Shown piece after piece: positions 1 to 64,000 of a stretch of DNA of 64,000 nucleotides. The first letter of the stretch is position 1. Each line of letters begins with the position of its first letter. Position numbers and translations under genes: made by a program. The notes under the pieces were generated by a model, which did not search any database, was not told the origin of the DNA, and saw nothing but the letters and a program-made list of their open reading frames with translations. Source of the DNA: Gemmatimonas aurantiaca T-27 (GTDB taxonomy: Bacteria > Gemmatimonadota > Gemmatimonadetes > Gemmatimonadales > Gemmatimonadaceae); the NCBI RefSeq assembly GCF_000010305.1, contig NC_012489.1, positions 1,736,001 through 1,800,000 on the forward strand, in the 5' to 3' direction.

Positions 1-1251
1 ATCGCCACCGACATGGGCAGCCCGTGGCGCATGCACCGCTTGTTGCAGGGAGATGTCGGCGCGGGCAAGACCGTGGTCGCGCTCTTCGCCGCGCTCATCG
101 CCATGGAAAACGGGGCCCAGGTGGCCCTGATGGCCCCCACCGAATTGCTCGCCGAACAGCACGCGCGTGGCATGACCGCGCTGCTCGCGCCGCTTGGGAT
201 TGCACCGGTCTTGCTCACCGGACGCCTGTCAGCGGCCGATCGTCGCGCGGCGCTGGCTCGCATTGCCGACCCGGCCCCCGCGCTCGTGGTGGGCACGCAT
301 GCGTTGCTGCAATCGGACGTGGCATTCGCCAATCTTGGCCTCAGCATCATCGACGAGCAGCACCGCTTTGGTGTGGAACAGCGCGCCGTGCTCGGAGACA
401 AAGGGACGGCCACCGACGTCCTGCTCATGACGGCCACCCCCATCCCACGTTCACTCGCGTTGACGCTGCACGGGGATCTCGATGTGAGTGTCCTCGACGA
501 ACGACCACCGGGGCGACAGCCGATCACGACCGTGGTGCGGCGGGAATCGGCACGGGACAAGGTCTTTGCATTTGCCGCCAGTGAGCTCGATGCGGGGCAT
601 CAGTTGTATGTCGTCTATCCGCTGATCGAGACCAGCGAAAAGATCGACCTCAAGAACGCCACGACGATGTTCGACACGCTGGTCGCCGGACCGCTGGCTG
701 GCCGCCAGGTCGCCCTGCTGCATGGCCGTATTCCCGGCGAGGAACGTGATGCCATCATGCGGCGGTTCCGCGATGGGGAGATCGATGCGTTGGTATCCAC
801 GACGGTCATCGAAGTGGGGATCGATGTGCCCAACGCCAGCGTCATGATCATCGAACACCCCGAGCGCTTCGGACTCTCGCAGTTGCACCAGCTACGGGGC
901 CGCGTGGGTCGCGGGCAGGCCCGGTCCTACTGCATCCTGCTGGGGGATGTGGGGGGGGAGGCGGCGGAACGGCTCGAGCTGTTTGCCGGCACCGAAGACG
1001 GCTTCGAGATCGCCCGGGCCGATCTGCGTCTGCGTGGCATGGGAGACCTGTTTGGCGCCCGCCAGCACGGGGATCCCGCGTTTCGGGTGGCGGACCTCCT
1101 GCGGGACGAGGCCCTGCACGATACGGCCCGTGAGGTGGCCGATCGCCTGCTGGCGCAGGACCCCGAATTGGCGCAGCCGGCGCATGCGGGCCTTCGGCAC
1201 CTGCTGACGGTGGGCTATGCCCGTGCGCTCGATCTGTTCCGGGTCGGCTGA
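1..1251 (+). CDS. recG: ATP-dependent DNA helicase RecG, C-terminal part (5' end outside window)
   Basis: RecG is a superfamily 2 helicase that reverses stalled replication forks and branch-migrates Holliday junctions. The frame is open from base 1, so the N-terminal wedge domain lies outside the window. Visible motifs are Walker A GDVGAGKT, the DEQH-type Walker B in DEQHRFG, motif III TATPIPRS, and late helicase motifs in STTVIEVGIDVPNA and QLRGRVGRG. About 416 codons are present, roughly the last 60 percent of a usual 680-700 residue RecG. The characteristic RecG C-terminal region (LRLRGMGDLFGARQHGDP) is intact and the stop is TGA. Family assignment is firm. Confidence 0.96.
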   Translation: MATDMGSPWRMHRLLQGDVGAGKTVVALFAALIAMENGAQVALMAPTELLAEQHARGMTALLAPLGIAPVLLTGRLSAADRRAALARIADPAPALVVGTHALLQSDVAFANLGLSIIDEQHRFGVEQRAVLGDKGTATDVLLMTATPIPRSLALTLHGDLDVSVLDERPPGRQPITTVVRRESARDKVFAFAASELDAGHQLYVVYPLIETSEKIDLKNATTMFDTLVAGPLAGRQVALLHGRIPGEERDAIMRRFRDGEIDALVSTTVIEVGIDVPNASVMIIEHPERFGLSQLHQLRGRVGRGQARSYCILLGDVGGEAAERLELFAGTEDGFEIARADLRLRGMGDLFGARQHGDPAFRVADLLRDEALHDTAREVADRLLAQDPELAQPAHAGLRHLLTVGYARALDLFRVG

Positions 1252-1267
1252 GGTAAGACCTTTTTTT
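1242..1267 (+). terminator. Weak candidate terminator after recG
   Basis: A 4-bp stem (GGTC at 1242-1245 with GACC at 1257-1260) is followed at once by seven T (1261-1267). The stem is short and overlaps the recG stop codon. The call rests mainly on the T-tract. Confidence 0.3.
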
Positions 1268-1455
1268 CGGCCAATCGTCCTTGCTCTGAGTCCGCACATG
1301 GCGGACGGCTGAGGTGTGAGCGAGATTACCCGACTCGGATCGAGATCAGAAAATGCCCGGCGGATTGGCGTTCGGGGACGTTCTGGATACCGGTGGAGTC
1401 GTGCGACGTCGCTCGCTCTCGGAGTAGCAAGTAGGCGCATTGCGATCGAGGGGTT

Positions 1456-3564
1456 GTGCCGGGGCCGTCCAGATTACGCACGCGATCAATTGTTGCGGCG
1501 CTGCTGACCTTTGTCGGCGCGTTGCTCGTGGGCGTCGCTTTCGATCGGTGGTACGGCGAATCGCTCATGGAGCGCGAGCGCGAACGCGTGCGCGCGTATG
1601 TCGCGCCGTATGCCGGTGCCATTGAAGGTGTTTTCAATCGGCATGTCGGTCGGCTGGCCGGTCTGGTCGCCTTTGTCGATGCGCAGCCGTCGGTGTCGTC
1701 GATGCACGCGGCGTTTCCCACGATCGCGGAAGGATTGCGCGCCGCTGCGCCGGGCCTTCGCGCGCTGCAACTCAACCGCGCCGGACGAATCGTCGCCACG
1801 TTTCCCATGGCCGATTCGGCGCGCTTGCTCGGATACGACCTGTTGAGCGATCCGCGTCCCGAGATTCGTGGGGATGTGCGACGGGCGATGGATTCGGACC
1901 ACATGGTGATCAGTGGGCCGTCCGCGCTGCTGCAGGGTGGTGTGGGACTCATCCTGCGGCAACGGGTCTCCAATGTGCGCGCCGGGTTTCCCGATCTCGT
2001 CACGATGGTGCTGGATCTCGATCCGCTGTTCGAAGAAGCGGATGGCGCCGCCGTACCCAAATCGGTGCGCACCGTGTTGCTCGACCGCCGAGGGCAGGCA
2101 CTGCGCGGAGACTTGGGTGATGTGACCGAACCCACCATGACGCCCGTTCGCATCGGTGACGGGGATTGGACTGTCCTGGCGTCGCCGGTGGGAGGGTGGG
2201 GCGCTGCCGTCGCCGACGACCTGCGTCCGACACGGGCGGCGTCGGTGCTGATCACGCTGCTGCTCACCTCGCTCGCGTTTGGCGTGATCGGGCGGCAGGA
2301 AGTGCTGCGTGATGCCGTCGACGATCGCACGCACGATCTGGCGCGGGCCAACGACGAACTGCGCCGCAAGGGCGAAGAACGCCTGCAGCTCGAAGAACGG
2401 CTGCTGCATTCGCAGAAGATGGAAGCGGTGGGCACGTTGGCCGGTGGCATTGCGCACGACTTCAACAATCTGCTCACGGCCATCGTCGGGTTCACCCAGC
2501 TCTCCGAGCAGCAGGTGAGCGCACTGCAGAACGCCTTCGCTGGGTCGGCAGAGTCCGATCGACTGACCGAATTACGCCAGGATCTCACCGAGATTCTGAA
2601 GGCGGCCGATCGCGCCTCGTTGCTCACGGCGCAGTTGCTCACCTTCAGTCGCCGTCAGACGGTCACGCCGTCGCGCGTGAACATGAATGGCACCGTGCAC
2701 GACATTCAGCGCATGCTGCGTCGACTCATCGGCGAGCAGGTTACGCTGGTCACCGAGGCCTGTGAACAGCCATTGCCTGTCATGGCGGACAGTGGTCAGT
2801 TGGCGCAGGTGGTGGTGAATCTGGTCGTCAATGCACGTGATGCGCTGCCCAACGGCGGTGTCATTCGGGTCACCACGCGAGCGCTCGACATCGAGACCAG
2901 CAGCGATGCCCCGTGGCCCGGTTTGCCCGTGGGGCAGTGGGTGCTGCTCTCGGTGCAGGACGACGGCATGGGTATGCCCCCAGATGTCGTGGCCCGCATG
3001 TGGGAACCGTTCTTCACGACCAAACAACTTGGCGATGGCACCGGCCTCGGACTGAGCACGGTGCATGGCATCGTGACGCAGGCTGGTGGGCATGTCTATT
3101 GTGACAGCGGCGTGGGGCGTGGCACGACCGTCACGATCGCCCTGCCGCGGTTGGCCCACACATTCGAGGCGGTCACCGAACCGGCACTCATCGCCGCGCG
3201 TGCCGATGGCGAAGTGATTCTGGTGGTGGAAGACGAAGCGGGGCTGCGTCGACTGGTCTCGGAAATCCTGCGCCGGAAGGGCTATCAGGTGCGTGTCGCG
3301 CAGGACGGCACGGATGCGCTGGAGCAACTCTCCGCGGGGCTGGCGCCGGCGCTCGTGCTCACCGACGTCGTCATGCCGCGCATGGGAGGCCGGGAATTGG
3401 CCGAAGCCATCACCGAGCGGGGATGGCAGTTGCCCGTGCTGTTCATGTCCGGCTATCAGGCGGGCGAAGAGTTGCCCGACGACGAAGAACATGCCTTCAT
3501 CGGCAAACCGTTCACGCCCGAGGCGCTGGTCACCCGGGTGCGCAACGTGCTGGTGCGAAGCTGA
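1456..3564 (+). CDS. CHASE-domain hybrid sensor histidine kinase with C-terminal receiver
   Basis: A 702-residue membrane-anchored hybrid kinase starting at GTG. A first TM segment (about 12-30) precedes a periplasmic CHASE-like ligand-binding domain (about 50-240), then a second TM (about 262-280). A coiled linker leads to the HisKA domain with phospho-acceptor His335 (GGIAHDFNNLL). The HATPase domain carries the N-box (NLVVNARDAL, about 455-464), DDGMGM and GDGTGLGLS. A receiver domain has acidic residues VEDE (about 591-594), phospho-acceptor Asp637 (LTDVVMP) and Lys in GKPF. No output domain or cognate regulator lies next to it, so it probably signals by phosphorelay to a distant protein. 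The ligand is unknown. It is flanked by recG upstream and convergent genes downstream. Confidence 0.9.
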   Translation: MPGPSRLRTRSIVAALLTFVGALLVGVAFDRWYGESLMERERERVRAYVAPYAGAIEGVFNRHVGRLAGLVAFVDAQPSVSSMHAAFPTIAEGLRAAAPGLRALQLNRAGRIVATFPMADSARLLGYDLLSDPRPEIRGDVRRAMDSDHMVISGPSALLQGGVGLILRQRVSNVRAGFPDLVTMVLDLDPLFEEADGAAVPKSVRTVLLDRRGQALRGDLGDVTEPTMTPVRIGDGDWTVLASPVGGWGAAVADDLRPTRAASVLITLLLTSLAFGVIGRQEVLRDAVDDRTHDLARANDELRRKGEERLQLEERLLHSQKMEAVGTLAGGIAHDFNNLLTAIVGFTQLSEQQVSALQNAFAGSAESDRLTELRQDLTEILKAADRASLLTAQLLTFSRRQTVTPSRVNMNGTVHDIQRMLRRLIGEQVTLVTEACEQPLPVMADSGQLAQVVVNLVVNARDALPNGGVIRVTTRALDIETSSDAPWPGLPVGQWVLLSVQDDGMGMPPDVVARMWEPFFTTKQLGDGTGLGLSTVHGIVTQAGGHVYCDSGVGRGTTVTIALPRLAHTFEAVTEPALIAARADGEVILVVEDEAGLRRLVSEILRRKGYQVRVAQDGTDALEQLSAGLAPALVLTDVVMPRMGGRELAEAITERGWQLPVLFMSGYQAGEELPDDEEHAFIGKPFTPEALVTRVRNVLVRS

Positions 3565-3608
3565 GGCACGTGCTGGAGCGCGCTGGCGCGTGACTCAGCC
3601 CGCCCCAC

Positions 3609-4028
3609 TCAGAGGCGGCGCATGGTGGTGACGAGTTGCTCGAGGTGGGCCAGGTAGCGGTCAAACGCCTGCCGCCCTTCGGCGGTGAGCCGATAGGAGG
3701 TACGCGGCGTACGTCCGGCAAATTCCTTGGTGCACACCAGATAGCCGGCATCCTCGAGCTTGCGCGCATGCACACTCAGATTGCCGTCGGTGAGCTGCAA
3801 CAGATCACGGAGCTCGGTGTGCGTGCGTGACTCGCCGCTCGCCAATGCCGTGACGATCGCCAGACGCGCACGTTCGTGAATGAGCCCATCGAGGGCAGGG
3901 ATCTGTCCTACCATCTCTCCATCGATCGCCTCCAGCGTCGGCGCGCGCTTTGGTTCCGGAGTGGAACGCGGCACGGACGCATCGACGTCGGACAGGCGGG
4001 CCAGCTTGCGATTGGCACGAGCGCCCAT
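3609..4028 (-). CDS. Winged-helix transcriptional regulator (ArsR/MarR-like)
   Basis: A 139-residue protein with a Pro/Ala-rich N-terminus (about 1-40) and one winged-helix domain (about 45-130). The recognition region is HTELRDLLQLTDGNLSVHARKLEDAGYL and the wing is FAGRTPRTSYRLTAEGRQAF. This matches the family of small regulators often annotated as winged helix DNA-binding domain proteins. It starts 7 nt after the stop of the membrane-protein gene on the same strand. The two are therefore probably co-transcribed, as is common for a regulator paired with a small membrane partner. Its target and signal cannot be read from the sequence. Confidence 0.8.
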   Translation of the reverse strand: MGARANRKLARLSDVDASVPRSTPEPKRAPTLEAIDGEMVGQIPALDGLIHERARLAIVTALASGESRTHTELRDLLQLTDGNLSVHARKLEDAGYLVCTKEFAGRTPRTSYRLTAEGRQAFDRYLAHLEQLVTTMRRL

Positions 4029-4035
4029 GTGCTCC

Positions 4036-4623
4036 TCAACCTCCGTACCGGCGACGCACGATCTCGCCGGTGATCAGGTGCCCTGCGCCAAAACCGATTG
4101 CCATCATCCCATCATGCCACGACTGCGGGAGGGCCGCGGCGATGGCCGAGCAGACCAGCAGCGACATGCCGAATCGCGGCACCACACGAGCGGTGGATAC
4201 CGCTCCCGCCGCCAGGACACCAACGCCGTAACACCCGAGCCAGATCGGCACGAGCATGGACCAACTGTCAGCGCGCCACGCGGTGACCGTCAGCACCACG
4301 CCAAGTAGCAGGGGGGGCATCAACCCACGACTGAAGCGCCGGGCTGCCCCGCCATCGAGCGGCAGTCCGTGGCGCCGCGCTTTGCGCACCACGGTCAACG
4401 CGCCTACCGCACAAGCGGCCACGGCCGCTGCCACCCACGTCAGCAGCCATCGGTCGATCGTGCCCTGACCGTGGGCGAGCACCGCGGCCCCGATGGCCAC
4501 CATGCCCATGCCAACGCCCCCCAGCCCCGGCACGGCCGAAAAATTTTCGGCTCGGTCGAGCACCTGCCGCACGTAGGCCAGGTCGTCGGCCGCCCGATTG
4601 CCGAGCGAGGAAACAGAGGACAT
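4036..4623 (-). CDS. Small multi-pass membrane protein, partner of the winged-helix regulator
   Basis: A 195-residue protein starting at ATG 4623 (MSSVSSLGNRAADDL). The same frame stays open far upstream, but that part is antisense to asnS and is not used. A soluble N-terminal stretch of about 35 residues (DLAYVRQVLDRAENFSAVPG) precedes five or six hydrophobic segments: GMGMVAIGAAVLA, LLTWVAAAVAACAVGALTVV, GLMPPLLLGVVLTVTAW, MLVPIWLGCYGVGVLAAGAV and MSLLVCSAIAAALP. No catalytic motif is visible. Its place directly before a regulator gene suggests a signalling or stress role, but this is inference only. Confidence 0.75.
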   Translation of the reverse strand: MSSVSSLGNRAADDLAYVRQVLDRAENFSAVPGLGGVGMGMVAIGAAVLAHGQGTIDRWLLTWVAAAVAACAVGALTVVRKARRHGLPLDGGAARRFSRGLMPPLLLGVVLTVTAWRADSWSMLVPIWLGCYGVGVLAAGAVSTARVVPRFGMSLLVCSAIAAALPQSWHDGMMAIGFGAGHLITGEIVRRRYGG

Positions 4624-4649
4624 GGAGACAATTTCGGTCTGGAAAGGTG

Positions 4650-4677
4650 TTGTGGCAAGTCCTTTGCTGCGTAAAGT
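4650..4677 (+). promoter_or_regulatory. Candidate sigma70-type promoter for asnS
   Basis: TTGTGG (4650-4655), a 16-nt spacer and TAAAGT (4672-4677) lie in the 117-bp divergent region between the membrane protein and asnS. The match to consensus is only moderate and no start site is known. Confidence 0.35.
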
Positions 4678-4740
4678 CGTGTTGAACTGTCTCGGTGCCG
4701 TCCGTAGCTTGCCACCTCTTCGTCCTCCCACCCACGCCTC

Positions 4741-6042
4741 ATGCGACTCGACTCCACCCGCATTGCCGACCTGCAGCACCATGTCGGCCAGACCGTCACT
4801 GTTCGCGCCTGGATCACGCACCTGCGATCCAAGGGCAAGCTGGGCTTCGCGGTGGTGCGCGACGGCACGGGCATCATGCAGGCGGTGGTGGTCAAGGCCG
4901 AAGTGCCTGAGGCGGCCTGGGAGGCGTTTGGTCACCTGACCCAGGAAAGCAGCGTGGCGCTGACCGGCGAAGTGCGGGCCGATGCGCGAGCCCCCGGGGG
5001 ATTCGAGATGGGCGTTCAGCAACTCGAGCTCATTGGCGCGAGCCCGCTGGACTATCCCATCCAGCCCAAGGAACACGGTGTCGACTTCCTGCTCGACAAC
5101 CGCACGTTCTGGCTGCGCAGTCCTCGGCAGGTGGCCATCATGCGCGTCCGGCATGAGCTCGAGCAGGCCGTGCACGACTTTTTCTACGCGCGGGATTTTG
5201 TGCGATGTGACACGCCCATTCTCACGGCGGCCATCGGCGAACGCGCGGGATTGTTCGGTACCGAGTACTTCGACGAAGGCACGGCGTACCTGGCGCAAAC
5301 GGGCCAGCTCTATGGCGAAGCACTCGCCGCTGCCATGGGACGCATCTACACGTTCGGACCCACGTTCCGCGCCGAGAAGAGCAAGACGCGTCGTCATCTC
5401 ACCGAGTTCTGGATGATCGAACCCGAGATGGCGTGGTACGATCAGGACGACAACATGGATCTCCAGGAGGAGTTTGTCCGCTACCTCGTGGAGCGCGTGC
5501 TGGAGCGTCGTCAGGAAGAGCTGAAGGTGCTCGAACGCGATACCAGCAAGCTGGATTGTGTGTCGCAGCCGTTTCTGCGTCTCGACTACACCGACGCGGT
5601 GGCCTTTGCCCAGAGCAAGGGCAGTGACATCAAATGGGGCGACGATCTCGGCGCACCCGACGAAGCGCTCATCGTGGACGAACACCAGCGTCCCGTCTTC
5701 GTGGTGAACTATCCGAAGGAAGCCAAGGCGTTCTACATGAAGGAGAACCCGGCCGATCCGCGCACGGTGCGTTGCGCGGATCTGTTGGCGCCGGAAGGCC
5801 GTGGTGAGATCATTGGCGGTTCACAGCGTGAAGACGACTACGAGAAGATTCTCGCCCGTCTCACGCACGAAGGACTGCCGGTCGAAGCCTATGGTTGGTA
5901 CCTCGACCTGCGTCGCTACGGGACGTTCACGCACTCGGGCTTCGGACTTGGACTCGAGCGCACCATTGCGTGGATCTGCGGCATCGAACACATCCGCGAG
6001 TGCATTCCCTTCCCGCGCATGATGGGTCGTCTCACCCCCTGA
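4741..6042 (+). CDS. asnS: Asparagine--tRNA ligase
   Basis: A class IIb aminoacyl-tRNA synthetase of 433 residues that charges tRNA-Asn. An N-terminal OB-fold anticodon-binding domain (about 1-110: TVRAWITHLRSKGKLGFAVVRDG) is followed by the catalytic core. The core has motif 2 FRAEKSKTRRHLTEFWMIEPE (a run best split as FRAE and RRHLTEFWMIEPE) and motif 3 GFGLGLERTIAWICG. The HLTEFWMIEPE form is typical of AsnRS rather than AspRS, whose bacterial form also has a large GAD insertion that is absent here. No clear Shine-Dalgarno precedes the ATG. It ends 12 bp from the convergent mazG. Confidence 0.93.
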   Translation: MRLDSTRIADLQHHVGQTVTVRAWITHLRSKGKLGFAVVRDGTGIMQAVVVKAEVPEAAWEAFGHLTQESSVALTGEVRADARAPGGFEMGVQQLELIGASPLDYPIQPKEHGVDFLLDNRTFWLRSPRQVAIMRVRHELEQAVHDFFYARDFVRCDTPILTAAIGERAGLFGTEYFDEGTAYLAQTGQLYGEALAAAMGRIYTFGPTFRAEKSKTRRHLTEFWMIEPEMAWYDQDDNMDLQEEFVRYLVERVLERRQEELKVLERDTSKLDCVSQPFLRLDYTDAVAFAQSKGSDIKWGDDLGAPDEALIVDEHQRPVFVVNYPKEAKAFYMKENPADPRTVRCADLLAPEGRGEIIGGSQREDDYEKILARLTHEGLPVEAYGWYLDLRRYGTFTHSGFGLGLERTIAWICGIEHIRECIPFPRMMGRLTP

Positions 6043-6054
6043 TGTTCTTCGGGG

Positions 6055-6867
6055 TCAGCCCGCGCGCTCTTCGGCCTTGACCGCGTCCCAGTAGTGGTCC
6101 TGCTCGTCGAGCGTGAGGGTACTGAGCGTCTTGCCATCGGCCTGGGCGAGGCGCTCCATGGTGGCGTAGCGACGCACGAACTTCGCATTGGTGCGATCGA
6201 GCGCCAGGGCTCCGTGCACGCCGGTTTTGCGGCACAGATTCACCACCGCGAAGAGCAGGTCACCCAGTTCCGCTTCCAGCGCGTCCTGGTTGGTCACCGC
6301 GCCCGTGGCCGGATCGATGAGGCTCGCGACTTCTTCGACCTCTTCGCGCACCTTGGCCAGCGGGCCGAGCGCGTCGGGCCAGTCGAAGCCCACCCCGGCA
6401 GCGCGATCCTGCAGCCGGTGCGCACGATGTAATGATGGCAATCCGGCCGGCAGTCCGTCTTCGAGGGTGGATCGTTTGGCTTTCGCGGCCTTCATCGATT
6501 CCCACGAACGCTTCACGCCGTCGCCATACAAGTGTGGGTGACGCGCGTGCATCTTGGCGATGAGCGCACCGGCCACATCCTGCATCCCGAACGCACCACG
6601 CTCTTCGGCGACGACGCTGTGAAAGAGCACCTGCAGGAACAGGTCACCCAATTCATCACGCAACACGGCATCGTCGCCTTGCGCGATCGCGTCGTCCACC
6701 TCGTGCGCTTCTTCGATGAGGTACGGCCGCAGTGACGCGTGGGTCTGTACCCGATCCCACTCGCAGCGTGCGCGCAGATCGCGCATCAGTGCCAGCGCGT
6801 CGTCGAGAGAACGGGGCGCCGGTGTGGCGGCCGTGGTGTCGGACGAAGAGGCGTGATCGTCGCTCAC
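6055..6867 (-). CDS. mazG: Nucleoside triphosphate pyrophosphohydrolase MazG
   Basis: Hydrolyses NTPs and dNTPs to NMP and pyrophosphate, and is thought to clean up aberrant nucleotides or moderate stress. The protein is 270 residues if it starts at GTG 6867 (VSDDHASSSD). Upstream in-frame sequence looks non-coding. Two MazG-type helical domains are visible: EEAHEVDDAI with RDELGDLFLQVLFH (about 50-85), and REEVEEVASL with EAELGDLLFAVVNLCRK (about 170-215). The EExxE and ExxD metal-binding pattern is present in both. It is convergent with asnS and divergent from alr. Confidence 0.92.
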   Translation of the reverse strand: MSDDHASSSDTTAATPAPRSLDDALALMRDLRARCEWDRVQTHASLRPYLIEEAHEVDDAIAQGDDAVLRDELGDLFLQVLFHSVVAEERGAFGMQDVAGALIAKMHARHPHLYGDGVKRSWESMKAAKAKRSTLEDGLPAGLPSLHRAHRLQDRAAGVGFDWPDALGPLAKVREEVEEVASLIDPATGAVTNQDALEAELGDLLFAVVNLCRKTGVHGALALDRTNAKFVRRYATMERLAQADGKTLSTLTLDEQDHYWDAVKAEERAG

Positions 6868-7047
6868 GGGAGTCGGAACAAGAGGGAAATGTGCACCCCA
6901 TCGGGGCCGCGGATGCCGTACGTACACTAGCCGACCGCGCCGTCGTGCAGCAGTACCGCAGGTGGGCACCACCGTCGTGGCGCGGGCAGCGTGGCGCGGA
7001 CGCCGCCCGAGAGTGGCCCCCCTCTGCCAGCCCGTTTACCATTGGGC

Positions 7048-8259
7048 ATGACTCGTCAGGACCGAGCGTGGCTCGACGTGGATGGCAGCGCGCTGCGGCA
7101 CAATCTGGCCGTGTTGCGTCAGCATGCCCGCGTGCCACTGCTGCCGATGGTGAAGGCGGACAGCTATGGTCTCGGGGCGATCGGTGTGTGTCGCGCGCTG
7201 GGGGTGCCCTTTGCCGAGGGCTCAGTTCATGCACCCACCTCCACGGGCACGGCTGGCGCTGACGCGCCATGGGGCGTGGGCATCGCCTCGCTCGACGAAG
7301 CGGAAGCACTGCGTGATGCCGGCTGTGAAGGCCGCATCCTGTGTGCGACTCCGCTCTTGGCGCGAGAACTGCCACGCGCCTTGGCCCTGTCCGTCCGCCC
7401 GGCGTTGCATCGCGCCGAGGACTTGGTCGCATGGCAAGCCCTGAGTGCAGCGCGTGGGGTCGCGCATGGGGTCGCGCATGGGGTCGCGTGTGATGCCGTG
7501 GCGCCGTATCACCTGTCCATCGATACCGGCATGGCGCGCGCGGGAGCACGTTGGGACACCGTGGCCCGCCTGCGCGACGCCGTGCTGGCCGTGCCGCCGG
7601 AAGGGGTCTTCACACACTTCCACTCGGCCGACGAGTCTCTGCCGTCCCGCGACGAGCAGGATGCCCGGTTTGCCGATGCGTTGACCGTGCTGCGTGACGT
7701 GCTGCCGGCCGGGATCCTCGAGCACCGCGACAACAGTGGTGGCATCGCCAGCCGTACAACCGGGTCTCCAGGACAACTGGCCCGGCCCGGGATCGCGCTC
7801 TACGCCGGCATGTTCTCGGCAGAACTCGGGCTTCGGCAGGTGGCCCATCTCCGGGCCCGGGTGGTCGACGTGCGGGATGTGCTCCCCGGTGAGTCGGTGA
7901 GTTACGGGGCCACCTGGACCGCCGAGGGAACCCATCGCATCGCCACGCTGTCTGCCGGATATGCCGATGGATATCGACGGCATCTTTCCAACGTCGGCGA
8001 GGTACTTATCCACGGCACACGCTGTCCCGTGGTGGGCCGGGTGACGATGGACATGACCATGGTGGACGTGTCGGCGGTCCGTTGTGCTCCCGGAGACGTG
8101 GCCACGATGCTGGGCGCGGACGGATCGCAGGTGCTGACCGCGGAAGCCGTGGCTGGGCGAGCCGGTGTGTCGCCGTACGAGCTACTGGTAGGCCTGTGTT
8201 TGCGTGTTCCAGCAATCCACCACGACATCTTGCATTCTGTAAACGGAGAGTCGAGTTGA
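7048..8259 (+). CDS. alr: Alanine racemase
   Basis: A PLP enzyme that makes D-alanine for peptidoglycan. The start at ATG 7048 gives 403 residues; an in-frame GTG at 6991 would add an unlikely Pro/Gly-rich tail. The PLP lysine is Lys36 in MVKADSYGLGA and the second catalytic Tyr lies in SVSYGATW. Other landmarks are HFHSADE, LARPGIALYAG, GYADGY and GRVTMDMTMVDV. An unusual feature is an in-frame 12-bp tandem repeat at 7456-7488 encoding GVAH-GVAH-GVA (residues 137-147). The stop codon overlaps the TTG start of deoB, so the two genes are translationally coupled. Confidence 0.94.
   Translation: MTRQDRAWLDVDGSALRHNLAVLRQHARVPLLPMVKADSYGLGAIGVCRALGVPFAEGSVHAPTSTGTAGADAPWGVGIASLDEAEALRDAGCEGRILCATPLLARELPRALALSVRPALHRAEDLVAWQALSAARGVAHGVAHGVACDAVAPYHLSIDTGMARAGARWDTVARLRDAVLAVPPEGVFTHFHSADESLPSRDEQDARFADALTVLRDVLPAGILEHRDNSGGIASRTTGSPGQLARPGIALYAGMFSAELGLRQVAHLRARVVDVRDVLPGESVSYGATWTAEGTHRIATLSAGYADGYRRHLSNVGEVLIHGTRCPVVGRVTMDMTMVDVSAVRCAPGDVATMLGADGSQVLTAEAVAGRAGVSPYELLVGLCLRVPAIHHDILHSVNGESS
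7456..7488 (+). repeat. 12-bp in-frame tandem repeat inside alr
   Basis: GGGGTCGCGCAT occurs twice perfectly (7456-7467, 7468-7479), followed by a partial third copy (7480-7488). It encodes Gly-Val-Ala-His units and keeps the reading frame. Confidence 0.85.
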
Positions 8260-9431
8260 ACGCAGAACGACGTGCACTGGTGATTGTGCTCGACGGGGTG
8301 GGCTGTGGGGAGGCTCCGGATACGGCCGCCTACGGCGACCTCGGCAGTGACACACTCGGCAACGTCGCTCGTGTGGCCGGTGGTATGGAAACGCCGAACC
8401 TGCAACGACTTGGCATCGCCAACGCGACGGTCGTGCCGGGGCTGCCGCCGGTCGAGCATCCGATCGGTGGCCACGGCGTCATGCTGCCCCGGTCGGCCGG
8501 AAAGGACTCCACCACCGGGCACTGGGAGATCGCCGGGTTGCACCTGGCCGCCCCGTTTCCGACCTACCCCCAGGGATTCCCGCCCGCGGTCATCGAAGCC
8601 TTTGCCAAAGCCACCGGGCGTGGGGTCGTCGCCAATTCGGTGGCCAGCGGCACCGCGGTGATCGCCGACTATGCCGAGGAGCAGCGGCGGACCGGTGCGT
8701 GGATCGTGTATACGTCCGCCGACTCGGTGTTTCAGGTGGCCGCCCACGAGGACTGGATCCCGCTGGAGGAGCTGTATCGGGCGTGTGAGATTGCCCGCGC
8801 GCAGCTCGTGGCGCCGCACGATGTCTCCCGCGTGATTGCTCGTCCCTTCGTGGGAGAGCGTGGTCAGTGGCGGCGCACCCCCAATCGGCGGGATTTTTCG
8901 ATCGCGCCACCGGGGGAGACACTGCTTGACGTGTTGCAGCACGCGGGCATTCCGCGCCACGGGATCGGCAAGGTTGACGATCTCTTCGCCGGGCGGGGTA
9001 TCGCCGCGCAACACACCACCGACAACGCCGAAGGCATCCAGGCCATCCAATCGTGGCTGGAAACGGCGCCACGTGGGTTCTGCTTCGCCAATCTGGTAGA
9101 TTTCGACCAGCTATTCGGCCATCGCAACGATGTGCCGGGTTTCCGGGGGGCGCTCGAGGCGTTCGATCGTGCGCTCCCTTCGTTGCTTGCTGCCCTGAAG
9201 GAGGACGACCTGCTGTTCATTACGGCTGACCACGGAAACGATCCCACGACACCGTCGACGGACCATGCGCGCGAGCGTGTGCCGTTGTTGGTGGCAGGGG
9301 CACGTGTGCGTGGTGGCTCTCTGGGCGTTCGCGACACGTTCTCCGATCTCGGTGCGTCGGTGGCGCACTGGTTCGGACTCGATTGGCGCGGACGGGGCAC
9401 GTCGTTCCTGCCCGAACTGCTGCACGCGTGA
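8256..9431 (+). CDS. deoB: Phosphopentomutase
   Basis: Interconverts ribose or deoxyribose 1-phosphate and 5-phosphate in nucleoside salvage. Start TTG 8256 was chosen because it overlaps the alr stop (TTGA), has a GGAGAG Shine-Dalgarno 5-6 nt upstream and gives the usual 391 residues. Alkaline-phosphatase superfamily metal residues are visible in VIVLDGVGCGEAPD (N-terminus), in the nucleophile segment KDSTTGHWE, and in the C-terminal TADHGNDPTTPSTDHARE. The downstream neighbour cdd is another nucleoside salvage enzyme, which supports the function. Confidence 0.94.
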   Translation: MNAERRALVIVLDGVGCGEAPDTAAYGDLGSDTLGNVARVAGGMETPNLQRLGIANATVVPGLPPVEHPIGGHGVMLPRSAGKDSTTGHWEIAGLHLAAPFPTYPQGFPPAVIEAFAKATGRGVVANSVASGTAVIADYAEEQRRTGAWIVYTSADSVFQVAAHEDWIPLEELYRACEIARAQLVAPHDVSRVIARPFVGERGQWRRTPNRRDFSIAPPGETLLDVLQHAGIPRHGIGKVDDLFAGRGIAAQHTTDNAEGIQAIQSWLETAPRGFCFANLVDFDQLFGHRNDVPGFRGALEAFDRALPSLLAALKEDDLLFITADHGNDPTTPSTDHARERVPLLVAGARVRGGSLGVRDTFSDLGASVAHWFGLDWRGRGTSFLPELLHA

Positions 9432-9871
9432 CGTCATTGTCGTCGACCCCTTCACACGACATGGTGTTGCCGCCCGCGCATGCGCATCTGCGGGCCGCTG
9501 CCGATGCGGCGCGCGCGCATGCCTGGGCACCATACTCCCGCTTCCCGGTGGGAGCGGCGCTCGAAACCGAAGACGGTCAGGTGTTTACGGGATGCAACGT
9601 GGAAAACGCCTCGTATCCGGCAGGCACCTGTGCTGAACGTGTGGCGCTTGGTACGGCCATCGCCTCCGGCGCGCGGCGGTTTGTGCGTGTCGTGATCACC
9701 TCGCAACAGCAGGATCCGACGCCGCCCTGCGGCATCTGTCGTCAGGCACTGGTGGAATTCGCCCCAGCGCTGGAAGTCTTTGCCGTCGCGCCCGATGGAC
9801 GCACGGCTCGTTGGTCGCTGGCGGAGTTGTTGCCAGCACCGTTCACGCCTGCTTCGCTCGAGAATGTTTGA
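9428..9871 (+). CDS. cdd: Cytidine deaminase
   Basis: A zinc enzyme that deaminates cytidine and deoxycytidine. The start GTG 9428 overlaps the deoB stop (GTGA) and gives 147 residues. ATG 9461 is a possible alternative that would shorten the N-terminus by 11. The zinc site is Cys68, Cys101 and Cys104 (GTCAER and PPCGICRQ), with catalytic Glu70. This is the three-cysteine arrangement of the small tetrameric cytidine deaminases. NVENASYPAG is the usual substrate loop. It forms a salvage operon with deoB. Confidence 0.93.
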   Translation: MTSLSSTPSHDMVLPPAHAHLRAAADAARAHAWAPYSRFPVGAALETEDGQVFTGCNVENASYPAGTCAERVALGTAIASGARRFVRVVITSQQQDPTPPCGICRQALVEFAPALEVFAVAPDGRTARWSLAELLPAPFTPASLENV

Positions 9872-11159
9872 GGGCGGTCGTTGGAAGGCCCCGCGCTGGC
9901 GCGGCCCCATGTTGTTGCTCACCCTCTGCGCCGCGGTGTTGTCGGCGGCGGCGTGTGGTGAATCGCTCGACGGTGGTGCGGCCTGTCCGGCGCTGTGTCC
10001 GTCGCAATCTCAGCAGTTCCGCGACACGACCTTCGAGGCCGTGGTGTTGGATACGTCCGTCAGTGGATTCCCCACACTGGGGCTGTCCTCGCTGATGCTG
10101 CTGGCCAACCGTCCTGACACCGTCGTGACTCGCGGTGTGCTGCGCTTCGATGTGCTCGCGACTTCGTTCTATCCGAACGGCACGGGCACGCTCGATTCGG
10201 TCACTACGATCGATTCGGTCTACCTGACCCTGCCTCTGGACACCACCGGACGTCGCGGAACGGTGCCGGTCACGCTCGAAGTCTTCGATGTGGACACAAC
10301 GGCCAGTGATTCGGTCACGGCAGTGGTGTCCTCATTGTTTCGCAGCGACCGGCGCATCGGTTCGATCACGGTGATCCCGAGTCTGACCAGCGACACGCTC
10401 CGGGTGCCGCTCAGCCGCACCCTGGTGCAGCAGAAGATCGCCGACAAGAAGCCGTTGCGTGTGGGACTGCGACTGTCGGGGGGAGCTGGCCAACTGCGGC
10501 TGGTGGCTTTCACGTTCAGCTCCGGTGCGCCGACGCTGCGGTACGACGCCGCCACCGACACGACCTACGCGCCGCTCATCGTTCCGACGGGCACGTCGCT
10601 GGCCAATGCGACCACCGACCAGAATCTGGCGTACCAGGTCTACACGATCGTCGACAAGGGCTCACCGGCCGCAGGGCCTGATGCGCTCGTCGTCGGCGGG
10701 TATCCGGCCTATCGGTCGTACCTGCGTTTTGCCGTACCGCCCCGCATCACCGATTCCAGCACCATCGTGCGCGCCGAATTGTTGCTGACCCAGCGGCGCA
10801 GCACGTTTGCCAACGCGTCCGATTCTGTGGCGATCGTGGCCATGGTGCCGACCACCACCAGTGGTGTGGTGGACATGCGGCGCATTCTCGATCTGTCGGC
10901 CGATGGCATTTTTGCCTCCATCGACACCACGCGTATGGTGCCGAGTGACAGCGGACTGAAGACCATCAACGTGCTCACGCTGGCCCGTACCTGGGGGGCG
11001 TTGCCCACCAACGTGCCGCGCGCGCTGGCGTTCCGGATCAATCGTGAGGGCGCGCAGCCTTCGGAATTGCGGTTCTTCAGCAGCGAGACCGCACAGGCGT
11101 CGCTGCGTCCCCGTCTTCGTATCACCTATCTCCCGCGTTCGGAGTTCGCCCTGCCATGA
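9864..11159 (+). CDS. Predicted lipoprotein with DNRLRE-like beta-sandwich repeats
   Basis: ATG 9864 overlaps the end of cdd by 8 bp and gives 431 residues. ATG 9909 (MLLLTLCAAV) is an alternative with a tighter signal peptide. The signal sequence ends in a lipobox-like LSAAAC followed by GESLDGG. The rest is Thr/Ser/Asp-rich beta-sandwich sequence in two similar halves, each with a segment like VLRFDVLATSF or YLRFAVPPRITDSS followed by strand-rich text. This pattern resembles DNRLRE-type surface domains. No catalytic residues are seen. The stop overlaps the start of the next gene, a beta-barrel candidate, so the two may form an envelope module. Function unknown. Confidence 0.7.
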   Translation: MFEGGRWKAPRWRGPMLLLTLCAAVLSAAACGESLDGGAACPALCPSQSQQFRDTTFEAVVLDTSVSGFPTLGLSSLMLLANRPDTVVTRGVLRFDVLATSFYPNGTGTLDSVTTIDSVYLTLPLDTTGRRGTVPVTLEVFDVDTTASDSVTAVVSSLFRSDRRIGSITVIPSLTSDTLRVPLSRTLVQQKIADKKPLRVGLRLSGGAGQLRLVAFTFSSGAPTLRYDAATDTTYAPLIVPTGTSLANATTDQNLAYQVYTIVDKGSPAAGPDALVVGGYPAYRSYLRFAVPPRITDSSTIVRAELLLTQRRSTFANASDSVAIVAMVPTTTSGVVDMRRILDLSADGIFASIDTTRMVPSDSGLKTINVLTLARTWGALPTNVPRALAFRINREGAQPSELRFFSSETAQASLRPRLRITYLPRSEFALP

Positions 11160-12349
11160 GGTCCTCATTCATGCATCGCGTACTCTCACACCGCGTGGGA
11201 CGGATCGCCGGTACATCGCGAACGGCGATGGCGGTCGCCGGACTGCTCGTCGGGGCGTCCGCGCCGTTGGCGGCGCAGGGCTCGCTGGGCAGTCTCGGTT
11301 TTGGATATCCCGTGGGTGGTCTCAGCACGCGGGCGGCCGGAACGGCCGGCGCGTTTGGTGAATTCGACGCGCTCTCGCCGCTCAATCCCGGCGCCCTCGG
11401 TGGCTTGCCACGTCTGGTGCTCAGTGCGCAGACCGAGCCCGAGTATCGCAAACTCAGTTTGAATGGCGTGAACGAAAGCACGACCATTCAGCGGGTCCCG
11501 CTGATCGCCGTGCTCTTCCCGTTCCGCGGCGGCCTCGCGCTGGGGCTGAGCGCATCGAGCTTTCTCGATCGCTCCTACAGCATGATCACGACCGGTTCGG
11601 CGATGATCGAGGGCGTGTCGGTGCCGACCAACGATCGACTCGATATTCGTGGTGCCATCGGCGATATGCGGGCGGCCGTGGGGTGGCAGATCAACTCTCG
11701 CTTCAAGATCGGCGTGGGCGGCCATCTCATCACTGGTGAGAACGTGGCGGTGCGCGAACGGACGTTCGCCGATACGCTCACCTTCGGCAGTGTGGTCGAT
11801 TCCTCGCGCGTGAACTACTTCGGCACCGCGTTGTCGGTGGGCGGCGAAGTGCGTCTCGTGAAGGGCTTGTCGGCCATCGGTTCGTATCGGACCGGCAACA
11901 GCCTCAAGTCCCGCATCCGGGATTCGGTGCGTACCACGGCCGAAGTGCCTGATCGCATCGGTGCGGCCCTTCGGTACGACGGCATCACCGGCGCCACGTT
12001 TGCGCTGGGGATCGAACAGGTGAAGTGGTCCAGCATGGCATCGTTGGGGTCGAACCTGACCACCGCTCAGGACGCCAACAACGTGCGCGCTGGTGTGGAA
12101 GTGCAGGGGCCGCAGTTCCGCGGTGCGCCGATCTTCCTGCGCGCCGGTTATGCGCGCAACGAGTTGCCGTTCAGCGTGTCGGCTGAACGGGTGAAGGAGA
12201 CGCGGTATTCGACGGGGTTTGCCCTGCCGATCGCCCGTGACGCGGCCACGATTGACTTCTCGCTGCAGCGCGCCAATCGGGCGCTCGCCAACAGCGGTGC
12301 CAAGGAATCGGCATGGTTGCTGGGTTTTGGCGTGCAGATCCGTCCCTGA
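11156..12349 (+). CDS. Predicted outer-membrane beta-barrel protein
   Basis: A 397-residue protein with an N-terminal signal peptide (about 1-40, ending SAPLAAQG). Alternating amphipathic strands follow, such as RLVLSAQTEPEYRKLSL, GLALGLSASSFLDRSYSM, FKIGVGGHLITGENV and SAIGSYRTGNSL, and the final strand is WLLGFGVQIRP. The N-terminal motif GYPVGGLSTRAAGTAGAFGEFDALSPLNPGALG (a split run) resembles the hatch region of FadL/PorV-like barrels. It overlaps the lipoprotein gene (ATGA) and is followed by miaB. A transport or assembly role is possible but cannot be read from the sequence. Confidence 0.7.
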   Translation: MRSSFMHRVLSHRVGRIAGTSRTAMAVAGLLVGASAPLAAQGSLGSLGFGYPVGGLSTRAAGTAGAFGEFDALSPLNPGALGGLPRLVLSAQTEPEYRKLSLNGVNESTTIQRVPLIAVLFPFRGGLALGLSASSFLDRSYSMITTGSAMIEGVSVPTNDRLDIRGAIGDMRAAVGWQINSRFKIGVGGHLITGENVAVRERTFADTLTFGSVVDSSRVNYFGTALSVGGEVRLVKGLSAIGSYRTGNSLKSRIRDSVRTTAEVPDRIGAALRYDGITGATFALGIEQVKWSSMASLGSNLTTAQDANNVRAGVEVQGPQFRGAPIFLRAGYARNELPFSVSAERVKETRYSTGFALPIARDAATIDFSLQRANRALANSGAKESAWLLGFGVQIRP

Positions 12350-12386
12350 GGTGGTGATGTCCGAGGTCGAGCAGGCAGGAGGTGTA

Positions 12387-13742
12387 ATGACGAAAAAACC
12401 CACGGTGTACATCGAGACGTACGGCTGCCAGATGAATGTGGCCGATTCGGAATTGATGTACGGCAAGCTGGTGGCTCATGGATACGAGCCTGTGGACGCT
12501 CCAGACGGCGCGGATGTCATCCTCGTCAATACCTGCGCGATTCGTGAAAACGCCGAGACGCGCGTGATCGGCCGTCTCGGCGAACTGCGTCGATACATGA
12601 AGCCCGACACCATCGTCGGTGTCACGGGCTGCATGGCGCAGCGCCTTGGACCGCGCGTGCTCGAGCAGGCCCGTCATGTCTCGTTGGTGGTGGGCCCCGA
12701 TGGCTATCGCGCGTTGCCTGCGCTGCTCGATGGCGCGCGACGTGGCGAGAAGTTCACCGCCACCGACTTCGACCTCGAAGAGCACTACGAGGATGTGGTG
12801 GCGCGTCGGTTCGAAGGCGTGAAGGCCTGGATTCCCGTGCAGCGTGGCTGTGACTATCGCTGCACCTACTGCATCGTGCCGTTTACGCGGGGCCCCGAGC
12901 GCAGCCGCAAATTGGACGACGTGGTGCGCGAAGTGCAGCAGGTGGTGGAGCAGGGGCTCAGCGAAGTGGTGTTGCTGGGCCAGACGGTGAACTCCTACAC
13001 CGACGGCACACACGATTTTGCCGACCTGCTGCGTGCGGTGGGCGCGGTCGATGGCATTCGTCGTGTGCGCTACACCAGCCCGCATCCGAATGACTTCAGC
13101 GACCGGGTGATCGACGCGATGGCGTCGGTGGCCACGGTGTGCGAGCACATTCACCTGCCGATGCAGAGTGGCTCCACCAGCATGCTCAAGCGCATGCTGC
13201 GTCGTTATTCGCGCGAGGAGTATCTCGACTGTGTGGCCCGCATGCGTGCCGCCATTCCCGGATTGTCGCTCACCACCGATATCATCGTGGGCTTTCCGGG
13301 GGAGACCGATGCGGAGTTCGAGGACACGCTGTCGCTGTGCCAGGAAGTGCGCTTCGACGATGCCTTCATGTTCAAGTTCTCGCCACGCGAAGGCACGCCG
13401 GCCACCCGCATGCCGGCCGATTGGACCATCCCGGATGATGTGATGGCGGCGCGATTTGATCGGCTCGTGAAGACGGTCCGTGGCATCTCGCGCGAGAACA
13501 ATCTCAAGCGCCTGGGCGACACGGTGGAAGTGCTGATCGAGAAGCTCGCGCGCGATGGCGAACTGTGGCAGGCACGTTCGCGCGACTTCAAGACCGTGAT
13601 GGTGCCAGCCGATGCGGGCAAGATTGGTGACTATCTCCGGGTGCAGTTGACCGGTACGACCGGCGCCACCTTCACCGGCACACCGGTCGCGGATGCGGCC
13701 GCCGGACGTCGTGAGCGCAAGCCGCTGCCGATGGCGGTGTAG
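12387..13742 (+). CDS. miaB: tRNA-2-methylthio-N6-dimethylallyladenosine synthase MiaB
   Basis: A radical-SAM methylthiotransferase acting on i6A37 of tRNAs. Start ATG 12387 was chosen because AGGAGG lies at 12377-12382; ATG 12357 is the alternative. The protein has 451 residues. The UPF0004 domain cysteines are Cys14 (ETYGCQMN), Cys50 (VNTCAIREN) and Cys82 (TGCMAQR). The radical SAM cluster is Cys155-x3-Cys159-x2-Cys162 (RGCDYRCTYC), and a C-terminal TRAM domain (about 375-440) binds tRNA. The NTCAIREN and QTVNSY motifs favour MiaB over RimO or MtaB. Confidence 0.94.
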   Translation: MTKKPTVYIETYGCQMNVADSELMYGKLVAHGYEPVDAPDGADVILVNTCAIRENAETRVIGRLGELRRYMKPDTIVGVTGCMAQRLGPRVLEQARHVSLVVGPDGYRALPALLDGARRGEKFTATDFDLEEHYEDVVARRFEGVKAWIPVQRGCDYRCTYCIVPFTRGPERSRKLDDVVREVQQVVEQGLSEVVLLGQTVNSYTDGTHDFADLLRAVGAVDGIRRVRYTSPHPNDFSDRVIDAMASVATVCEHIHLPMQSGSTSMLKRMLRRYSREEYLDCVARMRAAIPGLSLTTDIIVGFPGETDAEFEDTLSLCQEVRFDDAFMFKFSPREGTPATRMPADWTIPDDVMAARFDRLVKTVRGISRENNLKRLGDTVEVLIEKLARDGELWQARSRDFKTVMVPADAGKIGDYLRVQLTGTTGATFTGTPVADAAAGRRERKPLPMAV

Positions 13743-13854
13743 TCCGGTCGGTCGAGCGTCATCGGCGCGCCGCCGTTGAGCCTGCGCGTTCTGATGGGTG
13801 CGGGGGCAAAGAATCGATGACAGAGGCATGATGACACCGCAGTAGGGTGTCGCC

Positions 13855-16185
13855 ATGCCTTTGCTCATTCACGCCGTCTGGTGGTGGCTCGTTGGGCTCT
13901 ACCTCGGCGCCAGCGGTGGTGTGCCGCTCTCCATGATGTGGTGGGTGGTGGTCGCAGTGGGTGTGGTTGCGACCTTGCTGCGTATCGGCGGAGGCTGGGC
14001 GGTGCCCCCCGCCGGTGCATCGCGATTCGCCGCCGTGGGCCTGGTACCGGCTGGACTGCTGGTCGCATCGTCGGCATTGCAGGAGCGGGAGGCCTGCAAG
14101 GCGCTGCTCTCGCGGCCGGGTGAGCGGTGGGTGTTGTTGCATGACACGCCCTCGCCACGCAGCACGGTACGCGGCGAAGTGCGTGAGCGGCGATCTGCGC
14201 CTCGATGTCGGGTCATTGGCTGGTTCCGTGGTACGGCCTCCAACGCCGATGCGGTGATTGCACGCGCTGGTTCCCTGACGTCCTTCACAGGAACCACCTT
14301 GCCAACGATGCGCGGCGTGCGGGTCGATCAGGCCGTGTTGGGGCCGCCCCTGCAGGTCGATCGTCTGGTCGCATGGCGCGCGGCGATCGGTGAGACCATC
14401 GACACCCTCTTTCGCTTGCGTGCGCCACTGGTGCGCGCGTTGCTGATCGCCGACCAGGATGGCATCGCGCCGGAGATTCGCGATCTGTATGCAGATGCGG
14501 GGTTGGTGCACATGCTGTCGGTGTCGGGCATGCATGTCGCGATCATCGCATCGGCGATTCTGGCGGTGGGAGGCCTGCTGCGCATTCCGCACACGATGCT
14601 GGCTCCCGCCTCGCTGGTGCTGGTCACGTGGTATGTGGCACTGCTCGGGTTTCCCGCACCAGCAGTACGCAGTGGCGTGATGCTCGGCGTGATGGCCATC
14701 GCCACACAGATGCAGCGTCCGGTGCATGAATGGACCGCGTTGGCTCTCGGGGCCGTCATCCCGACGCTGGATCCACTGGTGGTGGTGGACTTGGGTTGGC
14801 AATTGAGTGTCGGGGGCATGGCTGCGCTGGTGGCGGCGCGCGGTCTGCGACGACGATGGCGCGCCCATGCGCAACGGCATCGACACGCCGGTCCGGGGGC
14901 CGCCGCACTGATGTCCTGGCTGGGGACACGTCGGGGTGTCACCGGCTGGTTCGTGCAGGAGATCTTCACCGGCATCGTGGCCACGCTGGTCACCGCGCCC
15001 ATCATCGCCTGGACATTCGGGCGCATCAGTCTCATCGCGCCGCTCTCCAACCTGCCCGGTGGTGCCATCATCACACTGCTGCAGCCGGCGCTGTTTCTCG
15101 CCCTGCTGGTGGCCCCCATTCCCGGTGCGGGCGCATTCGTGGCCGACGCCACGCAACCGCTGATGGCATTGCTCGACGCGCTGGCCGGTGCAGCCGCCAA
15201 TGTGCCGGGTGCGGTGCTGCCAGTGGCTCCATCACTGCTCACGGTGTTGGGTAGTGGCGTGGCGGCGGCATGTGTGGTGCGCGGCGCGGCAGCAGCGCGT
15301 GGCATGCGATGGTGGATCGGCGCGGTCGCCGCGCTCGTGGTGGCATTCTGGACCTCGCTGCTGCGCGGTGGGTCCGGTGAGTTCGAGATGCACGTGCTGG
15401 ACGTGGGGCAGGGCGACGCCGTGGCGTTGCGCACTCCACGTGGACGCTGGGTGCTGGTCGACGCCGGTCCGCGGTGGCAGGGTGGTGATGCGGGCCGGCG
15501 TGTTGTGGTGCCCTATGTGCGGCGGCGTGGTGGTGATGTGGCGTTGTTCGTGCTGTCGCATGCACACGATGACCATTCGGGTGGCGCCGCGACGGTTGTG
15601 CGCGCTCTCGCACCGCGTCTGTGGTGGGAACCCGCGTTCATCACCACCAGCCAGGGGTACCGCGACGCGCTGGCGGCCGTGGCCGATGTCGGTACCCGAT
15701 GGCAACGTGCACGACCGGGAGAGACTCTCACGCTTGACGGTGTGCGATTCACGGTGCTCGCACCGGACTCGATGTGGACCACTCGCCAAACCGACGCCAA
15801 CGAAACATCGGTGATGGTGCGGGTGGAGTATGGCCAACATCGATTCCTGCTCACCGGCGACGCCGAACAGGAAGAAGAAACGTGGGTGCGACAGCGGTGG
15901 GGAGATGCGGCCCTACGGGTCGATGTGCTCAAGGTGGGACATCACGGTAGTCGCACGAGTTCCACCCCGCATTTCCTCGAGGCGGTCTCACCACGACTGG
16001 CGGTGGTGTCGTTGGGCACCGGCAATCGATACGGGCATCCTGCACCGGAAACGGTGGAGTTGTTTCTGAAACACCGAATCCCGCTCATTCGAACCGACCT
16101 CGAGGGTTCGATCATCGTGCGATCAGACGGTCGCCGGCTGGAAGTGGAGAGTCGGGGAGAGCGGTGGCCCGTCGTGGGTCACTGA
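13855..16185 (+). CDS. comEC: ComEC/Rec2 family DNA-uptake channel
   Basis: A 776-residue inner-membrane protein for natural transformation that carries single-stranded DNA into the cytoplasm. The start ATG 13855 has AGGGTG 6-7 nt upstream. Order of domains: N-terminal TM segments and an OB-like DUF4131 region (about 1-165), the multi-pass Competence domain (about 175-490, with LLIADQDGIAPEIRDLYADAGLVHMLSVSGMH, a split run), and a metallo-beta-lactamase domain (about 510-776). The last has HVLDVGQGDA, SHAHDDHSGG (His near 568), LTGDAEQEEE and KVGHHGSRTS. Full length suggests function. No other competence gene is in the window. Confidence 0.92.
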   Translation: MPLLIHAVWWWLVGLYLGASGGVPLSMMWWVVVAVGVVATLLRIGGGWAVPPAGASRFAAVGLVPAGLLVASSALQEREACKALLSRPGERWVLLHDTPSPRSTVRGEVRERRSAPRCRVIGWFRGTASNADAVIARAGSLTSFTGTTLPTMRGVRVDQAVLGPPLQVDRLVAWRAAIGETIDTLFRLRAPLVRALLIADQDGIAPEIRDLYADAGLVHMLSVSGMHVAIIASAILAVGGLLRIPHTMLAPASLVLVTWYVALLGFPAPAVRSGVMLGVMAIATQMQRPVHEWTALALGAVIPTLDPLVVVDLGWQLSVGGMAALVAARGLRRRWRAHAQRHRHAGPGAAALMSWLGTRRGVTGWFVQEIFTGIVATLVTAPIIAWTFGRISLIAPLSNLPGGAIITLLQPALFLALLVAPIPGAGAFVADATQPLMALLDALAGAAANVPGAVLPVAPSLLTVLGSGVAAACVVRGAAAARGMRWWIGAVAALVVAFWTSLLRGGSGEFEMHVLDVGQGDAVALRTPRGRWVLVDAGPRWQGGDAGRRVVVPYVRRRGGDVALFVLSHAHDDHSGGAATVVRALAPRLWWEPAFITTSQGYRDALAAVADVGTRWQRARPGETLTLDGVRFTVLAPDSMWTTRQTDANETSVMVRVEYGQHRFLLTGDAEQEEETWVRQRWGDAALRVDVLKVGHHGSRTSSTPHFLEAVSPRLAVVSLGTGNRYGHPAPETVELFLKHRIPLIRTDLEGSIIVRSDGRRLEVESRGERWPVVGH

Positions 16186-16318
16186 AGTCGGATACCGGAG
16201 ACCGCTTTCCGATGCTCTTGGGTAGCACGGTTGCCGGCTGCTCTTGCCGGAGCTTGCTGCCTCGGGCCAGCTTACTGGCGTACCCTCCCGGTTGGCGACC
16301 GCCACTGCGCCGACCTGT

Positions 16319-16340
16319 TCGTCTCATGTGTGTGAGACGA
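16319..16340. promoter_or_regulatory. Inverted repeat in the fbp leader (operator or hairpin)
   Basis: A perfect 8-bp inverted repeat, TCGTCTCA (16319-16326) and TGAGACGA (16333-16340), with a 6-nt TGTGTG spacer. It lies 31 nt upstream of the fbp GTG. It has no T-run, so an operator or a leader hairpin is more likely than a comEC terminator. No factor is assigned. Confidence 0.5.
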
Positions 16341-16371
16341 TCCCTCCGAGCATTCACCGTGGAGTTCTGCT

Positions 16372-17454
16372 GTGGTCAAGCACACCGCGACGTCGGTCGT
16401 CACCATCGAGCGATTCATCATCGAACAGGAGCGCATGTTCCCGGATGCCACGGGTGAGCTCTCCGGCATCCTCTACGACATGGCGCTCGTAGGCAAGATG
16501 ATCGCCAACAAGGTGCGCAGCGCCGGACTCGCGGACATTCTTGGCGCCACCAGCGATACGAATGTGCAGGGCGAGGTGCAGCAGAAGCTCGACGTGATCG
16601 CCAACGAAATTGTCGTGAAGGCTTTTGATCACGGTGGTCGCCTGTGCGCGATGGCGTCCGAGGAAGAAGAGGACATCATCCACATCCCCGAAGGCTTCCG
16701 CCCCGGGAAGTACGTGTTGTTGTTCGACCCGCTCGATGGTTCCTCCAACATCGACGTGAACGTACCCGTGGGCACGATCTTCTCCGTGTTCCGCAAGATC
16801 ACGAGGGGCTCGCACGGCGAGATGGAAGACTTGCTGCAGCCGGGTCGTCGCCAGGTGGCGGCAGGGTACATCCTGTACGGCTCGAGCACGATGATGGTGT
16901 ACACCACGGGGCAGGGCGCGCACGGCTTCACACTCGATCCGTCGATCGGTGAGTTCCTGCTGTCGCACCCGAACATCCGCATCCCGGCACAGGCGCGTTA
17001 CCTGTCGGTGAACGACGCCTATGAACAGGATTGGCCGGAACCCACGCGTGCGCTGATGCGTCGCTATCGCGGGCTCGATGGCGAGCGTAAGGCGCTCAAT
17101 GTGCGCTACGTGGGTTCGCTCGTTGCCGACTTCCATCGCAACTTGCTTGGCGGTGGTGTCTTCTGTTATCCGGCCAACAACAAGTCACCCAATGGGAAGC
17201 TGCGTCTGTTGTACGAGGCCAACCCGTTGGCGTTCATCGCCGAACAGGCGGGCGGCGCGGCCTGTGACGGATACGGCAGCATCCTCGACGTCCAGCCCAC
17301 CGAACTGCACCAGCGCACGCCGCTGTATCTCGGCAGCAAGGACGAGGTGGACCTGGTGAGCGAGTTCCCGCTGCCCAAGTTCGTGGCTCCTGGCATCCCC
17401 GAGCGGCGCAGTGCCCACCGTCCGGTTGCACCGGCGCCCGTTCCGACGGTCTGA
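16372..17454 (+). CDS. fbp: Fructose-1,6-bisphosphatase, class I
   Basis: Gluconeogenic enzyme removing the 1-phosphate from fructose 1,6-bisphosphate. It has 360 residues starting at GTG 16372, with GGAG at 16361-16364. The metal and substrate motifs are ASEEEEDI (acidic pair), [22 protein letters not shown] (split run, signature [10 protein letters not shown]), [14 protein letters not shown] and [12 protein letters not shown]. The C-terminal extension after LPKFV is Pro/Arg-rich ([16 protein letters not shown]) and longer than usual. It stands between comEC and the methylmalonyl-CoA mutase gene, followed by a strong terminator, so it is probably monocistronic. Both neighbours feed central carbon metabolism. 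Confidence 0.95.
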
Positions 17455-17470
17455 TTTCCCGCAGGTCTGC

Positions 17471-17503
17471 AACCGCCGCCTTGGCAACGAGGCGGCGGTT
17501 TTG
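17471..17503 (+). terminator. Rho-independent terminator after fbp
   Basis: A perfect 10-bp GC-rich stem, AACCGCCGCC (17471-17480) and GGCGGCGGTT (17491-17500), with a 10-nt loop and TTTT overlapping and following the stem (17499-17502). Confidence 0.85.
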
Positions 17504-17516
17504 CTTGCCTCCCCAC

Positions 17517-17522
17517 TAGATT
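17517..17522 (+). promoter_or_regulatory. Candidate -10 box TAGATT for a leaderless mutase mRNA
   Basis: TAGATT lies only 7 nt before the ATG at 17530. No Shine-Dalgarno is present and the fbp terminator is just upstream. The spacing fits leaderless transcription. No good -35 is visible. Confidence 0.35.
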
Positions 17523-17529
17523 GGCACGC

Positions 17530-19125
<1,596 letters not shown>

Positions 19126-19193
19126 CTTGTGGATGGGTGAGGCGAGGAGATGGAAGCGGGAGTCATCGAGCTCACCCGCCCGAGCCCCCCGGA

Positions 19194-19234
19194 AACAAAG
19201 CGCCCCGCATGCAATGCATGCGGGGCGCTTTGTT
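19194..19234. terminator. Bidirectional terminator, 19-bp perfect stem
   Basis: Arms at 19194-19212 and 19216-19234 are perfectly complementary around a 3-nt AAT loop. The outer ends are AACAAAG and CTTTGTT, so U-rich tails are read in either direction. It separates the convergent mutase gene (ends 19125) and the LVIVD protein gene (ends 19247). Confidence 0.9.
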
Positions 19235-19246
19235 CATCCACCTTGA

Positions 19247-21289
19247 TCAGGGAGTGACCGGATTCGTTTTGGGCTCCAGCTTTGCCGCCCACAAGCCGGA
19301 GTTGAAATCCGTGAAGAGCACGCGACCCTTCCACGGCATGGCGTTCATCACGAACGAGGCGTTGGCCGTGAAGGCCTTCGGATCCATCGGTTTGAACACC
19401 GCAATTTCGCGACGCTGGTCGGCGAGGTTCCCCATCAGTTCACCGCTCACGTCCACGATGCGCACGCCGCCATCGTAGTACGCCTGATAGAGCACGTCGT
19501 CCTCGACGATGATGTCATGAGCGCCGTAGTCTTCGAGGTGATAGCGACCCACCTTGCGCGGGTTCATCGGGTCTGTGGCGTCCACGATGTGCACGTACCC
19601 ACCGGATGTCTGCGCCACACCACCCGGTGTGCCCAGCGTCGAACGGTAGTTGGTGCCTTCCCACACACGACCGGCACGATTCATCTCCTCGTCGCCGAGG
19701 AACAGGTACACACGGCCCGTCGACTTCTGGAAGTACGGGTAAATCTCGTGACCGGAATTGATCGCGAACACGTTGATCAGTTTCGGCTTCTCGATCGTCC
19801 CGCCCCACTTGCCGTTGCCCACGTCCACCATCACCGCGCCGGCTCCGCCCTGGGCCGAGTACGCGATGCCATCGTGCACCCACAGATCGTGGATACGGGC
19901 ATTCGGGTGCTGGTATTCGCTCACGTATTTCGGCTTCGTAATGTCCTTCACATCGATGATGACATACTTCTGGCCACCGGAGATGGCGAAGAGGTAGTCA
20001 TTCGTGGCGAACATGTTGTGCACGCCGCCCGTGAGTTCCTGATCGAAGGAGCTGGCGATCTTGGGATGCGCCGGGTTGGCCAGATCGAGAATGACCACCC
20101 CGTTCACGCGATTCGACGCACCTTCACGGGCCAGTACGCCGTAGCGGCCATCGGGTGACACGGTCACGTCGTTGATCGTGCGAGCGTCGATCTTGATGGA
20201 GTCGGTCTTGACGATGTTGTCCATGTTCGTGATGTCGAACACGAGCGCATAGCCATCGCCGCCCCAGGTACCCACGAGGCAATAGTCACGACCATCCTTG
20301 CCGGCGTACGGCCACAAGTCCGACGTGGCGGTAGTGTTCACTTCGCCGCGGCCGGTGACGGTGATGCGACGCACCACATCACGCGGCTTGGCTTCGAGCA
20401 CCTTGCGCGCGGTGACATTGCCCGACGTGGCGAGCAGCGTGAAACGACCCGGGTAGTTCGGCGTGAAGCGACCCCAGTCGACGATGCCAGGACCACCCGG
20501 TGCCGCCGTGGTATCGTCCGGGATGTACGTGTAGCTCCACGTGATCGGTGCATCCTTCACCACCGCACCAGCGGCGTTGCGCGCCGTGGCATTGAGGTGC
20601 ACGACCTGACCGGTCAGGATCACGTCTTCCTTGATGTCGAGCGCGATGCGCGTCACCGGGTTCGTGGCCACCGTGTAATTCTTCGTGGCCGTCACCCCCT
20701 CCGATTCGGCGGTGATGACCGCGGTACCGGCCTTGAGGCCCGTCACGGTGCCAAAACGATCCACCGATGCCACGGTCGGATTGCTGCTGCGCCACGTAGC
20801 CACCAGACCGTGCCGCGGGCTGCCGTCGGCGTGTGCGCCGGCCACTTTGTGCCCAATGGAAATGCCGGTGTAGAGGCGACCGGAATCTGCAGTGATGGTC
20901 AGCTTCGACAGCGCCGGCCAACTCACGATGACTGGAATGTCGAGCGTGATCGGACCGTTGGCGCCCATCGCCGTCGCGCTGGCCGTGTACGATCCGGCAC
21001 GGAACGCGCGGATCTGCCCGTTGCTCACGGCAAATGCCTGACGCGGTCCCACCACACGCACCTGGCCGTCTGCAACGACGTTGCCGGCTGCATCGTATGC
21101 AGTGACAGTGAGCGCCTGTGACTCACCAGCGCGGATGGTCACCTTGGCGGGATTGGCGACCAGACGGGCCACGGCGGCACTCGCCGCTGCCTGCTGCTGA
21201 GCGCCAAGCAGGGTCGGCACCATTGCCGGCGCCGCGAGTACCACAGCGGTGGCCAGTGTGACGAACCGCAGGTTGCGCGCTAAGTTCAT
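19247..21289 (-). CDS. Secreted LVIVD-repeat beta-propeller protein with BIG2-type Ig domain
   Basis: Start ATG 21289 has GGAG about 9 nt upstream and gives 680 residues with a classical signal peptide (about 1-30: RNLRFVTLATAVVLAAPAM). The N-terminal half contains Ig-like domains, including a BIG2-type repeat (ATWRSSNPTVASVDRFGTV then GLKAGTAVITAESEG). The C-terminal half (about 320-680) has propeller or LVIVD-type repeats such as ALVFDITNMDNI, NGVVILDLANPAHPKIASS, YVIIDVKDITKPKYVSEY and GVRIVDVSGELMG. These repeats are known from surface or periplasmic proteins of unclear function. It is divergent from the YncE-like gene with only 52 bp between starts, suggesting shared control. Confidence 0.82.
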   Translation of the reverse strand: MNLARNLRFVTLATAVVLAAPAMVPTLLGAQQQAAASAAVARLVANPAKVTIRAGESQALTVTAYDAAGNVVADGQVRVVGPRQAFAVSNGQIRAFRAGSYTASATAMGANGPITLDIPVIVSWPALSKLTITADSGRLYTGISIGHKVAGAHADGSPRHGLVATWRSSNPTVASVDRFGTVTGLKAGTAVITAESEGVTATKNYTVATNPVTRIALDIKEDVILTGQVVHLNATARNAAGAVVKDAPITWSYTYIPDDTTAAPGGPGIVDWGRFTPNYPGRFTLLATSGNVTARKVLEAKPRDVVRRITVTGRGEVNTTATSDLWPYAGKDGRDYCLVGTWGGDGYALVFDITNMDNIVKTDSIKIDARTINDVTVSPDGRYGVLAREGASNRVNGVVILDLANPAHPKIASSFDQELTGGVHNMFATNDYLFAISGGQKYVIIDVKDITKPKYVSEYQHPNARIHDLWVHDGIAYSAQGGAGAVMVDVGNGKWGGTIEKPKLINVFAINSGHEIYPYFQKSTGRVYLFLGDEEMNRAGRVWEGTNYRSTLGTPGGVAQTSGGYVHIVDATDPMNPRKVGRYHLEDYGAHDIIVEDDVLYQAYYDGGVRIVDVSGELMGNLADQRREIAVFKPMDPKAFTANASFVMNAMPWKGRVLFTDFNSGLWAAKLEPKTNPVTP

Positions 21290-21341
21290 GCTGTTGTCTC
21301 CAGTGGGAAAGATCAGTCGAGCGTTGTCCCAGACTGCCATC
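21290..21341. promoter_or_regulatory. Short divergent control region between two secreted propeller proteins
   Basis: Only 52 bp separate the ATG at 21289 (minus) and the ATG at 21342 (plus). The Shine-Dalgarno of the minus gene lies here. Promoters for both genes must overlap one another or the coding starts. No clear box was recognised. Confidence 0.45.
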
Positions 21342-22670
21342 ATGCCTTCCGATATCTGCACCCGCAAGTTGCTTTCGCGTACACCTGGGTTAACGCGCTC
21401 CGCACGGGTCTTCGTTGCTGGTGTCGCGTGTTTTTCCACGATGGGTGTACTGGCCACCGACCTCGCGGCGCAGGCCCAGCCGGCTGCGGTGCGTGCTCCT
21501 GCGGCCCCGACGAAGAACTACTGGGTGTATGTCGGCGCCGAGTCGGCTGATCACATCTATCGCGTGCGGTTCGGTCCCACCGGTGCCGCCGTTGAGAAGG
21601 CAATTCCGATCGGGGAACTCGCAGCCGAAATGGAAGGACCACACGGTCTCCAGATCTCGGCAGACGGCAAGTACCTGTACATGACCACCGGTCATGGCAC
21701 ACCCGATGGCAAGTATTGGAAGTACGAACTCGGGCCCGATACACTCGTCGGCCCGGGTGTCTCGCTCGGCAACTTTCCGGCGTCCATCGACGTCACGCCC
21801 GATGGGTTGTATGCCCTCTCGGTGAATTTCAATCTGCACGGCGACATGATTCCGTCGAGTGTTTCGGTGGTGTACACGCCGAACGGCACGGAAGTCGCAC
21901 GCATCGTCACCTGCACGATGCCACATGGCAGCCGCGTGTCGCTCGACGGAAATCACCAGTATTCCACCTGCATGATGGATGATCAGCTCGTGGAAGTGGA
22001 CACACGTGCATTCGAAGTGTCGCGTCGTTTCAGTTTGGCGAAGGGCAAGGAAGGCCCGTTGCCACTCACGGCCGGCACGATGGCGGGCATGAATCACGGC
22101 GCCATGGACCACAGCGCGCATGCCGCAGGTGGTGCGGCGCCTGCGGTCAAGCCGGCCGGCCCGGTGATCGATCCGGCGCAGGTGGGACGTGCCGGCATGG
22201 GCATGGAAAAACACGACATGAGCACGCCCGCGTCGTGTTCGCCCACCTGGGCGCAGCCGTCGGCCAAAGGCGACAAGATCTTCGTGGCCTGCAACAAGGC
22301 CGATGAAATTCTCGAAGTCGACACGAAGGAGTGGACACTCACGCGTCGCATCAAGACCGGTCGTGGCGTCTACAATCTGGCCGTGACCGCGGATGGCGCA
22401 CTGATGGTGGCCACGCTCAAGCAGGGCAACGCCGTCGAGATCTATGATCTCGCCACTGGCGCCAGCGTTGGGGTGGTGCCGACGTCCAATCGCCTGGCAC
22501 ACGGCGTCACGCTGTCACCCGATTCGCGCTATGCGTTCGTGAGCAGCGAAGGACAGGGCGCGCAGCCCGGCAAGGTCGACGTGATCGATCTCCAGGCCCG
22601 CGCCAAGGTCGGCACGGTGGATGTGGGTCAGCAGGCCAGCGGCATCACCTTCTGGAAGATGAGCAACTGA
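21342..22670 (+). CDS. YncE-like secreted beta-propeller with Met/His-rich insert
   Basis: A 442-residue protein. Positively charged N-terminus and hydrophobic segment (TRSARVFVAGVACFSTMGVLA), with a cleavage-like ATDLAAQAQ near residue 45. The body has YVTN/YncE-type propeller blades (NYWVYVGAESADHIYRVRF, HGLQISADGKYLYMTTG, PASIDVTPDGLYALSV, YNLAVTADGALMVATL, HGVTLSPDSRYAFVSSEG, KVDVIDLQARAKVGTVDVG). Between blades, residues about 247-293 hold a Met/His-rich loop (MAGMNHGAMDHSAHAAGG, then GMGMEKHDM) like those of periplasmic copper proteins. Metal binding is an inference. It is divergent from the LVIVD protein gene. tyrA follows after 95 bp. Confidence 0.82.
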   Translation: MPSDICTRKLLSRTPGLTRSARVFVAGVACFSTMGVLATDLAAQAQPAAVRAPAAPTKNYWVYVGAESADHIYRVRFGPTGAAVEKAIPIGELAAEMEGPHGLQISADGKYLYMTTGHGTPDGKYWKYELGPDTLVGPGVSLGNFPASIDVTPDGLYALSVNFNLHGDMIPSSVSVVYTPNGTEVARIVTCTMPHGSRVSLDGNHQYSTCMMDDQLVEVDTRAFEVSRRFSLAKGKEGPLPLTAGTMAGMNHGAMDHSAHAAGGAAPAVKPAGPVIDPAQVGRAGMGMEKHDMSTPASCSPTWAQPSAKGDKIFVACNKADEILEVDTKEWTLTRRIKTGRGVYNLAVTADGALMVATLKQGNAVEIYDLATGASVGVVPTSNRLAHGVTLSPDSRYAFVSSEGQGAQPGKVDVIDLQARAKVGTVDVGQQASGITFWKMSN

Positions 22671-22765
22671 GTATCGCTCCCGACCACGACCCCGCGCGCG
22701 ATTCATCCGCGTCGGGACACGAGCAGACAGCGAACGACAGCACGGCCGCGGCGCATCCGCGGCCG

Positions 22766-23878
22766 TTGCCTGTCGTACGGGCCATGATCGATGCCCTCGA
22801 TCGTGACCTGCTGCAGATCATTGCCCGTCGCAAAGCGCTGGTGGCGGAAGTGGCGTCGTGGAAACGACAGCACGGCCTGCGCATTCGCGATCCGCAGCGC
22901 GAGCAGCAGGTGCTGCGCGATCGGCACGAGCACGCGGCCGAACTCGGCCTGCCCGCGGGGGAAGTGGAATCGATCTTCCGGCTGTTGCTGAGATCGAGCC
23001 GCGATCAGCAAGCCGCGCTGCGTGCCGAAGTGCCACTCGATCAGGCACCCCGTACCGTGGCGATCATCGGTGGGCACGGCAAGATCGGGCGGCTTGTCGC
23101 GCGACTCTTTGCCGATGTGGGCCATCAACTGCTGATCGTGGACACCGATACGGTATTGCGCGGCGCCGAGGCGGCCGCTGCCGCGGATGTCACGGTGATC
23201 AGTGTGCCCATCGAACTGACGGAGCGCGTGATTCGCGAGGTCGGCCCGCATGTGCGTGCCGAATCGTTGCTGATGGACGTGACGAGCATCAAGGAAGCGC
23301 CTATGCGGGCCATGCTCGAATCGACCACGGCGAGTGTGGTGGGCACGCATCCCATGTTCGGCCCCAGCGTGCACACGGTGCAGGGGCAGCGCGTGGTGGT
23401 GTGTCGCGGCCGCGGGGATACGTGGGCCGACTGGGTCTCACGTACGCTGGCCGCGCGGGGGCTCGTAGTGACCGAGACCACGCCGGAGCAGCACGACCGC
23501 GCGATGTCGGTGGTGCAGGTGCTCACCCACTTCCAGACGCAGGTGCTGGGGCTCACGCTGGCCCGCATCGGCGTGCCGCTGGCGGAGACCATGCCATTCA
23601 CCTCACCGGCGTACCTGCTCGAGCTGTACGTGGCGGCGCGGCATTTTGCGCAGGACCCGGCGCTGTACGGCTCGATCGAGATGCGGAATCCGCGCACCGG
23701 TGATGTGACCGCGGCGTTTGGTGCGGCGGTGCAGGAGCTTGCCCGCGTGATCGCCGACGGTGACCAGGCCGCGTTCACGTCACTCTTTCAGGACGTGCGG
23801 GCATTCTTCGGCGATTTCACCTCGGAAGCGCTGGAGCAGTCGAGTTTCCTGATCGACCGGATCGTGGAACGGCAATAG
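22766..23878 (+). CDS. tyrA: Chorismate mutase-prephenate dehydrogenase (TyrA fusion)
   Basis: Bifunctional tyrosine-pathway enzyme of 370 residues: chorismate to prephenate, then NAD-dependent oxidative decarboxylation. An AroQ-type mutase domain (about 5-90: MIDALDRDLLQIIARRKAL, VASWKRQHGLRIRDP) precedes the dehydrogenase domain with Rossmann motif IIGGHGKIGRLVARLF (about 93-108), VISVPIELT, MDVTSIKEAP and GTHPMFGPSV. TTG 22766 is the first start-like codon in frame. ATG 22784 would trim six residues, and translation could also begin upstream at a non-standard codon. This layout matches the enterobacterial TyrA fusion. Confidence 0.92.
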   Translation: MPVVRAMIDALDRDLLQIIARRKALVAEVASWKRQHGLRIRDPQREQQVLRDRHEHAAELGLPAGEVESIFRLLLRSSRDQQAALRAEVPLDQAPRTVAIIGGHGKIGRLVARLFADVGHQLLIVDTDTVLRGAEAAAAADVTVISVPIELTERVIREVGPHVRAESLLMDVTSIKEAPMRAMLESTTASVVGTHPMFGPSVHTVQGQRVVVCRGRGDTWADWVSRTLAARGLVVTETTPEQHDRAMSVVQVLTHFQTQVLGLTLARIGVPLAETMPFTSPAYLLELYVAARHFAQDPALYGSIEMRNPRTGDVTAAFGAAVQELARVIADGDQAAFTSLFQDVRAFFGDFTSEALEQSSFLIDRIVERQ

Positions 23879-23923
23879 ATTTCCCATGTTGTTCTGCCTT
23901 TTTCCCGCCTAACCGGAGCCACC

Positions 23924-24355
23924 ATGCGCTCTTCTTTTCGTCTCGCCGGACTGCTGGTCCCGGCCGTCTTTCTCACCAGTATCGCCGCGACCCGTGTGCC
24001 GGTCGCTGACTGGACCGCCAAGCTCGCCGGCAAGGATGGCCGCAAGGTGACCGGTTCGGCCACCGTGAAGCCCACCGCCGACGGCAAGGGGGTCGATGTG
24101 CAGGTCACCATCGACGGCGACACACCGGGGGCTACGCGTCCGTGGCATATCCACACCGGCAGTTGCGCCAAGAGCGGTGGGGTCTTTGGTGGCGGGCGGG
24201 CCTACTCGCCCATCATTGTCGACGCCAAGGGGCATGGTGAGGCAAAGGCCACGGTGGCCGCGACGCCGGCGGATACCACCACCTACTACGTGAATATTCA
24301 CGATTCCGCAGCGGCCATGAGCATCATTGTGGCCTGTGGGGATCTGGCCAAGTAG
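23924..24355 (+). CDS. Small secreted Cu/Zn-SOD-like or CHRD-like protein
   Basis: A 143-residue protein with GGAG 7-8 nt before ATG and a signal peptide (about 1-22, SSFRLAGLLVPAVFLTSIAA). The mature part has PWHIHTGSC (His75, His77, Cys81), YSPIIVDAKGHGEAKATV and a C-terminal YYVNIHDSAA (His126) followed by IIVACGDL (Cys138). A His-x-His pair, a late NIHD and two cysteines placed for a disulfide recall the Cu/Zn superoxide dismutase fold. The bridging and zinc-loop histidines are missing, so dismutase activity is doubtful. A CHRD-type assignment is the alternative. Function unknown. Confidence 0.65.
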   Translation: MRSSFRLAGLLVPAVFLTSIAATRVPVADWTAKLAGKDGRKVTGSATVKPTADGKGVDVQVTIDGDTPGATRPWHIHTGSCAKSGGVFGGGRAYSPIIVDAKGHGEAKATVAATPADTTTYYVNIHDSAAAMSIIVACGDLAK

Positions 24356-24379
24356 GGTGGGCCCTGCGTGACGGGCTGA

Positions 24380-24422
24380 GAGGGGGCGAGGTCAGGCGAA
24401 ACACCTGAAACCACGTCCCCTC
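24380..24422 (+). terminator. Long imperfect RNA hairpin between two secreted-protein genes
   Basis: GAGGGG (24380-24385) pairs with CCCCTC (24417-24422). Pairing continues inward with one wobble, one mismatch and a 2-nt bulge down to CAGG/CCTG closing a 7-nt loop (24397-24403). There is no proper T-run, so this may be a terminator of the 23924 gene or a structured leader. Confidence 0.45.
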
Positions 24423-24428
24423 ATTCGT

Positions 24429-24434
24429 GTAGAT
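24429..24434 (+). promoter_or_regulatory. Candidate -10 box TAGATT, leaderless start of the plug protein
   Basis: TAGATT lies 6 nt before ATG 24441, with no Shine-Dalgarno. It is the same hexamer and nearly the same spacing as before the mutase gene at 17530. Confidence 0.35.
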
Positions 24435-24440
24435 TTCATC

Positions 24441-25289
24441 ATGAAGATTTCTCTGTCCTCTCGGCGCCTCGCGGCCGCCGTCGGCGTGCTCCTGCCGTTG
24501 CTCGCTCCTGCCGTGGCGGGCGCCCAGTCCAAGACCACCATTCGCGACCGCGCCCGTCAGGAAGCGGTGAAGCAGGTGACGTCAGACGAGTCCCGCTTCT
24601 CCGTACTCGATGGCGTGGTGACCGACTCGTTGCTCCGGCCGCTCAACTCGGCGGATGTGACGGTGGTCGGCACCGGCGCACGGGTCGTGACCTCCGAGAA
24701 TGGCCGCTTTCGCATGTTGCAGGTGCCACCAGGGCAGTACCTGCTCATTGTGCGTCGCATCGGCTTTGCGCCGACCTCCGGCATGATCGAGGTGCCGGCG
24801 CGCGATACGTTGCGCCTGAGCTATGTGCTCGAGCGTTCGAACAACATGCTCGACACCATGCGTATCCGTGGCACTCGGGTCACGATGCGTATGCGGGAGT
24901 TCGAGCAGCGGCGTCAGCAGGGGGTCGGACAGTTCGTGACCCAGGAAGAGATCGAGCGCCGCGGTTCGCTGGCCACCGCCGATTTCCTGCGCTACATGCG
25001 CGGCGTGGAAGTGTCTCAGGTGACCACGCAGCTCTGGGGTGGGACGCAAGTCTATTCCCGTCGTGAGGGGGCCGGCATGAGCGATGGCGTTGGCGCCAAT
25101 TGCGCCATGCAGGTACTGCTGGACGGCATCATCCTGCCGAAGAACTTCAATCTCGATCTGCTGCCCCCGCCCAAGCAGATCGCTGGGATCGAGGTCTATT
25201 CCGGCGCGGCGACTATGCCGCCACAGTTCGGCGGACCCGATCGTCGCTGTGGTGCGGTCGCGTTCTGGACTCGCGACGGCTACAACTGA
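24441..25289 (+). CDS. Secreted carboxypeptidase-regulatory plus TonB-plug protein without barrel
   Basis: A 282-residue protein with signal peptide (about 1-29, ending AVAGAQS). Residues about 52-130 form a carboxypeptidase-D regulatory-like domain (SVLDGVVTDSLLRPLNSADVTVVGT, a split run, then ENGRFRMLQVPPGQYLLIVRRIGF). Residues about 155-280 resemble a TonB-dependent receptor plug (FVTQEEIERRGSLATADFLRYM, a split run, then MQVLLDGIILP and IAGIEVYSGAATMPPQFGG). The protein stops where a barrel would begin. Cys in GANCAMQ and RRCGAV could form a disulfide. It may be a free periplasmic domain of an uptake system. A strong terminator follows. Confidence 0.78.
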   Translation: MKISLSSRRLAAAVGVLLPLLAPAVAGAQSKTTIRDRARQEAVKQVTSDESRFSVLDGVVTDSLLRPLNSADVTVVGTGARVVTSENGRFRMLQVPPGQYLLIVRRIGFAPTSGMIEVPARDTLRLSYVLERSNNMLDTMRIRGTRVTMRMREFEQRRQQGVGQFVTQEEIERRGSLATADFLRYMRGVEVSQVTTQLWGGTQVYSRREGAGMSDGVGANCAMQVLLDGIILPKNFNLDLLPPPKQIAGIEVYSGAATMPPQFGGPDRRCGAVAFWTRDGYN

Positions 25290-25370
25290 ACCAACTGAAC
25301 GACAGGCAGGGCGGGGCCACGAGCTGATCGATGTGCTGCGAACCTGCTACTCCGTCTCGATACGCACCGA

Positions 25371-25410
25371 ACACAAACGCCCCCCGGATTTCTCCGGGGG
25401 GCGTTTGTGT
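25371..25410. terminator. Bidirectional terminator, 18-bp perfect stem
   Basis: Arms at 25371-25388 and 25393-25410 are fully complementary around a TTTC loop, with A/T-rich outer ends (ACACAAAC and GTTTGTGT). It lies between the plug-protein gene and the convergent SusD gene. Confidence 0.9.
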
Positions 25411-25435
25411 ATCCAACCTCAACTCGCTGCGGTGA

Positions 25436-26899
25436 TCAGCAGCCCGGACCAGCCAAGGCTCCGGTCTTGCCGACGCGCTGCAGGCATTCGGTCTGCGGGA
25501 TCGGCTGCACACGCGCCACGAAGTGCGCGTTCACACCCGTCGTGATGTCCAGCGGAAGCTGGTTCAGACGGCCGTAGCGGCGCATATCCACCCACCGGTG
25601 TCCCTCGTACAGCAGCGAATAGCGCTTCTGCAGCAGGATTTCGGTGAGGACGTCGGCATCCGACGACGAGGCCGTGAGCGTGGTTGGCGCGAGGCCGCCC
25701 GAGTTCACACGGATGTTGTTGATCATCGTGATCGCACCCGCCTTGTCACCCGTTGCCAGCAGGATTTCGGCACGAAGCAGGATCAACTCTTCGTTCCGAA
25801 TCAGTGGAATGCTGGACGAGATGGTCGGGTACATGTTGAAACCAAGTGTCGACGGGATACCGAGTCCCTGCGGAGCAACACCCTGCGGACGGGTGCCGAT
25901 CTTAGCGAGGAAACGGTTGTCCTTGGTACCGTCGGCCTTGAGGGGCGCGTCGGCATCGATCGACATGTGGGCGTACAGGGTGGTGTTGGTCGACACGTTG
26001 AACGGATTGTTCACGTCTGGCGCCGCCGCGTACGGATGGAACACACCCACATTGTACTGCGCCGCCGTCGTGGCCGACGTGTTGATGAACGAGGCATCCA
26101 GTGCTGTGCGAGCACGGGCCCACGCTGCTGCCCCACCGCCCGACGTGGCATAGTACGCCGCCGCTCGTGCCGCGAAGGCACGGTTGAAGCGGATGTACGT
26201 GGCCGGCGTGTTGAAACCGGCGTAACCACCGTGGAAGGTGAACGGGAACGCCGTCGTGCCGGCAGCCACGAGATCCGCCTGTGCTTCGTCCAGCTTGGCC
26301 AGAATGTACTTGTACGTGGAATCACGCGAGACGAACGGCGCGATTTCCGTCGCATTCTGGTTGATCTGGAGCACAGCGCCGAGTGTGTCGCGTGTCGCGA
26401 TGACATACAACAACTCGATCCCTTCCATGGTCTTGGCAAAGCCAAGCGCGGCCCGCTTCTGGGGTTCCGTGAGCGACGAGGCGGCAACCGTGTTCTTGAA
26501 GTTGAACACGTCGCGCAGGTTGCCGTAGGGGCCCGCCCAGCTACCGATGGCAAAGCCAGCCGGATCGAGCTTGTTCTGGCCCGACAAGCCGATCAGGTAG
26601 GCCGACGTATTGCGGCCTTCTGCTGGCGTGTAGTTGTACGACTCACGTCCGAAACGACCCAGGTCGCCGATGTACGTGCCGGTGTTGCCGCGGTTCTGGC
26701 GCAGCAGGCCAGTCGCCTGCAACTGCAACGCCTGAGGATCGGCGCTGGCACCCGCCACCGTCGGGAAGTTCGGGTTGGTGATGTTGAGCGTGTCCTTGCT
26801 GCAGGCAGCCAGCGAGAGCGACGCGAGGGACAGCGCACCGATGGTGCGCGTGGTCTTCGAAGTCATCCGTGAGACGCCGGAATGGTTTGTTGTCGTCAT
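25436..26899 (-). CDS. SusD/RagB-family surface lipoprotein
   Basis: The nutrient-binding partner of a SusC-type TonB transporter. Start ATG 26899 lies 4 nt after the SusC stop and gives 487 residues. ATG 26866 is an alternative that shortens the signal peptide. Lipobox SLSLAACSKD near residue 32. The N-terminal NITNPNFP and helical TPR-like body, the RNEELILLRAEILLATGDKAGAITMINNIR segment (split run) and the C-terminal LLQKRYSLLYEGHRWVDMRRYGRLNQLP (split run) are typical SusD elements. No glycoside hydrolase lies nearby, so the substrate cannot be guessed. Confidence 0.9.
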   Translation of the reverse strand: MTTTNHSGVSRMTSKTTRTIGALSLASLSLAACSKDTLNITNPNFPTVAGASADPQALQLQATGLLRQNRGNTGTYIGDLGRFGRESYNYTPAEGRNTSAYLIGLSGQNKLDPAGFAIGSWAGPYGNLRDVFNFKNTVAASSLTEPQKRAALGFAKTMEGIELLYVIATRDTLGAVLQINQNATEIAPFVSRDSTYKYILAKLDEAQADLVAAGTTAFPFTFHGGYAGFNTPATYIRFNRAFAARAAAYYATSGGGAAAWARARTALDASFINTSATTAAQYNVGVFHPYAAAPDVNNPFNVSTNTTLYAHMSIDADAPLKADGTKDNRFLAKIGTRPQGVAPQGLGIPSTLGFNMYPTISSSIPLIRNEELILLRAEILLATGDKAGAITMINNIRVNSGGLAPTTLTASSSDADVLTEILLQKRYSLLYEGHRWVDMRRYGRLNQLPLDITTGVNAHFVARVQPIPQTECLQRVGKTGALAGPGC

Positions 26900-26903
26900 G
26901 GAA

Positions 26904-29900
26904 TCAGAACCCCAGGTCGACGCTGAAGAAGAACTGGCGGCTCGACGGGTACGGCGCGAGGTCGATGAACCGGTTGAAGTTCTGATTGCCGAAGTTGTTG
27001 AACTCCGGATCAAAGCCCCAGTAATCCGTGAACATGAACAGGTTACGGCCGCTGAGGTTCATACGCAGCGACTTGGCCTTCACCTTCTGCGCCCACGAAT
27101 CCGGCGCCTGGTAGTTCAGCGTGATTTCACGAACCTTCACGTACGAACCGTTCTGGATGTACACGCGCGTGTCGCCAGCGTTGAACGTGGCGTAACGGCA
27201 GGCACCCAGCGTCTGGTTGCCGCACAGGCGTGAGCCCGGCACATAGCTCGCATCGCCCGGATTGCCCGAGCCACGCGGCGTGATGATCTGCGTCGGCGCG
27301 CCATCGTCGTAATCACGGGCGTTGCCACCTTCATCCCACAGGTTGTTCGTCATGTTCGACACATCACCACCCGCACGCCAGTCGAGCAGCACCGACATCG
27401 TGAGGCGCTTCCACGTGAAGTCGTTGTTGAACGTGGTGGTGTGGATCGGGTTCGCGTTGCCCGTGATGGTGTCAACCGCAACGTACGCCTGCGTGGCCTG
27501 GTTCCAACGGAGCGGCGCGTTCGACCAGATCAGCGTCGAGATCGTGTTCGCCGCGATGCGGTTACGGCCGTAGGCGGCACCGAACGAGTTCGGCGCGTTG
27601 AAGGCCGGCACCGGGATGTTGTTCGTGTACTGCTTGTTCGTGTTGTAGATGATACGGCTGGTCCATTCGAAGCTGCCGCGACGCAGCGGCACGAGCGAGA
27701 GGACACCTTCCGAACCCAGCACGGACAACTGACCACCGTTGATGATCTGGTTGCCCAGACCCGACGACGGCGGCAGCGGGAACGTGAGGAGCAGGTCGGT
27801 GATCTTACGCTGGTAGCGCGTCGCTTCGACGCCGATGCGTCCACCGAGCAGCGTCGCGTCCACACCGAATTCCAGTTCGTTCATGACTTCCGGCTTGATC
27901 GCTGCGTTGCCCAGCAGCGCGGCCGATACGAGCGAGCCCTGGCCAGCCATCGTACCACCGTTGGCGTAGATCACGTCACGATCGCCATAGCGCGGACGGT
28001 TGCCCGACTGACCCCAGGCGCCACGGAACTTGACTTCATCCAGCTTGTCCGTGAACGGCTTCACGAAGCGGTACGAGCCCGAGTACTTCGGGAACAGGTA
28101 GTACTTCTCGCGGTCACCATTCGCGCTCGAACGGTCGGCACGCACGCCGACGTTCAGGGCCAGCTTTTCGTCGAGGAACAACGCCTGTTCGTTGACGTAC
28201 AGCGACTGGTCGCGGAACTCCGCGCGGTCGTCTACGATGGCCACGTCGGTCGCCGAGGCGGCCACACGCGATGCGGGCAGCAAGTTGCGGCCGCGGATGC
28301 GATACTGATCCACCTTCTGACGCTCATACGTACCGCCAACGGACGTGGTGAACGACGTGATCAGCGACGTGCCCGGCGTCCAGGTCCATACGGCGTTCAC
28401 GCCCGCGTTGGTCTGGAGGCTGGAGATGTTGTTTTGCCCCGCCGTGCCGCGGAGACCGTCGGCCGGCTCGAACTGGAGGTAGTTCGGCGAGTACACGACG
28501 CCTTCCTGCTGGAAGCGATCGACACCGGCCAGCATGGAAAGCTGCACGCTGTGGCGGGCCGTGGCCACCGCGGCGTAACCGACGCGGAGGTTGCCGGCCT
28601 GACGGAACACCGTTTCGTCACCCTGCACGGCTTCCATGACTTCGAACGGGTTGGCCGTGTTGAAACCGCCGCCGTGGAACGGCATGAGCGGCAAACGGCC
28701 GTCGGCGCCACGCTTCTGCAGGTCGATGATGGCCGGCGTGTAGCCCAATTCGTACGTCGGGCTGGTGCCCGAGTTCGCGTTGTTGCCGATACCGCGCTGC
28801 AGGAAGTTGCGCGTCACGTCCACACCCATGCTGGCCGTGAGCTTGCTGCCGATCGTCTGATCGAGGTTGATGCGGCCACCGGTACGACGCGCGCCGGTGT
28901 TGATCATGATGCCCGATTCCTGACGGTCGTTGAGCGAGGCGAAGAAGCGGGTGTTACCCGAGCCGCCCGCCGCCGACAGCAGCGTTTCCCACGACGGGTC
29001 GGTGCGGCCGTAGAGCTGCCCCTGCCAGTCGTAGTTGGTGCACTGCGGGGTGCAAGCCGCGCGAGCCGCCGCTTCACCGATCGGGCCGCCGACGAACGGC
29101 AGCACGTGGTCGAGGTCGCGGTATTCACGCTGGCCGAGCGAACGCACCATCTGCTGGGTGCCGACGCGCTGCGTCAGGTTCCAGCGCGTGGCGCCGGCCT
29201 GGCCCTTCTTGGTCGTGATCACGACCACGCCGTTGGTGGCGCGCGAGCCGTAGATGGCCGTTGCCGCCGCCGACTTCAGGACTTCGATGCTCTCGATGTC
29301 GTTGGAGTTCAGGTCGGCGAGACGATTGACGACCTGGTCCTGGCTCGAGCCGGTCGTGCCTGAAGCACGGGACACGGAGCTGGCACCCGACGAGTAGCCA
29401 GCATTCGAGATGATGACGCCGTCGACGACGTAGAGCGGATCACCCTGCGCCAGCACCGACGTGGCGCCGCGGATCTGCACCTGGGCACCACCGCCCGGCG
29501 CGCCGCTGTTTTCGAACACGCGGGCACCGGCAACCTTACCAGCCAGGTTGCTTTCGACCGAGCGGGCCGGCACGCGATTGAGTTCCGTCGCGCTGACCGA
29601 AGCCACCGCGGTGGCAGCCACACGACGATCAACCGTCGTCGCGGCACCCGTAACCGTCACACCTTCGAGCTGCAGCACGTCCTTGTCGAGCTCGAAGTTG
29701 GCCGTGGTCGCCGTCGGGGCGACTCGGACCGTGGCGCGCTTGTAGCCCAGCGTACGCGCCATGAGTGATGCTTCACCGGCCGGCACCCGGATGCGGTATT
29801 CCCCGCGTTCGTTGGTGCGCACACCGACCTGCTGGCCGACGATGCTGACAGTGACATCTGGAAGGGGTTGGCCGGTGCCAATCATTGTCACCTTACCCGT

Positions 29901-29984
29901 GATATCACGGGTCTGCGCGTCCGCACGGAACGGCAGGAGGGCGACCATGGCAGCCGCGGCCACGAACTTGAAGAACCTACCCAT
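26904..29984 (-). CDS. SusC/RagA-family TonB-dependent outer-membrane transporter
   Basis: A 1026-residue TonB-dependent porin forming the channel of a SusCD complex. Start ATG 29984 is preceded by GGAG 6-7 nt upstream and gives a signal peptide ending PFRADAQT. Order: carboxypeptidase-regulatory domain (about 24-105, DITGKVTMIGTGQPLPDVTV), plug with the SusC signature QVQIRGATSVLAQGDPLYVVDGVIISN (split run) and IESIEVLKSAAATAIYGSRATNGVVVITTKKG (split run), then a 22-strand-type barrel ending SRQFFFSVDLGF. It is complete and co-transcribed with the SusD gene. The long leader suggests control from the divergent region at 29985-30446. Confidence 0.93.
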   Translation of the reverse strand: MGRFFKFVAAAAMVALLPFRADAQTRDITGKVTMIGTGQPLPDVTVSIVGQQVGVRTNERGEYRIRVPAGEASLMARTLGYKRATVRVAPTATTANFELDKDVLQLEGVTVTGAATTVDRRVAATAVASVSATELNRVPARSVESNLAGKVAGARVFENSGAPGGGAQVQIRGATSVLAQGDPLYVVDGVIISNAGYSSGASSVSRASGTTGSSQDQVVNRLADLNSNDIESIEVLKSAAATAIYGSRATNGVVVITTKKGQAGATRWNLTQRVGTQQMVRSLGQREYRDLDHVLPFVGGPIGEAAARAACTPQCTNYDWQGQLYGRTDPSWETLLSAAGGSGNTRFFASLNDRQESGIMINTGARRTGGRINLDQTIGSKLTASMGVDVTRNFLQRGIGNNANSGTSPTYELGYTPAIIDLQKRGADGRLPLMPFHGGGFNTANPFEVMEAVQGDETVFRQAGNLRVGYAAVATARHSVQLSMLAGVDRFQQEGVVYSPNYLQFEPADGLRGTAGQNNISSLQTNAGVNAVWTWTPGTSLITSFTTSVGGTYERQKVDQYRIRGRNLLPASRVAASATDVAIVDDRAEFRDQSLYVNEQALFLDEKLALNVGVRADRSSANGDREKYYLFPKYSGSYRFVKPFTDKLDEVKFRGAWGQSGNRPRYGDRDVIYANGGTMAGQGSLVSAALLGNAAIKPEVMNELEFGVDATLLGGRIGVEATRYQRKITDLLLTFPLPPSSGLGNQIINGGQLSVLGSEGVLSLVPLRRGSFEWTSRIIYNTNKQYTNNIPVPAFNAPNSFGAAYGRNRIAANTISTLIWSNAPLRWNQATQAYVAVDTITGNANPIHTTTFNNDFTWKRLTMSVLLDWRAGGDVSNMTNNLWDEGGNARDYDDGAPTQIITPRGSGNPGDASYVPGSRLCGNQTLGACRYATFNAGDTRVYIQNGSYVKVREITLNYQAPDSWAQKVKAKSLRMNLSGRNLFMFTDYWGFDPEFNNFGNQNFNRFIDLAPYPSSRQFFFSVDLGF

Positions 29985-30112
29985 AGGGTCTCCGATGGAG
30001 GGGAGTACTGCGGCGGATCGCTCGACGTTCTGTCGCAAGCAGATGGAATGTCCATCACAGGCGATGCGGGAGGTCCCTGTAACTGAACAGTGACAGACCC
30101 GTCGAGGATGAC

Positions 30113-30121
30113 GCAAAGGTA
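30113..30121 (-). promoter_or_regulatory. TAnnTTTG-type motif upstream of susC
   Basis: Read on the minus strand the sequence is TACCTTTGC, matching the Bacteroidetes -7 consensus TAnnTTTG, about 130 nt before the SusC ATG. No clear -33 TTTG or TTG element was found at the expected distance, so this may be chance. Confidence 0.25.
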
Positions 30122-30257
30122 AACGGGGAACAGCACAGGGACAGGTGGCGTCACGCGAATGGATGGGACGACCAGCGTCGATAGGGGACTACCCATGTTC
30201 GGGTCCTGTATGCCGTCCGAACTCCATCACGGCTCAATCGTGACAATCTCACTGCTG

Positions 30258-30282
30258 GTAACATTTCATCCCTAAATGTCAC
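30258..30282. promoter_or_regulatory. Operator-like palindrome between susC and the Rieske gene
   Basis: Left arm GTAACATTT (30258-30266) and right arm AAATGTCAC (30274-30282) are complementary at 8 of 9 positions around the 7-nt spacer CATCCCT. The A/T-rich arms stand out in this GC-rich genome. The size fits a dimeric helix-turn-helix regulator. The factor is unknown. Confidence 0.5.
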
Positions 30283-30446
30283 CGATTGGTTTTGCCGGCC
30301 TCGACCGGCCACTGACGCGCCAACCGCACCCAATGGGCGCTGCTGCATAACGCACCGCCGGCTCCGATTCATACGGATGGCATCCGTGATCTGGCCCACC
30401 ATCGCGACCGGGCGAGAATCATTAGGATTGGGACGGAGCTCATCGC

Positions 30447-31934
30447 ATGACCGTCGACCGTCCCTTCCTTCGCATCCGACCCATGCCGTCCGAGAGTACC
30501 TCCTGCGTCTCATGTGCGGCCTCTGCCGCCGGCTTCGACCGTCGACAGTTTCTTGCCTCCGCGTCGGTACTCTCGCTGGGGGCGCTGGTCACCACGGCCT
30601 GTGGCGACGGGGTGATCTCCGGTCCGTCGGTCATTCCTCCATTCCCCTCCACGCCATTCACCTTCGATCCACGCCCGGTGACCGCGCTGCAGCAGGTCGG
30701 CGGGCGGGTGGTGGTTTCGTCGGGGCCGTCTTCGCCCATTCTGGTGGAGCGCCTTTCCACCACGCAGTACCGGGCGCTGTCTCTCGTCTGCCCACACAAG
30801 GGCACCATTGTCGACGTCCGATCTGCCGAGTTCGTGTGCCCCAACCACGGCGCCCGTTTTGCGCTGGATGGGGAATGGACCGGTGGACAGGAAACCGCCA
30901 GCCTGGCTCCCGTTGCCGTCCGCACGAATGCCGATGGGACGCTCACTATAGGTGGCGTGCCCACCCCCCCGGCGCTGGCGCTCTCCTCCTCCTCGGCGGT
31001 CTTTGTCACCTCGATCAGTGGTGGCACGATGGCGCCTCAAACGATCGCGGTCCGCAATGACGGCGGCGGCTCGGTCAGCGGCCTGCAGGTGTCGCTGGCG
31101 TATGCACCCAACCAGCGCAGCGGGTGGCTCAATGTGGCGATCGACCAGGCCTCGACACCGGCCACGCTCACCCTGACCGCCGCGCGTGGCACCATCCCGG
31201 CCGGCACCTACTCCGCCACAGTCACGGTATCGGCGCCCAATGTCTCGACCGGCGCCCAAACGGTTGCGGTCACGATGCTGGTGCAGGACCCGTCTTCGCC
31301 CGCGTCGCTGCTCCTCTCCGCCAGCGCCCTCTCCTTCACCGTGGCCCAGGGCACCACACCCGCCGCGCAGACGGTGGAATGCAACAACGGCGGTGGCGGT
31401 TCGGTCCTCGGTATCACCACATCGGTGAACTACGCCCCGGGAGCCATTGGCTGGCTCACGACGTCGTTGAGTTCCACCACGGCGCCCGCCACGCTCACAC
31501 TTCGCCCCATCATCACGGGGCTGGCCGTTGGCACGTATACCGCCACGGTCATTGTCGCGGCGTCCGGGCTGACCAACCGCACCATCACCGTCACGCTCAC
31601 CGTGAACCCGCCCGGCCTGCAGGTGACCATCGCGGCGTGGCCGGCGCTGGCCAATGTCGGTGGGGTGGCGGGCAGTGTCGGCAACGTCGGCGGTGGACCG
31701 GTGGCCATTGTCCGGACCAGCGCCAACAGCTTCTCGGCTTTCTCCATGGTCTGCCCACATGCCGGCACCACGATCCTGGTGGTGAACGGCGCGAGCTTCC
31801 GCTGCCCGAATCACGGCGCGCTGTTTGACCGCGATGGGAACAACCTGCCCGACGGCTCGCAGCTCACGGATGATCTCAAGCGCTACACCGTCATCTATAC
31901 GCCGGGGGCGGCGACGTTGGTGGTGACACTGTAG
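30447..31934 (+). CDS. Tat-type lipoprotein with two Rieske [2Fe-2S] domains and two Ig-like domains
   Basis: A 495-residue protein with GGAG 8 nt before ATG. The N-terminus has a twin-arginine motif FDRRQFLASAS (Arg32-Arg33), then a hydrophobic stretch and lipobox TTAC52. A first Rieske domain (about 80-170) has Cys115/His117 (CPHKGT) and Cys131/His134 (CPNHGARF). Two tandem Ig-like repeats, BACON-like, follow (about 174-280 and 284-388), each with a GWLNV or GWLTT and ATLTL pattern. A second Rieske domain (about 390-495) has Cys436/His438 (CPHAGT) and Cys453/His456 (CPNHGALF). Both clusters keep all four ligands, and folding with Fe-S before export explains the Tat signal. The redox partner is unknown. 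It is divergent from SusC. Confidence 0.9.
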   Translation: MTVDRPFLRIRPMPSESTSCVSCAASAAGFDRRQFLASASVLSLGALVTTACGDGVISGPSVIPPFPSTPFTFDPRPVTALQQVGGRVVVSSGPSSPILVERLSTTQYRALSLVCPHKGTIVDVRSAEFVCPNHGARFALDGEWTGGQETASLAPVAVRTNADGTLTIGGVPTPPALALSSSSAVFVTSISGGTMAPQTIAVRNDGGGSVSGLQVSLAYAPNQRSGWLNVAIDQASTPATLTLTAARGTIPAGTYSATVTVSAPNVSTGAQTVAVTMLVQDPSSPASLLLSASALSFTVAQGTTPAAQTVECNNGGGGSVLGITTSVNYAPGAIGWLTTSLSSTTAPATLTLRPIITGLAVGTYTATVIVAASGLTNRTITVTLTVNPPGLQVTIAAWPALANVGGVAGSVGNVGGGPVAIVRTSANSFSAFSMVCPHAGTTILVVNGASFRCPNHGALFDRDGNNLPDGSQLTDDLKRYTVIYTPGAATLVVTL

Positions 31935-31945
31935 CCCCGTACCAA

Positions 31946-31974
31946 TTGTACCCCCTCTGCAGCGCGGCTAACTT
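31946..31974 (+). promoter_or_regulatory. Candidate promoter of the fmdB-argS to ptsI run
   Basis: TTGTAC (31946-31951), a 17-nt spacer and TAACTT (31969-31974), ending 43 nt before the fmdB-like ATG. The match to sigma70 boxes is partial. Confidence 0.35.
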
Positions 31975-32017
31975 TTGGGGCTGTTCGACTTAGCTCCCTT
32001 TTGCCCCAGTTGTCGCC

Positions 32018-32365
32018 ATGCCGACCTACGAGTTCCGTTGTCCGGACGGGACGATCATCGAGCGCATTTTCAAGATCTCCGAGGTCCCCGAAACGATTCC
32101 GTCGCCCAACGGCGATGGGGTGGCCACGCGGATCATTTCCGGTGGCGCCGGTCTCCTGTTCAAGGGGTCGGGGTTCTACATCACCGACTACGGCAAGGAC
32201 GGCAAGAAGGACCAGCGTCCTGCCGGTGGCGATTCGAGTGCACCGAAGAGTGACTCGGCCCCGTCGGGCGGGAGTGCGTCAGGTGCATCGTCCGGTGGAT
32301 CATCGGGTGGCGCATCCGGCGGCACATCGGGGAGCTCCTCGTCCTCCAGCAGCAAGTCCGAGTGA
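32018..32365 (+). CDS. FmdB-family protein lacking the zinc-ribbon cysteines
   Basis: A 115-residue protein. MPTYEFRC at the start and the block IISGGAGLLFKGSGFYITDYG (about 49-68, cited in part) are the hallmarks of the FmdB/CxxC_CxxC_SSSS regulatory family. In that family, CxxCG pairs near residues 8-11 and 30-35 bind zinc. Here only Cys8 remains (FRCPDGTIIERIF) and the second pair is replaced by SPNGDG. The C-terminal third (about 75-115) is a low-complexity Gly/Ser tail. It is first in the long argS-purM-rib-pts run and its TGA overlaps the argS GTG. Its role is unknown. Confidence 0.8.
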   Translation: MPTYEFRCPDGTIIERIFKISEVPETIPSPNGDGVATRIISGGAGLLFKGSGFYITDYGKDGKKDQRPAGGDSSAPKSDSAPSGGSASGASSGGSSGGASGGTSGSSSSSSSKSE

Positions 32366-34047
32366 GCGCCGCCGCGAATGAGCAGTCAGAGCCCATGAGC
32401 CACGCTGACGCACTGCGCGCGGAACTCGTGCGTGCCGCGCGCTCCCTGGGCGCGCCCGACGATGTGGCGCCGGTGCTCGAACGTCCGCGCGATCCGTCGT
32501 TCGGCGACTGGGCCACGAACCTCGCCATGACCCTCGCCAAGCCGCTCGGCAAGAAGCCGCGCGATCTGGCGGAAGCGCTCATTGCGGCGCTCGATACGGC
32601 GCGTGTGGGCATCAGTGCGGCGGAAATCGCCGGCCCGGGCTTCATCAACTTCCGCCTCGATCCCGGATTCCAGGCCCGTGGTCTGCTGCAGATTCTGGCC
32701 GCGCCGGAACAGTGGGGACGCCACAACATCGGGCAGGGAGAGCGGGTGGTCGTGGAGTTTGTCTCCGCGAATCCGACTGGTCCGCTGCATGTCGGGCATG
32801 GTCGTCAAGCGGCGCTCGGCGATGCGATCAGCACGCTGCTCGAATGGACCGGCTGGAACGTCGATCGGGAGTTCTACTACAACGATGCCGGTGCGCAGAT
32901 CGCGAACCTCGCCAAGAGCACGCAGGCGCGTGTGCGGGAGATCGGTGGCGCGGAGCTCGAGATTCCGGAAGGTGGTTACCACGGGGAGTACATCCGCGAG
33001 ATCGCCGAGCGCTACGTCGCGCAGCACGCGGTCGACGCCGAGGGCAAGGATCTCGAGGCGATGCGCGAATTTGCCGTGGCCGCGTTGCGTCATGAACAGG
33101 ACCTCGATCTGCAGGCATTCGGCGTCAAGTTCGACACGTACTATCTCGAGAGCTCGCTGTACACCGACGGTCGGGTCGACAAGACCGTCGAGGCGCTGAA
33201 GCAGTCCGGCTACACGTTCGAGGACAACGGCGCGTTGTTTCTCCGCACGACGGCCTTCGGCGACGACAAAGACCGTGTGATGAAGAAGAGCGAGGCGAAG
33301 GGAGGTGACTACACCTACTTCGTTCCCGATGTGGCGTACCACGTGACCAAGTGGGAACGCGGCTATCACCGTGCGATCAACGTGCAGGGTGCCGATCATC
33401 ACAGCACCACCACACGTGTGCGGGCCGGATTGCAGGCATTGGGGATCGGCATCCCGCAGGGGTATCCCGACTACGTGCTGCATCAGATGGTCACGGTCAT
33501 GAAGGGTGGCGAAGAGGTGAAGATCTCCAAGCGCGCCGGCTCATACGTGACCGTGCGTGACCTGATCGACGAAGTGGGGCGTGATGCGGTCCGCTACTTC
33601 TATCTGATGCGCAAGGGCGATTCCCAGCTCGTGTTCGACGTGGATCTCGCACGCAGTCAGTCGGAAGAGAACCCCGTGTACTACGTGCAGATGGCGCATG
33701 CGCGTATGTGCGGCATCTTCCGGGTCGGCGAAATCGATGCCACCGGTGTCACGGCCGAGGGCGTGGACCTCGGAGTCCTGAGTGAGCCGGCCGAGCAGGA
33801 GTTGATCAAGCAGTTGCTGGACTTCCCGGCCATCGTGAAGGGCGCCGCCGACAATCTCGAGCCACACCGCATTGCGGGCTGGTTGCTCGAGACGGCACGT
33901 GCCGCACACACCTGGTATCACAAACATCACGTCCTCGGAGAACCCGAGGCCATCACGCGCGCGCGTCTCGTGCTCGCGCGTGCCACGCAGCTCGGCATTG
34001 CCGCCGGTCTGCGCATCCTCGGACTGACGGCGCCGGAGCGCATGTGA
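32362..34047 (+). CDS. argS: Arginine--tRNA ligase
   Basis: Class I synthetase charging tRNA-Arg, 561 residues from GTG 32362 (overlapping the fmdB stop, GTGA). ATG 32395 (MSHADALR) is a possible alternative. Domains: N-terminal Add1 tRNA D-loop-binding domain (about 12-95), Rossmann core with the HIGH-type motif SANPTGPLHVGHGRQ and KMSKS-type KISKRAGSYVTV, and a C-terminal DALR anticodon-binding domain (about 440-561: QMAHARMCGIFR, AGWLLETARAAHTWY). All expected blocks are intact. The following kinase gene starts inside its stop (GTGA). Confidence 0.95.
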   Translation: MSAAANEQSEPMSHADALRAELVRAARSLGAPDDVAPVLERPRDPSFGDWATNLAMTLAKPLGKKPRDLAEALIAALDTARVGISAAEIAGPGFINFRLDPGFQARGLLQILAAPEQWGRHNIGQGERVVVEFVSANPTGPLHVGHGRQAALGDAISTLLEWTGWNVDREFYYNDAGAQIANLAKSTQARVREIGGAELEIPEGGYHGEYIREIAERYVAQHAVDAEGKDLEAMREFAVAALRHEQDLDLQAFGVKFDTYYLESSLYTDGRVDKTVEALKQSGYTFEDNGALFLRTTAFGDDKDRVMKKSEAKGGDYTYFVPDVAYHVTKWERGYHRAINVQGADHHSTTTRVRAGLQALGIGIPQGYPDYVLHQMVTVMKGGEEVKISKRAGSYVTVRDLIDEVGRDAVRYFYLMRKGDSQLVFDVDLARSQSEENPVYYVQMAHARMCGIFRVGEIDATGVTAEGVDLGVLSEPAEQELIKQLLDFPAIVKGAADNLEPHRIAGWLLETARAAHTWYHKHHVLGEPEAITRARLVLARATQLGIAAGLRILGLTAPERM

Positions 34048-34994
34048 CTTCGTCTGTGAACTCGTCTTCCGCTGCCAACCCGGTGCTGGTCGTCGGATCG
34101 GTGGCACTCGATTCGGTGGAAACGCCGTTTGGCAAGGCCGATGAGGTGCTGGGTGGTTCCGGCACATTCTTCTCTTCGTCGGCGTCGCACTTTGCGCCCG
34201 TGCAGCTCGTCGGTGTGGTCGGTGACGACTATCCGGTGGAGAAGCTCGCACCGCTCGCCGAGCGTGGCGTCGACCTCGCCGGCCTCGAAAAGGTGGAAGG
34301 CACCAGCTTCCGTTGGCGTGGACGGTACCGTCACGACCTCAACTCGGCCGAAACGCTCGAGACACACCTCGGGGTGTTTTCGCACTTCCGCCCGAATATC
34401 CCGGAGCAGTTCCGCCGCGCGCCGTTCGTGTTTCTCGCCAACATCGATCCGCGTCTGCAGTTGCAGGTGCTGGAGCAGGTGGAGAAGCCGCGACTGGTGG
34501 CCTGCGACACGATGAATTTCTGGATCGAGTCGCGTCGCCCGGAGCTGATCGAATTGCTCAAGCATGTCGACCTGATCACGCTCAACGACGGCGAAGCGCG
34601 CCAGCTCACCGAGCACACGAACCTGGTGCAGGCTGCGCGTTGGATTCTCGACAAGGGACCGAAGCACGTGCTGATCAAGAAGGGTGAGCACGGTGCGTTC
34701 ATGTTCAATCGCGAGAGCGTGTTCTTTGCGCCCGCCTATCCACTCGAGAGTGTGTTCGATCCTACGGGCGCCGGTGATTCGTTTGCCGGTGGTTTCATGG
34801 GCTATCTCGCGGCCACGGGTGACATCAGCGAGCGGGCGATGCGCCGCGCGGTGGTGGTCGGTTCGGCCATGGGATCGTTTGCAGTGGAGAAGTTCTCCAA
34901 TACACGGCTGCTTGAAATCACGCGTGCAGATATCGACGCACGTGTTCAGGAATTCCGCCAACTCGTGGCCTTCGATTCGGAGCTCGATGCATGA
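34044..34994 (+). CDS. PfkB-family carbohydrate or nucleoside kinase
   Basis: A 316-residue ribokinase-like sugar or nucleoside kinase starting at GTG 34044 inside the argS stop. Visible features are the N-terminal LVVGSVALDSVETPFG, the glycine pair GGSGTFFSSSASHF, and the anion-hole and catalytic-base signature DPTGAGDSFAGGF (Asp of GAGD) near residue 240. LITLNDGEARQLTE is the family's ATP-side motif. A short lid (RWRGRYRHDLNSAETLETHL, about 90-110) is also present. The substrate cannot be assigned. Adenosine or ribose-type substrates would fit the purM neighbour, but that is only context. The stop overlaps purM (ATGA). Confidence 0.85.
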   Translation: MTSSVNSSSAANPVLVVGSVALDSVETPFGKADEVLGGSGTFFSSSASHFAPVQLVGVVGDDYPVEKLAPLAERGVDLAGLEKVEGTSFRWRGRYRHDLNSAETLETHLGVFSHFRPNIPEQFRRAPFVFLANIDPRLQLQVLEQVEKPRLVACDTMNFWIESRRPELIELLKHVDLITLNDGEARQLTEHTNLVQAARWILDKGPKHVLIKKGEHGAFMFNRESVFFAPAYPLESVFDPTGAGDSFAGGFMGYLAATGDISERAMRRAVVVGSAMGSFAVEKFSNTRLLEITRADIDARVQEFRQLVAFDSELDA

Positions 34995-36043
34995 CGCCTT
35001 TCCGCAATAAGCCCCTCGACTACCGTTCCGCCGGCGTCGATATCGACGCGGCTGATGATGCCAAGAACCGGCTGGCCAAGCTCGTACAGTCCACCATGAC
35101 CGCCGGATCGCGCGGAGCGTTTGGTGGTTTCGGCGGCATGTTCCGTGTGCCCGATCGCTATCGGGCCCCGCTGCTTGTCGCGAGTGCTGACGGCGTGGGC
35201 ACGAAGATCAAGATCGCCATCGAGGCGGATCGGCACGACACCATCGGACATTGTCTGGTGAATCACTGCACCAACGACATCCTCGTGCAAGGGGCGGTGC
35301 CGCTGTACTTCCTCGACTACGTGGCGTTTGGCAAACTCGAGCCGGCCGTGGTGGAAGGAGTGGTGGCGGGTGTGGCGGCCGGTTGCCGGGAGAATCTGTG
35401 TGCGCTGATCGGTGGCGAGACCGCGGAAATGCCCGGGGTGTACACGCCGCCGGACTACGATCTCGCCGGTTTCATCACGGGGATCGTGGAAGAAGATCAG
35501 GTGCTCTCGAGCGTACGCGTGGAAGAAGGTGACGTGCTGGTGGCGCTGGCCAGTGATGGCCTGCACACCAATGGGTATTCGCTGGCGCGTCGCATCATCA
35601 GCGATCGCCTCAATCTCGGTGTGCACGACCTGTTCCCCGATGCCGACGGCGCGAGCGTGGCCGATGTCATGCTCAAGGTGCATCGTTCGTACCTGACGTG
35701 CCTCCAGCCTCTGCTGGGCTCCATTCACGCGATGGCGCACATCACGGGCGGCGGCTTGCCGGGCAACCTCAATCGTGCGCTGCCTCACACCCTCGATGCC
35801 GTGGTGGATACGTCCACGTGGACCATCCCCTCTGTCTTCCGGGTATTGGCCGAAGCGGGGCAGGTGAGTCCAATGGAGATGTTCCGCGCCTTCAACATGG
35901 GAGTGGGCATGGTGGTGATCACGGCCAGAGAGAATGTGTCGGCACTGATTTCGCGTGCCGCCGCGTGCAGCATCGACGCCTGGGAACTGGGCAGCGTCGA
36001 AAAGGGCAGCGGCGAAGTGCAGTTGCGCGGGTTGGGTGCGTGA
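34991..36043 (+). CDS. purM: Phosphoribosylformylglycinamidine cyclo-ligase
   Basis: AIR synthetase, fifth step of purine synthesis, 350 residues from ATG 34991 (ATGA overlap with the kinase). Motifs: LDYRSAGVDIDAADDAKNRL (residues 9-28, cited as family signature), ASADGVGTKIKIA (ATP/Mg), VNHCTNDILVQGAVPLYFLDY (split run), GGETAEMPGVY, LASDGLHTNGYSL and AHITGGGLPGNLNR. Length and motif order are standard. No other purine gene is in the window. The stop shares a base with the start of the next gene (TGATG). Confidence 0.95.
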   Translation: MTPFRNKPLDYRSAGVDIDAADDAKNRLAKLVQSTMTAGSRGAFGGFGGMFRVPDRYRAPLLVASADGVGTKIKIAIEADRHDTIGHCLVNHCTNDILVQGAVPLYFLDYVAFGKLEPAVVEGVVAGVAAGCRENLCALIGGETAEMPGVYTPPDYDLAGFITGIVEEDQVLSSVRVEEGDVLVALASDGLHTNGYSLARRIISDRLNLGVHDLFPDADGASVADVMLKVHRSYLTCLQPLLGSIHAMAHITGGGLPGNLNRALPHTLDAVVDTSTWTIPSVFRVLAEAGQVSPMEMFRAFNMGVGMVVITARENVSALISRAAACSIDAWELGSVEKGSGEVQLRGLGA

Positions 36044-37062
36044 TGCGCCGCCGACAGGGGTTCCTCGCCGTCGCCACACTGCAGCTTGCCGCGGTAGGCA
36101 TGTTGGCGTCGGAGGCCGGAGCGCAGACGACGACGGGCCAGTGCACCATGGCCACGTTCAATGGCTCGGCCGCGGACCCCTGTCAGAAGGGACGCGACCT
36201 GTTCGCGTTCATCGTGCCGCAGGTTGGTGTGGCACTGTCCGCGGGGAACCCCGTGCTCGGTGAAGGCGGCACGATGGGTGGCTGGGGCAAGCGTGCACTC
36301 AGTGTGCGCGTGTCGGCGGTGGAAGGGTATCTGCCCCGCAATTCCGTGCCGATTTCCACGGCCATTGGAGCACAACCCGGTGACTTCGGTGCCAAGCGCA
36401 CGTACGTGCCGGTCCCCAGCGCCGATGTGGCCGTGGGGCTGTTCTCGGGCGTTCCGGCCGGACTCACCAACGTGGGCGGCATCGATGCGCTGCTTGGGGT
36501 GACGTTTGTGCCGGAGGCGTCCGAAGGCACGTTCCGCCTCAAGCCCACCGGATCGAACTTCGCCGTGTCCTACGGCGTTCGTGTGGGGGCACTGCAGGAG
36601 TCGTCGGTGGTGCCGGGGGTCAGCATCAGTTACATGCGCCGCAAGCTGCCGACCGAGAACATCGGCTACACGCCCGGCAACGACACGCTCAACGTGAAGA
36701 ACATCGCCATCACGTCGAACACGTGGCGGCTGGTGGCCAGCAAGCGCATCGCGATCGTGGGCCTCGCGGCGGGTATCGGACGTGACGAAATCGACGGCAC
36801 CTCCAGCATGGACGGTGTGGTCAACGAATCGGTGGGCTCGGCCACGCTGCGCAGTGCGGTCAACCTCAGCGATGTGCGCACGCGCTCGAAGCGCAACACG
36901 GCGTTTCTGAATGCCTCGTTTGGTATTTCAGCCGTGCGTGTCGTGGGCGAGTATGGCTGGTCCAGCGCGGGGACCATCGAACAGACGGTGAACCAATTTG
37001 GCGGTCGGCGTGCCAATGAAGCCTACCGGTATGCCTCGATGGGGCTGACGGTGCGATTCTGA
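36043..37062 (+). CDS. Predicted secreted or outer-membrane beta-rich protein, unknown function
   Basis: Start ATG 36043 overlaps the purM stop (TGATG) and gives 339 residues. A signal peptide (about 1-28, RRRQGFLAVATLQLAAVGML, cleavage near EAGAQ) is followed by beta-strand-rich text: DLFAFIVPQVGVALSAGNP, GKRALSVRVSAVEGYLP, DALLGVTFVPEAS, RLVASKRIAIVGLAAGIG and AFLNASFGISAVRVVGEYG. It ends YASMGLTVRF, an aromatic end suited to an outer-membrane barrel. A Cys pair (GQCTMATFNGSAADPCQKG) near the mature N-terminus may form a disulfide. No family is recognised. It is placed between purM and ribD. Confidence 0.65.
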   Translation: MRRRQGFLAVATLQLAAVGMLASEAGAQTTTGQCTMATFNGSAADPCQKGRDLFAFIVPQVGVALSAGNPVLGEGGTMGGWGKRALSVRVSAVEGYLPRNSVPISTAIGAQPGDFGAKRTYVPVPSADVAVGLFSGVPAGLTNVGGIDALLGVTFVPEASEGTFRLKPTGSNFAVSYGVRVGALQESSVVPGVSISYMRRKLPTENIGYTPGNDTLNVKNIAITSNTWRLVASKRIAIVGLAAGIGRDEIDGTSSMDGVVNESVGSATLRSAVNLSDVRTRSKRNTAFLNASFGISAVRVVGEYGWSSAGTIEQTVNQFGGRRANEAYRYASMGLTVRF

Positions 37063-37075
37063 TGCGTCACACGCC

Positions 37076-38230
37076 ATGAGCGCGTCGCCGCGCAATCACC
37101 GCGCCGGGGACGACCAGGAAGCGCACGCGTCGACACATACCGTCGATGACGTGCGCTTCATGCGTCGGGCCATCGCGTTGGCAGAGCGGGGCGCCGGTCA
37201 GGTGGCGCCCAACCCCAAGGTGGGCGCTGTCCTGGTGCGTGACGGGCAGGTGGTGGGCGAAGGGTGGCATCAGCAATACGGTGGGCCACACGCGGAGGTG
37301 CATGCCCTGGCGGCCGCACACGCGGTGGCCGCCAACGCGGCGCGCGGGGCAACGGCCTATGTGAGTCTCGAGCCGTGCAACCATCATGGCAAAACACCAC
37401 CGTGCACCGAAGCCCTCATCGCGGCCGGAGTGGCGCGCGTGGTGTGCGCCACACGCGATCCCAACCCCAAGGCCGCGGGGGGCATTGAGCGGCTCGAGGC
37501 TGCCGGTATCCGTGTCACGGTCGGGGTGTGCGAGCACGAAGCGCTGGTGCAGAACGCGCCCTTTTTCCATGCCGCCCGGGGCACGGATCGCCCATTCGTG
37601 ACCCTCAAGCTGGCTGTGTCCATCGACGGCGCCATTGTCGACGCCTCGCGTCAGCGCGGCTGGCTCACCGGGCCGGCTGCCCACGCCGCCGTGCACGCTC
37701 TCCGGGCTGACGCGGACGCGGTGGCCGTCGGCATCGGCACCGCCTTGGCCGACGATCCGGCCCTGACCGTCCGCCTCGTGGAGGCCCCGCGGGTGGCTCC
37801 GCGCCGGATCGTCTTCGATCGGCAGGGCCGCCTGCCTCTCGACAGTGCCCTGGTGCGCACGGCCGGAGAGATCCCGGTCAGCGTCATCACCCATGCGCCC
37901 CGGCCCGTGGCGGCCAATGCCCTGGCCGATGCCGGTGTGCAGGTGCTGGAGGCCGCCGGGCTGGCCGACGCCCTGCGGACGCTCTGGGCCGAAGGGGTGC
38001 GCCATCTGCTGGTGGAGGGGGGGGCTGAACTGGGTTCCGCCCTGTTGCACGCCGGACTCGTCCATCACCTGATTATCTTTCAGGCTCCGGTCATTCTGGG
38101 GGCAGGCGCCGTGTCGGCGTTTGCCACGTTTCCCGCTGCGGTGGCAGATACTGCGCCGCGCCTGCGGGTGCTCGAACGCCGCGTGTTCGGCGACGACCTG
38201 ATGACCCGTTACGCTGTTTTCGGAGACTGA
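37076..38230 (+). CDS. ribD: Bifunctional riboflavin deaminase/reductase RibD
   Basis: Carries out the deamination and reduction steps of riboflavin synthesis. It has 384 residues. The N-terminal zinc deaminase domain has His72/Glu74 (GPHAEVHAL), Cys101 and Cys110 (EPCNHHGKTPPC). The C-terminal reductase domain (about 165-384) has TLKLAVSIDGAIV, RADADAVAVGIGTALADDP and LLVEGGAELGSALL. A long N-terminal extension of about 24 residues precedes the deaminase core. It starts 13 nt after the previous stop and is followed by ribE, ribBA and ribH. No FMN riboswitch is seen upstream. Confidence 0.95.
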   Translation: MSASPRNHRAGDDQEAHASTHTVDDVRFMRRAIALAERGAGQVAPNPKVGAVLVRDGQVVGEGWHQQYGGPHAEVHALAAAHAVAANAARGATAYVSLEPCNHHGKTPPCTEALIAAGVARVVCATRDPNPKAAGGIERLEAAGIRVTVGVCEHEALVQNAPFFHAARGTDRPFVTLKLAVSIDGAIVDASRQRGWLTGPAAHAAVHALRADADAVAVGIGTALADDPALTVRLVEAPRVAPRRIVFDRQGRLPLDSALVRTAGEIPVSVITHAPRPVAANALADAGVQVLEAAGLADALRTLWAEGVRHLLVEGGAELGSALLHAGLVHHLIIFQAPVILGAGAVSAFATFPAAVADTAPRLRVLERRVFGDDLMTRYAVFGD

Positions 38231-38237
38231 AGAACGG

Positions 38238-38921
38238 ATGTTCACGGGGCTCGTGGATGACGTCGGGCTCATCGAGCACGTCGCCGACACACCGGCTGGA
38301 CGGGAGTTGCGCATCCGCTGCGCCTACCCGGAACTGACCGATGGCGAAAGTGTCGCGGTGAATGGCGCGTGCCTAACCGTTCGCGAACATGGTGCCGATG
38401 ATGCCCACGGGAGCTGGTTCACGGTGGCGGCCATCGAGACCACCCTGGGACGCACCGTCATTGGTGAGTGGACCGCAGGGCAACGCGTGAACCTCGAGCG
38501 CGCCATGCGCATGGGGGATCGTCTTGGCGGGCACATGGTGCTCGGCCACGTCGACGACCTGGGGCTCGTGTTGCGCACGGCCATGGCCGGCGACGCGTGG
38601 TTGGTCGACGTGGAGCTGCCGCCCGCGCTTCGTCCCCTCACTGTGGACAAAGGCTCCATCACGGTGAATGGGGTCAGTCTCACCGTGAACGAGATGCTCG
38701 AGACTGGCGTACAGCTATCGATCATCGAGTTCACCAAGCAGCACACCACGCTCGGCACCTTGCAGGCGGGGGACCGCGTGCATATCGAAGCCGATGTCCT
38801 GGCCAAGCACGTCGAACGACTGATGACGGCCTACACGGCCGCGCACGGCGCTGCGCATGCATCCGCGCATTCCGCTGCCCATATCTCTGCGCGCCTGGGC
38901 GCGCCCACTACAGAGTCCTGA
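38238..38921 (+). CDS. ribE: Riboflavin synthase alpha chain
   Basis: Dismutates two lumazines to riboflavin. The 227 residues hold two lumazine-binding repeats: [13 protein letters not shown] with VNGACLTV (about 1-95), and [12 protein letters not shown] with [13 protein letters not shown] (about 98-190). The C-terminal tail (about 195-227) is odd: [18 protein letters not shown] repeats Ala/His units and is not part of the usual 200-215 residue fold. The stop overlaps ribBA (TGATG). It is also known as ribC in some species; it is the product of the ribD neighbourhood. Confidence 0.94.
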
Positions 38922-40183
38922 TGCCCAATTCAGAGCAGAACGCCGGAGTCCCGCGCGACGCGGAGCGGCCGGCTGTCGATCCCGTATTCGGGACGGTCGA
39001 GCAGGCGCTCGCCGATATCGCGGCTGGGAAGTTCATCGTCGTGGCTGACGACGAAGATCGCGAAAACGAGGGCGATCTCGTCTGCGCCGCGGAACTGGTC
39101 ACGCCCGAGATGGTCAACTTCATGCTCGAAGCCAAAGGCATGATCTGTCTGGCCATGACCAACGAGTGGGCCAATCGACTCGGTCTCGAGATGCAGGTGG
39201 AGAAGAACACCGAGTCGATGGGCACGGCGTTCACGGTCTCCATCGATGCCGCGGCCAAGTATGGGGTGACCACCGGCATCAGTGCTGCTGATCGCGCCGC
39301 CACCATTCGTGTGGCCGCCGACCCCGACTCCACCCGCGCCGACCTGCGCGTGCCCGGGCACATTCATCCGCTGCGCGCCCGCGATGGCGGCGTGCTGCAG
39401 CGGGTGGGGCACACCGAGGCCGCAGTGGATCTGGCGCGCCTCGCAGGGTGTCGTCCCGCCGGTGTCATTTGTGAAGTGCTCAACAAGGATGGCACCACTT
39501 CGCGTCGTCCGCAGCTCGAGCAGTTCTGCAAGCAGCACGGTCTCACGTTCATCACGATCGCGCAGTTGGTGGCCTATCGCCTCAAGAACGAGCGCCTCGT
39601 GCATCGTGTCGCCGAAGCGCGCCTGCCCACCGAATACGGGGAGTGGCGCATCTACGGCTACAAGAACGATGTGGATCAGCGCGAGCACATCGCGATTGCC
39701 TACGGCGATGTCTCGCAGGGTGAAGGCGTGCTCGTGCGCATGCATTCGAAGTGCCTCACCGGTGATGTGTTCCACTCGCGCCGCTGCGATTGTGGCTGGC
39801 AGCTCGACACCGCCATGGCCATGATTCAGGCGGAAGGCCGTGGTGTGATTGTGTATCTCGATCAGGAAGGTCGTGGCATCGGCCTGATCAACAAGCTCAA
39901 AGCGTACGAACTGCAGGACCGTGGCGCCGACACCGTGGAAGCCAATGAGCAACTGGGCTTCAAGGCGGACCTGCGCAACTACGGCATCGGTGCGCAGATT
40001 CTGCTCGACTTGAGTGTGCGTTCCATTCGCGTTATGACCAACAACCCCCGCAAGCTCGTGGGGCTCGACGGCTACGGTCTCGTGCTCACCGATCGTGTCC
40101 GTATCGAAGCCCCGTCGACTGATGAGAACGCTTCCTATCTTGAAACCAAGCGCACCAAGCTTGGACACCTCTTCGCCATCTGA
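38921..40183 (+). CDS. ribBA: DHBP synthase/GTP cyclohydrolase II fusion RibBA
   Basis: Makes both riboflavin precursors. The protein is 420 residues from ATG 38921. The N-terminal 3,4-dihydroxy-2-butanone-4-phosphate synthase domain (about 20-220) shows [28 protein letters not shown] and [17 protein letters not shown]. The C-terminal GTP cyclohydrolase II domain (about 225-420) shows [21 protein letters not shown] (zinc cysteines, split run), [11 protein letters not shown] and LTNNP-type [16 protein letters not shown]. Both active sites look complete. It sits between ribE and ribH. Confidence 0.95.
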
Positions 40184-40190
40184 GATCGAC

Positions 40191-40685
40191 GTGGCTGAGT
40201 TCAGTGGAGAACCGCGCGGTGAAGGTCGCCGCATCGTAGTCGTCGCCAGCCGCTTCAACGAAGGCGTGACGGTGCCGCTCGCCGAGGGCGCGGTATCGGC
40301 CCTCGTCGGAAAAGGTGTGGCATTCGACAACATCGACGTGTTGTGGGTGCCGGGCGCATGGGAACTGCCCGTGGCCGTACGCCGCGCCTTGAGCAGTGAG
40401 CGCTATGACGCGGCGGTCGCGGTGGGTGCGGTCATCCGTGGCGACACACCGCATTTCGACATCGTGGCCGGCGAAACGGCGCGGGGGCTCATGGAAGCGT
40501 CGCGGGACTTCGATGTGCCCGTGACGCTGGGATTGCTCACCACCGACACGCTGGAGCAGGCCGAAGCCCGCGCCGGTGGTGTACACGGCAACAAGGGCGC
40601 CGATGCGGCCCTGGCCGCGCTGGAAGTCCTGGATCTGTTCGATCGCGCACTACCGGCCAACGACTACGACGAGGATGGCGAGTGA
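40191..40685 (+). CDS. ribH: 6,7-dimethyl-8-ribityllumazine synthase
   Basis: Condenses the RibD and RibB products to lumazine and forms icosahedral or pentameric shells. GTG 40191, 7 nt after the ribBA stop, gives 164 residues, the usual length. ATG 40122 inside ribBA is an alternative. Motifs: IVVVASRFNE, VPGAWELPVA, GAVIRGDTPHFD (catalytic His), and the C-terminal GGVHGNKGADAALAALEV. Its stop shares bases with nusB, the typical ribH-nusB pairing. Confidence 0.93.
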   Translation: MAEFSGEPRGEGRRIVVVASRFNEGVTVPLAEGAVSALVGKGVAFDNIDVLWVPGAWELPVAVRRALSSERYDAAVAVGAVIRGDTPHFDIVAGETARGLMEASRDFDVPVTLGLLTTDTLEQAEARAGGVHGNKGADAALAALEVLDLFDRALPANDYDEDGE

Positions 40686-41197
40686 TGTCGAATCTTCGTG
40701 ACGAGGCGTTCTGGGATGCGCCGATGCAGGAACCGCTCGCACCCAAGCAGGGGCGTCGCACACGTGGACGAAAAGTCACGCGTGAAGAGCGCATGGAAAC
40801 ACGCGGCCGGGCGCGCGCGCTGCAGGCACTGTACGCTGCCGACCTGCGCGATCTGACCCAGGTGAAGCGCATTGCCACCACGGTATTCGACGATCTCGCC
40901 ATCGATCCGGCGGAGCGGTTGTTTGCATCACGCCTGATCGCCACGGTGGCGGATCGCGGTGCGGTGCTCGACGCGGCGCTCGTGGAAGTGACGGCCAACT
41001 GGCGCCTCGAACGGCTTGGCGCGATCGAACGCAGTGTCTTGCGTCTGGCGGCTGCGGAACTGGCCCGTGAAGAAACGCCCGTGAAAGTGGTCCTGCAGGA
41101 AGCGGTGCACCTGGCCGAGCGGTATGGCACGGAGCGCTCGGCACGCTTCGTGAACGGGGTGCTCGACGCCTACGCCCGTCGGCTCGGACGGTTGTGA
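40685..41197 (+). CDS. nusB: Transcription antitermination factor NusB
   Basis: Binds boxA RNA with NusE/S10 in rRNA antitermination. The start at ATG 40685 (TGATG overlap with ribH) gives 170 residues; GTG 40682 is a one-codon alternative. The N-terminal tail of about 30 residues is Arg/Lys-rich and non-standard. The NusB fold follows: RGRARALQALYAADLRD, WRLERLGAIERSVLRLAAAE, and the highly typical ETPVKVVLQEAVHLAERYG with SARFVNGVLDA. The next gene starts in its stop codon (GTGA). Confidence 0.92.
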   Translation: MSNLRDEAFWDAPMQEPLAPKQGRRTRGRKVTREERMETRGRARALQALYAADLRDLTQVKRIATTVFDDLAIDPAERLFASRLIATVADRGAVLDAALVEVTANWRLERLGAIERSVLRLAAAELAREETPVKVVLQEAVHLAERYGTERSARFVNGVLDAYARRLGRL

Positions 41198-42342
41198 CCG
41201 CGCGAACAGAGCGGTCACCGCAGGCGGGCAACCGTCTGCGGATTGCAGTCGTGAACTGGCAATGCCGCGACAATCCGCAGGCCGGCGGCGCCGAGATCCA
41301 TCTGCACGAGATCTTCGGGCGGCTGGCACAGGCGGGGCATGAGGTGGTGCTGCTCTGTGGCGGATGGCCCGGCTGTCCACCGCGCGCCACGCTGGACGGC
41401 ATCGAAGTGCACCGGGTGGGGACGCGCCAATCCTTCCCGTTCCTGGCGCGTCGCTACTGGCACACCCAGTTGGAGCAGCGCGGTTTTGATGTGCTCGTCG
41501 AGGACATCAACAAGGTGCCCGTGTTCACACCCACCTGGCGTGCGCCCAAGCTGGTGGGGCTCGTACCCCATCTGTTCGGGGGCACCGCATTCCAGGAACT
41601 GGCCGCGCCATTGGCCACGGCGGTGTGGTTGGCCGAGAAACCGCTGCCCTGGTTTTATGCCGGCCATGCGTTCGAGGCCATCAGCGAGAGCACCAAGGAC
41701 GATCTGGTGCGCCGCGGCATTCCGCGCGACAGTATACGGGTGATTTTCCCCGGCATCGACAGCCAGCATTACACGCCCGACCCCACCCAGCGTGCGGCTC
41801 ATCCAACCTTTGCGTATCTCGGTCGTCTGAAGAAGTATAAGGGCGTGGATCTGGTGATCCGCGCCTTTGCGGCCTGTGAGGTGCCGAACGCCACACTCGA
41901 CGTGGCGGGTGCCGGGGAATATCGGGCCGAATTGGAGCGGTTGGCAGGAACCCTTGGAGTAGGCTCGCGGGTACGGTTTTTAGGACGTATTGACGAGACT
42001 GATAAGTGCGCTCTGCTACGTCGGGCATGGGCCACCGTCTTCGCATCACCAAAGGAGGGCTGGGGCATCACGAATCTGGAGGCAGCAGCGAGCGGGACTC
42101 CGGTGATTGCATCGAATTCTCCGGGAATCCGCGAATCGGTCCGCGACGGTGAGACCGGTTTCCTTGTACCACACGGGGACGTGGCTGCCATGGCTGCATC
42201 CATGCGACGCCTCAGCGGCGAGCGAGCGCTCGTCGAACACCTGGGGGCCGCCGCGCGGCAATTCGCCGAAGGGTTCACCTGGGCGAATGCCGCCGATCAG
42301 ACCGAAACCCACCTCAGAGAAGTCGTGGTGGGAAACGAGTGA
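41194..42342 (+). CDS. GT4-family glycosyltransferase
   Basis: A 382-residue GT-B fold transferase starting at GTG 41194, overlapping nusB. The N-terminal acceptor domain contains NPQAGGAEIHLHEIFGRLAQAGHEVVLLC (split run). The C-terminal NDP-sugar domain has FAYLGRLKKYKGVDLVIRAF (GR/K motif), VRFLGRIDETDK and SPKEGWGITNLEAAASGTPVI, whose E-x7-E is the GT4 signature. Lipid or polysaccharide glycosylation is likely, but sugar and acceptor are unknown. Its place between nusB and the HPF/HprK genes gives no clue. The stretch 41940-42130 is slightly less GC-rich than its surroundings. Confidence 0.85.
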   Translation: MTARTERSPQAGNRLRIAVVNWQCRDNPQAGGAEIHLHEIFGRLAQAGHEVVLLCGGWPGCPPRATLDGIEVHRVGTRQSFPFLARRYWHTQLEQRGFDVLVEDINKVPVFTPTWRAPKLVGLVPHLFGGTAFQELAAPLATAVWLAEKPLPWFYAGHAFEAISESTKDDLVRRGIPRDSIRVIFPGIDSQHYTPDPTQRAAHPTFAYLGRLKKYKGVDLVIRAFAACEVPNATLDVAGAGEYRAELERLAGTLGVGSRVRFLGRIDETDKCALLRRAWATVFASPKEGWGITNLEAAASGTPVIASNSPGIRESVRDGETGFLVPHGDVAAMAASMRRLSGERALVEHLGAAARQFAEGFTWANAADQTETHLREVVVGNE

Positions 42343-42350
42343 GGTCGCTG

Positions 42351-42674
42351 ATGGAGATCATCCTGCACGCGCATCACGCCGAAGTGTCCGATACCCTTCG
42401 CGCTCAGGCACAGGCCGCTGTGGAACGCATTGCCTCGCGATTGAAACGCGTGGCCAACGCGATCGTTCGATTCGTGGGTGACGGTCCAACCCGACGAGTC
42501 GAGATCGTCCTGCGCGCTGGCAGTCAGGGAGAGCTTTTTGCTCACGCCGACGCCCGCGCCTTCGCACCCGCCCTGTCCGCTGCCGTGCAGCGACTGGAAA
42601 GTCAGGTCTCCCGCGCCCGCCGAACCAGGCGAGCACCTCGCGTTGAACGCCGCTCCGGAGATCTCTCCGAGTGA
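42351..42674 (+). CDS. hpf: Ribosome hibernation promoting factor (short HPF/RaiA family)
   Basis: Binds the decoding site of idle ribosomes. Start ATG 42351 has AGGT 5 nt upstream; GTG 42339 inside the previous stop is the alternative. The 107 residues match a short-form HPF: MEIILHAHHAEVSDTLRAQAQAAVERI (split run), RFVGDGPTRRVEIVLRA and FAHADARAFAPALSAAVQRLESQV (split run). The long-form C-terminal dimerization domain is absent. Its position just before hprK echoes the hpf-ptsN-hprK clusters of Proteobacteria. Confidence 0.82.
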   Translation: MEIILHAHHAEVSDTLRAQAQAAVERIASRLKRVANAIVRFVGDGPTRRVEIVLRAGSQGELFAHADARAFAPALSAAVQRLESQVSRARRTRRAPRVERRSGDLSE

Positions 42675-43645
42675 ATCGTCGTCTCACGGTCGGCACCCTG
42701 TTCGAGCGCATGAAGGACACCCTCGAGCTCGAACTGCTGGGCCCATCCACCGGTCTCGATCGTGAGATCACGAGCCCCGAGGCGTCCAGCCCGGGGCTCG
42801 TGCTTGCGGGGTACATCAATCGCTTCCCGTATCAGCGCATTCAGGTGCTCGGCGAAACCGAGATCACCTATTTGCAGTCGTTGGGCGAGGTGCAGCGCAC
42901 TGCCAACCTCGAACAGTTCTTTGGTTTCCCGCTGCCCTGCGCCTTCATCACGAAGGGCCTCGAGCCGCCCACGCCGCTGATGCGTCTGGCCGAGGAAGCC
43001 GGTGTGACGGTGCTGCGCTCGCAGCTCAAGACGGCCGAGTTCTACCGTCTGATCAAGCCGTTTCTGTCGGACCAGTTTGCGCCCACGACCACGTTGCACG
43101 GTTCACTGGCCGACGTGTATGGCGTGGGCCTGTTCTTCACGGGCAAGAGCGGCATCGGCAAGTCTGAATGTGTGCTCGACCTCGTGGAGCGTGGACATCG
43201 GCTGGTGGCCGACGACCTGGTTTTCGTTTCACGACGCGGCAACGACGTGCTCATTGGTCGTGGACATGAGCTGCAACGGCACTTCATGGAGATTCGCGGA
43301 GTCGGGCTGCTCGACATTCCCGCCATCTTCGGCATTCACGCGGTGCGTCAGCAGAAGCGCCTCGAAGTGGTGGTCGTGCTCGAAGAGTGGGATGGCAATG
43401 CCCATGTCGACCGCACCGGACTGGACGTGCAGACCATCGACATCCTGGGCGTGGAGATCCCGAAAATCACGGTGCATCTCAATCCCGGCAAAAACATCAC
43501 GGTGATCGCCGAGGTCATCGCGATGAACCATCTCCTGCGATATTATCGCGGATACGATACGGCGACGGCATTCAACGAACAGTTGATCGACCGCATGCGT
43601 CGCAAGTCGGATGTCCAGCGATACCTGCAGGAGGATGACGAGTAG
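42671..43645 (+). CDS. hprK: HPr kinase/phosphorylase
   Basis: Phosphorylates and dephosphorylates Ser46 of HPr. The 324 residues start at GTG 42671 (overlap with hpf). The N-terminal domain (about 1-130) is complete. The kinase domain has His143 (TLHGSLADVYGVG), Walker A GKSGIGKS (158-165), RLVADDLV and the HprK-specific EIRGVGLLDIPAIFG (about 212-226). A C-terminal NPGKNITVIAEVIAMNHLL region follows. HPr in the same run keeps Ser46, so the regulatory pair is complete. Confidence 0.95.
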   Translation: MNRRLTVGTLFERMKDTLELELLGPSTGLDREITSPEASSPGLVLAGYINRFPYQRIQVLGETEITYLQSLGEVQRTANLEQFFGFPLPCAFITKGLEPPTPLMRLAEEAGVTVLRSQLKTAEFYRLIKPFLSDQFAPTTTLHGSLADVYGVGLFFTGKSGIGKSECVLDLVERGHRLVADDLVFVSRRGNDVLIGRGHELQRHFMEIRGVGLLDIPAIFGIHAVRQQKRLEVVVVLEEWDGNAHVDRTGLDVQTIDILGVEIPKITVHLNPGKNITVIAEVIAMNHLLRYYRGYDTATAFNEQLIDRMRRKSDVQRYLQEDDE

Positions 43646-43658
43646 TGAGCACATTTCG

Positions 43659-44063
43659 ATGAGCACCGACGCTGCGCCTGCCGCGATGCCCATTCGTGCG
43701 GTGGTGGCCGGACACGGCACCTTCGCCACCGGCGTGATTTCCGCGATCGAACAGATCACGGGACGGGGAGCGGCGTTTCTGCCGATTTCCAACAGCGGGC
43801 TGTGTCTCGACGACATCCAGGGCGCGTTGGCTCAGGCCATCGATGACAGTGGTGCCAAGGTCGTATTTACAGACCTGCCGGCCGGCAGTTGTACCATGGC
43901 AGTCCGGCGCATGATTCGGGAACGTCCGGGCGTGCTGCTCGTGACCGGCGTGAATCTCTCGCTGCTGCTCGACTTTGCCATGCAGGACGACGCGGATACG
44001 GTCACGGCGGTGCAGGGTGCGCTCGATCGTGGCAAGGCGTCCATGGTGGTCTACGGCGCCTGA
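43659..44063 (+). CDS. PTS EIIA component, mannose/fructose/sorbose family
   Basis: Accepts phosphate from HPr-His15 and passes it to EIIB. From ATG 43659 the protein has 134 residues. ATG 43635 is an alternative overlapping hprK. The active His19 lies in RAVVAGHGTFATGVISAIEQI (split run). The rest matches the EIIA-Man fold: VVFTDLPAGSCTMAVRRMI and LLVTGVNLSLLLDFAM. Its EIIB, EIIC and EIID partners follow. A 106-nt gap without visible signals separates it from EIIB. Confidence 0.9.
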   Translation: MSTDAAPAAMPIRAVVAGHGTFATGVISAIEQITGRGAAFLPISNSGLCLDDIQGALAQAIDDSGAKVVFTDLPAGSCTMAVRRMIRERPGVLLVTGVNLSLLLDFAMQDDADTVTAVQGALDRGKASMVVYGA

Positions 44064-44169
44064 GGCGTGTCAGTACGGCATCGGCGCATGATCGGTGAGC
44101 GCGGATGGTAGTAGTTTGTTGTGCATCTCTCCCGCAGTCCCTCCGCTCGCTTTCAGTACGCTCGCCTGC

Positions 44170-44664
44170 ATGCCCATCGCGCTTTACCGCATTGACGATC
44201 GCCTCATCCACGGGCAGGTGGTGGTGGGATGGGGACAACCCCTCGAACTGCGCTTCATCGTGCTGGTCGACGATGATGTCGCGGGCAGCGAGTGGGAGCA
44301 GGAGCTCTATCGCATGGGCGTCCCGCCCGAGATGACGGTGCACTTCGCCACCGTCGAGGACGCGACCGCGAAACTCGCACAGTTCGAGCAACACGCCGAG
44401 CCGGGCATTGTGCTCGTGGGGGATATCGGCACGATGCTGCGACTGGTCACGAGCGCCACCGGGCGCATTCGCACGGTCAATGTGGGTGGCGTGCATCATG
44501 TGCCTGGCCGTACCGGGCGCCTCCGGTACGTGTACCTCACGCCCTCCGAAGAGCAGGCGCTGCGTGATATCGCGGCGCAGGGTGTCGAAGTCACGGCGCA
44601 GGACGTGCCGTCGGCCCGCCCGGTTCCGCTGGAAGAACTGCTGCACTCCACGGTCGGCGTATAA
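44170..44664 (+). CDS. PTS EIIB component, mannose/fructose/sorbose family
   Basis: Transfers phosphate from EIIA to the incoming sugar. ATG 44170 gives 164 residues, the family norm. The phosphorylated His14 is in RIDDRLIHGQVVVGWG, the signature of the family. LVDDDVAGSEWEQELYRMGVP (split run), VGDIGTMLRLV and VNVGGVHH also match. It is followed after 2 nt by EIIC. Sugar specificity cannot be read with confidence. Confidence 0.92.
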   Translation: MPIALYRIDDRLIHGQVVVGWGQPLELRFIVLVDDDVAGSEWEQELYRMGVPPEMTVHFATVEDATAKLAQFEQHAEPGIVLVGDIGTMLRLVTSATGRIRTVNVGGVHHVPGRTGRLRYVYLTPSEEQALRDIAAQGVEVTAQDVPSARPVPLEELLHSTVGV

Positions 44665-44666
44665 GC

Positions 44667-45389
44667 GTGCTCATGCCCGGCGGACTTCCCGCGTCGTTTG
44701 CCGAATTGCTGCCCCTGGTGCTGCTGGCCGGAGTGGTGGGGCTCGACGTGGTGAGTTTTCCGCAGGCCATGATCTCGCGCCCGATTGTTGGCGCGACGCT
44801 GGGGGGGGCGTTTCTCGGGCAACCGTTGGCAGGCCTCACCTGTGGCGCGGCGCTCGAGTGCCTGGCACTGGAATCCCTGCCGGTGGGCGCATCACGTTAT
44901 CCGGAGTGGGGCAGTGCCTCCGTGGTGGCGGGCGCGTTGGCGGCGAGTCATGTCACCCCCACGGGAATGCCCGCCGTGGGACCGTTCGCCATGGCCGTGC
45001 TGGTGGGCATCCTGGCTTCGTGGCTGGGCGGCATCAGCATGGTCAAGCATCGGCAACTCATCGCCCACGTGGCGCGCCCTCGCCTGCCGCAACTCGCCGC
45101 CGGGAGCCGCAGCACCGTCATCGGTCTGCAGGTGTTCGGAATGACGGCCGACCTGCTGCGCGGGGCCCTGGTGGGCCTGGTGATGTTGTTGGCAGCAGCA
45201 CCGGTGGTCGACATCGTGCACGCTCGCTGGGCGCTGCGGGACGACCTTTCACGCGCCGTGGTCATCACCTGCGTGGCGGCCGTGGCCGCAGCGGCGGTGT
45301 GGAAGGACTTTCATGCCATCTCCGGTACGCGACGACTGTTTCTCCTCTCGCTGGCCGTGGGCACGCTGGTGGTGATCCTTGGCGCCTGA
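44667..45389 (+). CDS. PTS EIIC component, sorbose/mannose family
   Basis: Membrane channel subunit of the mannose-family PTS. It has 240 residues from GTG 44667; ATG 44673 is an alternative. Six or seven hydrophobic helices include LLPLVLLAGVVGLDVVSFPQ, GALAASHVTPTGMP, MAVLVGILASWLG, LVGLVMLLAAAPVVDIV and LLSLAVGTLVVILGA. The motif SRPIVGATLGGAFLG and GAALECLALESLPVGASRYPEWG (split run) are family-like. It is somewhat short for EIIC (usually about 250-265). It overlaps the EIID start by 11 bp. Confidence 0.85.
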   Translation: MLMPGGLPASFAELLPLVLLAGVVGLDVVSFPQAMISRPIVGATLGGAFLGQPLAGLTCGAALECLALESLPVGASRYPEWGSASVVAGALAASHVTPTGMPAVGPFAMAVLVGILASWLGGISMVKHRQLIAHVARPRLPQLAAGSRSTVIGLQVFGMTADLLRGALVGLVMLLAAAPVVDIVHARWALRDDLSRAVVITCVAAVAAAAVWKDFHAISGTRRLFLLSLAVGTLVVILGA

Positions 45390-46203
45390 CGGGTTTACCG
45401 ATCCGGGTGCCAGTGGCGCCGCCACTGCGGTGGCGGATCCGCCGCCGCTCGATGTGCCGCTGCACATGTCGATGTACCTGCGTCTGCTCGCCATCCAGGG
45501 ATCGTGGAACTACGAGCTGCTGGTCGGCAACGGGATGGGGTTCTGCATCGAACCGGCACTGCGGCGTTTGCCTGGCGGCATTGACGGCGAGGCGTACCGG
45601 GGAGCGCTCGCCCGGCAGTCCGTCTACTTCAACAGCCACCCCTATCTGGCGGGGCTCGCGGTCGGAGCACTCGCACGGGCGGAGCTTGAACAGACCCCGC
45701 CGGCCAAGATCGAACGCTTCCGCAGCGCACTGTGCGGTCCCCTCGGCAGTGTCGGCGATCGCCTCGTGTGGGCGGCGTGGCTACCCGCCTGCTCCCTGGT
45801 GGCCATCCTGCTGTTCGGCTTTGGCTGGTCCCCGCTTGGAGTGATGGCGGGATTCCTGATACTGTACAACCTGGGCCATTTCGGGTTGCGCGATTGGGCG
45901 CTGCGTGCCGGCTGGAAACACGGCCTGCGGGTGGCGTCGGCACTGGGGCACCCGGTGCTGCAGCACGGTCCGCGCTACATTGGTCGGGTGTCGGCAGTGT
46001 TGGGAGGATTGGCATTACCGTTGGCCGTGCATCGTGCCATCGGTGGCGAACCACCGCTGACCCCCATCCCGATGGGTGTCGCTGCGGCCACGCCGCTGCT
46101 TGCCGTGTTCCTCGTGCGTGTGCAGGGCCGCGCTGAAGGGTGGCGCGTCGTCTTGTGGCTGCTCGCGGCTTTTGTCCTCTACTCGGTGGTCATTGATGGC
46201 TGA
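45379..46203 (+). CDS. PTS EIID component, mannose family
   Basis: Second membrane subunit of the mannose-type PTS. The 274 residues are read from TTG 45379, which overlaps EIIC. GTG 45430 is a possible shorter start. The family core is LRLLAIQGSWNYELLVGNGMGFCIEP (split run), then FNSHPYLAGLAVGALARAELE, ALCGPLGSVGDRLVWAAWLP and LGHFGLRDWALRAGWKHG. Hydrophobic helices are at about 140-165, 215-235 and 255-272. The SWNYE and HPYLAG motifs make the call secure. Its end overlaps the HPr start. Confidence 0.88.
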   Translation: MAPDGFTDPGASGAATAVADPPPLDVPLHMSMYLRLLAIQGSWNYELLVGNGMGFCIEPALRRLPGGIDGEAYRGALARQSVYFNSHPYLAGLAVGALARAELEQTPPAKIERFRSALCGPLGSVGDRLVWAAWLPACSLVAILLFGFGWSPLGVMAGFLILYNLGHFGLRDWALRAGWKHGLRVASALGHPVLQHGPRYIGRVSAVLGGLALPLAVHRAIGGEPPLTPIPMGVAAATPLLAVFLVRVQGRAEGWRVVLWLLAAFVLYSVVIDG

Positions 46204-46462
46204 ACGCTCCGTCCAAATCGTCAACAAGCACGGGCTGCATGCCCGTCCCGCAGCAGAAGTGGTCAAGGCAGCCTCGCGCTTCAAGGCTGACATCACGATC
46301 TGCCGTGACGATCTCGAAGTGAACGGCAAGAGCATCATGGGCGTCATGATGCTCGCTGCGGAGTTCGGTGCCACGATCACGCTGCGCGCCACCGGCCCCG
46401 ATGCCGACGACGCGCTCGAGGCGTTGACGACGCTGGTCGCCTCGCGGTTCGGAGAGGCCTAG
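46196..46462 (+). CDS. ptsH: Phosphocarrier protein HPr
   Basis: Carries phosphate from EI to EIIA. It has 88 residues from ATG 46196, overlapping EIID. His15 lies in NKHGLHARPAAEVV and Ser46 in NGKSIMGVMMLAAEFG, both at canonical positions. The Ser46 site matches the HprK encoded 3 kb upstream in the same run. The stop TAG shares a base with the ptsI GTG. Confidence 0.95.
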   Translation: MAERSVQIVNKHGLHARPAAEVVKAASRFKADITICRDDLEVNGKSIMGVMMLAAEFGATITLRATGPDADDALEALTTLVASRFGEA

Positions 46463-48198
46463 TGGATTCCGTCCTCCGCGGCATTCCGGCGTCGCCGGGA
46501 ATCGTCGTGGGTCCGGTGCACTTGCTGCGCTGGGAGGTGCCGGAAGTCCGCCATCGTCTGATCGATGACAGCGAGATCGAGGCCGAAATCGCGCGCTTGC
46601 ACGAAGCGATCGAGCAGGCGCGCGAGCGTCTGCGTACGCTGCGCGCGCGCGCCGAAGTACAGGCCGGTCCAGAGGAGGCCGGCATTTTTGATGTGCAGCT
46701 CTCCATTCTCGATGACAAGGAGCTGATCAACAGCGCCATCGTGCTGGTGCGCCAGAACTTGGGGGCCGAGAAGGCGTTTGATCTCGTCCTGCTGGAGTGG
46801 CGGCAACACTTTGCACGCCACAGCGCACCCATGTTGCGCGAAAAGGTCGGCGACCTGGTGGATGTGCACATCCGCGTGCTGTCCATCCTGCTGCACCTGC
46901 CGGATCACGATCCCGTCGACGTGCCGCGTGGCGCCAATGCCATCCTCGTCACGCACGACCTGACGCCGTCACTCACGCTGCAGCTCGATCGCGAGTGCAT
47001 CGCGGCGATTGCCACGGAAGCCGGCACCGCCACCGCGCATGTGGCCATCCTCGCACGGTCGTTGGGCCTGCCGGCGGTCGTCGGGCTGCGCAATGCGCTG
47101 GCCGCGCTGCAGGGCGGTGAAACGGCCATCCTCGATGGTACCGACGGCACGCTGGTCACCAAGCCCACCGACGTCGAAATCGAGGAGGCCCGGGCGCGTA
47201 TCACAGCCGCCGAAGGGCAGGCCCCGGTGTTGCGCGAGCTGGCGCTCAGTGAGCCCATCACGCGAGACGACGTGCGTGTCGTGGTGCGGGCCAATGTCGA
47301 CATTCCGGAAGAAGCCGAACTGGCGGCCGGCAGCGGCGCTGAAGGGGTGGGACTCATGCGTACCGAATTCCTCGTCGTGGGGCGTGCCAGCATGCCCGAC
47401 GAGGAAGAACAGTACCGCAGCTACAAGCGCGTGTTGTTGGCATTCGGTAATCGGCCGGTCGTGATTCGCACGTTCGACATCGGCGGCGACAAATTGCCCG
47501 TCGGCGGCTTCCCGACCGAACCCAATCCGTTTCTCGGGTGGCGCGCCATCCGGATGTGCCTCGACGAGAGTGATCTCTTCAAGGTGCAGTTGCGGGCCTT
47601 GCTGCGCGCGGCCGTGCATGGTGATCTGCGTATCATGCTGCCGCTGGTGGTCACGGTCGACGAAGTGCGTGAGACGCGTCAGCTCATTGCCGAAGCGGTG
47701 GCCGAACTGTCTGCGCGGCGGGTGCCGTTCCGCGATGACGTGCCGCTTGGGGTGATGGTCGAAACGCCGGCGGCCGCTATCGCCTGTGACACACTGGTGC
47801 GAGACGTGGACTTCTTCAGCATCGGGTCCAACGATCTGGTGCAGTACACCCTCGCGGTCGACCGTGGCAATGCGAACCTGGCTCCACGGTTCACTCCCTT
47901 CCACCCAGCGGTCCTGCGGCTGATGGCGCAGGTCCAATCCACGGGCGAGGCCAATGGCATCGACGTGTGCGTGTGCGGGGAAATGGCGTCTCAGCCGCTG
48001 GCGGTCTTTGCCCTGATGGGGCTCGGCATCCGGCAGTTGAGTGTGGCCCCCCGGGCGGTGGCGGACGTCAAGCGGATCATCCGCGGCGTTCGGGCCGGAG
48101 CCGCCGAGGACGCTGCTCGGGCCGCTATGCAAGCCGGAACTGCGCGCGAAGCCGAGATCCTGCTGCGTCGTCGGTTGCGCGCTGAGCTTGAGCGCTAA
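46462..48198 (+). CDS. ptsI: PTS enzyme I (phosphoenolpyruvate--protein phosphotransferase)
   Basis: Starts the phosphate relay from PEP. The protein is 578 residues from GTG 46462. N-terminal domain: [16 protein letters not shown], helical HPr-binding region (about 35-145) and active His193 in [23 protein letters not shown] (split run). PEP-binding C-terminal TIM barrel: [65 protein letters not shown] and CGEMASQP with the catalytic Cys. Complete. It is the last gene of the long run, followed by a terminator hairpin. Confidence 0.96.
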
Positions 48199-48212
48199 TA
48201 CCGTTCCTGTTT

Positions 48213-48245
48213 GGCCGTCCGCCTGCAACGGATGGCCCTGTTTTC
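48213..48245 (+). terminator. Rho-independent terminator after ptsI
   Basis: GGCCGTCCG (48213-48221) pairs with CGGATGGCC (48229-48237), nine pairs with one G-T wobble and a 7-nt loop. CTGTTTTC follows. It probably ends the riboflavin/PTS run. Confidence 0.75.
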
Positions 48246-48266
48246 ACTTTCACATCAGAGCGTCGC

Positions 48267-49439
48267 GTGGCCGATCGTCATCTCTTCACATCGGAGTCCG
48301 TCACCGAGGGGCACCCGGACAAGATCGCAGATCAGATCTCCGATGCCGTCCTGGATGCCCTCCTGACCGAGGACCAGAAGGCCCGTGTCGCCTGTGAGAC
48401 GTTGGTCACCACGGGTCTCGCGGTGATTGCCGGAGAAATCACGACGACGGCCTACGTGCACCTGCCCGAGATCGTGCGCCGGACCATCGACGGGATCGGC
48501 TACAACGACGCGTCGTTCGGGTTCGACTCCAAGACGTGCGCGGTGATGAGCACGATCGACCGTCAGTCGCCCGATATTGCGCAGGGCGTGGATACCGGCG
48601 GCGCGGGTGACCAGGGCATGATGTTCGGCTACGCCACCGACGAAACGCCGGAGCTCATGCCGATGCCCATCCAGCTCGCGCATGCGCTCACGTATCGCCT
48701 GTCGGAACTGCGCAAGGACGGCACGCTGCCGTGGCTGCGCCCCGACGGCAAGGCGCAGGTGAGTGTGGTGTACGAGGACAACCTTCCGGTGGCCATCGAC
48801 ACGGTGGTGATCTCCACACAGCACGACGAGCGGGTGAGCAACACCAAGCTGCGTCGCGCCATCCTCGATGACGTGATCCACGCGGTGCTGCCGGAAGAGA
48901 TGATCGGTCGCAAGCTCAAGACCCACATCAATCCCACGGGCCGCTTTGTCATCGGTGGTCCGCAGGGTGATGCGGGGCTCACTGGCCGCAAGATCATCGT
49001 GGATACCTACGGCGGCATGGGCCGGCATGGCGGCGGCGCGTTCAGCGGCAAGGATCCCTCCAAGGTCGACCGTTCGGCGTGTTACGCGGCGCGGTGGGTG
49101 GCCAAGAACATCGTGGCGGCCAAGCTGGCCAAGCGATGCGAAGTGCAGGTGGCCTACGCCATTGGCGTCGCCGAGCCGGTCTCGGTGTACGTACAGACGT
49201 TTGGCACTGGGGCGGTGCCCGATCGGGCGATCGAAGCGGCGGTGCAGGAGGTGTTCGACCTGACGCCGCGTGGCATCAGCACGGCGCTCGACCTGCGCAA
49301 GCCGATCTATCAGGCCACCGCCGCGTATGGTCACTTCGGCCGCAAGCCGGAAACCATCGGTCGTGGCCGCAGCGCGCGCACCACGTTCACGTGGGAACGC
49401 ACCGATCGTGTGACGGCGCTGAAGAAGGCCATCCGATGA
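48267..49439 (+). CDS. metK: S-adenosylmethionine synthase
   Basis: Makes SAM from methionine and ATP. It has 390 residues from GTG 48267. Motifs: [20 protein letters not shown] (the opening signature), [12 protein letters not shown] (ATP loop), [22 protein letters not shown] (split run) and [20 protein letters not shown]. In the usual GGW(A/G)[11 protein letters not shown] block the sequence reads [11 protein letters not shown], a mild variation. It is flanked by a terminator upstream and a hairpin downstream, so it is probably monocistronic. No SAM riboswitch fits in the 68-bp leader. Confidence 0.96.
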
Positions 49440-49460
49440 TCCGGTACAGGGCATGAGGTA

Positions 49461-49498
49461 CGGCGTGCACGTCGCGTCAGTACGCGGGGTGCACGCCG
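49461..49498 (+). terminator. Hairpin after metK
   Basis: CGGCGTGCAC (49461-49470) and GTGCACGCCG (49489-49498) are perfectly complementary over 10 bp with an 18-nt loop that contains a further CGCG/CGCG pairing. A T/C-rich tail (CTGCTCTCTTCTTT) follows. Confidence 0.6.
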
Positions 49499-49535
49499 CC
49501 TGCTGCTCTCTTCTTTCCGCAACGCGGAGGCGTCC

Positions 49536-50066
49536 ATGACGGAGCCCTCGATGGTGGAAGTCACCGTGGCTCGGCTGGGACTCGACAGCACCTCCAATGC
49601 GTATGTCGTCGTCCTGCGCGAGCAGGACGGTCAGCGCATGGTGCCCATCTGGATCGGGCGCCCCGAGGCCGAGTCCATCCTGATGCAGATGAATCATTTC
49701 ACACATGAGCGGCCGCTCACGCATGATCTGTGCAAGGCACTGATCACGGGCATGGGTGGCACGCTCCGTCGTGTGAACATCACGCATGTGAAGGCCAGCA
49801 CCTACTTCGCCGAGCTGCACATCGAGACACCGAGTGGGCTGGTGAAGATCGATGCCCGTCCGTCGGACAGCATCGCCGTGGCGTTGCGGTTGTCCTCACC
49901 GGTGTATGTCGCCGACACGTTACTGACCGAGGTCGACGAAGACGACGATGTCGACCTGCCGTCGTTCCCTGAGGCCCCACCGGTGCCGCAGGAGCTGACG
50001 GCAGACGCGCTCAAGGCCTATCTCGAGCGACTCCAGCCGGAAGACTTTGGCCGTTTCATGCCGTGA
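49536..50066 (+). CDS. Bifunctional nuclease (BFN) domain protein, DUF151
   Basis: A 176-residue protein with GGAGG at 49525-49529 before ATG. The BFN fold covers about 5-135: VEVTVARLGLDSTSNAYVVVLRE (split run), RMVPIWIGRPEAESILMQM, RPLTHDLCKALI, and the family hallmark VKIDARPSDSIAVALRL. An acidic linker (DEDDDVDLPSF) and a C-terminal amphipathic segment (about 150-176) follow. Nuclease activity was described for a plant homologue; in bacteria the role is unclear. Its stop overlaps the next start (GTGA). Confidence 0.88.
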   Translation: MTEPSMVEVTVARLGLDSTSNAYVVVLREQDGQRMVPIWIGRPEAESILMQMNHFTHERPLTHDLCKALITGMGGTLRRVNITHVKASTYFAELHIETPSGLVKIDARPSDSIAVALRLSSPVYVADTLLTEVDEDDDVDLPSFPEAPPVPQELTADALKAYLERLQPEDFGRFMP

Positions 50067-51361
50067 TTGTCCCTGTTCTCTCTTCGTTCTCCATGCGTCC
50101 TGTCTCCCGCCTGACCACGTTTGTTGCCGTTGCGCTGTCGCTCACGGCGCCCTTGCACTCGGGAGGAGCCCAGGTCGCTCCGTCTGCCGCCAGGACAGGA
50201 ACGCCTGCGTCCGCTGCTGCCCAGGCACCGCGCACCGTGGAAGGGCGGGTGCGACGCCCCATGGGCGAGCAAGGGGATTCGACGGGCATGGGGCCGGCAG
50301 CCAATGTCTGGGTCACGCTGCATCGTGTCGGCAGTGACACCGCTGGCGCGATCGACTCGACGCGCTCCGACGCGGCGGGCCGCTACCGGTTTCGCTATGT
50401 GCCACGTGGCGCAGGCGACGCGGTGTATTTCGCCTCCAGCACCTGGGACGGCATCGCCTACTTCACGGCGCCACTGCGCAGCGCGAACGCGCGCGACGAT
50501 GCCGCCGAGATCACGGTGTTCGACACCACGTCACGCACCTTCCCGCTCACGGTGAAGGGACGGCATCTGATTGTGAGTCGTCCGGACAGCACGGATCGTC
50601 GCACGATCGTCGAAGTGTTCGAATTGTCCAACGACAGCCTCAAGGCGCTGGTGTCGGTGGATACCACGACACTGCGTCCGACATGGTCGGTGAGCATCCC
50701 CGCCACAGCGATGGATGTGCGCGTCAATGATGGCGACATCTCACCCAATGCGTTTGTAGCATCGAACGGCCGGGCGTCTGTGTACTCACCGATTGCACCG
50801 GGCATCAAGCAGGTGGCGTTCACCTACAAGTTGCCCAACAGCAGCTTTCCGCTGGCGCTGACCTCGGAAGATGGCGCGGTGGTGTTCGAGGTCCTGCTCG
50901 AAGAACCACAGGGCAGTGTGAGTGGCCAGGGCTTTACCGCCGTGGAGCCCGTGTCGCTCGAAGGACGCAACTTCAAGCGCTCGCTGGCGCAGGATCTCAA
51001 GCCGGATACCCGCATTGTCATCGAGCTGCCGTCGACCGGCACGCCGGGGCGCAATCTGTACATCGCAGCGCTGCTGGCCGCGATCGGTTTCATGATGCTG
51101 CTGGTGCTGTCGCGTTCGATGCAGCGTACGGCCAGCAAGCGTGCCGGTGCGGCGATCACGCCAAGTTTGCGGCCCCGCGAGTCCGAAGCACCGTTGGCGG
51201 ATCGTCTCGCGCAGGAGATCGCGGCGCTCGACGCCACGTATGCGCGTCAGCAGGAGCCGTCGGCCAGTGTGCAGCAGGCGTACACCACGCGTCGTGCCGA
51301 GCTGCGCGCCGCCTTGGCCGCCGAGTTGGGGCAACCGTTCGACAGTAGCGAGTCGAAGTAG
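50063..51361 (+). CDS. Secreted, C-terminally membrane-anchored protein of unknown function
   Basis: GTG 50063 overlaps the BFN gene and gives 432 residues. ATG 50093 (MRPVSRLTTFVAVALSLTAP) would give a cleaner signal peptide. After the signal come Ala-rich residues and a carboxypeptidase-regulatory-like beta domain (about 55-130: NVWVTLHRVGSDTAG, DAAGRYRFRYVPRGAGDAVYF, a split run). A second beta region follows (about 150-330). One TM helix (NLYIAALLAAIGFMMLLVL, about 332-350) leaves a cytoplasmic tail of about 80 residues with a predicted helix (LADRLAQEIAALDATYARQQ). The position upstream of the BtuF-type gene suggests an envelope role. No family was recognised. Confidence 0.7.
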   Translation: MIVPVLSSFSMRPVSRLTTFVAVALSLTAPLHSGGAQVAPSAARTGTPASAAAQAPRTVEGRVRRPMGEQGDSTGMGPAANVWVTLHRVGSDTAGAIDSTRSDAAGRYRFRYVPRGAGDAVYFASSTWDGIAYFTAPLRSANARDDAAEITVFDTTSRTFPLTVKGRHLIVSRPDSTDRRTIVEVFELSNDSLKALVSVDTTTLRPTWSVSIPATAMDVRVNDGDISPNAFVASNGRASVYSPIAPGIKQVAFTYKLPNSSFPLALTSEDGAVVFEVLLEEPQGSVSGQGFTAVEPVSLEGRNFKRSLAQDLKPDTRIVIELPSTGTPGRNLYIAALLAAIGFMMLLVLSRSMQRTASKRAGAAITPSLRPRESEAPLADRLAQEIAALDATYARQQEPSASVQQAYTTRRAELRAALAAELGQPFDSSESK

Positions 51362-51391
51362 GCACTTTTGTCACTGAGGCAGGTCATCGTT

Positions 51392-52318
51392 ATGCGGCAT
51401 CCTCTCGTGGCCCTGCTGGCCGGCGCGCTGGCAATCATGGCGGCCTGCACGACCGCCGCAGACAAGCCGGCCGCCATCGATTCCAGTCACGCCGCCGCGC
51501 CTGCCGACACCGATGATTTTGGTGCACCGCTGCCCACCGATGCCCGCTTCGCGGCTCGTGTGGTGTCACTCAATCCGGCCGCGACCGAAATCATCTTCGC
51601 CATCGGTGCCGACAGTGCTCTGGTCGGACGCTCACGCTGGGATGAATTCCCCAAGGAAGTTGAGCGCATCATGCCGGTGGGGGATGGCATCCGGCCGAGC
51701 ATCGAGACGGTCCTGTCGGTGCAACCCACGCTGGTCATCCTGTATGCAACCGCCGACAATCGATCGGCGGCGGAAGCGCTCACGCGCGCCGGGGTGAAGA
51801 CCGTGGCGCTGCGGGCCGATCGTATCGCGGGTTTTTATGCCCTCACCCAACGGCTTGGTGTCATGCTGGGCGCCACGACGCGCGCCGACGTGGTGGTCGA
51901 CAGTGTTCGCCGCACGATCGAACGGGTGCGCGCACTCACGGCCACCATACCGGAACGCCCCACCGTGGTGTGGCCGGTGTGGGAGTCTCCCCCGATGGTG
52001 ATCGGCGGAGGCAGTTATCTCGACGAACTGCTCACCATCGCCGGGGCTCGCAACGTCTTTCATGACGACTCCACGGCGTCGCCGTCGGTGAGTATCGAGG
52101 AGATCGCGCGGCGTGCCCCTGCGTTGGTCATCACAGGGTCGACCCGCGTGGCCGCATTGAAAGAGGCGACGTCATGGCGCGCCGTTCCGGCGGTACGCGA
52201 AGGACACTTTGTGGTGGTCGATCAGGACGTGACCGGACGGCCGTCGGTGGTACTGGGCATGGCCGCTACACATCTGGCGCGACTGTTTCATCCGACGCTG
52301 GCCGATTCTCTTCGGTGA
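51392..52318 (+). CDS. ABC transporter substrate-binding lipoprotein, BtuF-like
   Basis: Periplasmic binding protein of a cobalamin or iron-siderophore class importer. ATG 51392 gives 308 residues with lipobox AIMAACTT near residue 16. After a low-complexity linker, the Fold III binding domain begins with RVVSLNPAATEIIFAIGADSALVGRS (split run), RIMPVGDGIRPSIETVLSVQPTLVI (split run) and later ITGSTRVAALKEAT. The AATEI opening and the DEFPKEVE segment resemble BtuF (SPANTEL, CDYPP). Permease and ATPase genes follow. Cobalamin is the best guess, supported by the B12-dependent mutase in this window. Heme or ferric siderophores remain possible. Confidence 0.85.
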   Translation: MRHPLVALLAGALAIMAACTTAADKPAAIDSSHAAAPADTDDFGAPLPTDARFAARVVSLNPAATEIIFAIGADSALVGRSRWDEFPKEVERIMPVGDGIRPSIETVLSVQPTLVILYATADNRSAAEALTRAGVKTVALRADRIAGFYALTQRLGVMLGATTRADVVVDSVRRTIERVRALTATIPERPTVVWPVWESPPMVIGGGSYLDELLTIAGARNVFHDDSTASPSVSIEEIARRAPALVITGSTRVAALKEATSWRAVPAVREGHFVVVDQDVTGRPSVVLGMAATHLARLFHPTLADSLR

Positions 52319-52322
52319 CGCG

Positions 52323-53318
52323 GTGAACACACGCGCCTGGCACAACTCGTGGGTGTGGGGCGGCGGACTACTGGCCCTGGCCGTCGTCGCGGTGGTGGGC
52401 GTGATGGTGGGCGCTGTCCCACTTTCTACCGCTGATGTGTTCAACGCGGTGCAGGGGCAGGGACATCCGTCGACCGTGGCGATTGTGCGTGATCTGCGAT
52501 TGCCCCGCGTCTTGCTGGCCGCGCTGGTCGGCGCGGGGCTCTCGATGAGTGGCGGTGCCTTGCAGGGCACACTGCGCAATCCACTGGCCGAGCCCTACCT
52601 GCTGGGTGTGTCGGGGGGAGCGGCCGTGGGGGCGGTGTTGGCCATGGCACTGGGGGTGGCAGCACCGCTGGTGGTCACGGCCTGTGCCTTCGCCGGCGCG
52701 GCCGCAGCCACGGTGCTGGTGGCAGGGCTGGCGCGTGTCGTGGGTGGCAGTGGCGACACCCGGTTGTTGCTGATGTCTGGTGTGGTGGTGGGAGCCTTTG
52801 CCAATGCCACCATTCTCGTGGCGCTGGCCGGCGCGCCGCCCGAACGGCTGCGCGGAGCTTTGTGGTGGATGATGGGTTCGGCGGCCGATGCGTCGTGGGG
52901 GGCTGTGGGCCGCAGCGTCGTCGCCATTGGGGCGTTGGGTGCTCTGTTGATATGGCGGGCCCGCGAACTCGATGTGCTGGCTCTCGGGGCCGAACCGGCC
53001 GCCGCGTTGGGGGTCAATGTGGAGCGCGCAGCCCGGCGCACATTCCTCGTGGCGTCGTGGCTGGCAGCCGCCACGGTGGCGGCGGCTGGGCTGATTGGTT
53101 TCATCGGGCTTGTGGTGCCCAACCTCGCCCGCGCACTCGGTGCGAGGCAGCATCGCACGATGTTGTTGCTGTCTGCGCTGTATGGGGCCGTCCTGCTCAT
53201 CGTCGCCGATATCGCCGCGCGGACCCTGCGCGCACCGGTGGAGTTGCCACTGGGGGCGCTCACGGCGCTGATCGGTGTGCCGTTTTTCCTCATGCGTCTG
53301 CGCAAGGTGATGACGTGA
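52323..53318 (+). CDS. FecCD-family permease, BtuC-like
   Basis: Inner-membrane subunit of the importer, 331 residues from GTG 52323, 4 nt after the binding protein. About ten TM helices are visible. Family motifs: RLPRVLLAALVGAGLSMSGGALQGTLRNPLAEPYLLGVSGGAA (the FecCD hallmark, split run), LLLMSGVVVGAF, AAGLIGFIGLVVPNLARAL, and the C-terminal APVELPLGALTALIGVPFFLMRLRK (split run). It shares the stop overlap GTGA with the ATPase gene. Confidence 0.92.
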   Translation: MNTRAWHNSWVWGGGLLALAVVAVVGVMVGAVPLSTADVFNAVQGQGHPSTVAIVRDLRLPRVLLAALVGAGLSMSGGALQGTLRNPLAEPYLLGVSGGAAVGAVLAMALGVAAPLVVTACAFAGAAAATVLVAGLARVVGGSGDTRLLLMSGVVVGAFANATILVALAGAPPERLRGALWWMMGSAADASWGAVGRSVVAIGALGALLIWRARELDVLALGAEPAAALGVNVERAARRTFLVASWLAAATVAAAGLIGFIGLVVPNLARALGARQHRTMLLLSALYGAVLLIVADIAARTLRAPVELPLGALTALIGVPFFLMRLRKVMT

Positions 53319-54142
53319 GTGCCGCGTCCAGCGGGCATGTCGCATCGACGCTGCGATTTCATGACGTGCAGGTTCGGTATCCCGGTCGTGATCGGCAGGC
53401 CCTCGATGGTGTGTCGTTCGATGCCGAGCCTGGTCGCATCACCGCAGTGGTCGGCCCCAACGGGAGCGGCAAGAGCACACTCGTGCGGGCGCTGTTGCGT
53501 CGTGTGGTGCTGCAGGCGGGCCGCATCACGCTCGATGACACCGGCGTCGACGGACTCGATCCGCTCGCGCTGGCGCGTCGCGTGGCCGTCGTGCCACAGC
53601 GCGAAGAACCGGTGATGCCGCTCGAGGTGGAGGAGTTCGTGGGGCTGGGTCGGTTTCCGCATCGTGGCGCATTTGGGGCGCCCTCGGCCGAGGATCGGGA
53701 GGCCGTCGCCCGCGCCATGCAGCGGGCCGGCATCGACGAGTGCGCGGGACGTCGCACCGATTCGCTGTCGGGCGGAGAATGGCAACGGGCCCGCATTGCC
53801 CGCGCACTCGCCCAGGACACCGATATCCTCGTGCTCGATGAACCCACCACCTTCCTCGACATCGCGCACGAAATGGCGGTGTTCGAATTGGTGGATGCCC
53901 TGGCGCGTGAAGGGCGCACGGTGCTGCTGGTCAGTCACCAGCTCAATCTCGTGGCGCGTTTTGCCGAACACATCGTGTTGCTCGATCATGGTCGCGTGGC
54001 GGCCGCTGGCGATGCAGACGCGGTGATGCGGGGCGACGTGCTGGAGAGCGTCTACGAATGGCCGCTGGTGGTGACCCGTGATCCGGCCGTTGGAGCACCG
54101 GCTCTGTTGCCACTCCGGGGACGCCTCCGGTCGCGCCCATGA
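53315..54142 (+). CDS. ABC transporter ATPase, BtuD/FecE-like
   Basis: Energy subunit of the importer, 275 residues from GTG 53315. Walker A GPNGSGKS (about 47-54), Q-loop VPQREEP, signature LSGGEWQRARIARALAQ, Walker B ILVLDEPTTFLD and H-loop VSHQLN are all present. ABC-type C-terminal text ends with a VYEWPLVVTRDP segment common in FecE/BtuD types. The gene overlaps the permease and recO. Together 51392-54142 form a complete importer. Confidence 0.92.
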   Translation: MSAASSGHVASTLRFHDVQVRYPGRDRQALDGVSFDAEPGRITAVVGPNGSGKSTLVRALLRRVVLQAGRITLDDTGVDGLDPLALARRVAVVPQREEPVMPLEVEEFVGLGRFPHRGAFGAPSAEDREAVARAMQRAGIDECAGRRTDSLSGGEWQRARIARALAQDTDILVLDEPTTFLDIAHEMAVFELVDALAREGRTVLLVSHQLNLVARFAEHIVLLDHGRVAAAGDADAVMRGDVLESVYEWPLVVTRDPAVGAPALLPLRGRLRSRP

Positions 54143-54888
54143 GCGTGCTCGCCACCGACGCGATTGTGCTGCATGTCGCGGACTACATGGAGTCGAGTCG
54201 GATTCTGCGACTCGTCACGCGCGAGAGCGGCGTGGTGTCGGTGCTGGCGCGCGGCGCACGTTCTTCACGCAAGCGATTTGGTGCGGCCGTCGATCTGTTT
54301 GCCGAAGGGCAGGCGCAACTGCAGACAAAACCCGGACGTGATCTGCACACGCTGGTGAGCTTCGATGTGACGCGTGCACGCGCCGGGCTCGCCCTCAGTC
54401 TGGTGCGTTTCTCGGCAGGCAGCGCGATCGCCGAGGTGGCGCTGCGCCTGATTCACGATGAGCCGGCACCCATGGTGTACGAGCTGTTGGCCGACGGTCT
54501 GGATCGTCTTGCGACGGCTGATGACGCGCACGCCACATCGACGGCGTTGGGTGTCCTCTGGATGCTGATCTCCGAAGTGGGGTTTCGCCCCTCGCTCGAT
54601 GCATGCGCCGAGTGTCACACACCACTCGATCCGGCCGCATCGGCGCGGTTCCATCACCGTGCCGGCGGGACACTGTGTGATCGATGTGGCAGACTGTCGC
54701 CCGGCGGTCGCCTGTTACCACCGGAGGCAATTCACACGGTGCGTCTCTGGTTGGAGAATCAGGTGCCCACCATAGCGGACAACGATGCCCGAGCCCATCA
54801 GCGCCTTTTGCGGGAATTCCTCAGCCAACACCTCCCGGATAGGCGCCCGCTGCGGGCATATCACACATGGGAGGACGGATATTCCTGA
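54139..54888 (+). CDS. recO: DNA repair protein RecO
   Basis: Loads RecA at gaps with RecF and RecR. It has 249 residues from ATG 54139 (ATGA overlap with the ATPase). N-terminal OB-fold: TDAIVLHVADYMESSRILRLVTRESGVVSVLARGARSS (split run). The central helical domain is followed by a zinc finger with two CxxC pairs (CAECHTPL and LCDRCG, about 155-180). The C-terminal RLLREFLSQHLPDRRPLRAY matches the family. It is the last gene before an A/T-rich non-coding region. Confidence 0.9.
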   Translation: MSVLATDAIVLHVADYMESSRILRLVTRESGVVSVLARGARSSRKRFGAAVDLFAEGQAQLQTKPGRDLHTLVSFDVTRARAGLALSLVRFSAGSAIAEVALRLIHDEPAPMVYELLADGLDRLATADDAHATSTALGVLWMLISEVGFRPSLDACAECHTPLDPAASARFHHRAGGTLCDRCGRLSPGGRLLPPEAIHTVRLWLENQVPTIADNDARAHQRLLREFLSQHLPDRRPLRAYHTWEDGYS

Positions 54889-55110
54889 TATTGAACTTTA
54901 AGTGTGGTGCCGTAAGTCGTTGTTAATTAAACGAATAAGACAAAATTGTGATTTTTGAGGCAGATTTGGGACCCGTTCCGCTGGCAGGATTGTTGCTTGA
55001 CGCATGTACTTGAGCGTCCTAGGTTCACCAAGGGGCCTGATGGGCAGGTCCTTTGAGAACTTCAACGGAGACTTCGACTCAAAACCTGATTCGTCGGTCG
55101 GAGAAGCAAC
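54889..55110. other. A/T-rich intergenic region upstream of the T9SS-like protein
   Basis: 222 bp with markedly lower GC than its surroundings between 54889 and about 54970, including TTAATTAA (54923-54930) and AAAATTGTGATTTTT. A sigma70-type promoter lies near its 3' half (54997-55025) and a GGAG ribosome site at about 55099-55102. No ORF or tRNA is seen. Confidence 0.6.
54997..55025 (+). promoter_or_regulatory. Sigma70-type promoter TTGACG-N17-TAGGTT
   Basis: TTGACG (54997-55002), an ideal 17-nt spacer and TAGGTT (55020-55025), about 85 nt before ATG 55111. Five of six -35 positions match TTGACA and the A/T-rich upstream sequence could serve as an UP element. It is the best promoter match in the window. 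Confidence 0.6.
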
Positions 55111-55566
55111 ATGAAACGTATGTGGGGAGCACTGGGACTCGTGCTCGCTCTCACCGTGTTCATGCCACGAGTCGCGGCAGCCCAGAAGCAAGACCCCAAG
55201 GCTCGCCGCAATGGAGCAACGCTCGGACAGAACTATCCGAATCCGTTCAATCCTGAGACTCGCATTCCGTTCAGTGTGGGAGATGATGCGCCCACCTGTT
55301 CCAATTCTTCTCGGCAGTATCGTGTGACCCTGAAGATCTACAACGTCATTTCAGGGTATGTCGCGACACCTGTCCTGCAGGGTGGATCCAACGGAGTGGC
55401 CGGTGGTCAACCGCTGGAAAATCTGTCCATTTCGTGCGGCCAGTATGTGGCGTACTGGGATGGCAAAATCCAAGCAACCAGACGGGAGGCTGCCTCAGGC
55501 GTGTATCTGTATCGCCTCGAGGTGGATGGCGTGCCGCTGGTAGGCAAGATGGTCAACATGAAGTGA
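55111..55566 (+). CDS. Small secreted protein made of a T9SS/FlgD-type C-terminal sorting-like domain
   Basis: A 151-residue protein. GGAG precedes ATG 55111 and a signal peptide spans about 1-24 (WGALGLVLALTVFMPRVAAA). Nearly the whole mature protein is one domain: LGQNYPNPFNPETRIPFSV, YRVTLKIYNVISGYVATPVLQG (split run), and GVYLYRLEVDGVPLVGKMVNMK at the end (split run). This is the pattern of type IX secretion type A sorting or FlgD-Ig-like domains, normally found at the end of large exported proteins. Here there is no passenger. Cys63 and Cys110 (approximate) may form a disulfide. It has its own promoter and terminator. Confidence 0.8.
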   Translation: MKRMWGALGLVLALTVFMPRVAAAQKQDPKARRNGATLGQNYPNPFNPETRIPFSVGDDAPTCSNSSRQYRVTLKIYNVISGYVATPVLQGGSNGVAGGQPLENLSISCGQYVAYWDGKIQATRREAASGVYLYRLEVDGVPLVGKMVNMK

Positions 55567-55609
55567 GTTCGGGAATCTTCGAGCATCACGAGGCCCGCAA
55601 GACTTCGAG

Positions 55610-55650
55610 ATGGCGCGCTGGGTGAGCGGACCCGGCGCGCCATTTTGTAT
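55610..55650 (+). terminator. Rho-independent terminator after the T9SS-like gene
   Basis: A 14-bp stem, 55610-55623 with 55630-55643, contains one G-T wobble and a 6-nt loop (GAGCGG). TTTGTATT follows. Confidence 0.8.
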
Positions 55651-55761
55651 TCCTGACACTGCAGAATTGTCGTACACGTACCATTCATGGTGCTGTATCC
55701 CTGCTTACCTCTGCACAATTGGCGCGTCGGCGCTGGCATCGACGTTGCCTGATCTCCGATC

Positions 55762-58377
55762 ATGATCAATCCTGACCGTCTGACCGTGAAGAGCGCGGAA
55801 GCGCTCAACGAGGCTGTGGCCCTGGCCCGCAAGGCCGGCAACCCCCTCGTCTACGATCTGCATCTGCTCCTCGCGTTGCTGGCGCAGGACGAAGGCATCG
55901 TGGTTCCGGTGCTGCAACGCGTGGGCGTGAACGTCACCAGCGTACGTGCCGCGGCCGAACTGGAAGCCGGACGCTACGCCAAACAGTCCGACGCCCAGCC
56001 CACATTCAGTCGCGAGCTCACTCAGGTCGTCGACGCCGCTGAGCGCGAAGCGAAGACCTTGGGCGACGAATACGTGTCCACCGAGCATTTGCTGGTGGCG
56101 CTGTCCGATGCCAAGGGCACCGACAGTACGCGCGTGCTCACGGCCGCCGGTGCGCATCGCCAGGCACTGCTTGATGCCCTCAAGCTCGTGCGTGGTGCGC
56201 ACAAGGTCACCGACCAGAGCCCTGAGCAGCAGTATCAGGCCCTGCAGAAGTTCACGCGCGATCTCACCGAGTCGGCGCGCAAAGGCAAACTCGATCCGGT
56301 CATCGGACGCGACGAAGAAATCCGTCGCGTCATCCAGGTGCTCTCGCGCCGCACCAAGAACAATCCGGTGCTTATCGGCGAACCGGGTGTGGGCAAGACC
56401 GCCATCGCCGAAGGGCTCGCCCAGCGCATCGTCAGCGGTGACGTCCCTGAAGGACTGCGCAACAAGAAGCTGGTCTCGCTCGACCTGGGCGCACTCATCG
56501 CCGGTGCCAAGTTCCGCGGTGAGTTCGAGGAACGGCTCAAGTCGGTGCTCAAGGAGATCATCAGCGCCGATGGGCTGTACATCGTCTTCATCGACGAATT
56601 GCACACACTGGTCGGAGCGGGGAAGGCCGAGGGCAGCATGGACGCGGGCAACATGCTCAAGCCCATGCTCGCGCGTGGCGAACTGCGTGTGGTAGGCGCC
56701 ACCACGCTCGACGAATACCGTCTGCATGTCGAAAAGGACGCGGCCCTCGAGCGGCGTTTCCAGCCGGTGTTTGTGGGCGAACCCAGCGTCGAAAGCACCA
56801 TCGCCATCCTGCGCGGTCTCAAGGAACGCTACGAGGCGCACCATGGCGTACGTATCACCGATGGCGCGGTGGTCGCGGCAGCCACGCTGTCCAATCGCTA
56901 CATCGGTGATCGGTTCCTGCCCGACAAGGCCATCGATCTGATCGACGAAGCGGCTTCGCGGCTGCGTATCGAGATCGATTCGGTGCCGCAGGAAATCGAT
57001 GAAGTGGAGCGGCGCATTGTGCAGCTCGAGATCGAAAAGGCGGCGCTGCAGAAAGAGAGTGATGCCGCATCCATCGATCGTCGGCAGACCCTCGAACGCG
57101 AACTGGCCGACCGGAAGGAGAAGGCCGCCGGTATGCGCGCGCAGTGGCAGCAGGAGAAGGACACGCTGGGCGCCGTTGGCCGTATCAAGCAGGAAATCGA
57201 GCAGACGCGATTCGAAGCCGAGCAGGCCACCCGGTCGGGTGACCTCAACAAGGCCGCCGAGATCACGTATGGGCGGGTGCCGCAGCTCGAGCGCGAGATG
57301 AAGGAGGCCGAAGCGCGCCTGGCCAGCAACGCCGGACGACCGCAGTTCCTCAAGGAAGAAGTGGGCGCCGACGATGTGGCCGAAGTGGTGGCGCGGTGGA
57401 CGGGCATTCCCGTGACCCGGATGCTCGAATCGGAGCGCGAACGTCTCACCAAGCTCGAAGACGTACTGGCCACGCGAGTGGTGGGACAGCGCGAGGCGGT
57501 GCGCGCCGTGGCCAACGCGGTGCGTCGCTCACGCGCTGGGCTGCAGGATCCGAATCGCCCGATCGGCTCGTTCATCTTCCTCGGACCCACGGGTGTGGGC
57601 AAGACGGAAACGGCGCGCGCGCTGGCGGAGTTCCTGTTCGACGATGAACACGCGATGGTGCGGATCGACATGTCGGAGTACATGGAGAAACACGCCGTCG
57701 CACGACTCATCGGCGCACCACCGGGATACGTGGGCTACGAAGAAGGTGGGCAGCTCACGGAAGCCGTGCGTCGTCGGCCGTATTCGGTGATCCTGTTCGA
57801 TGAAATCGAGAAGGCGCATCCGGATGTGTTCAACATCCTGCTCCAATTGCTCGATGATGGACGCCTCACCGATTCGCAGGGGCGCACCGTGGATTTCCGC
57901 AACGCCGTCATCATCATGACGTCGAATGTGGGCAGTCAGCTCATTCTCGAGCGTGGACAGACCGACGACGGCGCGTGGAGTCGGGTGGAACAGGAAGTCC
58001 TCGGCGCCCTGCGAGGCGTGTTCAAGCCGGAATTCCTGAATCGTATCGATGATGTGGTGGTGTTCCATCCACTTGGTCGCGGCGAGCTGGATCACATCGT
58101 GGACCTGCAACTGGCGCATCTGCGCAAGTTGCTGAGCGACCGAAAGCTGTCGCTGACCCTCACCGATGCGGCCAGGCAGTATCTGGCCGATGCTGGCTAC
58201 GACCCGATCTTCGGCGCGCGTCCGCTCAAGCGGGCGGTGCAGCGTCTGTTGCAGAACCCGCTCGCACTGGCCGTGCTGGAAGGGCGATTCAAGGACGGCG
58301 ATACCATCCATGCCGATCTGGTCGAAGGCGGGGAAGGGTTGAGCTTCTCGCACGCACCGGCTGGAGATCACGTGTGA
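55762..58377 (+). CDS. clpB: Chaperone ClpB (Hsp100 disaggregase)
   Basis: Hexameric AAA+ disaggregase working with DnaK. It has 871 residues. N-domain repeats (about 1-145); NBD1 with Walker A GEPGVGKT (206-213) and Walker B FIDELHTL; the coiled-coil middle domain (about 410-530: [21 protein letters not shown], a split run), which separates ClpB from ClpA and ClpC; NBD2 with Walker A GPTGVGKT (608-615), [20 protein letters not shown] and [18 protein letters not shown]. The upstream 118 bp shows no CIRCE element. An ACCAT-TC-ATGGT palindrome at 55680-55691 is the only symmetric element seen. Confidence 0.96.
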
Positions 58378-58399
58378 TGCCAGCGGGCATGTCGGCGTG

Positions 58400-59401
58400 A
58401 TGGTGCGGCACCGCTGGACTGTTGGATTGACACTGAGCGCCGCCGCAGGCGTGTTGGCCTGTGGCGGCGCGTCGTCCGACAGGGTCACCAGTCCGACTGG
58501 CGGCGGGCCTGGGGGATCGGGCAGTACGGTCCCGTCGGGGCCAGTGGCGCCTATGGTCGTTGGCACGGCGCAGGTCGACCCCCTCGGGTACATCGAGTAC
58601 ACGCCTGGAGACGCTCCTGTGGTGATCATCGCGCCGCATGGAGGCACGCTGCGCCCCACGGGACTTCCCGATCGGAACTGTGCGGGCTGTGAGACGTCGA
58701 ACGATCTCGAAACACAGGCGTTGGCGAGGCTCCTCGTCGAGCGCTTTCACGCGGCGACTGGCCGACGGCCACATCTGGTGGTGAATCGACTGCATCGCGT
58801 GAAGTTCGATGCCAATCGCGATATGGATGAAGCCACCGGAGGCTCGGGCACTTTACGCGCACCGTGGAATTGGCTGCATACCGCTGTCGATTCGGCGAAA
58901 GCCACGGTGCAGCGTCAGCACGGTCGAGGGCTGGTGATCGACCTGCATGGTCATGCACATGCCATTGCCCGTCTGGAACTGGGCTACCTGCTCGACGGGG
59001 CGGTGCTGCGAACATCGGACACGGACCTGACCACCAGCGTTGCCCTGCAGCAAAGCAGTCTCGCCCGCCTCGCGCGTGATACGCACATGGTGGCGGACCG
59101 CGGCGCCGCACTGCTGCGTGGGCCACGCAGTCTGGGCACACTGCTCGATGCGAAGGGGTTTGCTGCCGTGCCCTCGACCTCCGATCCGGCGCCACGCACC
59201 GGTGAGCCGTTCTTCGAGGGTGGCTACAACACCCGGCGGCACGGTTCTCTGAGTGGCGGTGCGCTCGATGCCATCCAGATCGAAGCGCCCAACGTGGGCG
59301 TTCGTGATACCGAAGCGAATCGGGTGCGCTTTGCTGAAGCGCTGGCGCAATCGCTCCGCACCTATCTGATCACACATTACGGGTGGCAGAGCCCCACGTG
59401 A
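58400..59401 (+). CDS. N-formylglutamate-amidohydrolase-like secreted lipoprotein
   Basis: ATG 58400 (GTG 58397 also possible) gives 333 residues. A signal peptide ends in lipobox GVLACGG near residue 22, followed by a Gly/Ser/Pro linker to about 55. The catalytic fold resembles the FGase family (PF05013-like): VVIIAPHGGTLRP, NRLHRVKFDANRDMDEA and VIDLHGHAHA, giving several His/Asp/Glu candidates for zinc. The C-terminal half contains FFEGGYNTRRHG and IQIEAPNVGVRD. An exported FGase-like hydrolase is unusual. The substrate may be a formylated or acylated amino acid or a cell-wall fragment. It lies between clpB and tadA. Confidence 0.75.
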   Translation: MVRHRWTVGLTLSAAAGVLACGGASSDRVTSPTGGGPGGSGSTVPSGPVAPMVVGTAQVDPLGYIEYTPGDAPVVIIAPHGGTLRPTGLPDRNCAGCETSNDLETQALARLLVERFHAATGRRPHLVVNRLHRVKFDANRDMDEATGGSGTLRAPWNWLHTAVDSAKATVQRQHGRGLVIDLHGHAHAIARLELGYLLDGAVLRTSDTDLTTSVALQQSSLARLARDTHMVADRGAALLRGPRSLGTLLDAKGFAAVPSTSDPAPRTGEPFFEGGYNTRRHGSLSGGALDAIQIEAPNVGVRDTEANRVRFAEALAQSLRTYLITHYGWQSPT

Positions 59402-59408
59402 GCCACTC

Positions 59409-59882
59409 ATGAGCACAACGCCGGTGTCGCCTCCCGTGGAATTCGCCATGCGTCAGGCCTTGCAGGAGGCGGAGCAAGCAGCCGCAGCCGGCGAAGTGCC
59501 CGTCGGCGCGGTGGTGATGCGCACCGAGACTGGGGAGATCATCGTTCGCGCGCAGAACCGCATGCGCCGCGATGGTGACGCCACGGCGCACGCCGAGGTC
59601 CTCGCACTGCGTGAGGCCGCCCGTATCGCGGGTGATGCCCGACTGGGCGAGTTCACACTGGTGGTGACCCTCGAGCCGTGTGCGATGTGCGCCGGCGCGA
59701 TTGTGCTGGCCCGCATTGGTGCGCTGGCCTTCGGCGCATGGGATGAGAAGGCTGGCATGTGTGGCAGCGTCGGTGACATCGTGCGCCATGCCCGTCTCAA
59801 TCACCGCCCGGCGGTGCAGGGTGGGGTGCTGGAGTCCGAGAACAGAGCGTTGCTGCAGCAGTTTTTCGCCGAGCGACGCTGA
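59409..59882 (+). CDS. tadA: tRNA adenosine-34 deaminase TadA
   Basis: Converts A34 to inosine in tRNA-Arg(ACG). It has 157 residues. The deaminase zinc site is His61 and Glu63 (TAHAEVLAL) with Cys91 and Cys94 (LEPCAMCAGAI). GEVPVGAVVM, ARIGALAFGAWDEKAGMCGS and LNHRPAVQGGVLE match TadA, whose C-terminal tail is also present. ATG 59409 follows the previous stop by 7 nt. Confidence 0.93.
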   Translation: MSTTPVSPPVEFAMRQALQEAEQAAAAGEVPVGAVVMRTETGEIIVRAQNRMRRDGDATAHAEVLALREAARIAGDARLGEFTLVVTLEPCAMCAGAIVLARIGALAFGAWDEKAGMCGSVGDIVRHARLNHRPAVQGGVLESENRALLQQFFAERR

Positions 59883-59999
59883 ACGGCACTATCCGCGCGT
59901 CGTGTGTGTTCCCGGACGGGCCGCTGTGAGGGTGGACAGCCGCAGTTCGGAGTGGTAACTGGAGAGGTAGCGATTTTCCCCCACCTTTCCGATCCCGCC

Positions 60000-60983
60000 A
60001 TGTCCCGCTCTTCAGGTGTGTTGTCCGCGACGGCGCTGACCGCCGTGTTGGTCCTGTCGGCATGCGATCGCGCGGCCGCGCCGCCGCCAGCGCCCCAGGC
60101 TCCGCCATTCCAGGCCATTTCGCTCATTGGCGACACCCTGCGCACCCTGCCACTGTCGGCCGAAACGCGCACCAAGTACGAAGCCCAGTTGGCCGAAGCC
60201 CGCAAGGCGTATGAGCACACGCCCACCGACGTCGATTCGATCATCTGGTATGCCCGCCGTCTGGGGTACCTCGGTCAGTCACGTGAAGCCATCGAGGTGT
60301 ACACGCGCGGCATCGAGCTCTATCCGGAAAACCCGTGGCTCTATCGGCATCGCGGCCATCGCTACATCTCGGTGCGCGACTTCGACGCGGCGGTGATGGA
60401 TCTCGAAAAGGCCACCGCGCTGGTGGCGGGCAAGCCCGATGAAGTGGAGCCCGATGGCCAGCCCAATGCGCAGAACACGCCCATTGGCACGCTGCATTCG
60501 AACATCGGCTATCACCTCGCCCTCGCGTATTACCTGCAGGGCAAGTTCGACAAGGCGGCCGAAGTCGCGCAGCGTGAAGTCAACGCCGCCAACAACGACG
60601 ATCGCAAGGTGTCCATGACGCACTGGCTGTACATGTCACTGCGTCGTGAAGGCAAAGACTCCGCGGCGGCGGCTGTCATTGCGCCCATGTCGCGTGACAT
60701 GAACATCATCGAAAACCACGCCTATCATCGCTTGATGCTGCTGTACAAGGGTATCCTGCCGCCCGACTCGGTGCTCACGGTGGGTCCGCAGGGTGAACTG
60801 TCAGTCAGCGATGCCTCGGCTGCATACGGTGTGGCCAACTGGCATTGGTACAACGGACGCCAGGCCGAGGCGACGGCGCTGTGGCGTCGCATCGTGGGCG
60901 CCGGCCAGTGGGGCGCGTTCGGTTCGGTGGCTTCCGAAGCCGAACTCGCGCGTTTGCCCAAGGACACCACGACCGCCAAGTAA
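60000..60983 (+). CDS. Tetratricopeptide-repeat lipoprotein
   Basis: ATG 60000 gives 327 residues. A lipobox VLSACDRA near residue 21 marks it as a lipoprotein, with an Ala/Pro-rich linker. TPR-like units are visible: DSIIWYARRLGYLGQSREAIEVYTRGIELYPENPWLYRHRGHRYI (two repeats, split), IGYHLALAYYLQGKFDKAAEVAQREV and YGVANWHWYNGRQAEATALWRRIV. Such proteins usually scaffold other envelope proteins. It may follow tadA in one transcript (117 bp apart). The substrate or partner is unknown. It ends 48 bp before the convergent dehydrogenase. Confidence 0.82.
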   Translation: MSRSSGVLSATALTAVLVLSACDRAAAPPPAPQAPPFQAISLIGDTLRTLPLSAETRTKYEAQLAEARKAYEHTPTDVDSIIWYARRLGYLGQSREAIEVYTRGIELYPENPWLYRHRGHRYISVRDFDAAVMDLEKATALVAGKPDEVEPDGQPNAQNTPIGTLHSNIGYHLALAYYLQGKFDKAAEVAQREVNAANNDDRKVSMTHWLYMSLRREGKDSAAAAVIAPMSRDMNIIENHAYHRLMLLYKGILPPDSVLTVGPQGELSVSDASAAYGVANWHWYNGRQAEATALWRRIVGAGQWGAFGSVASEAELARLPKDTTTAK

Positions 60984-61031
60984 ACGGCACTGCGAAGCAC
61001 CAGCGCCGTTGAGTCGTTGCTGAGTCGCTGT

Positions 61032-61994
61032 TCAGTACCCTCGGGTTCGATCCACCACCCACTTCGGCATTTCACCGCGCGCCAGGGCTTCGGCACATTC
61101 GAGAAACCCCGCCACCGCACCCGCGGTGGTGGTGAGTCCCGAGATGTGTGGTGACACGATCACTCGCGGGTCGTTCCAGAGTGGTGAATCGGGAGGCAGC
61201 GGTTCACGGACAAAAACATCGAGCGCGGCGGCACGCAGCCAGCCGCGCTCGAGTGCTTCGGGGAGTGCCTGTTCTTCGATCACAGCACCACGTCCGGCGT
61301 TGAGCAGGCCGGCGCCGCGGCAGCGTGACAGCACATCACGCGAAATGATCCCGCGTGTGGTCGGTGTGTCCGGCAGGCTGCTGATGATCCAGTCGGCATC
61401 GGTCACCAGCTCCGGCAGCGCGTCGATGGTGCGCACCGCGTGAAAGGCCGGATGATCGGAAAGGCCGCTGCGCGAGAGACCGGTCACGTGGCAGCCCAAA
61501 GCGCGCAATGATGTGGCAATGGCTCGACCGATGTCTCCGGTGCCCAGCAGCAGTGCTCGCGTACCGGCCACCGGCGCGATGTCCCGCGGCGCCCATTCAC
61601 GTTGCTGCTGCGCCACCGCCAGCGATGGCAATTGCTGCTGAATGGCGAACACGCGGGCGACGGTCCATTCGGCGATCATCGGCCCGAATGATTCCGCTGA
61701 GCGCGTGAGCAAAATGCTGTGGTCGAGCGCCGGAGAATTGAGCCAGGCATCCACACCCGCCCCGGTGCTGTGCACCCAGCGCACCTGGCCCATCGTATCG
61801 GCGCGCCGAGGTGGCCGGAATCCCACATAACATTCGGCCCACTCGAGGTCTTCGCTCGTCACCTCCGCCGGTGCTCGATTGCGCACATCGAGATCGGCAC
61901 GTCGGGCGCGGATGGCATCGCTGATCGCGACATGGTCCTGACCGCTCACCAGAATGCGGTGGGCGGCAAAGGGCAGGGGCAGTGTCATGGCCAT
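61032..61994 (-). CDS. D-2-hydroxyacid dehydrogenase, glyoxylate/hydroxypyruvate reductase type
   Basis: NAD(P)-dependent reductase of 2-oxoacids. It has 320 residues from 61994; ATG 61988 is an alternative start. The Rossmann motif is LLLGTGDIGRAIATSLRALG (about 147-166). Catalytic residues of the family are in NAGRGAVIEEQAL (Arg region), ALDVFVREPLP (Glu) and VSPHISGLT (His). WVHSTGAGVDAWL is also typical. It resembles the GhrA subgroup, which lacks a long N-terminal lobe. It stands alone between the TPR lipoprotein and the second SusD gene. The physiological substrate is uncertain. Confidence 0.88.
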   Translation of the reverse strand: MAMTLPLPFAAHRILVSGQDHVAISDAIRARRADLDVRNRAPAEVTSEDLEWAECYVGFRPPRRADTMGQVRWVHSTGAGVDAWLNSPALDHSILLTRSAESFGPMIAEWTVARVFAIQQQLPSLAVAQQQREWAPRDIAPVAGTRALLLGTGDIGRAIATSLRALGCHVTGLSRSGLSDHPAFHAVRTIDALPELVTDADWIISSLPDTPTTRGIISRDVLSRCRGAGLLNAGRGAVIEEQALPEALERGWLRAAALDVFVREPLPPDSPLWNDPRVIVSPHISGLTTTAGAVAGFLECAEALARGEMPKWVVDRTRGY

Positions 61995-62058
61995 GGGGCG
62001 GCACGGGCGCGGAGGGTCTGACGAACGGAAACGCTGAATTTAGTCGACCGCCGACCGT

Positions 62059-62090
62059 CGTATGCCGGCCCCATGGAGGACCGGCATACG
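62059..62090 (-). terminator. Stem-loop downstream of the second SusCD operon
   Basis: CGTATGCCGG (62059-62068) pairs perfectly with CCGGCATACG (62081-62090) around a 12-nt loop. It begins 17 nt after the SusD stop when read on the minus strand. There is no T-run, so the mechanism could be rho-dependent or 3'-end protection. Confidence 0.6.
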
Positions 62091-62107
62091 CAGGCACTGT
62101 CTGCGAC

Positions 62108-63523
62108 TTACGGATTGCGATCCGCGCAGCCTGTGAAGGCCGTGTTGTTCCGCTCGGCAAACGACGGCGTGAGCGTGACGTCGGTGCCGTAGGTACCGCC
62201 CTTGAAGTAGGCACCGGTGGGCCACACGGCATTGGCCGCATAGCCGTACTGCCGCTGCAGACGCCGCAGGTCACCAACCCGCGTCGCCGTCAGATAGAAC
62301 CAGAACGCCCGTTCGCGGAAGGTGAGTGCTACACGACTCGCCTCGGTTCCCGGATCGGTGAGCGGTGGCAGCACGTTGGCCGCCGTCGAGATGCCACGCA
62401 GGGTGCGCACCGCGGTGTTGGCCCGTGCTTCGTTCAAACGGCCAAGCCACGCCTCGATGTTGCCGCTGCGGAGTGCAGCTTCCGCCTCGATCATGCGTGC
62501 CGTCACACCACTCACCAGGGTGGTCGGAGCAGCGCCGTTGGCGTATCCCAGTATGGTGAAGACCTGCGTGGAACCGTCCTGCCCGAGGCGTGAGGTGGCA
62601 GAGATCTGCACGCGCGGATCACCCGCGCTGCGGTAGTCGAGACCGTTGCCGCCTTCCCGATCCGACGGACCGAAATTGCCGGTGTTCACCATCCAGTCGA
62701 AGATGGTATTCACCAGCGTGGTCTGCGAAAACTCCACCTGATACTGCCACTGCGTGGGAATCGCGATCGAACCGGCCCCGTCTCCTCCCGCGCCCACCGT
62801 CGCCGCGGCGGCTTCGAACTGGCCGAGATTGACCTGTGCCCGGGCCTTGGCGATGCGCGCGAGATAACGGAACGGCACATCCGCCTCGGCGGTGCCCAAC
62901 ACACGCAACGCGCTGTCGGCCTGGACCAACGCACGCTGGTACAGTTGCACGGTCGTGACCAGTGTCGCGGCTTCCGGCGCCGCATCATCGACGCTGGCGA
63001 GCGGCACGCCACTGCAGAACAACTCACCGCCGATGTTCAGCGTGATGGCCTGCAAGCCGTGCAGTTGCCCGACATTGCGACTCCGTGTGGCACCTTCGGG
63101 GATGTACGCATTGAGCGAACGGATGGCGCGGACTGTCTGAGTGTAGCTGTCCGAGAACTTGTTCCACGCCGCGGCGGGAAACGTGGTCTCGTTGAATGCC
63201 CGCTGATCGATGTGATCGGCGCCGGGACGGGCGTTGATCAGTTCATCGCTCAGCAAACCGACGTAGATGTTCACACCCACGTTGGTGGTGCCGCTGAAGA
63301 ACTGCGCGAAATCGCGCAGCGCACCGGCGCGCACGGCGAGAGCCCCATTCGGACTCGCCGCATCTTCGGGGCGGATCTGGTCGGGGGTTTCAACGCCGAG
63401 CAGGCGTTCACGCTCGCAGCCCAGAGTGGCCGCCAGGAGCAGGCCGAGCGAAAGGCGCGAGCGAAGCCGCGGCATCAGCCAGCGCGTGCCACGGAGCGCA
63501 GAAAGAGTTGGTTGACGTCGCAT
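62108..63523 (-). CDS. SusD/RagB-family surface lipoprotein, second copy
   Basis: Substrate-binding partner of the SusC-type transporter just upstream. ATG 63523 lies 1 nt after the SusC stop and gives 471 residues; ATG 63475 is an alternative. Lipobox LAATLGCERE near residue 36. SusD-like text: LLGVETPDQIRPEDA, FSGTTNVGVNIYVGLLSDELINA (split run), TARMIEAEAALRSGNIEAWLGRLNEAR (split run) and the C-terminal RERAFWFYLTATRVGDLRRLQRQYG (split run). It differs clearly from the SusD at 25436-26899 and so probably serves another nutrient. No adjacent hydrolase is seen. Confidence 0.85.
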   Translation of the reverse strand: MRRQPTLSALRGTRWLMPRLRSRLSLGLLLAATLGCERERLLGVETPDQIRPEDAASPNGALAVRAGALRDFAQFFSGTTNVGVNIYVGLLSDELINARPGADHIDQRAFNETTFPAAAWNKFSDSYTQTVRAIRSLNAYIPEGATRSRNVGQLHGLQAITLNIGGELFCSGVPLASVDDAAPEAATLVTTVQLYQRALVQADSALRVLGTAEADVPFRYLARIAKARAQVNLGQFEAAAATVGAGGDGAGSIAIPTQWQYQVEFSQTTLVNTIFDWMVNTGNFGPSDREGGNGLDYRSAGDPRVQISATSRLGQDGSTQVFTILGYANGAAPTTLVSGVTARMIEAEAALRSGNIEAWLGRLNEARANTAVRTLRGISTAANVLPPLTDPGTEASRVALTFRERAFWFYLTATRVGDLRRLQRQYGYAANAVWPTGAYFKGGTYGTDVTLTPSFAERNNTAFTGCADRNP

Positions 63524-63524
63524 G

Positions 63525-64000
63525 TCAGAAGCCCAGGTTGACGCGCAGCGTCCAGTAGCGGAGCAGCGGCGCTGAGAAGTAGTCGTTGTTGCCACCGCCG
63601 GTGTTGTTCACGGAGCCGTTGCTCTCCGGATCGATACCGGGGTAACGCGTCCACAGCAGACCGATGTTGCGTCCCACAACGGCCACGGTGGCGCGGGAAC
63701 TCTTCAGGCGTCCGGCCCATGACGTGGGCAACGTGTACGACACCGAAAGTTCACGGAAACGAATGAAGTCGTTCTGCACGAAGTAGCCCCAGACGCTGTT
63801 GCCCAACAGCGCACTGGTCGTGGTCACGGCCGCCGCCTGATCGGCCAATGGTGCCGACGGATCGTTCACGGCACGGCAGTTGCCCGAGATGCATCGCTGA
63901 TTCTCGAAGCCCCACTGGTTGTAGTGTCCACCGCGGTAGTCGAGCAGCGTGCTGACCTGCAATTGATTCTTGAGGAAGCCGAACGTGTTCGTCCAACCGG
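63525..64000 (-). CDS. SusC/RagA-family TonB-dependent transporter, C-terminal end (5' end outside window)
   Basis: The frame is open through position 64000, so about 158 C-terminal codons are visible. The pattern is that of the last SusC barrel strands: FGFLKNQLQVSTLLDYRGGHY (split run), DFIRFRELSVSYTLP, ATVAVVGRNIGLLWTRYPGIDPESN (the RNLxL-type SusC end motif, split run) and the closing LRYWTLRVNLGF. A Cys pair in NQRCISGNCRAV could close an external loop. It precedes its SusD partner by one base between stop and start. Plug and regulatory domains are outside the window. Confidence 0.9.
   Translation of the reverse strand, partial: GWTNTFGFLKNQLQVSTLLDYRGGHYNQWGFENQRCISGNCRAVNDPSAPLADQAAAVTTTSALLGNSVWGYFVQNDFIRFRELSVSYTLPTSWAGRLKSSRATVAVVGRNIGLLWTRYPGIDPESNGSVNNTGGGNNDYFSAPLLRYWTLRVNLGF

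Follow-up and report, generated by a model that had tools for sequence, protein, structure and literature searches.

Known Rieske proteins typically carry a single cluster. In the cytochrome b6f complex the Rieske subunit PetC belongs to Pfam family PF00355, binds its cluster through CxH...CxxH ligands and is held by a membrane helix. Respiratory Rieske clusters combine a disulphide with a Ser/Tyr pair. A second extracytoplasmic example is AioB (TIGR02694), which is exported by the Tat system, contains one cluster and is tightly bound to a molybdoenzyme partner. Rieske-type ferredoxins such as CarAc (1vck) are free single-electron carriers without a disulphide, and these are cytoplasmic proteins.

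We identified a gene in Gemmatimonas aurantiaca T-27 whose product contains two Rieske domains in one chain, separated by two Ig-like domains. The gene lies within the 64,000-nucleotide stretch of the chromosome that was analyzed (hereafter the window; the host genome is one contig of 4,636,964 bases). The protein resembles the b6f Rieske subunit in its ligand motifs and in the fold of its N-terminal domain. However, it differs in having two domains per chain, a predicted lipid anchor in place of the membrane helix, no disulphide, and Ala and Phe at the Ser/Tyr positions. AioB is among the nearest solved relatives after the b6f Rieske protein, but has no Ig stalk. CarAc shares the missing disulphide with the double-Rieske protein, although the two are only distantly related (profile E 1.2e-5).

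Within the limited coverage of both searches, sequence comparison with the PDB returned single-Rieske chains only, and the literature, with few subscription journals included, yielded no report of a chain with two Rieske domains. The Rieske-Ig-Ig-Rieske arrangement was not found described in either source.

Domain layout and conservation within Gemmatimonas

The reading frame is as described in the initial annotation, with a probable start at Met13, where the N-termini of homologues begin (Table 1). The N-terminus has the sequence features of a Tat lipoprotein: the RRQFL motif, a hydrophobic stretch, and the lipobox LVTTAC with C52. The Tat motif and C52 are kept among relatives, and the single exception in the arginine pair is a truncated contig. 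PF00355 matches the protein in two stretches (61 bits in total, E 1e-16), and when the copies were scored separately in the genome both exceeded the curated cut-off of 20.3 bits, the N-terminal domain with 31.0 bits and the C-terminal domain with 36.4 bits. No other Pfam domain scored above its cut-off in the 495-residue protein. The eight ligands form two CxH...CxxH sets, all invariant in the 20 aligned sequences, and variation in the N-terminal motif is limited to the Gly after the last His. The initial annotation had counted four full ligand sets, which is incorrect, but its central claim of two complete Rieske centres in one chain is borne out, and its concern that only one domain would score as Rieske is answered by the separate scores. 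Loss of the N-terminal motif in half of the family was also considered and is excluded by the alignment, in which the ligands are kept.

Table 1. Positions of the double-Rieske gene, its sequence features and adjacent genes within the window
Feature	Position	Strand	Basis or remark
Double-Rieske lipoprotein gene	30447..31934	+	495 aa, probable start Met13 (30483); Pfam and homologues
CxxC (C20, C23), Tat-signal n-region	30504..30515	+	Family conservation (alignment)
Twin-arginine motif RRQFL (R32R33QFL)	30540..30554	+	Sequence and homologues
Lipobox cysteine C52	30600..30602	+	Present in 20/20 aligned sequences
N-terminal Rieske domain, residues 71-171	30657..30959	+	Pfam PF00355, structure match
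N-terminal cluster ligands C115, H117, C131, H134	30789..30848	+	Invariant 20/20
Ig-like domain 1, residues 175-282	30969..31292	+	AlphaFold2 model, structure matches
Ig-like domain 2, residues 285-388	31299..31610	+	AlphaFold2 model, structure matches
C-terminal Rieske domain, residues 391-494	31617..31928	+	Pfam PF00355; best-conserved segment
C-terminal cluster ligands C436, H438, C453, H456	31752..31814	+	Invariant 20/20
FmdB-type zinc-ribbon gene, heading the syntenic block that continues with argS, pfkB, purM and rib	32018..32365	+	Context
susD-susC pair, divergent	25436..30116	-	Context; adjacency not conserved

The AlphaFold2 model has a mean pLDDT of 75, and the Ig regions mostly range from 76 to 94. 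Its N-terminal domain matches the b6f Rieske protein (2zt9_D; Z 9.5, rmsd 2.8, 96 residues), while the matches listed for the whole model are mostly to Ig domains and do not include the C-terminal Rieske domain by itself. The two sandwiches between the Rieske domains match many Ig-type structures with Z of 10-11.7 over approximately 100 residues. The region had been annotated as two BACON-like repeats. Both Ig-like domains are supported by the model and the structure matches, but the BACON assignment is not confirmed, as the best BACON_2 score of 14.8 bits falls below the Pfam cut-off of 25. Matches of MS2 coat protein to the Ig profile (E 2e-4) were judged to be chance similarity.

Full-length matches were found by protein search in 20 of 395 genomes of the phylum, including the host, and all belong to one genus. 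In a further member (G218) the layout is retained but the Ig repeats number six, and the N-terminal ligands are intact; this brings the architecture to 21 of 24 Gemmatimonas genomes. Because it recurs in 20 genomes other than the host, the joining of two genes by an assembly error, which the initial annotation had raised, is excluded. Two of the remaining genomes (G302, G372) are incomplete assemblies in which the gene was not seen. In the third (G078) the syntenic place (L064 7642-8100, minus strand) holds what is left of a decayed copy, with stop codons and CPNQ for CPNH. The gene is thus not essential everywhere, given the decay in this genome and its absence from the two incomplete ones. 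A single short-pattern scan of contigs that was not limited to the phylum matched Gemmatimonadota and one MAG, and the form may also occur in other phyla.

Among the 20 aligned sequences mean pairwise identity is 0.64 for the N-terminal Rieske domain, 0.57 and 0.56 for the Ig domains, and 0.74 for the C-terminal Rieske domain. The better conservation of the Rieske domains compared with the Ig domains, together with the invariant ligands, speaks for selection on both clusters. The number of Ig domains ranges from two to six across the family and the clusters at both ends are retained, which fits a role of the Ig domains as a stalk.

The genes downstream (fmdB, argS, pfkB, purM and rib) are in fixed order in all examined genus members with enough flanking sequence. 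The upstream side is variable: a SusC gene is found there in some relatives and is absent from others, often with intervening genes. SusC-like receptors occur at about 16 places in the host genome, so the SusCD neighbor is uninformative on function. The proposed link to SusCD is therefore dropped, since the double architecture is often found without an adjacent susC. A scan for promoters and terminators was negative, and a plasmid search gave no match.

Cluster environment and origin of the two domains

In all N- and C-terminal domains the disulphide cysteines are missing, with Thr/Ser and Asn in their place, and in all 39 domains of the family Ala and Phe replace the hydrogen-bonding Ser/Tyr pair. 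Ala and Phe occupy these tuning positions in all 69 Gemmatimonadota Rieske domains collected. In the yeast Rieske protein, removal of the Ser and the Tyr lowers the potential by ~130 and 65 mV, respectively (summarised in PMC12954380). From the Ala and Phe at the Ser/Tyr positions, along with the lack of a disulphide, both clusters are predicted to have a potential below that of the respiratory type. The single Rieske lipoproteins at L080, L085, L093 and L096 retain the disulphide cysteines (CPHxGC...CPCH), and those at L080 and L085 have Ala and Phe at the tuning positions despite these cysteines. A catalytic Rieske oxygenase is ruled out by Pfam and profile scans, in which the mononuclear-iron catalytic domain was absent.

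The N- and C-terminal Rieske domains of one protein are 31-44% identical. In a domain tree built from ~95 columns, and accordingly of limited resolution, all C-terminal domains form one clade (support 100/99) that groups with the domains of single and tandem Rieske lipoproteins, and the branch parting these from the N-terminal domains has support of 96/99. Duplication with later insertion or fusion of Ig domains had been suggested from the similarity of the two halves, but the separate clades and the degree of identity do not support a recent event. The two domains may instead stem from an ancient duplication or from related genes that became fused.

Single and tandem relatives and the four-histidine operon

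A Rieske-domain profile matches 136 of 390 genomes, and most of the matches are single Tat lipoproteins of ~150-200 residues. In addition, approximately nine lipoproteins carry two Rieske domains in tandem and no Ig domain (two in G056; G062, G082, G120, G263, G283, G315 and G118). The assertion that known Rieske proteins carry one cluster per chain thus needs to be qualified for Gemmatimonadota. We found no literature on these single and tandem lipoproteins. They share with the double-Rieske protein the domain family, the paired cysteines of the Tat signal, the lipobox and the Ala/Phe positions. However, they have either one cluster or two joined by a short linker, and they differ in genomic context.

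The typical operon of the single and tandem relatives encodes a second, Tat-exported Rieske protein, a DUF2214-like membrane protein with two invariant His, and a four-helix protein distantly similar to DUF4079 that has four invariant His, one per predicted helix. Matches to the four-helix model include, among others, designed diheme bundles, the cytochrome b of Fdh-N and cytochrome b6, with scores that lie within the chance range of helical bundles (Z of 10.8 for cytochrome b6). The four-helix protein is a candidate diheme b-like membrane protein. Its gene lies within 4 kb of 77 of the 100 listed places with single or tandem Rieske lipoproteins and beside none of the 21 Ig-spaced genes. By genome, the tetra-His family is present in 103 of 136 with a Rieske lipoprotein versus 17 of 254 without (Fisher 3.5e-46, uncorrected for kinship).

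The host genome retains the operon without any single Rieske lipoprotein. There (L006, G000:C1:2422760-2425939) the genes encode the four-His four-helix protein, the DUF2214-like protein and the Tat Rieske protein, along with a peptidase of the M20/M28 type. Operons of this type are widespread in the phylum and may represent a new membrane redox module. Five genomes have the Ig-spaced protein as the sole listed member of its lipoprotein family.

A cysteine pair precedes the twin arginines in the n-region of the Tat signals. The spacing is CxxC in 54 of 77 cases, and many others are similar, e.g. Cx3C. Such a pair was recorded at the double-Rieske gene and at L006, L036, L044, L065 and L069-L087, among other loci; it occurs both in the Rieske lipoproteins and in the Tat Rieske proteins that accompany them, and is absent in QcrA. 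Reading the frames of the host genome by eye, an in-frame CxxC before RRxFL was found at the double-Rieske gene and L006 only. This pair, which would be lost upon export of the lipoprotein, may serve in cluster loading or proofreading.

Another Rieske gene in the host genome encodes a NifU-Rieske fusion beside an NHL-repeat-like protein (L002 1447-2577, minus strand; G000:C1 ~467.8-468.9 kb). It is possibly a hucE-type gene, which has been reported with group 2a hydrogenase (PMC7784904).

Ig arrays are also found with a different kind of head. In G120 and G118 the operon runs on into an Ig array of the same type with a CX4CH-type head and a distal Met, and similar arrays in G184 and G218 end in CxxCH. 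The arrays, with haem-type heads and a distal Met, were located at L126 1256-3619 (-), L127 929-4465 (-), L128 1017-4721 (+) and L067 191-2872 (+); tandem-Rieske genes lie immediately upstream of the first two. Like the double-Rieske protein they have Ig repeats in a lipoprotein-like chain whose far end bears a redox head, but the head is haem-type rather than Rieske. A cytochrome c nature of these heads is suggested by the motif, and the two heads scanned gave no Pfam cytochrome match. The strongest argument for reading the Ig domains as a stalk is that the combination of anchor, Ig stalk and redox head recurs with heads of two different kinds.

A possible long-reach electron carrier

Based on the two Rieske centres, the Tat lipoprotein signal and the conservation within the genus, the simplest reading is that the protein is a lipid-anchored extracytoplasmic electron carrier, each chain of which would hold two [2Fe-2S] Rieske clusters, with Ig domains as a stalk; to this reading we assign a probability of approximately 0.62. 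This agrees with the carrier function proposed in the initial annotation, and the electron-transfer role is itself deduced from sequence. Both domains would be loaded with clusters in the cytoplasm, and the motif suggests that the folded protein would then be exported by Tat. Lipidation at C52 would leave the N-terminal cluster close to the membrane, and the two Ig-like domains would act as a rod placing the C-terminal cluster further outward, so that the protein would offer two docking sites for putative partners. The protein would most likely draw electrons close to its anchor, from a donor in the membrane or the periplasm, and deliver them to a partner lying further outward. A candidate for this donor is the diheme-b-like and Tat-Rieske module that accompanies the single and tandem relatives. 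Passage of electrons between the clusters depends on the distance between them, and a rigid stalk would argue against direct exchange. The genomic context speaks against a carrier, as the Ig-spaced genes are flanked by housekeeping genes and the tetra-His gene is never among their neighbors.

That same lack of an adjacent redox partner gene would suit a sensor or adhesin located at the surface or in the periplasm, in which the clusters are redox sensors and the Ig part, as stalk or head, responds to redox state or a metal. Ig arrays are common in adhesins and vary in number here. However, profile scans for domains of signalling or adhesion were negative, haem-b-like and Rieske proteins are encoded in the operons of the relatives, and it is the Rieske rather than the Ig parts that are better conserved; we regard this explanation as unlikely. 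It is quite improbable that the protein serves a periplasmic oxidoreductase as small subunit, as AioB does arsenite oxidase, with the large subunit encoded elsewhere. While TIGR02694 and AioB chains are matched by the C-terminal domain, and AioB is also a Tat substrate, the score of 32.3 bits is far below the equivalog cut-off of 95.65, the conserved neighborhood has no large-subunit gene, and the single cluster of AioB comes without Ig domains.

Whether both clusters work can be questioned from the N-terminal domain, which is on a longer branch and is less conserved than the C-terminal domain, as might be expected of a relic that leaves the C-terminal cluster to act alone. Its four ligands and Ala/Phe positions are nevertheless invariant in 20 species, and the ligands are intact even in the six-Ig form, making this very unlikely. 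Least probable is that the protein replaces or feeds the Rieske subunit of a bc-type complex. Profile matches to the b6f Rieske protein point in this direction, but equivalog scores are low (22.1 bits for TIGR01416, cut-off 97.4; 36.6 bits for PetC, cut-off 250), the chain has no membrane helix after lipidation and neither the disulphide nor the Ser or Tyr, and cytochrome b genes are not adjacent. In addition, the genome has a normal QcrA (L004) with CPHLGC/CPCH.

The double-Rieske Ig-stalked lipoprotein is therefore best regarded as probably a long-reach electron carrier. More tentatively, and with the odds against it, it could be the stalked end piece in Gemmatimonas of a so far undescribed membrane electron-transfer module of the Gemmatimonadota. 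Such a module would comprise the four-His protein with two haem b, the two-His DUF2214-like protein and two Rieske proteins, one exported by Tat and the other lipid-anchored. Ig stalks with Rieske or haem heads would extend the module outward to reach acceptors well beyond the inner membrane.

Gemmatimonadota are abundant soil bacteria whose biochemistry has been little characterised. If the clusters are real and redox-active, one chain would hold two stalk-separated Rieske centres, a geometry absent from the PDB sequences and papers searched. The single-Rieske operon, with its putative diheme b protein, may encode a new quinol-linked complex. If its clusters are indeed present and redox-active, the double-Rieske protein would provide a concrete handle on periplasmic electron movement in this phylum.
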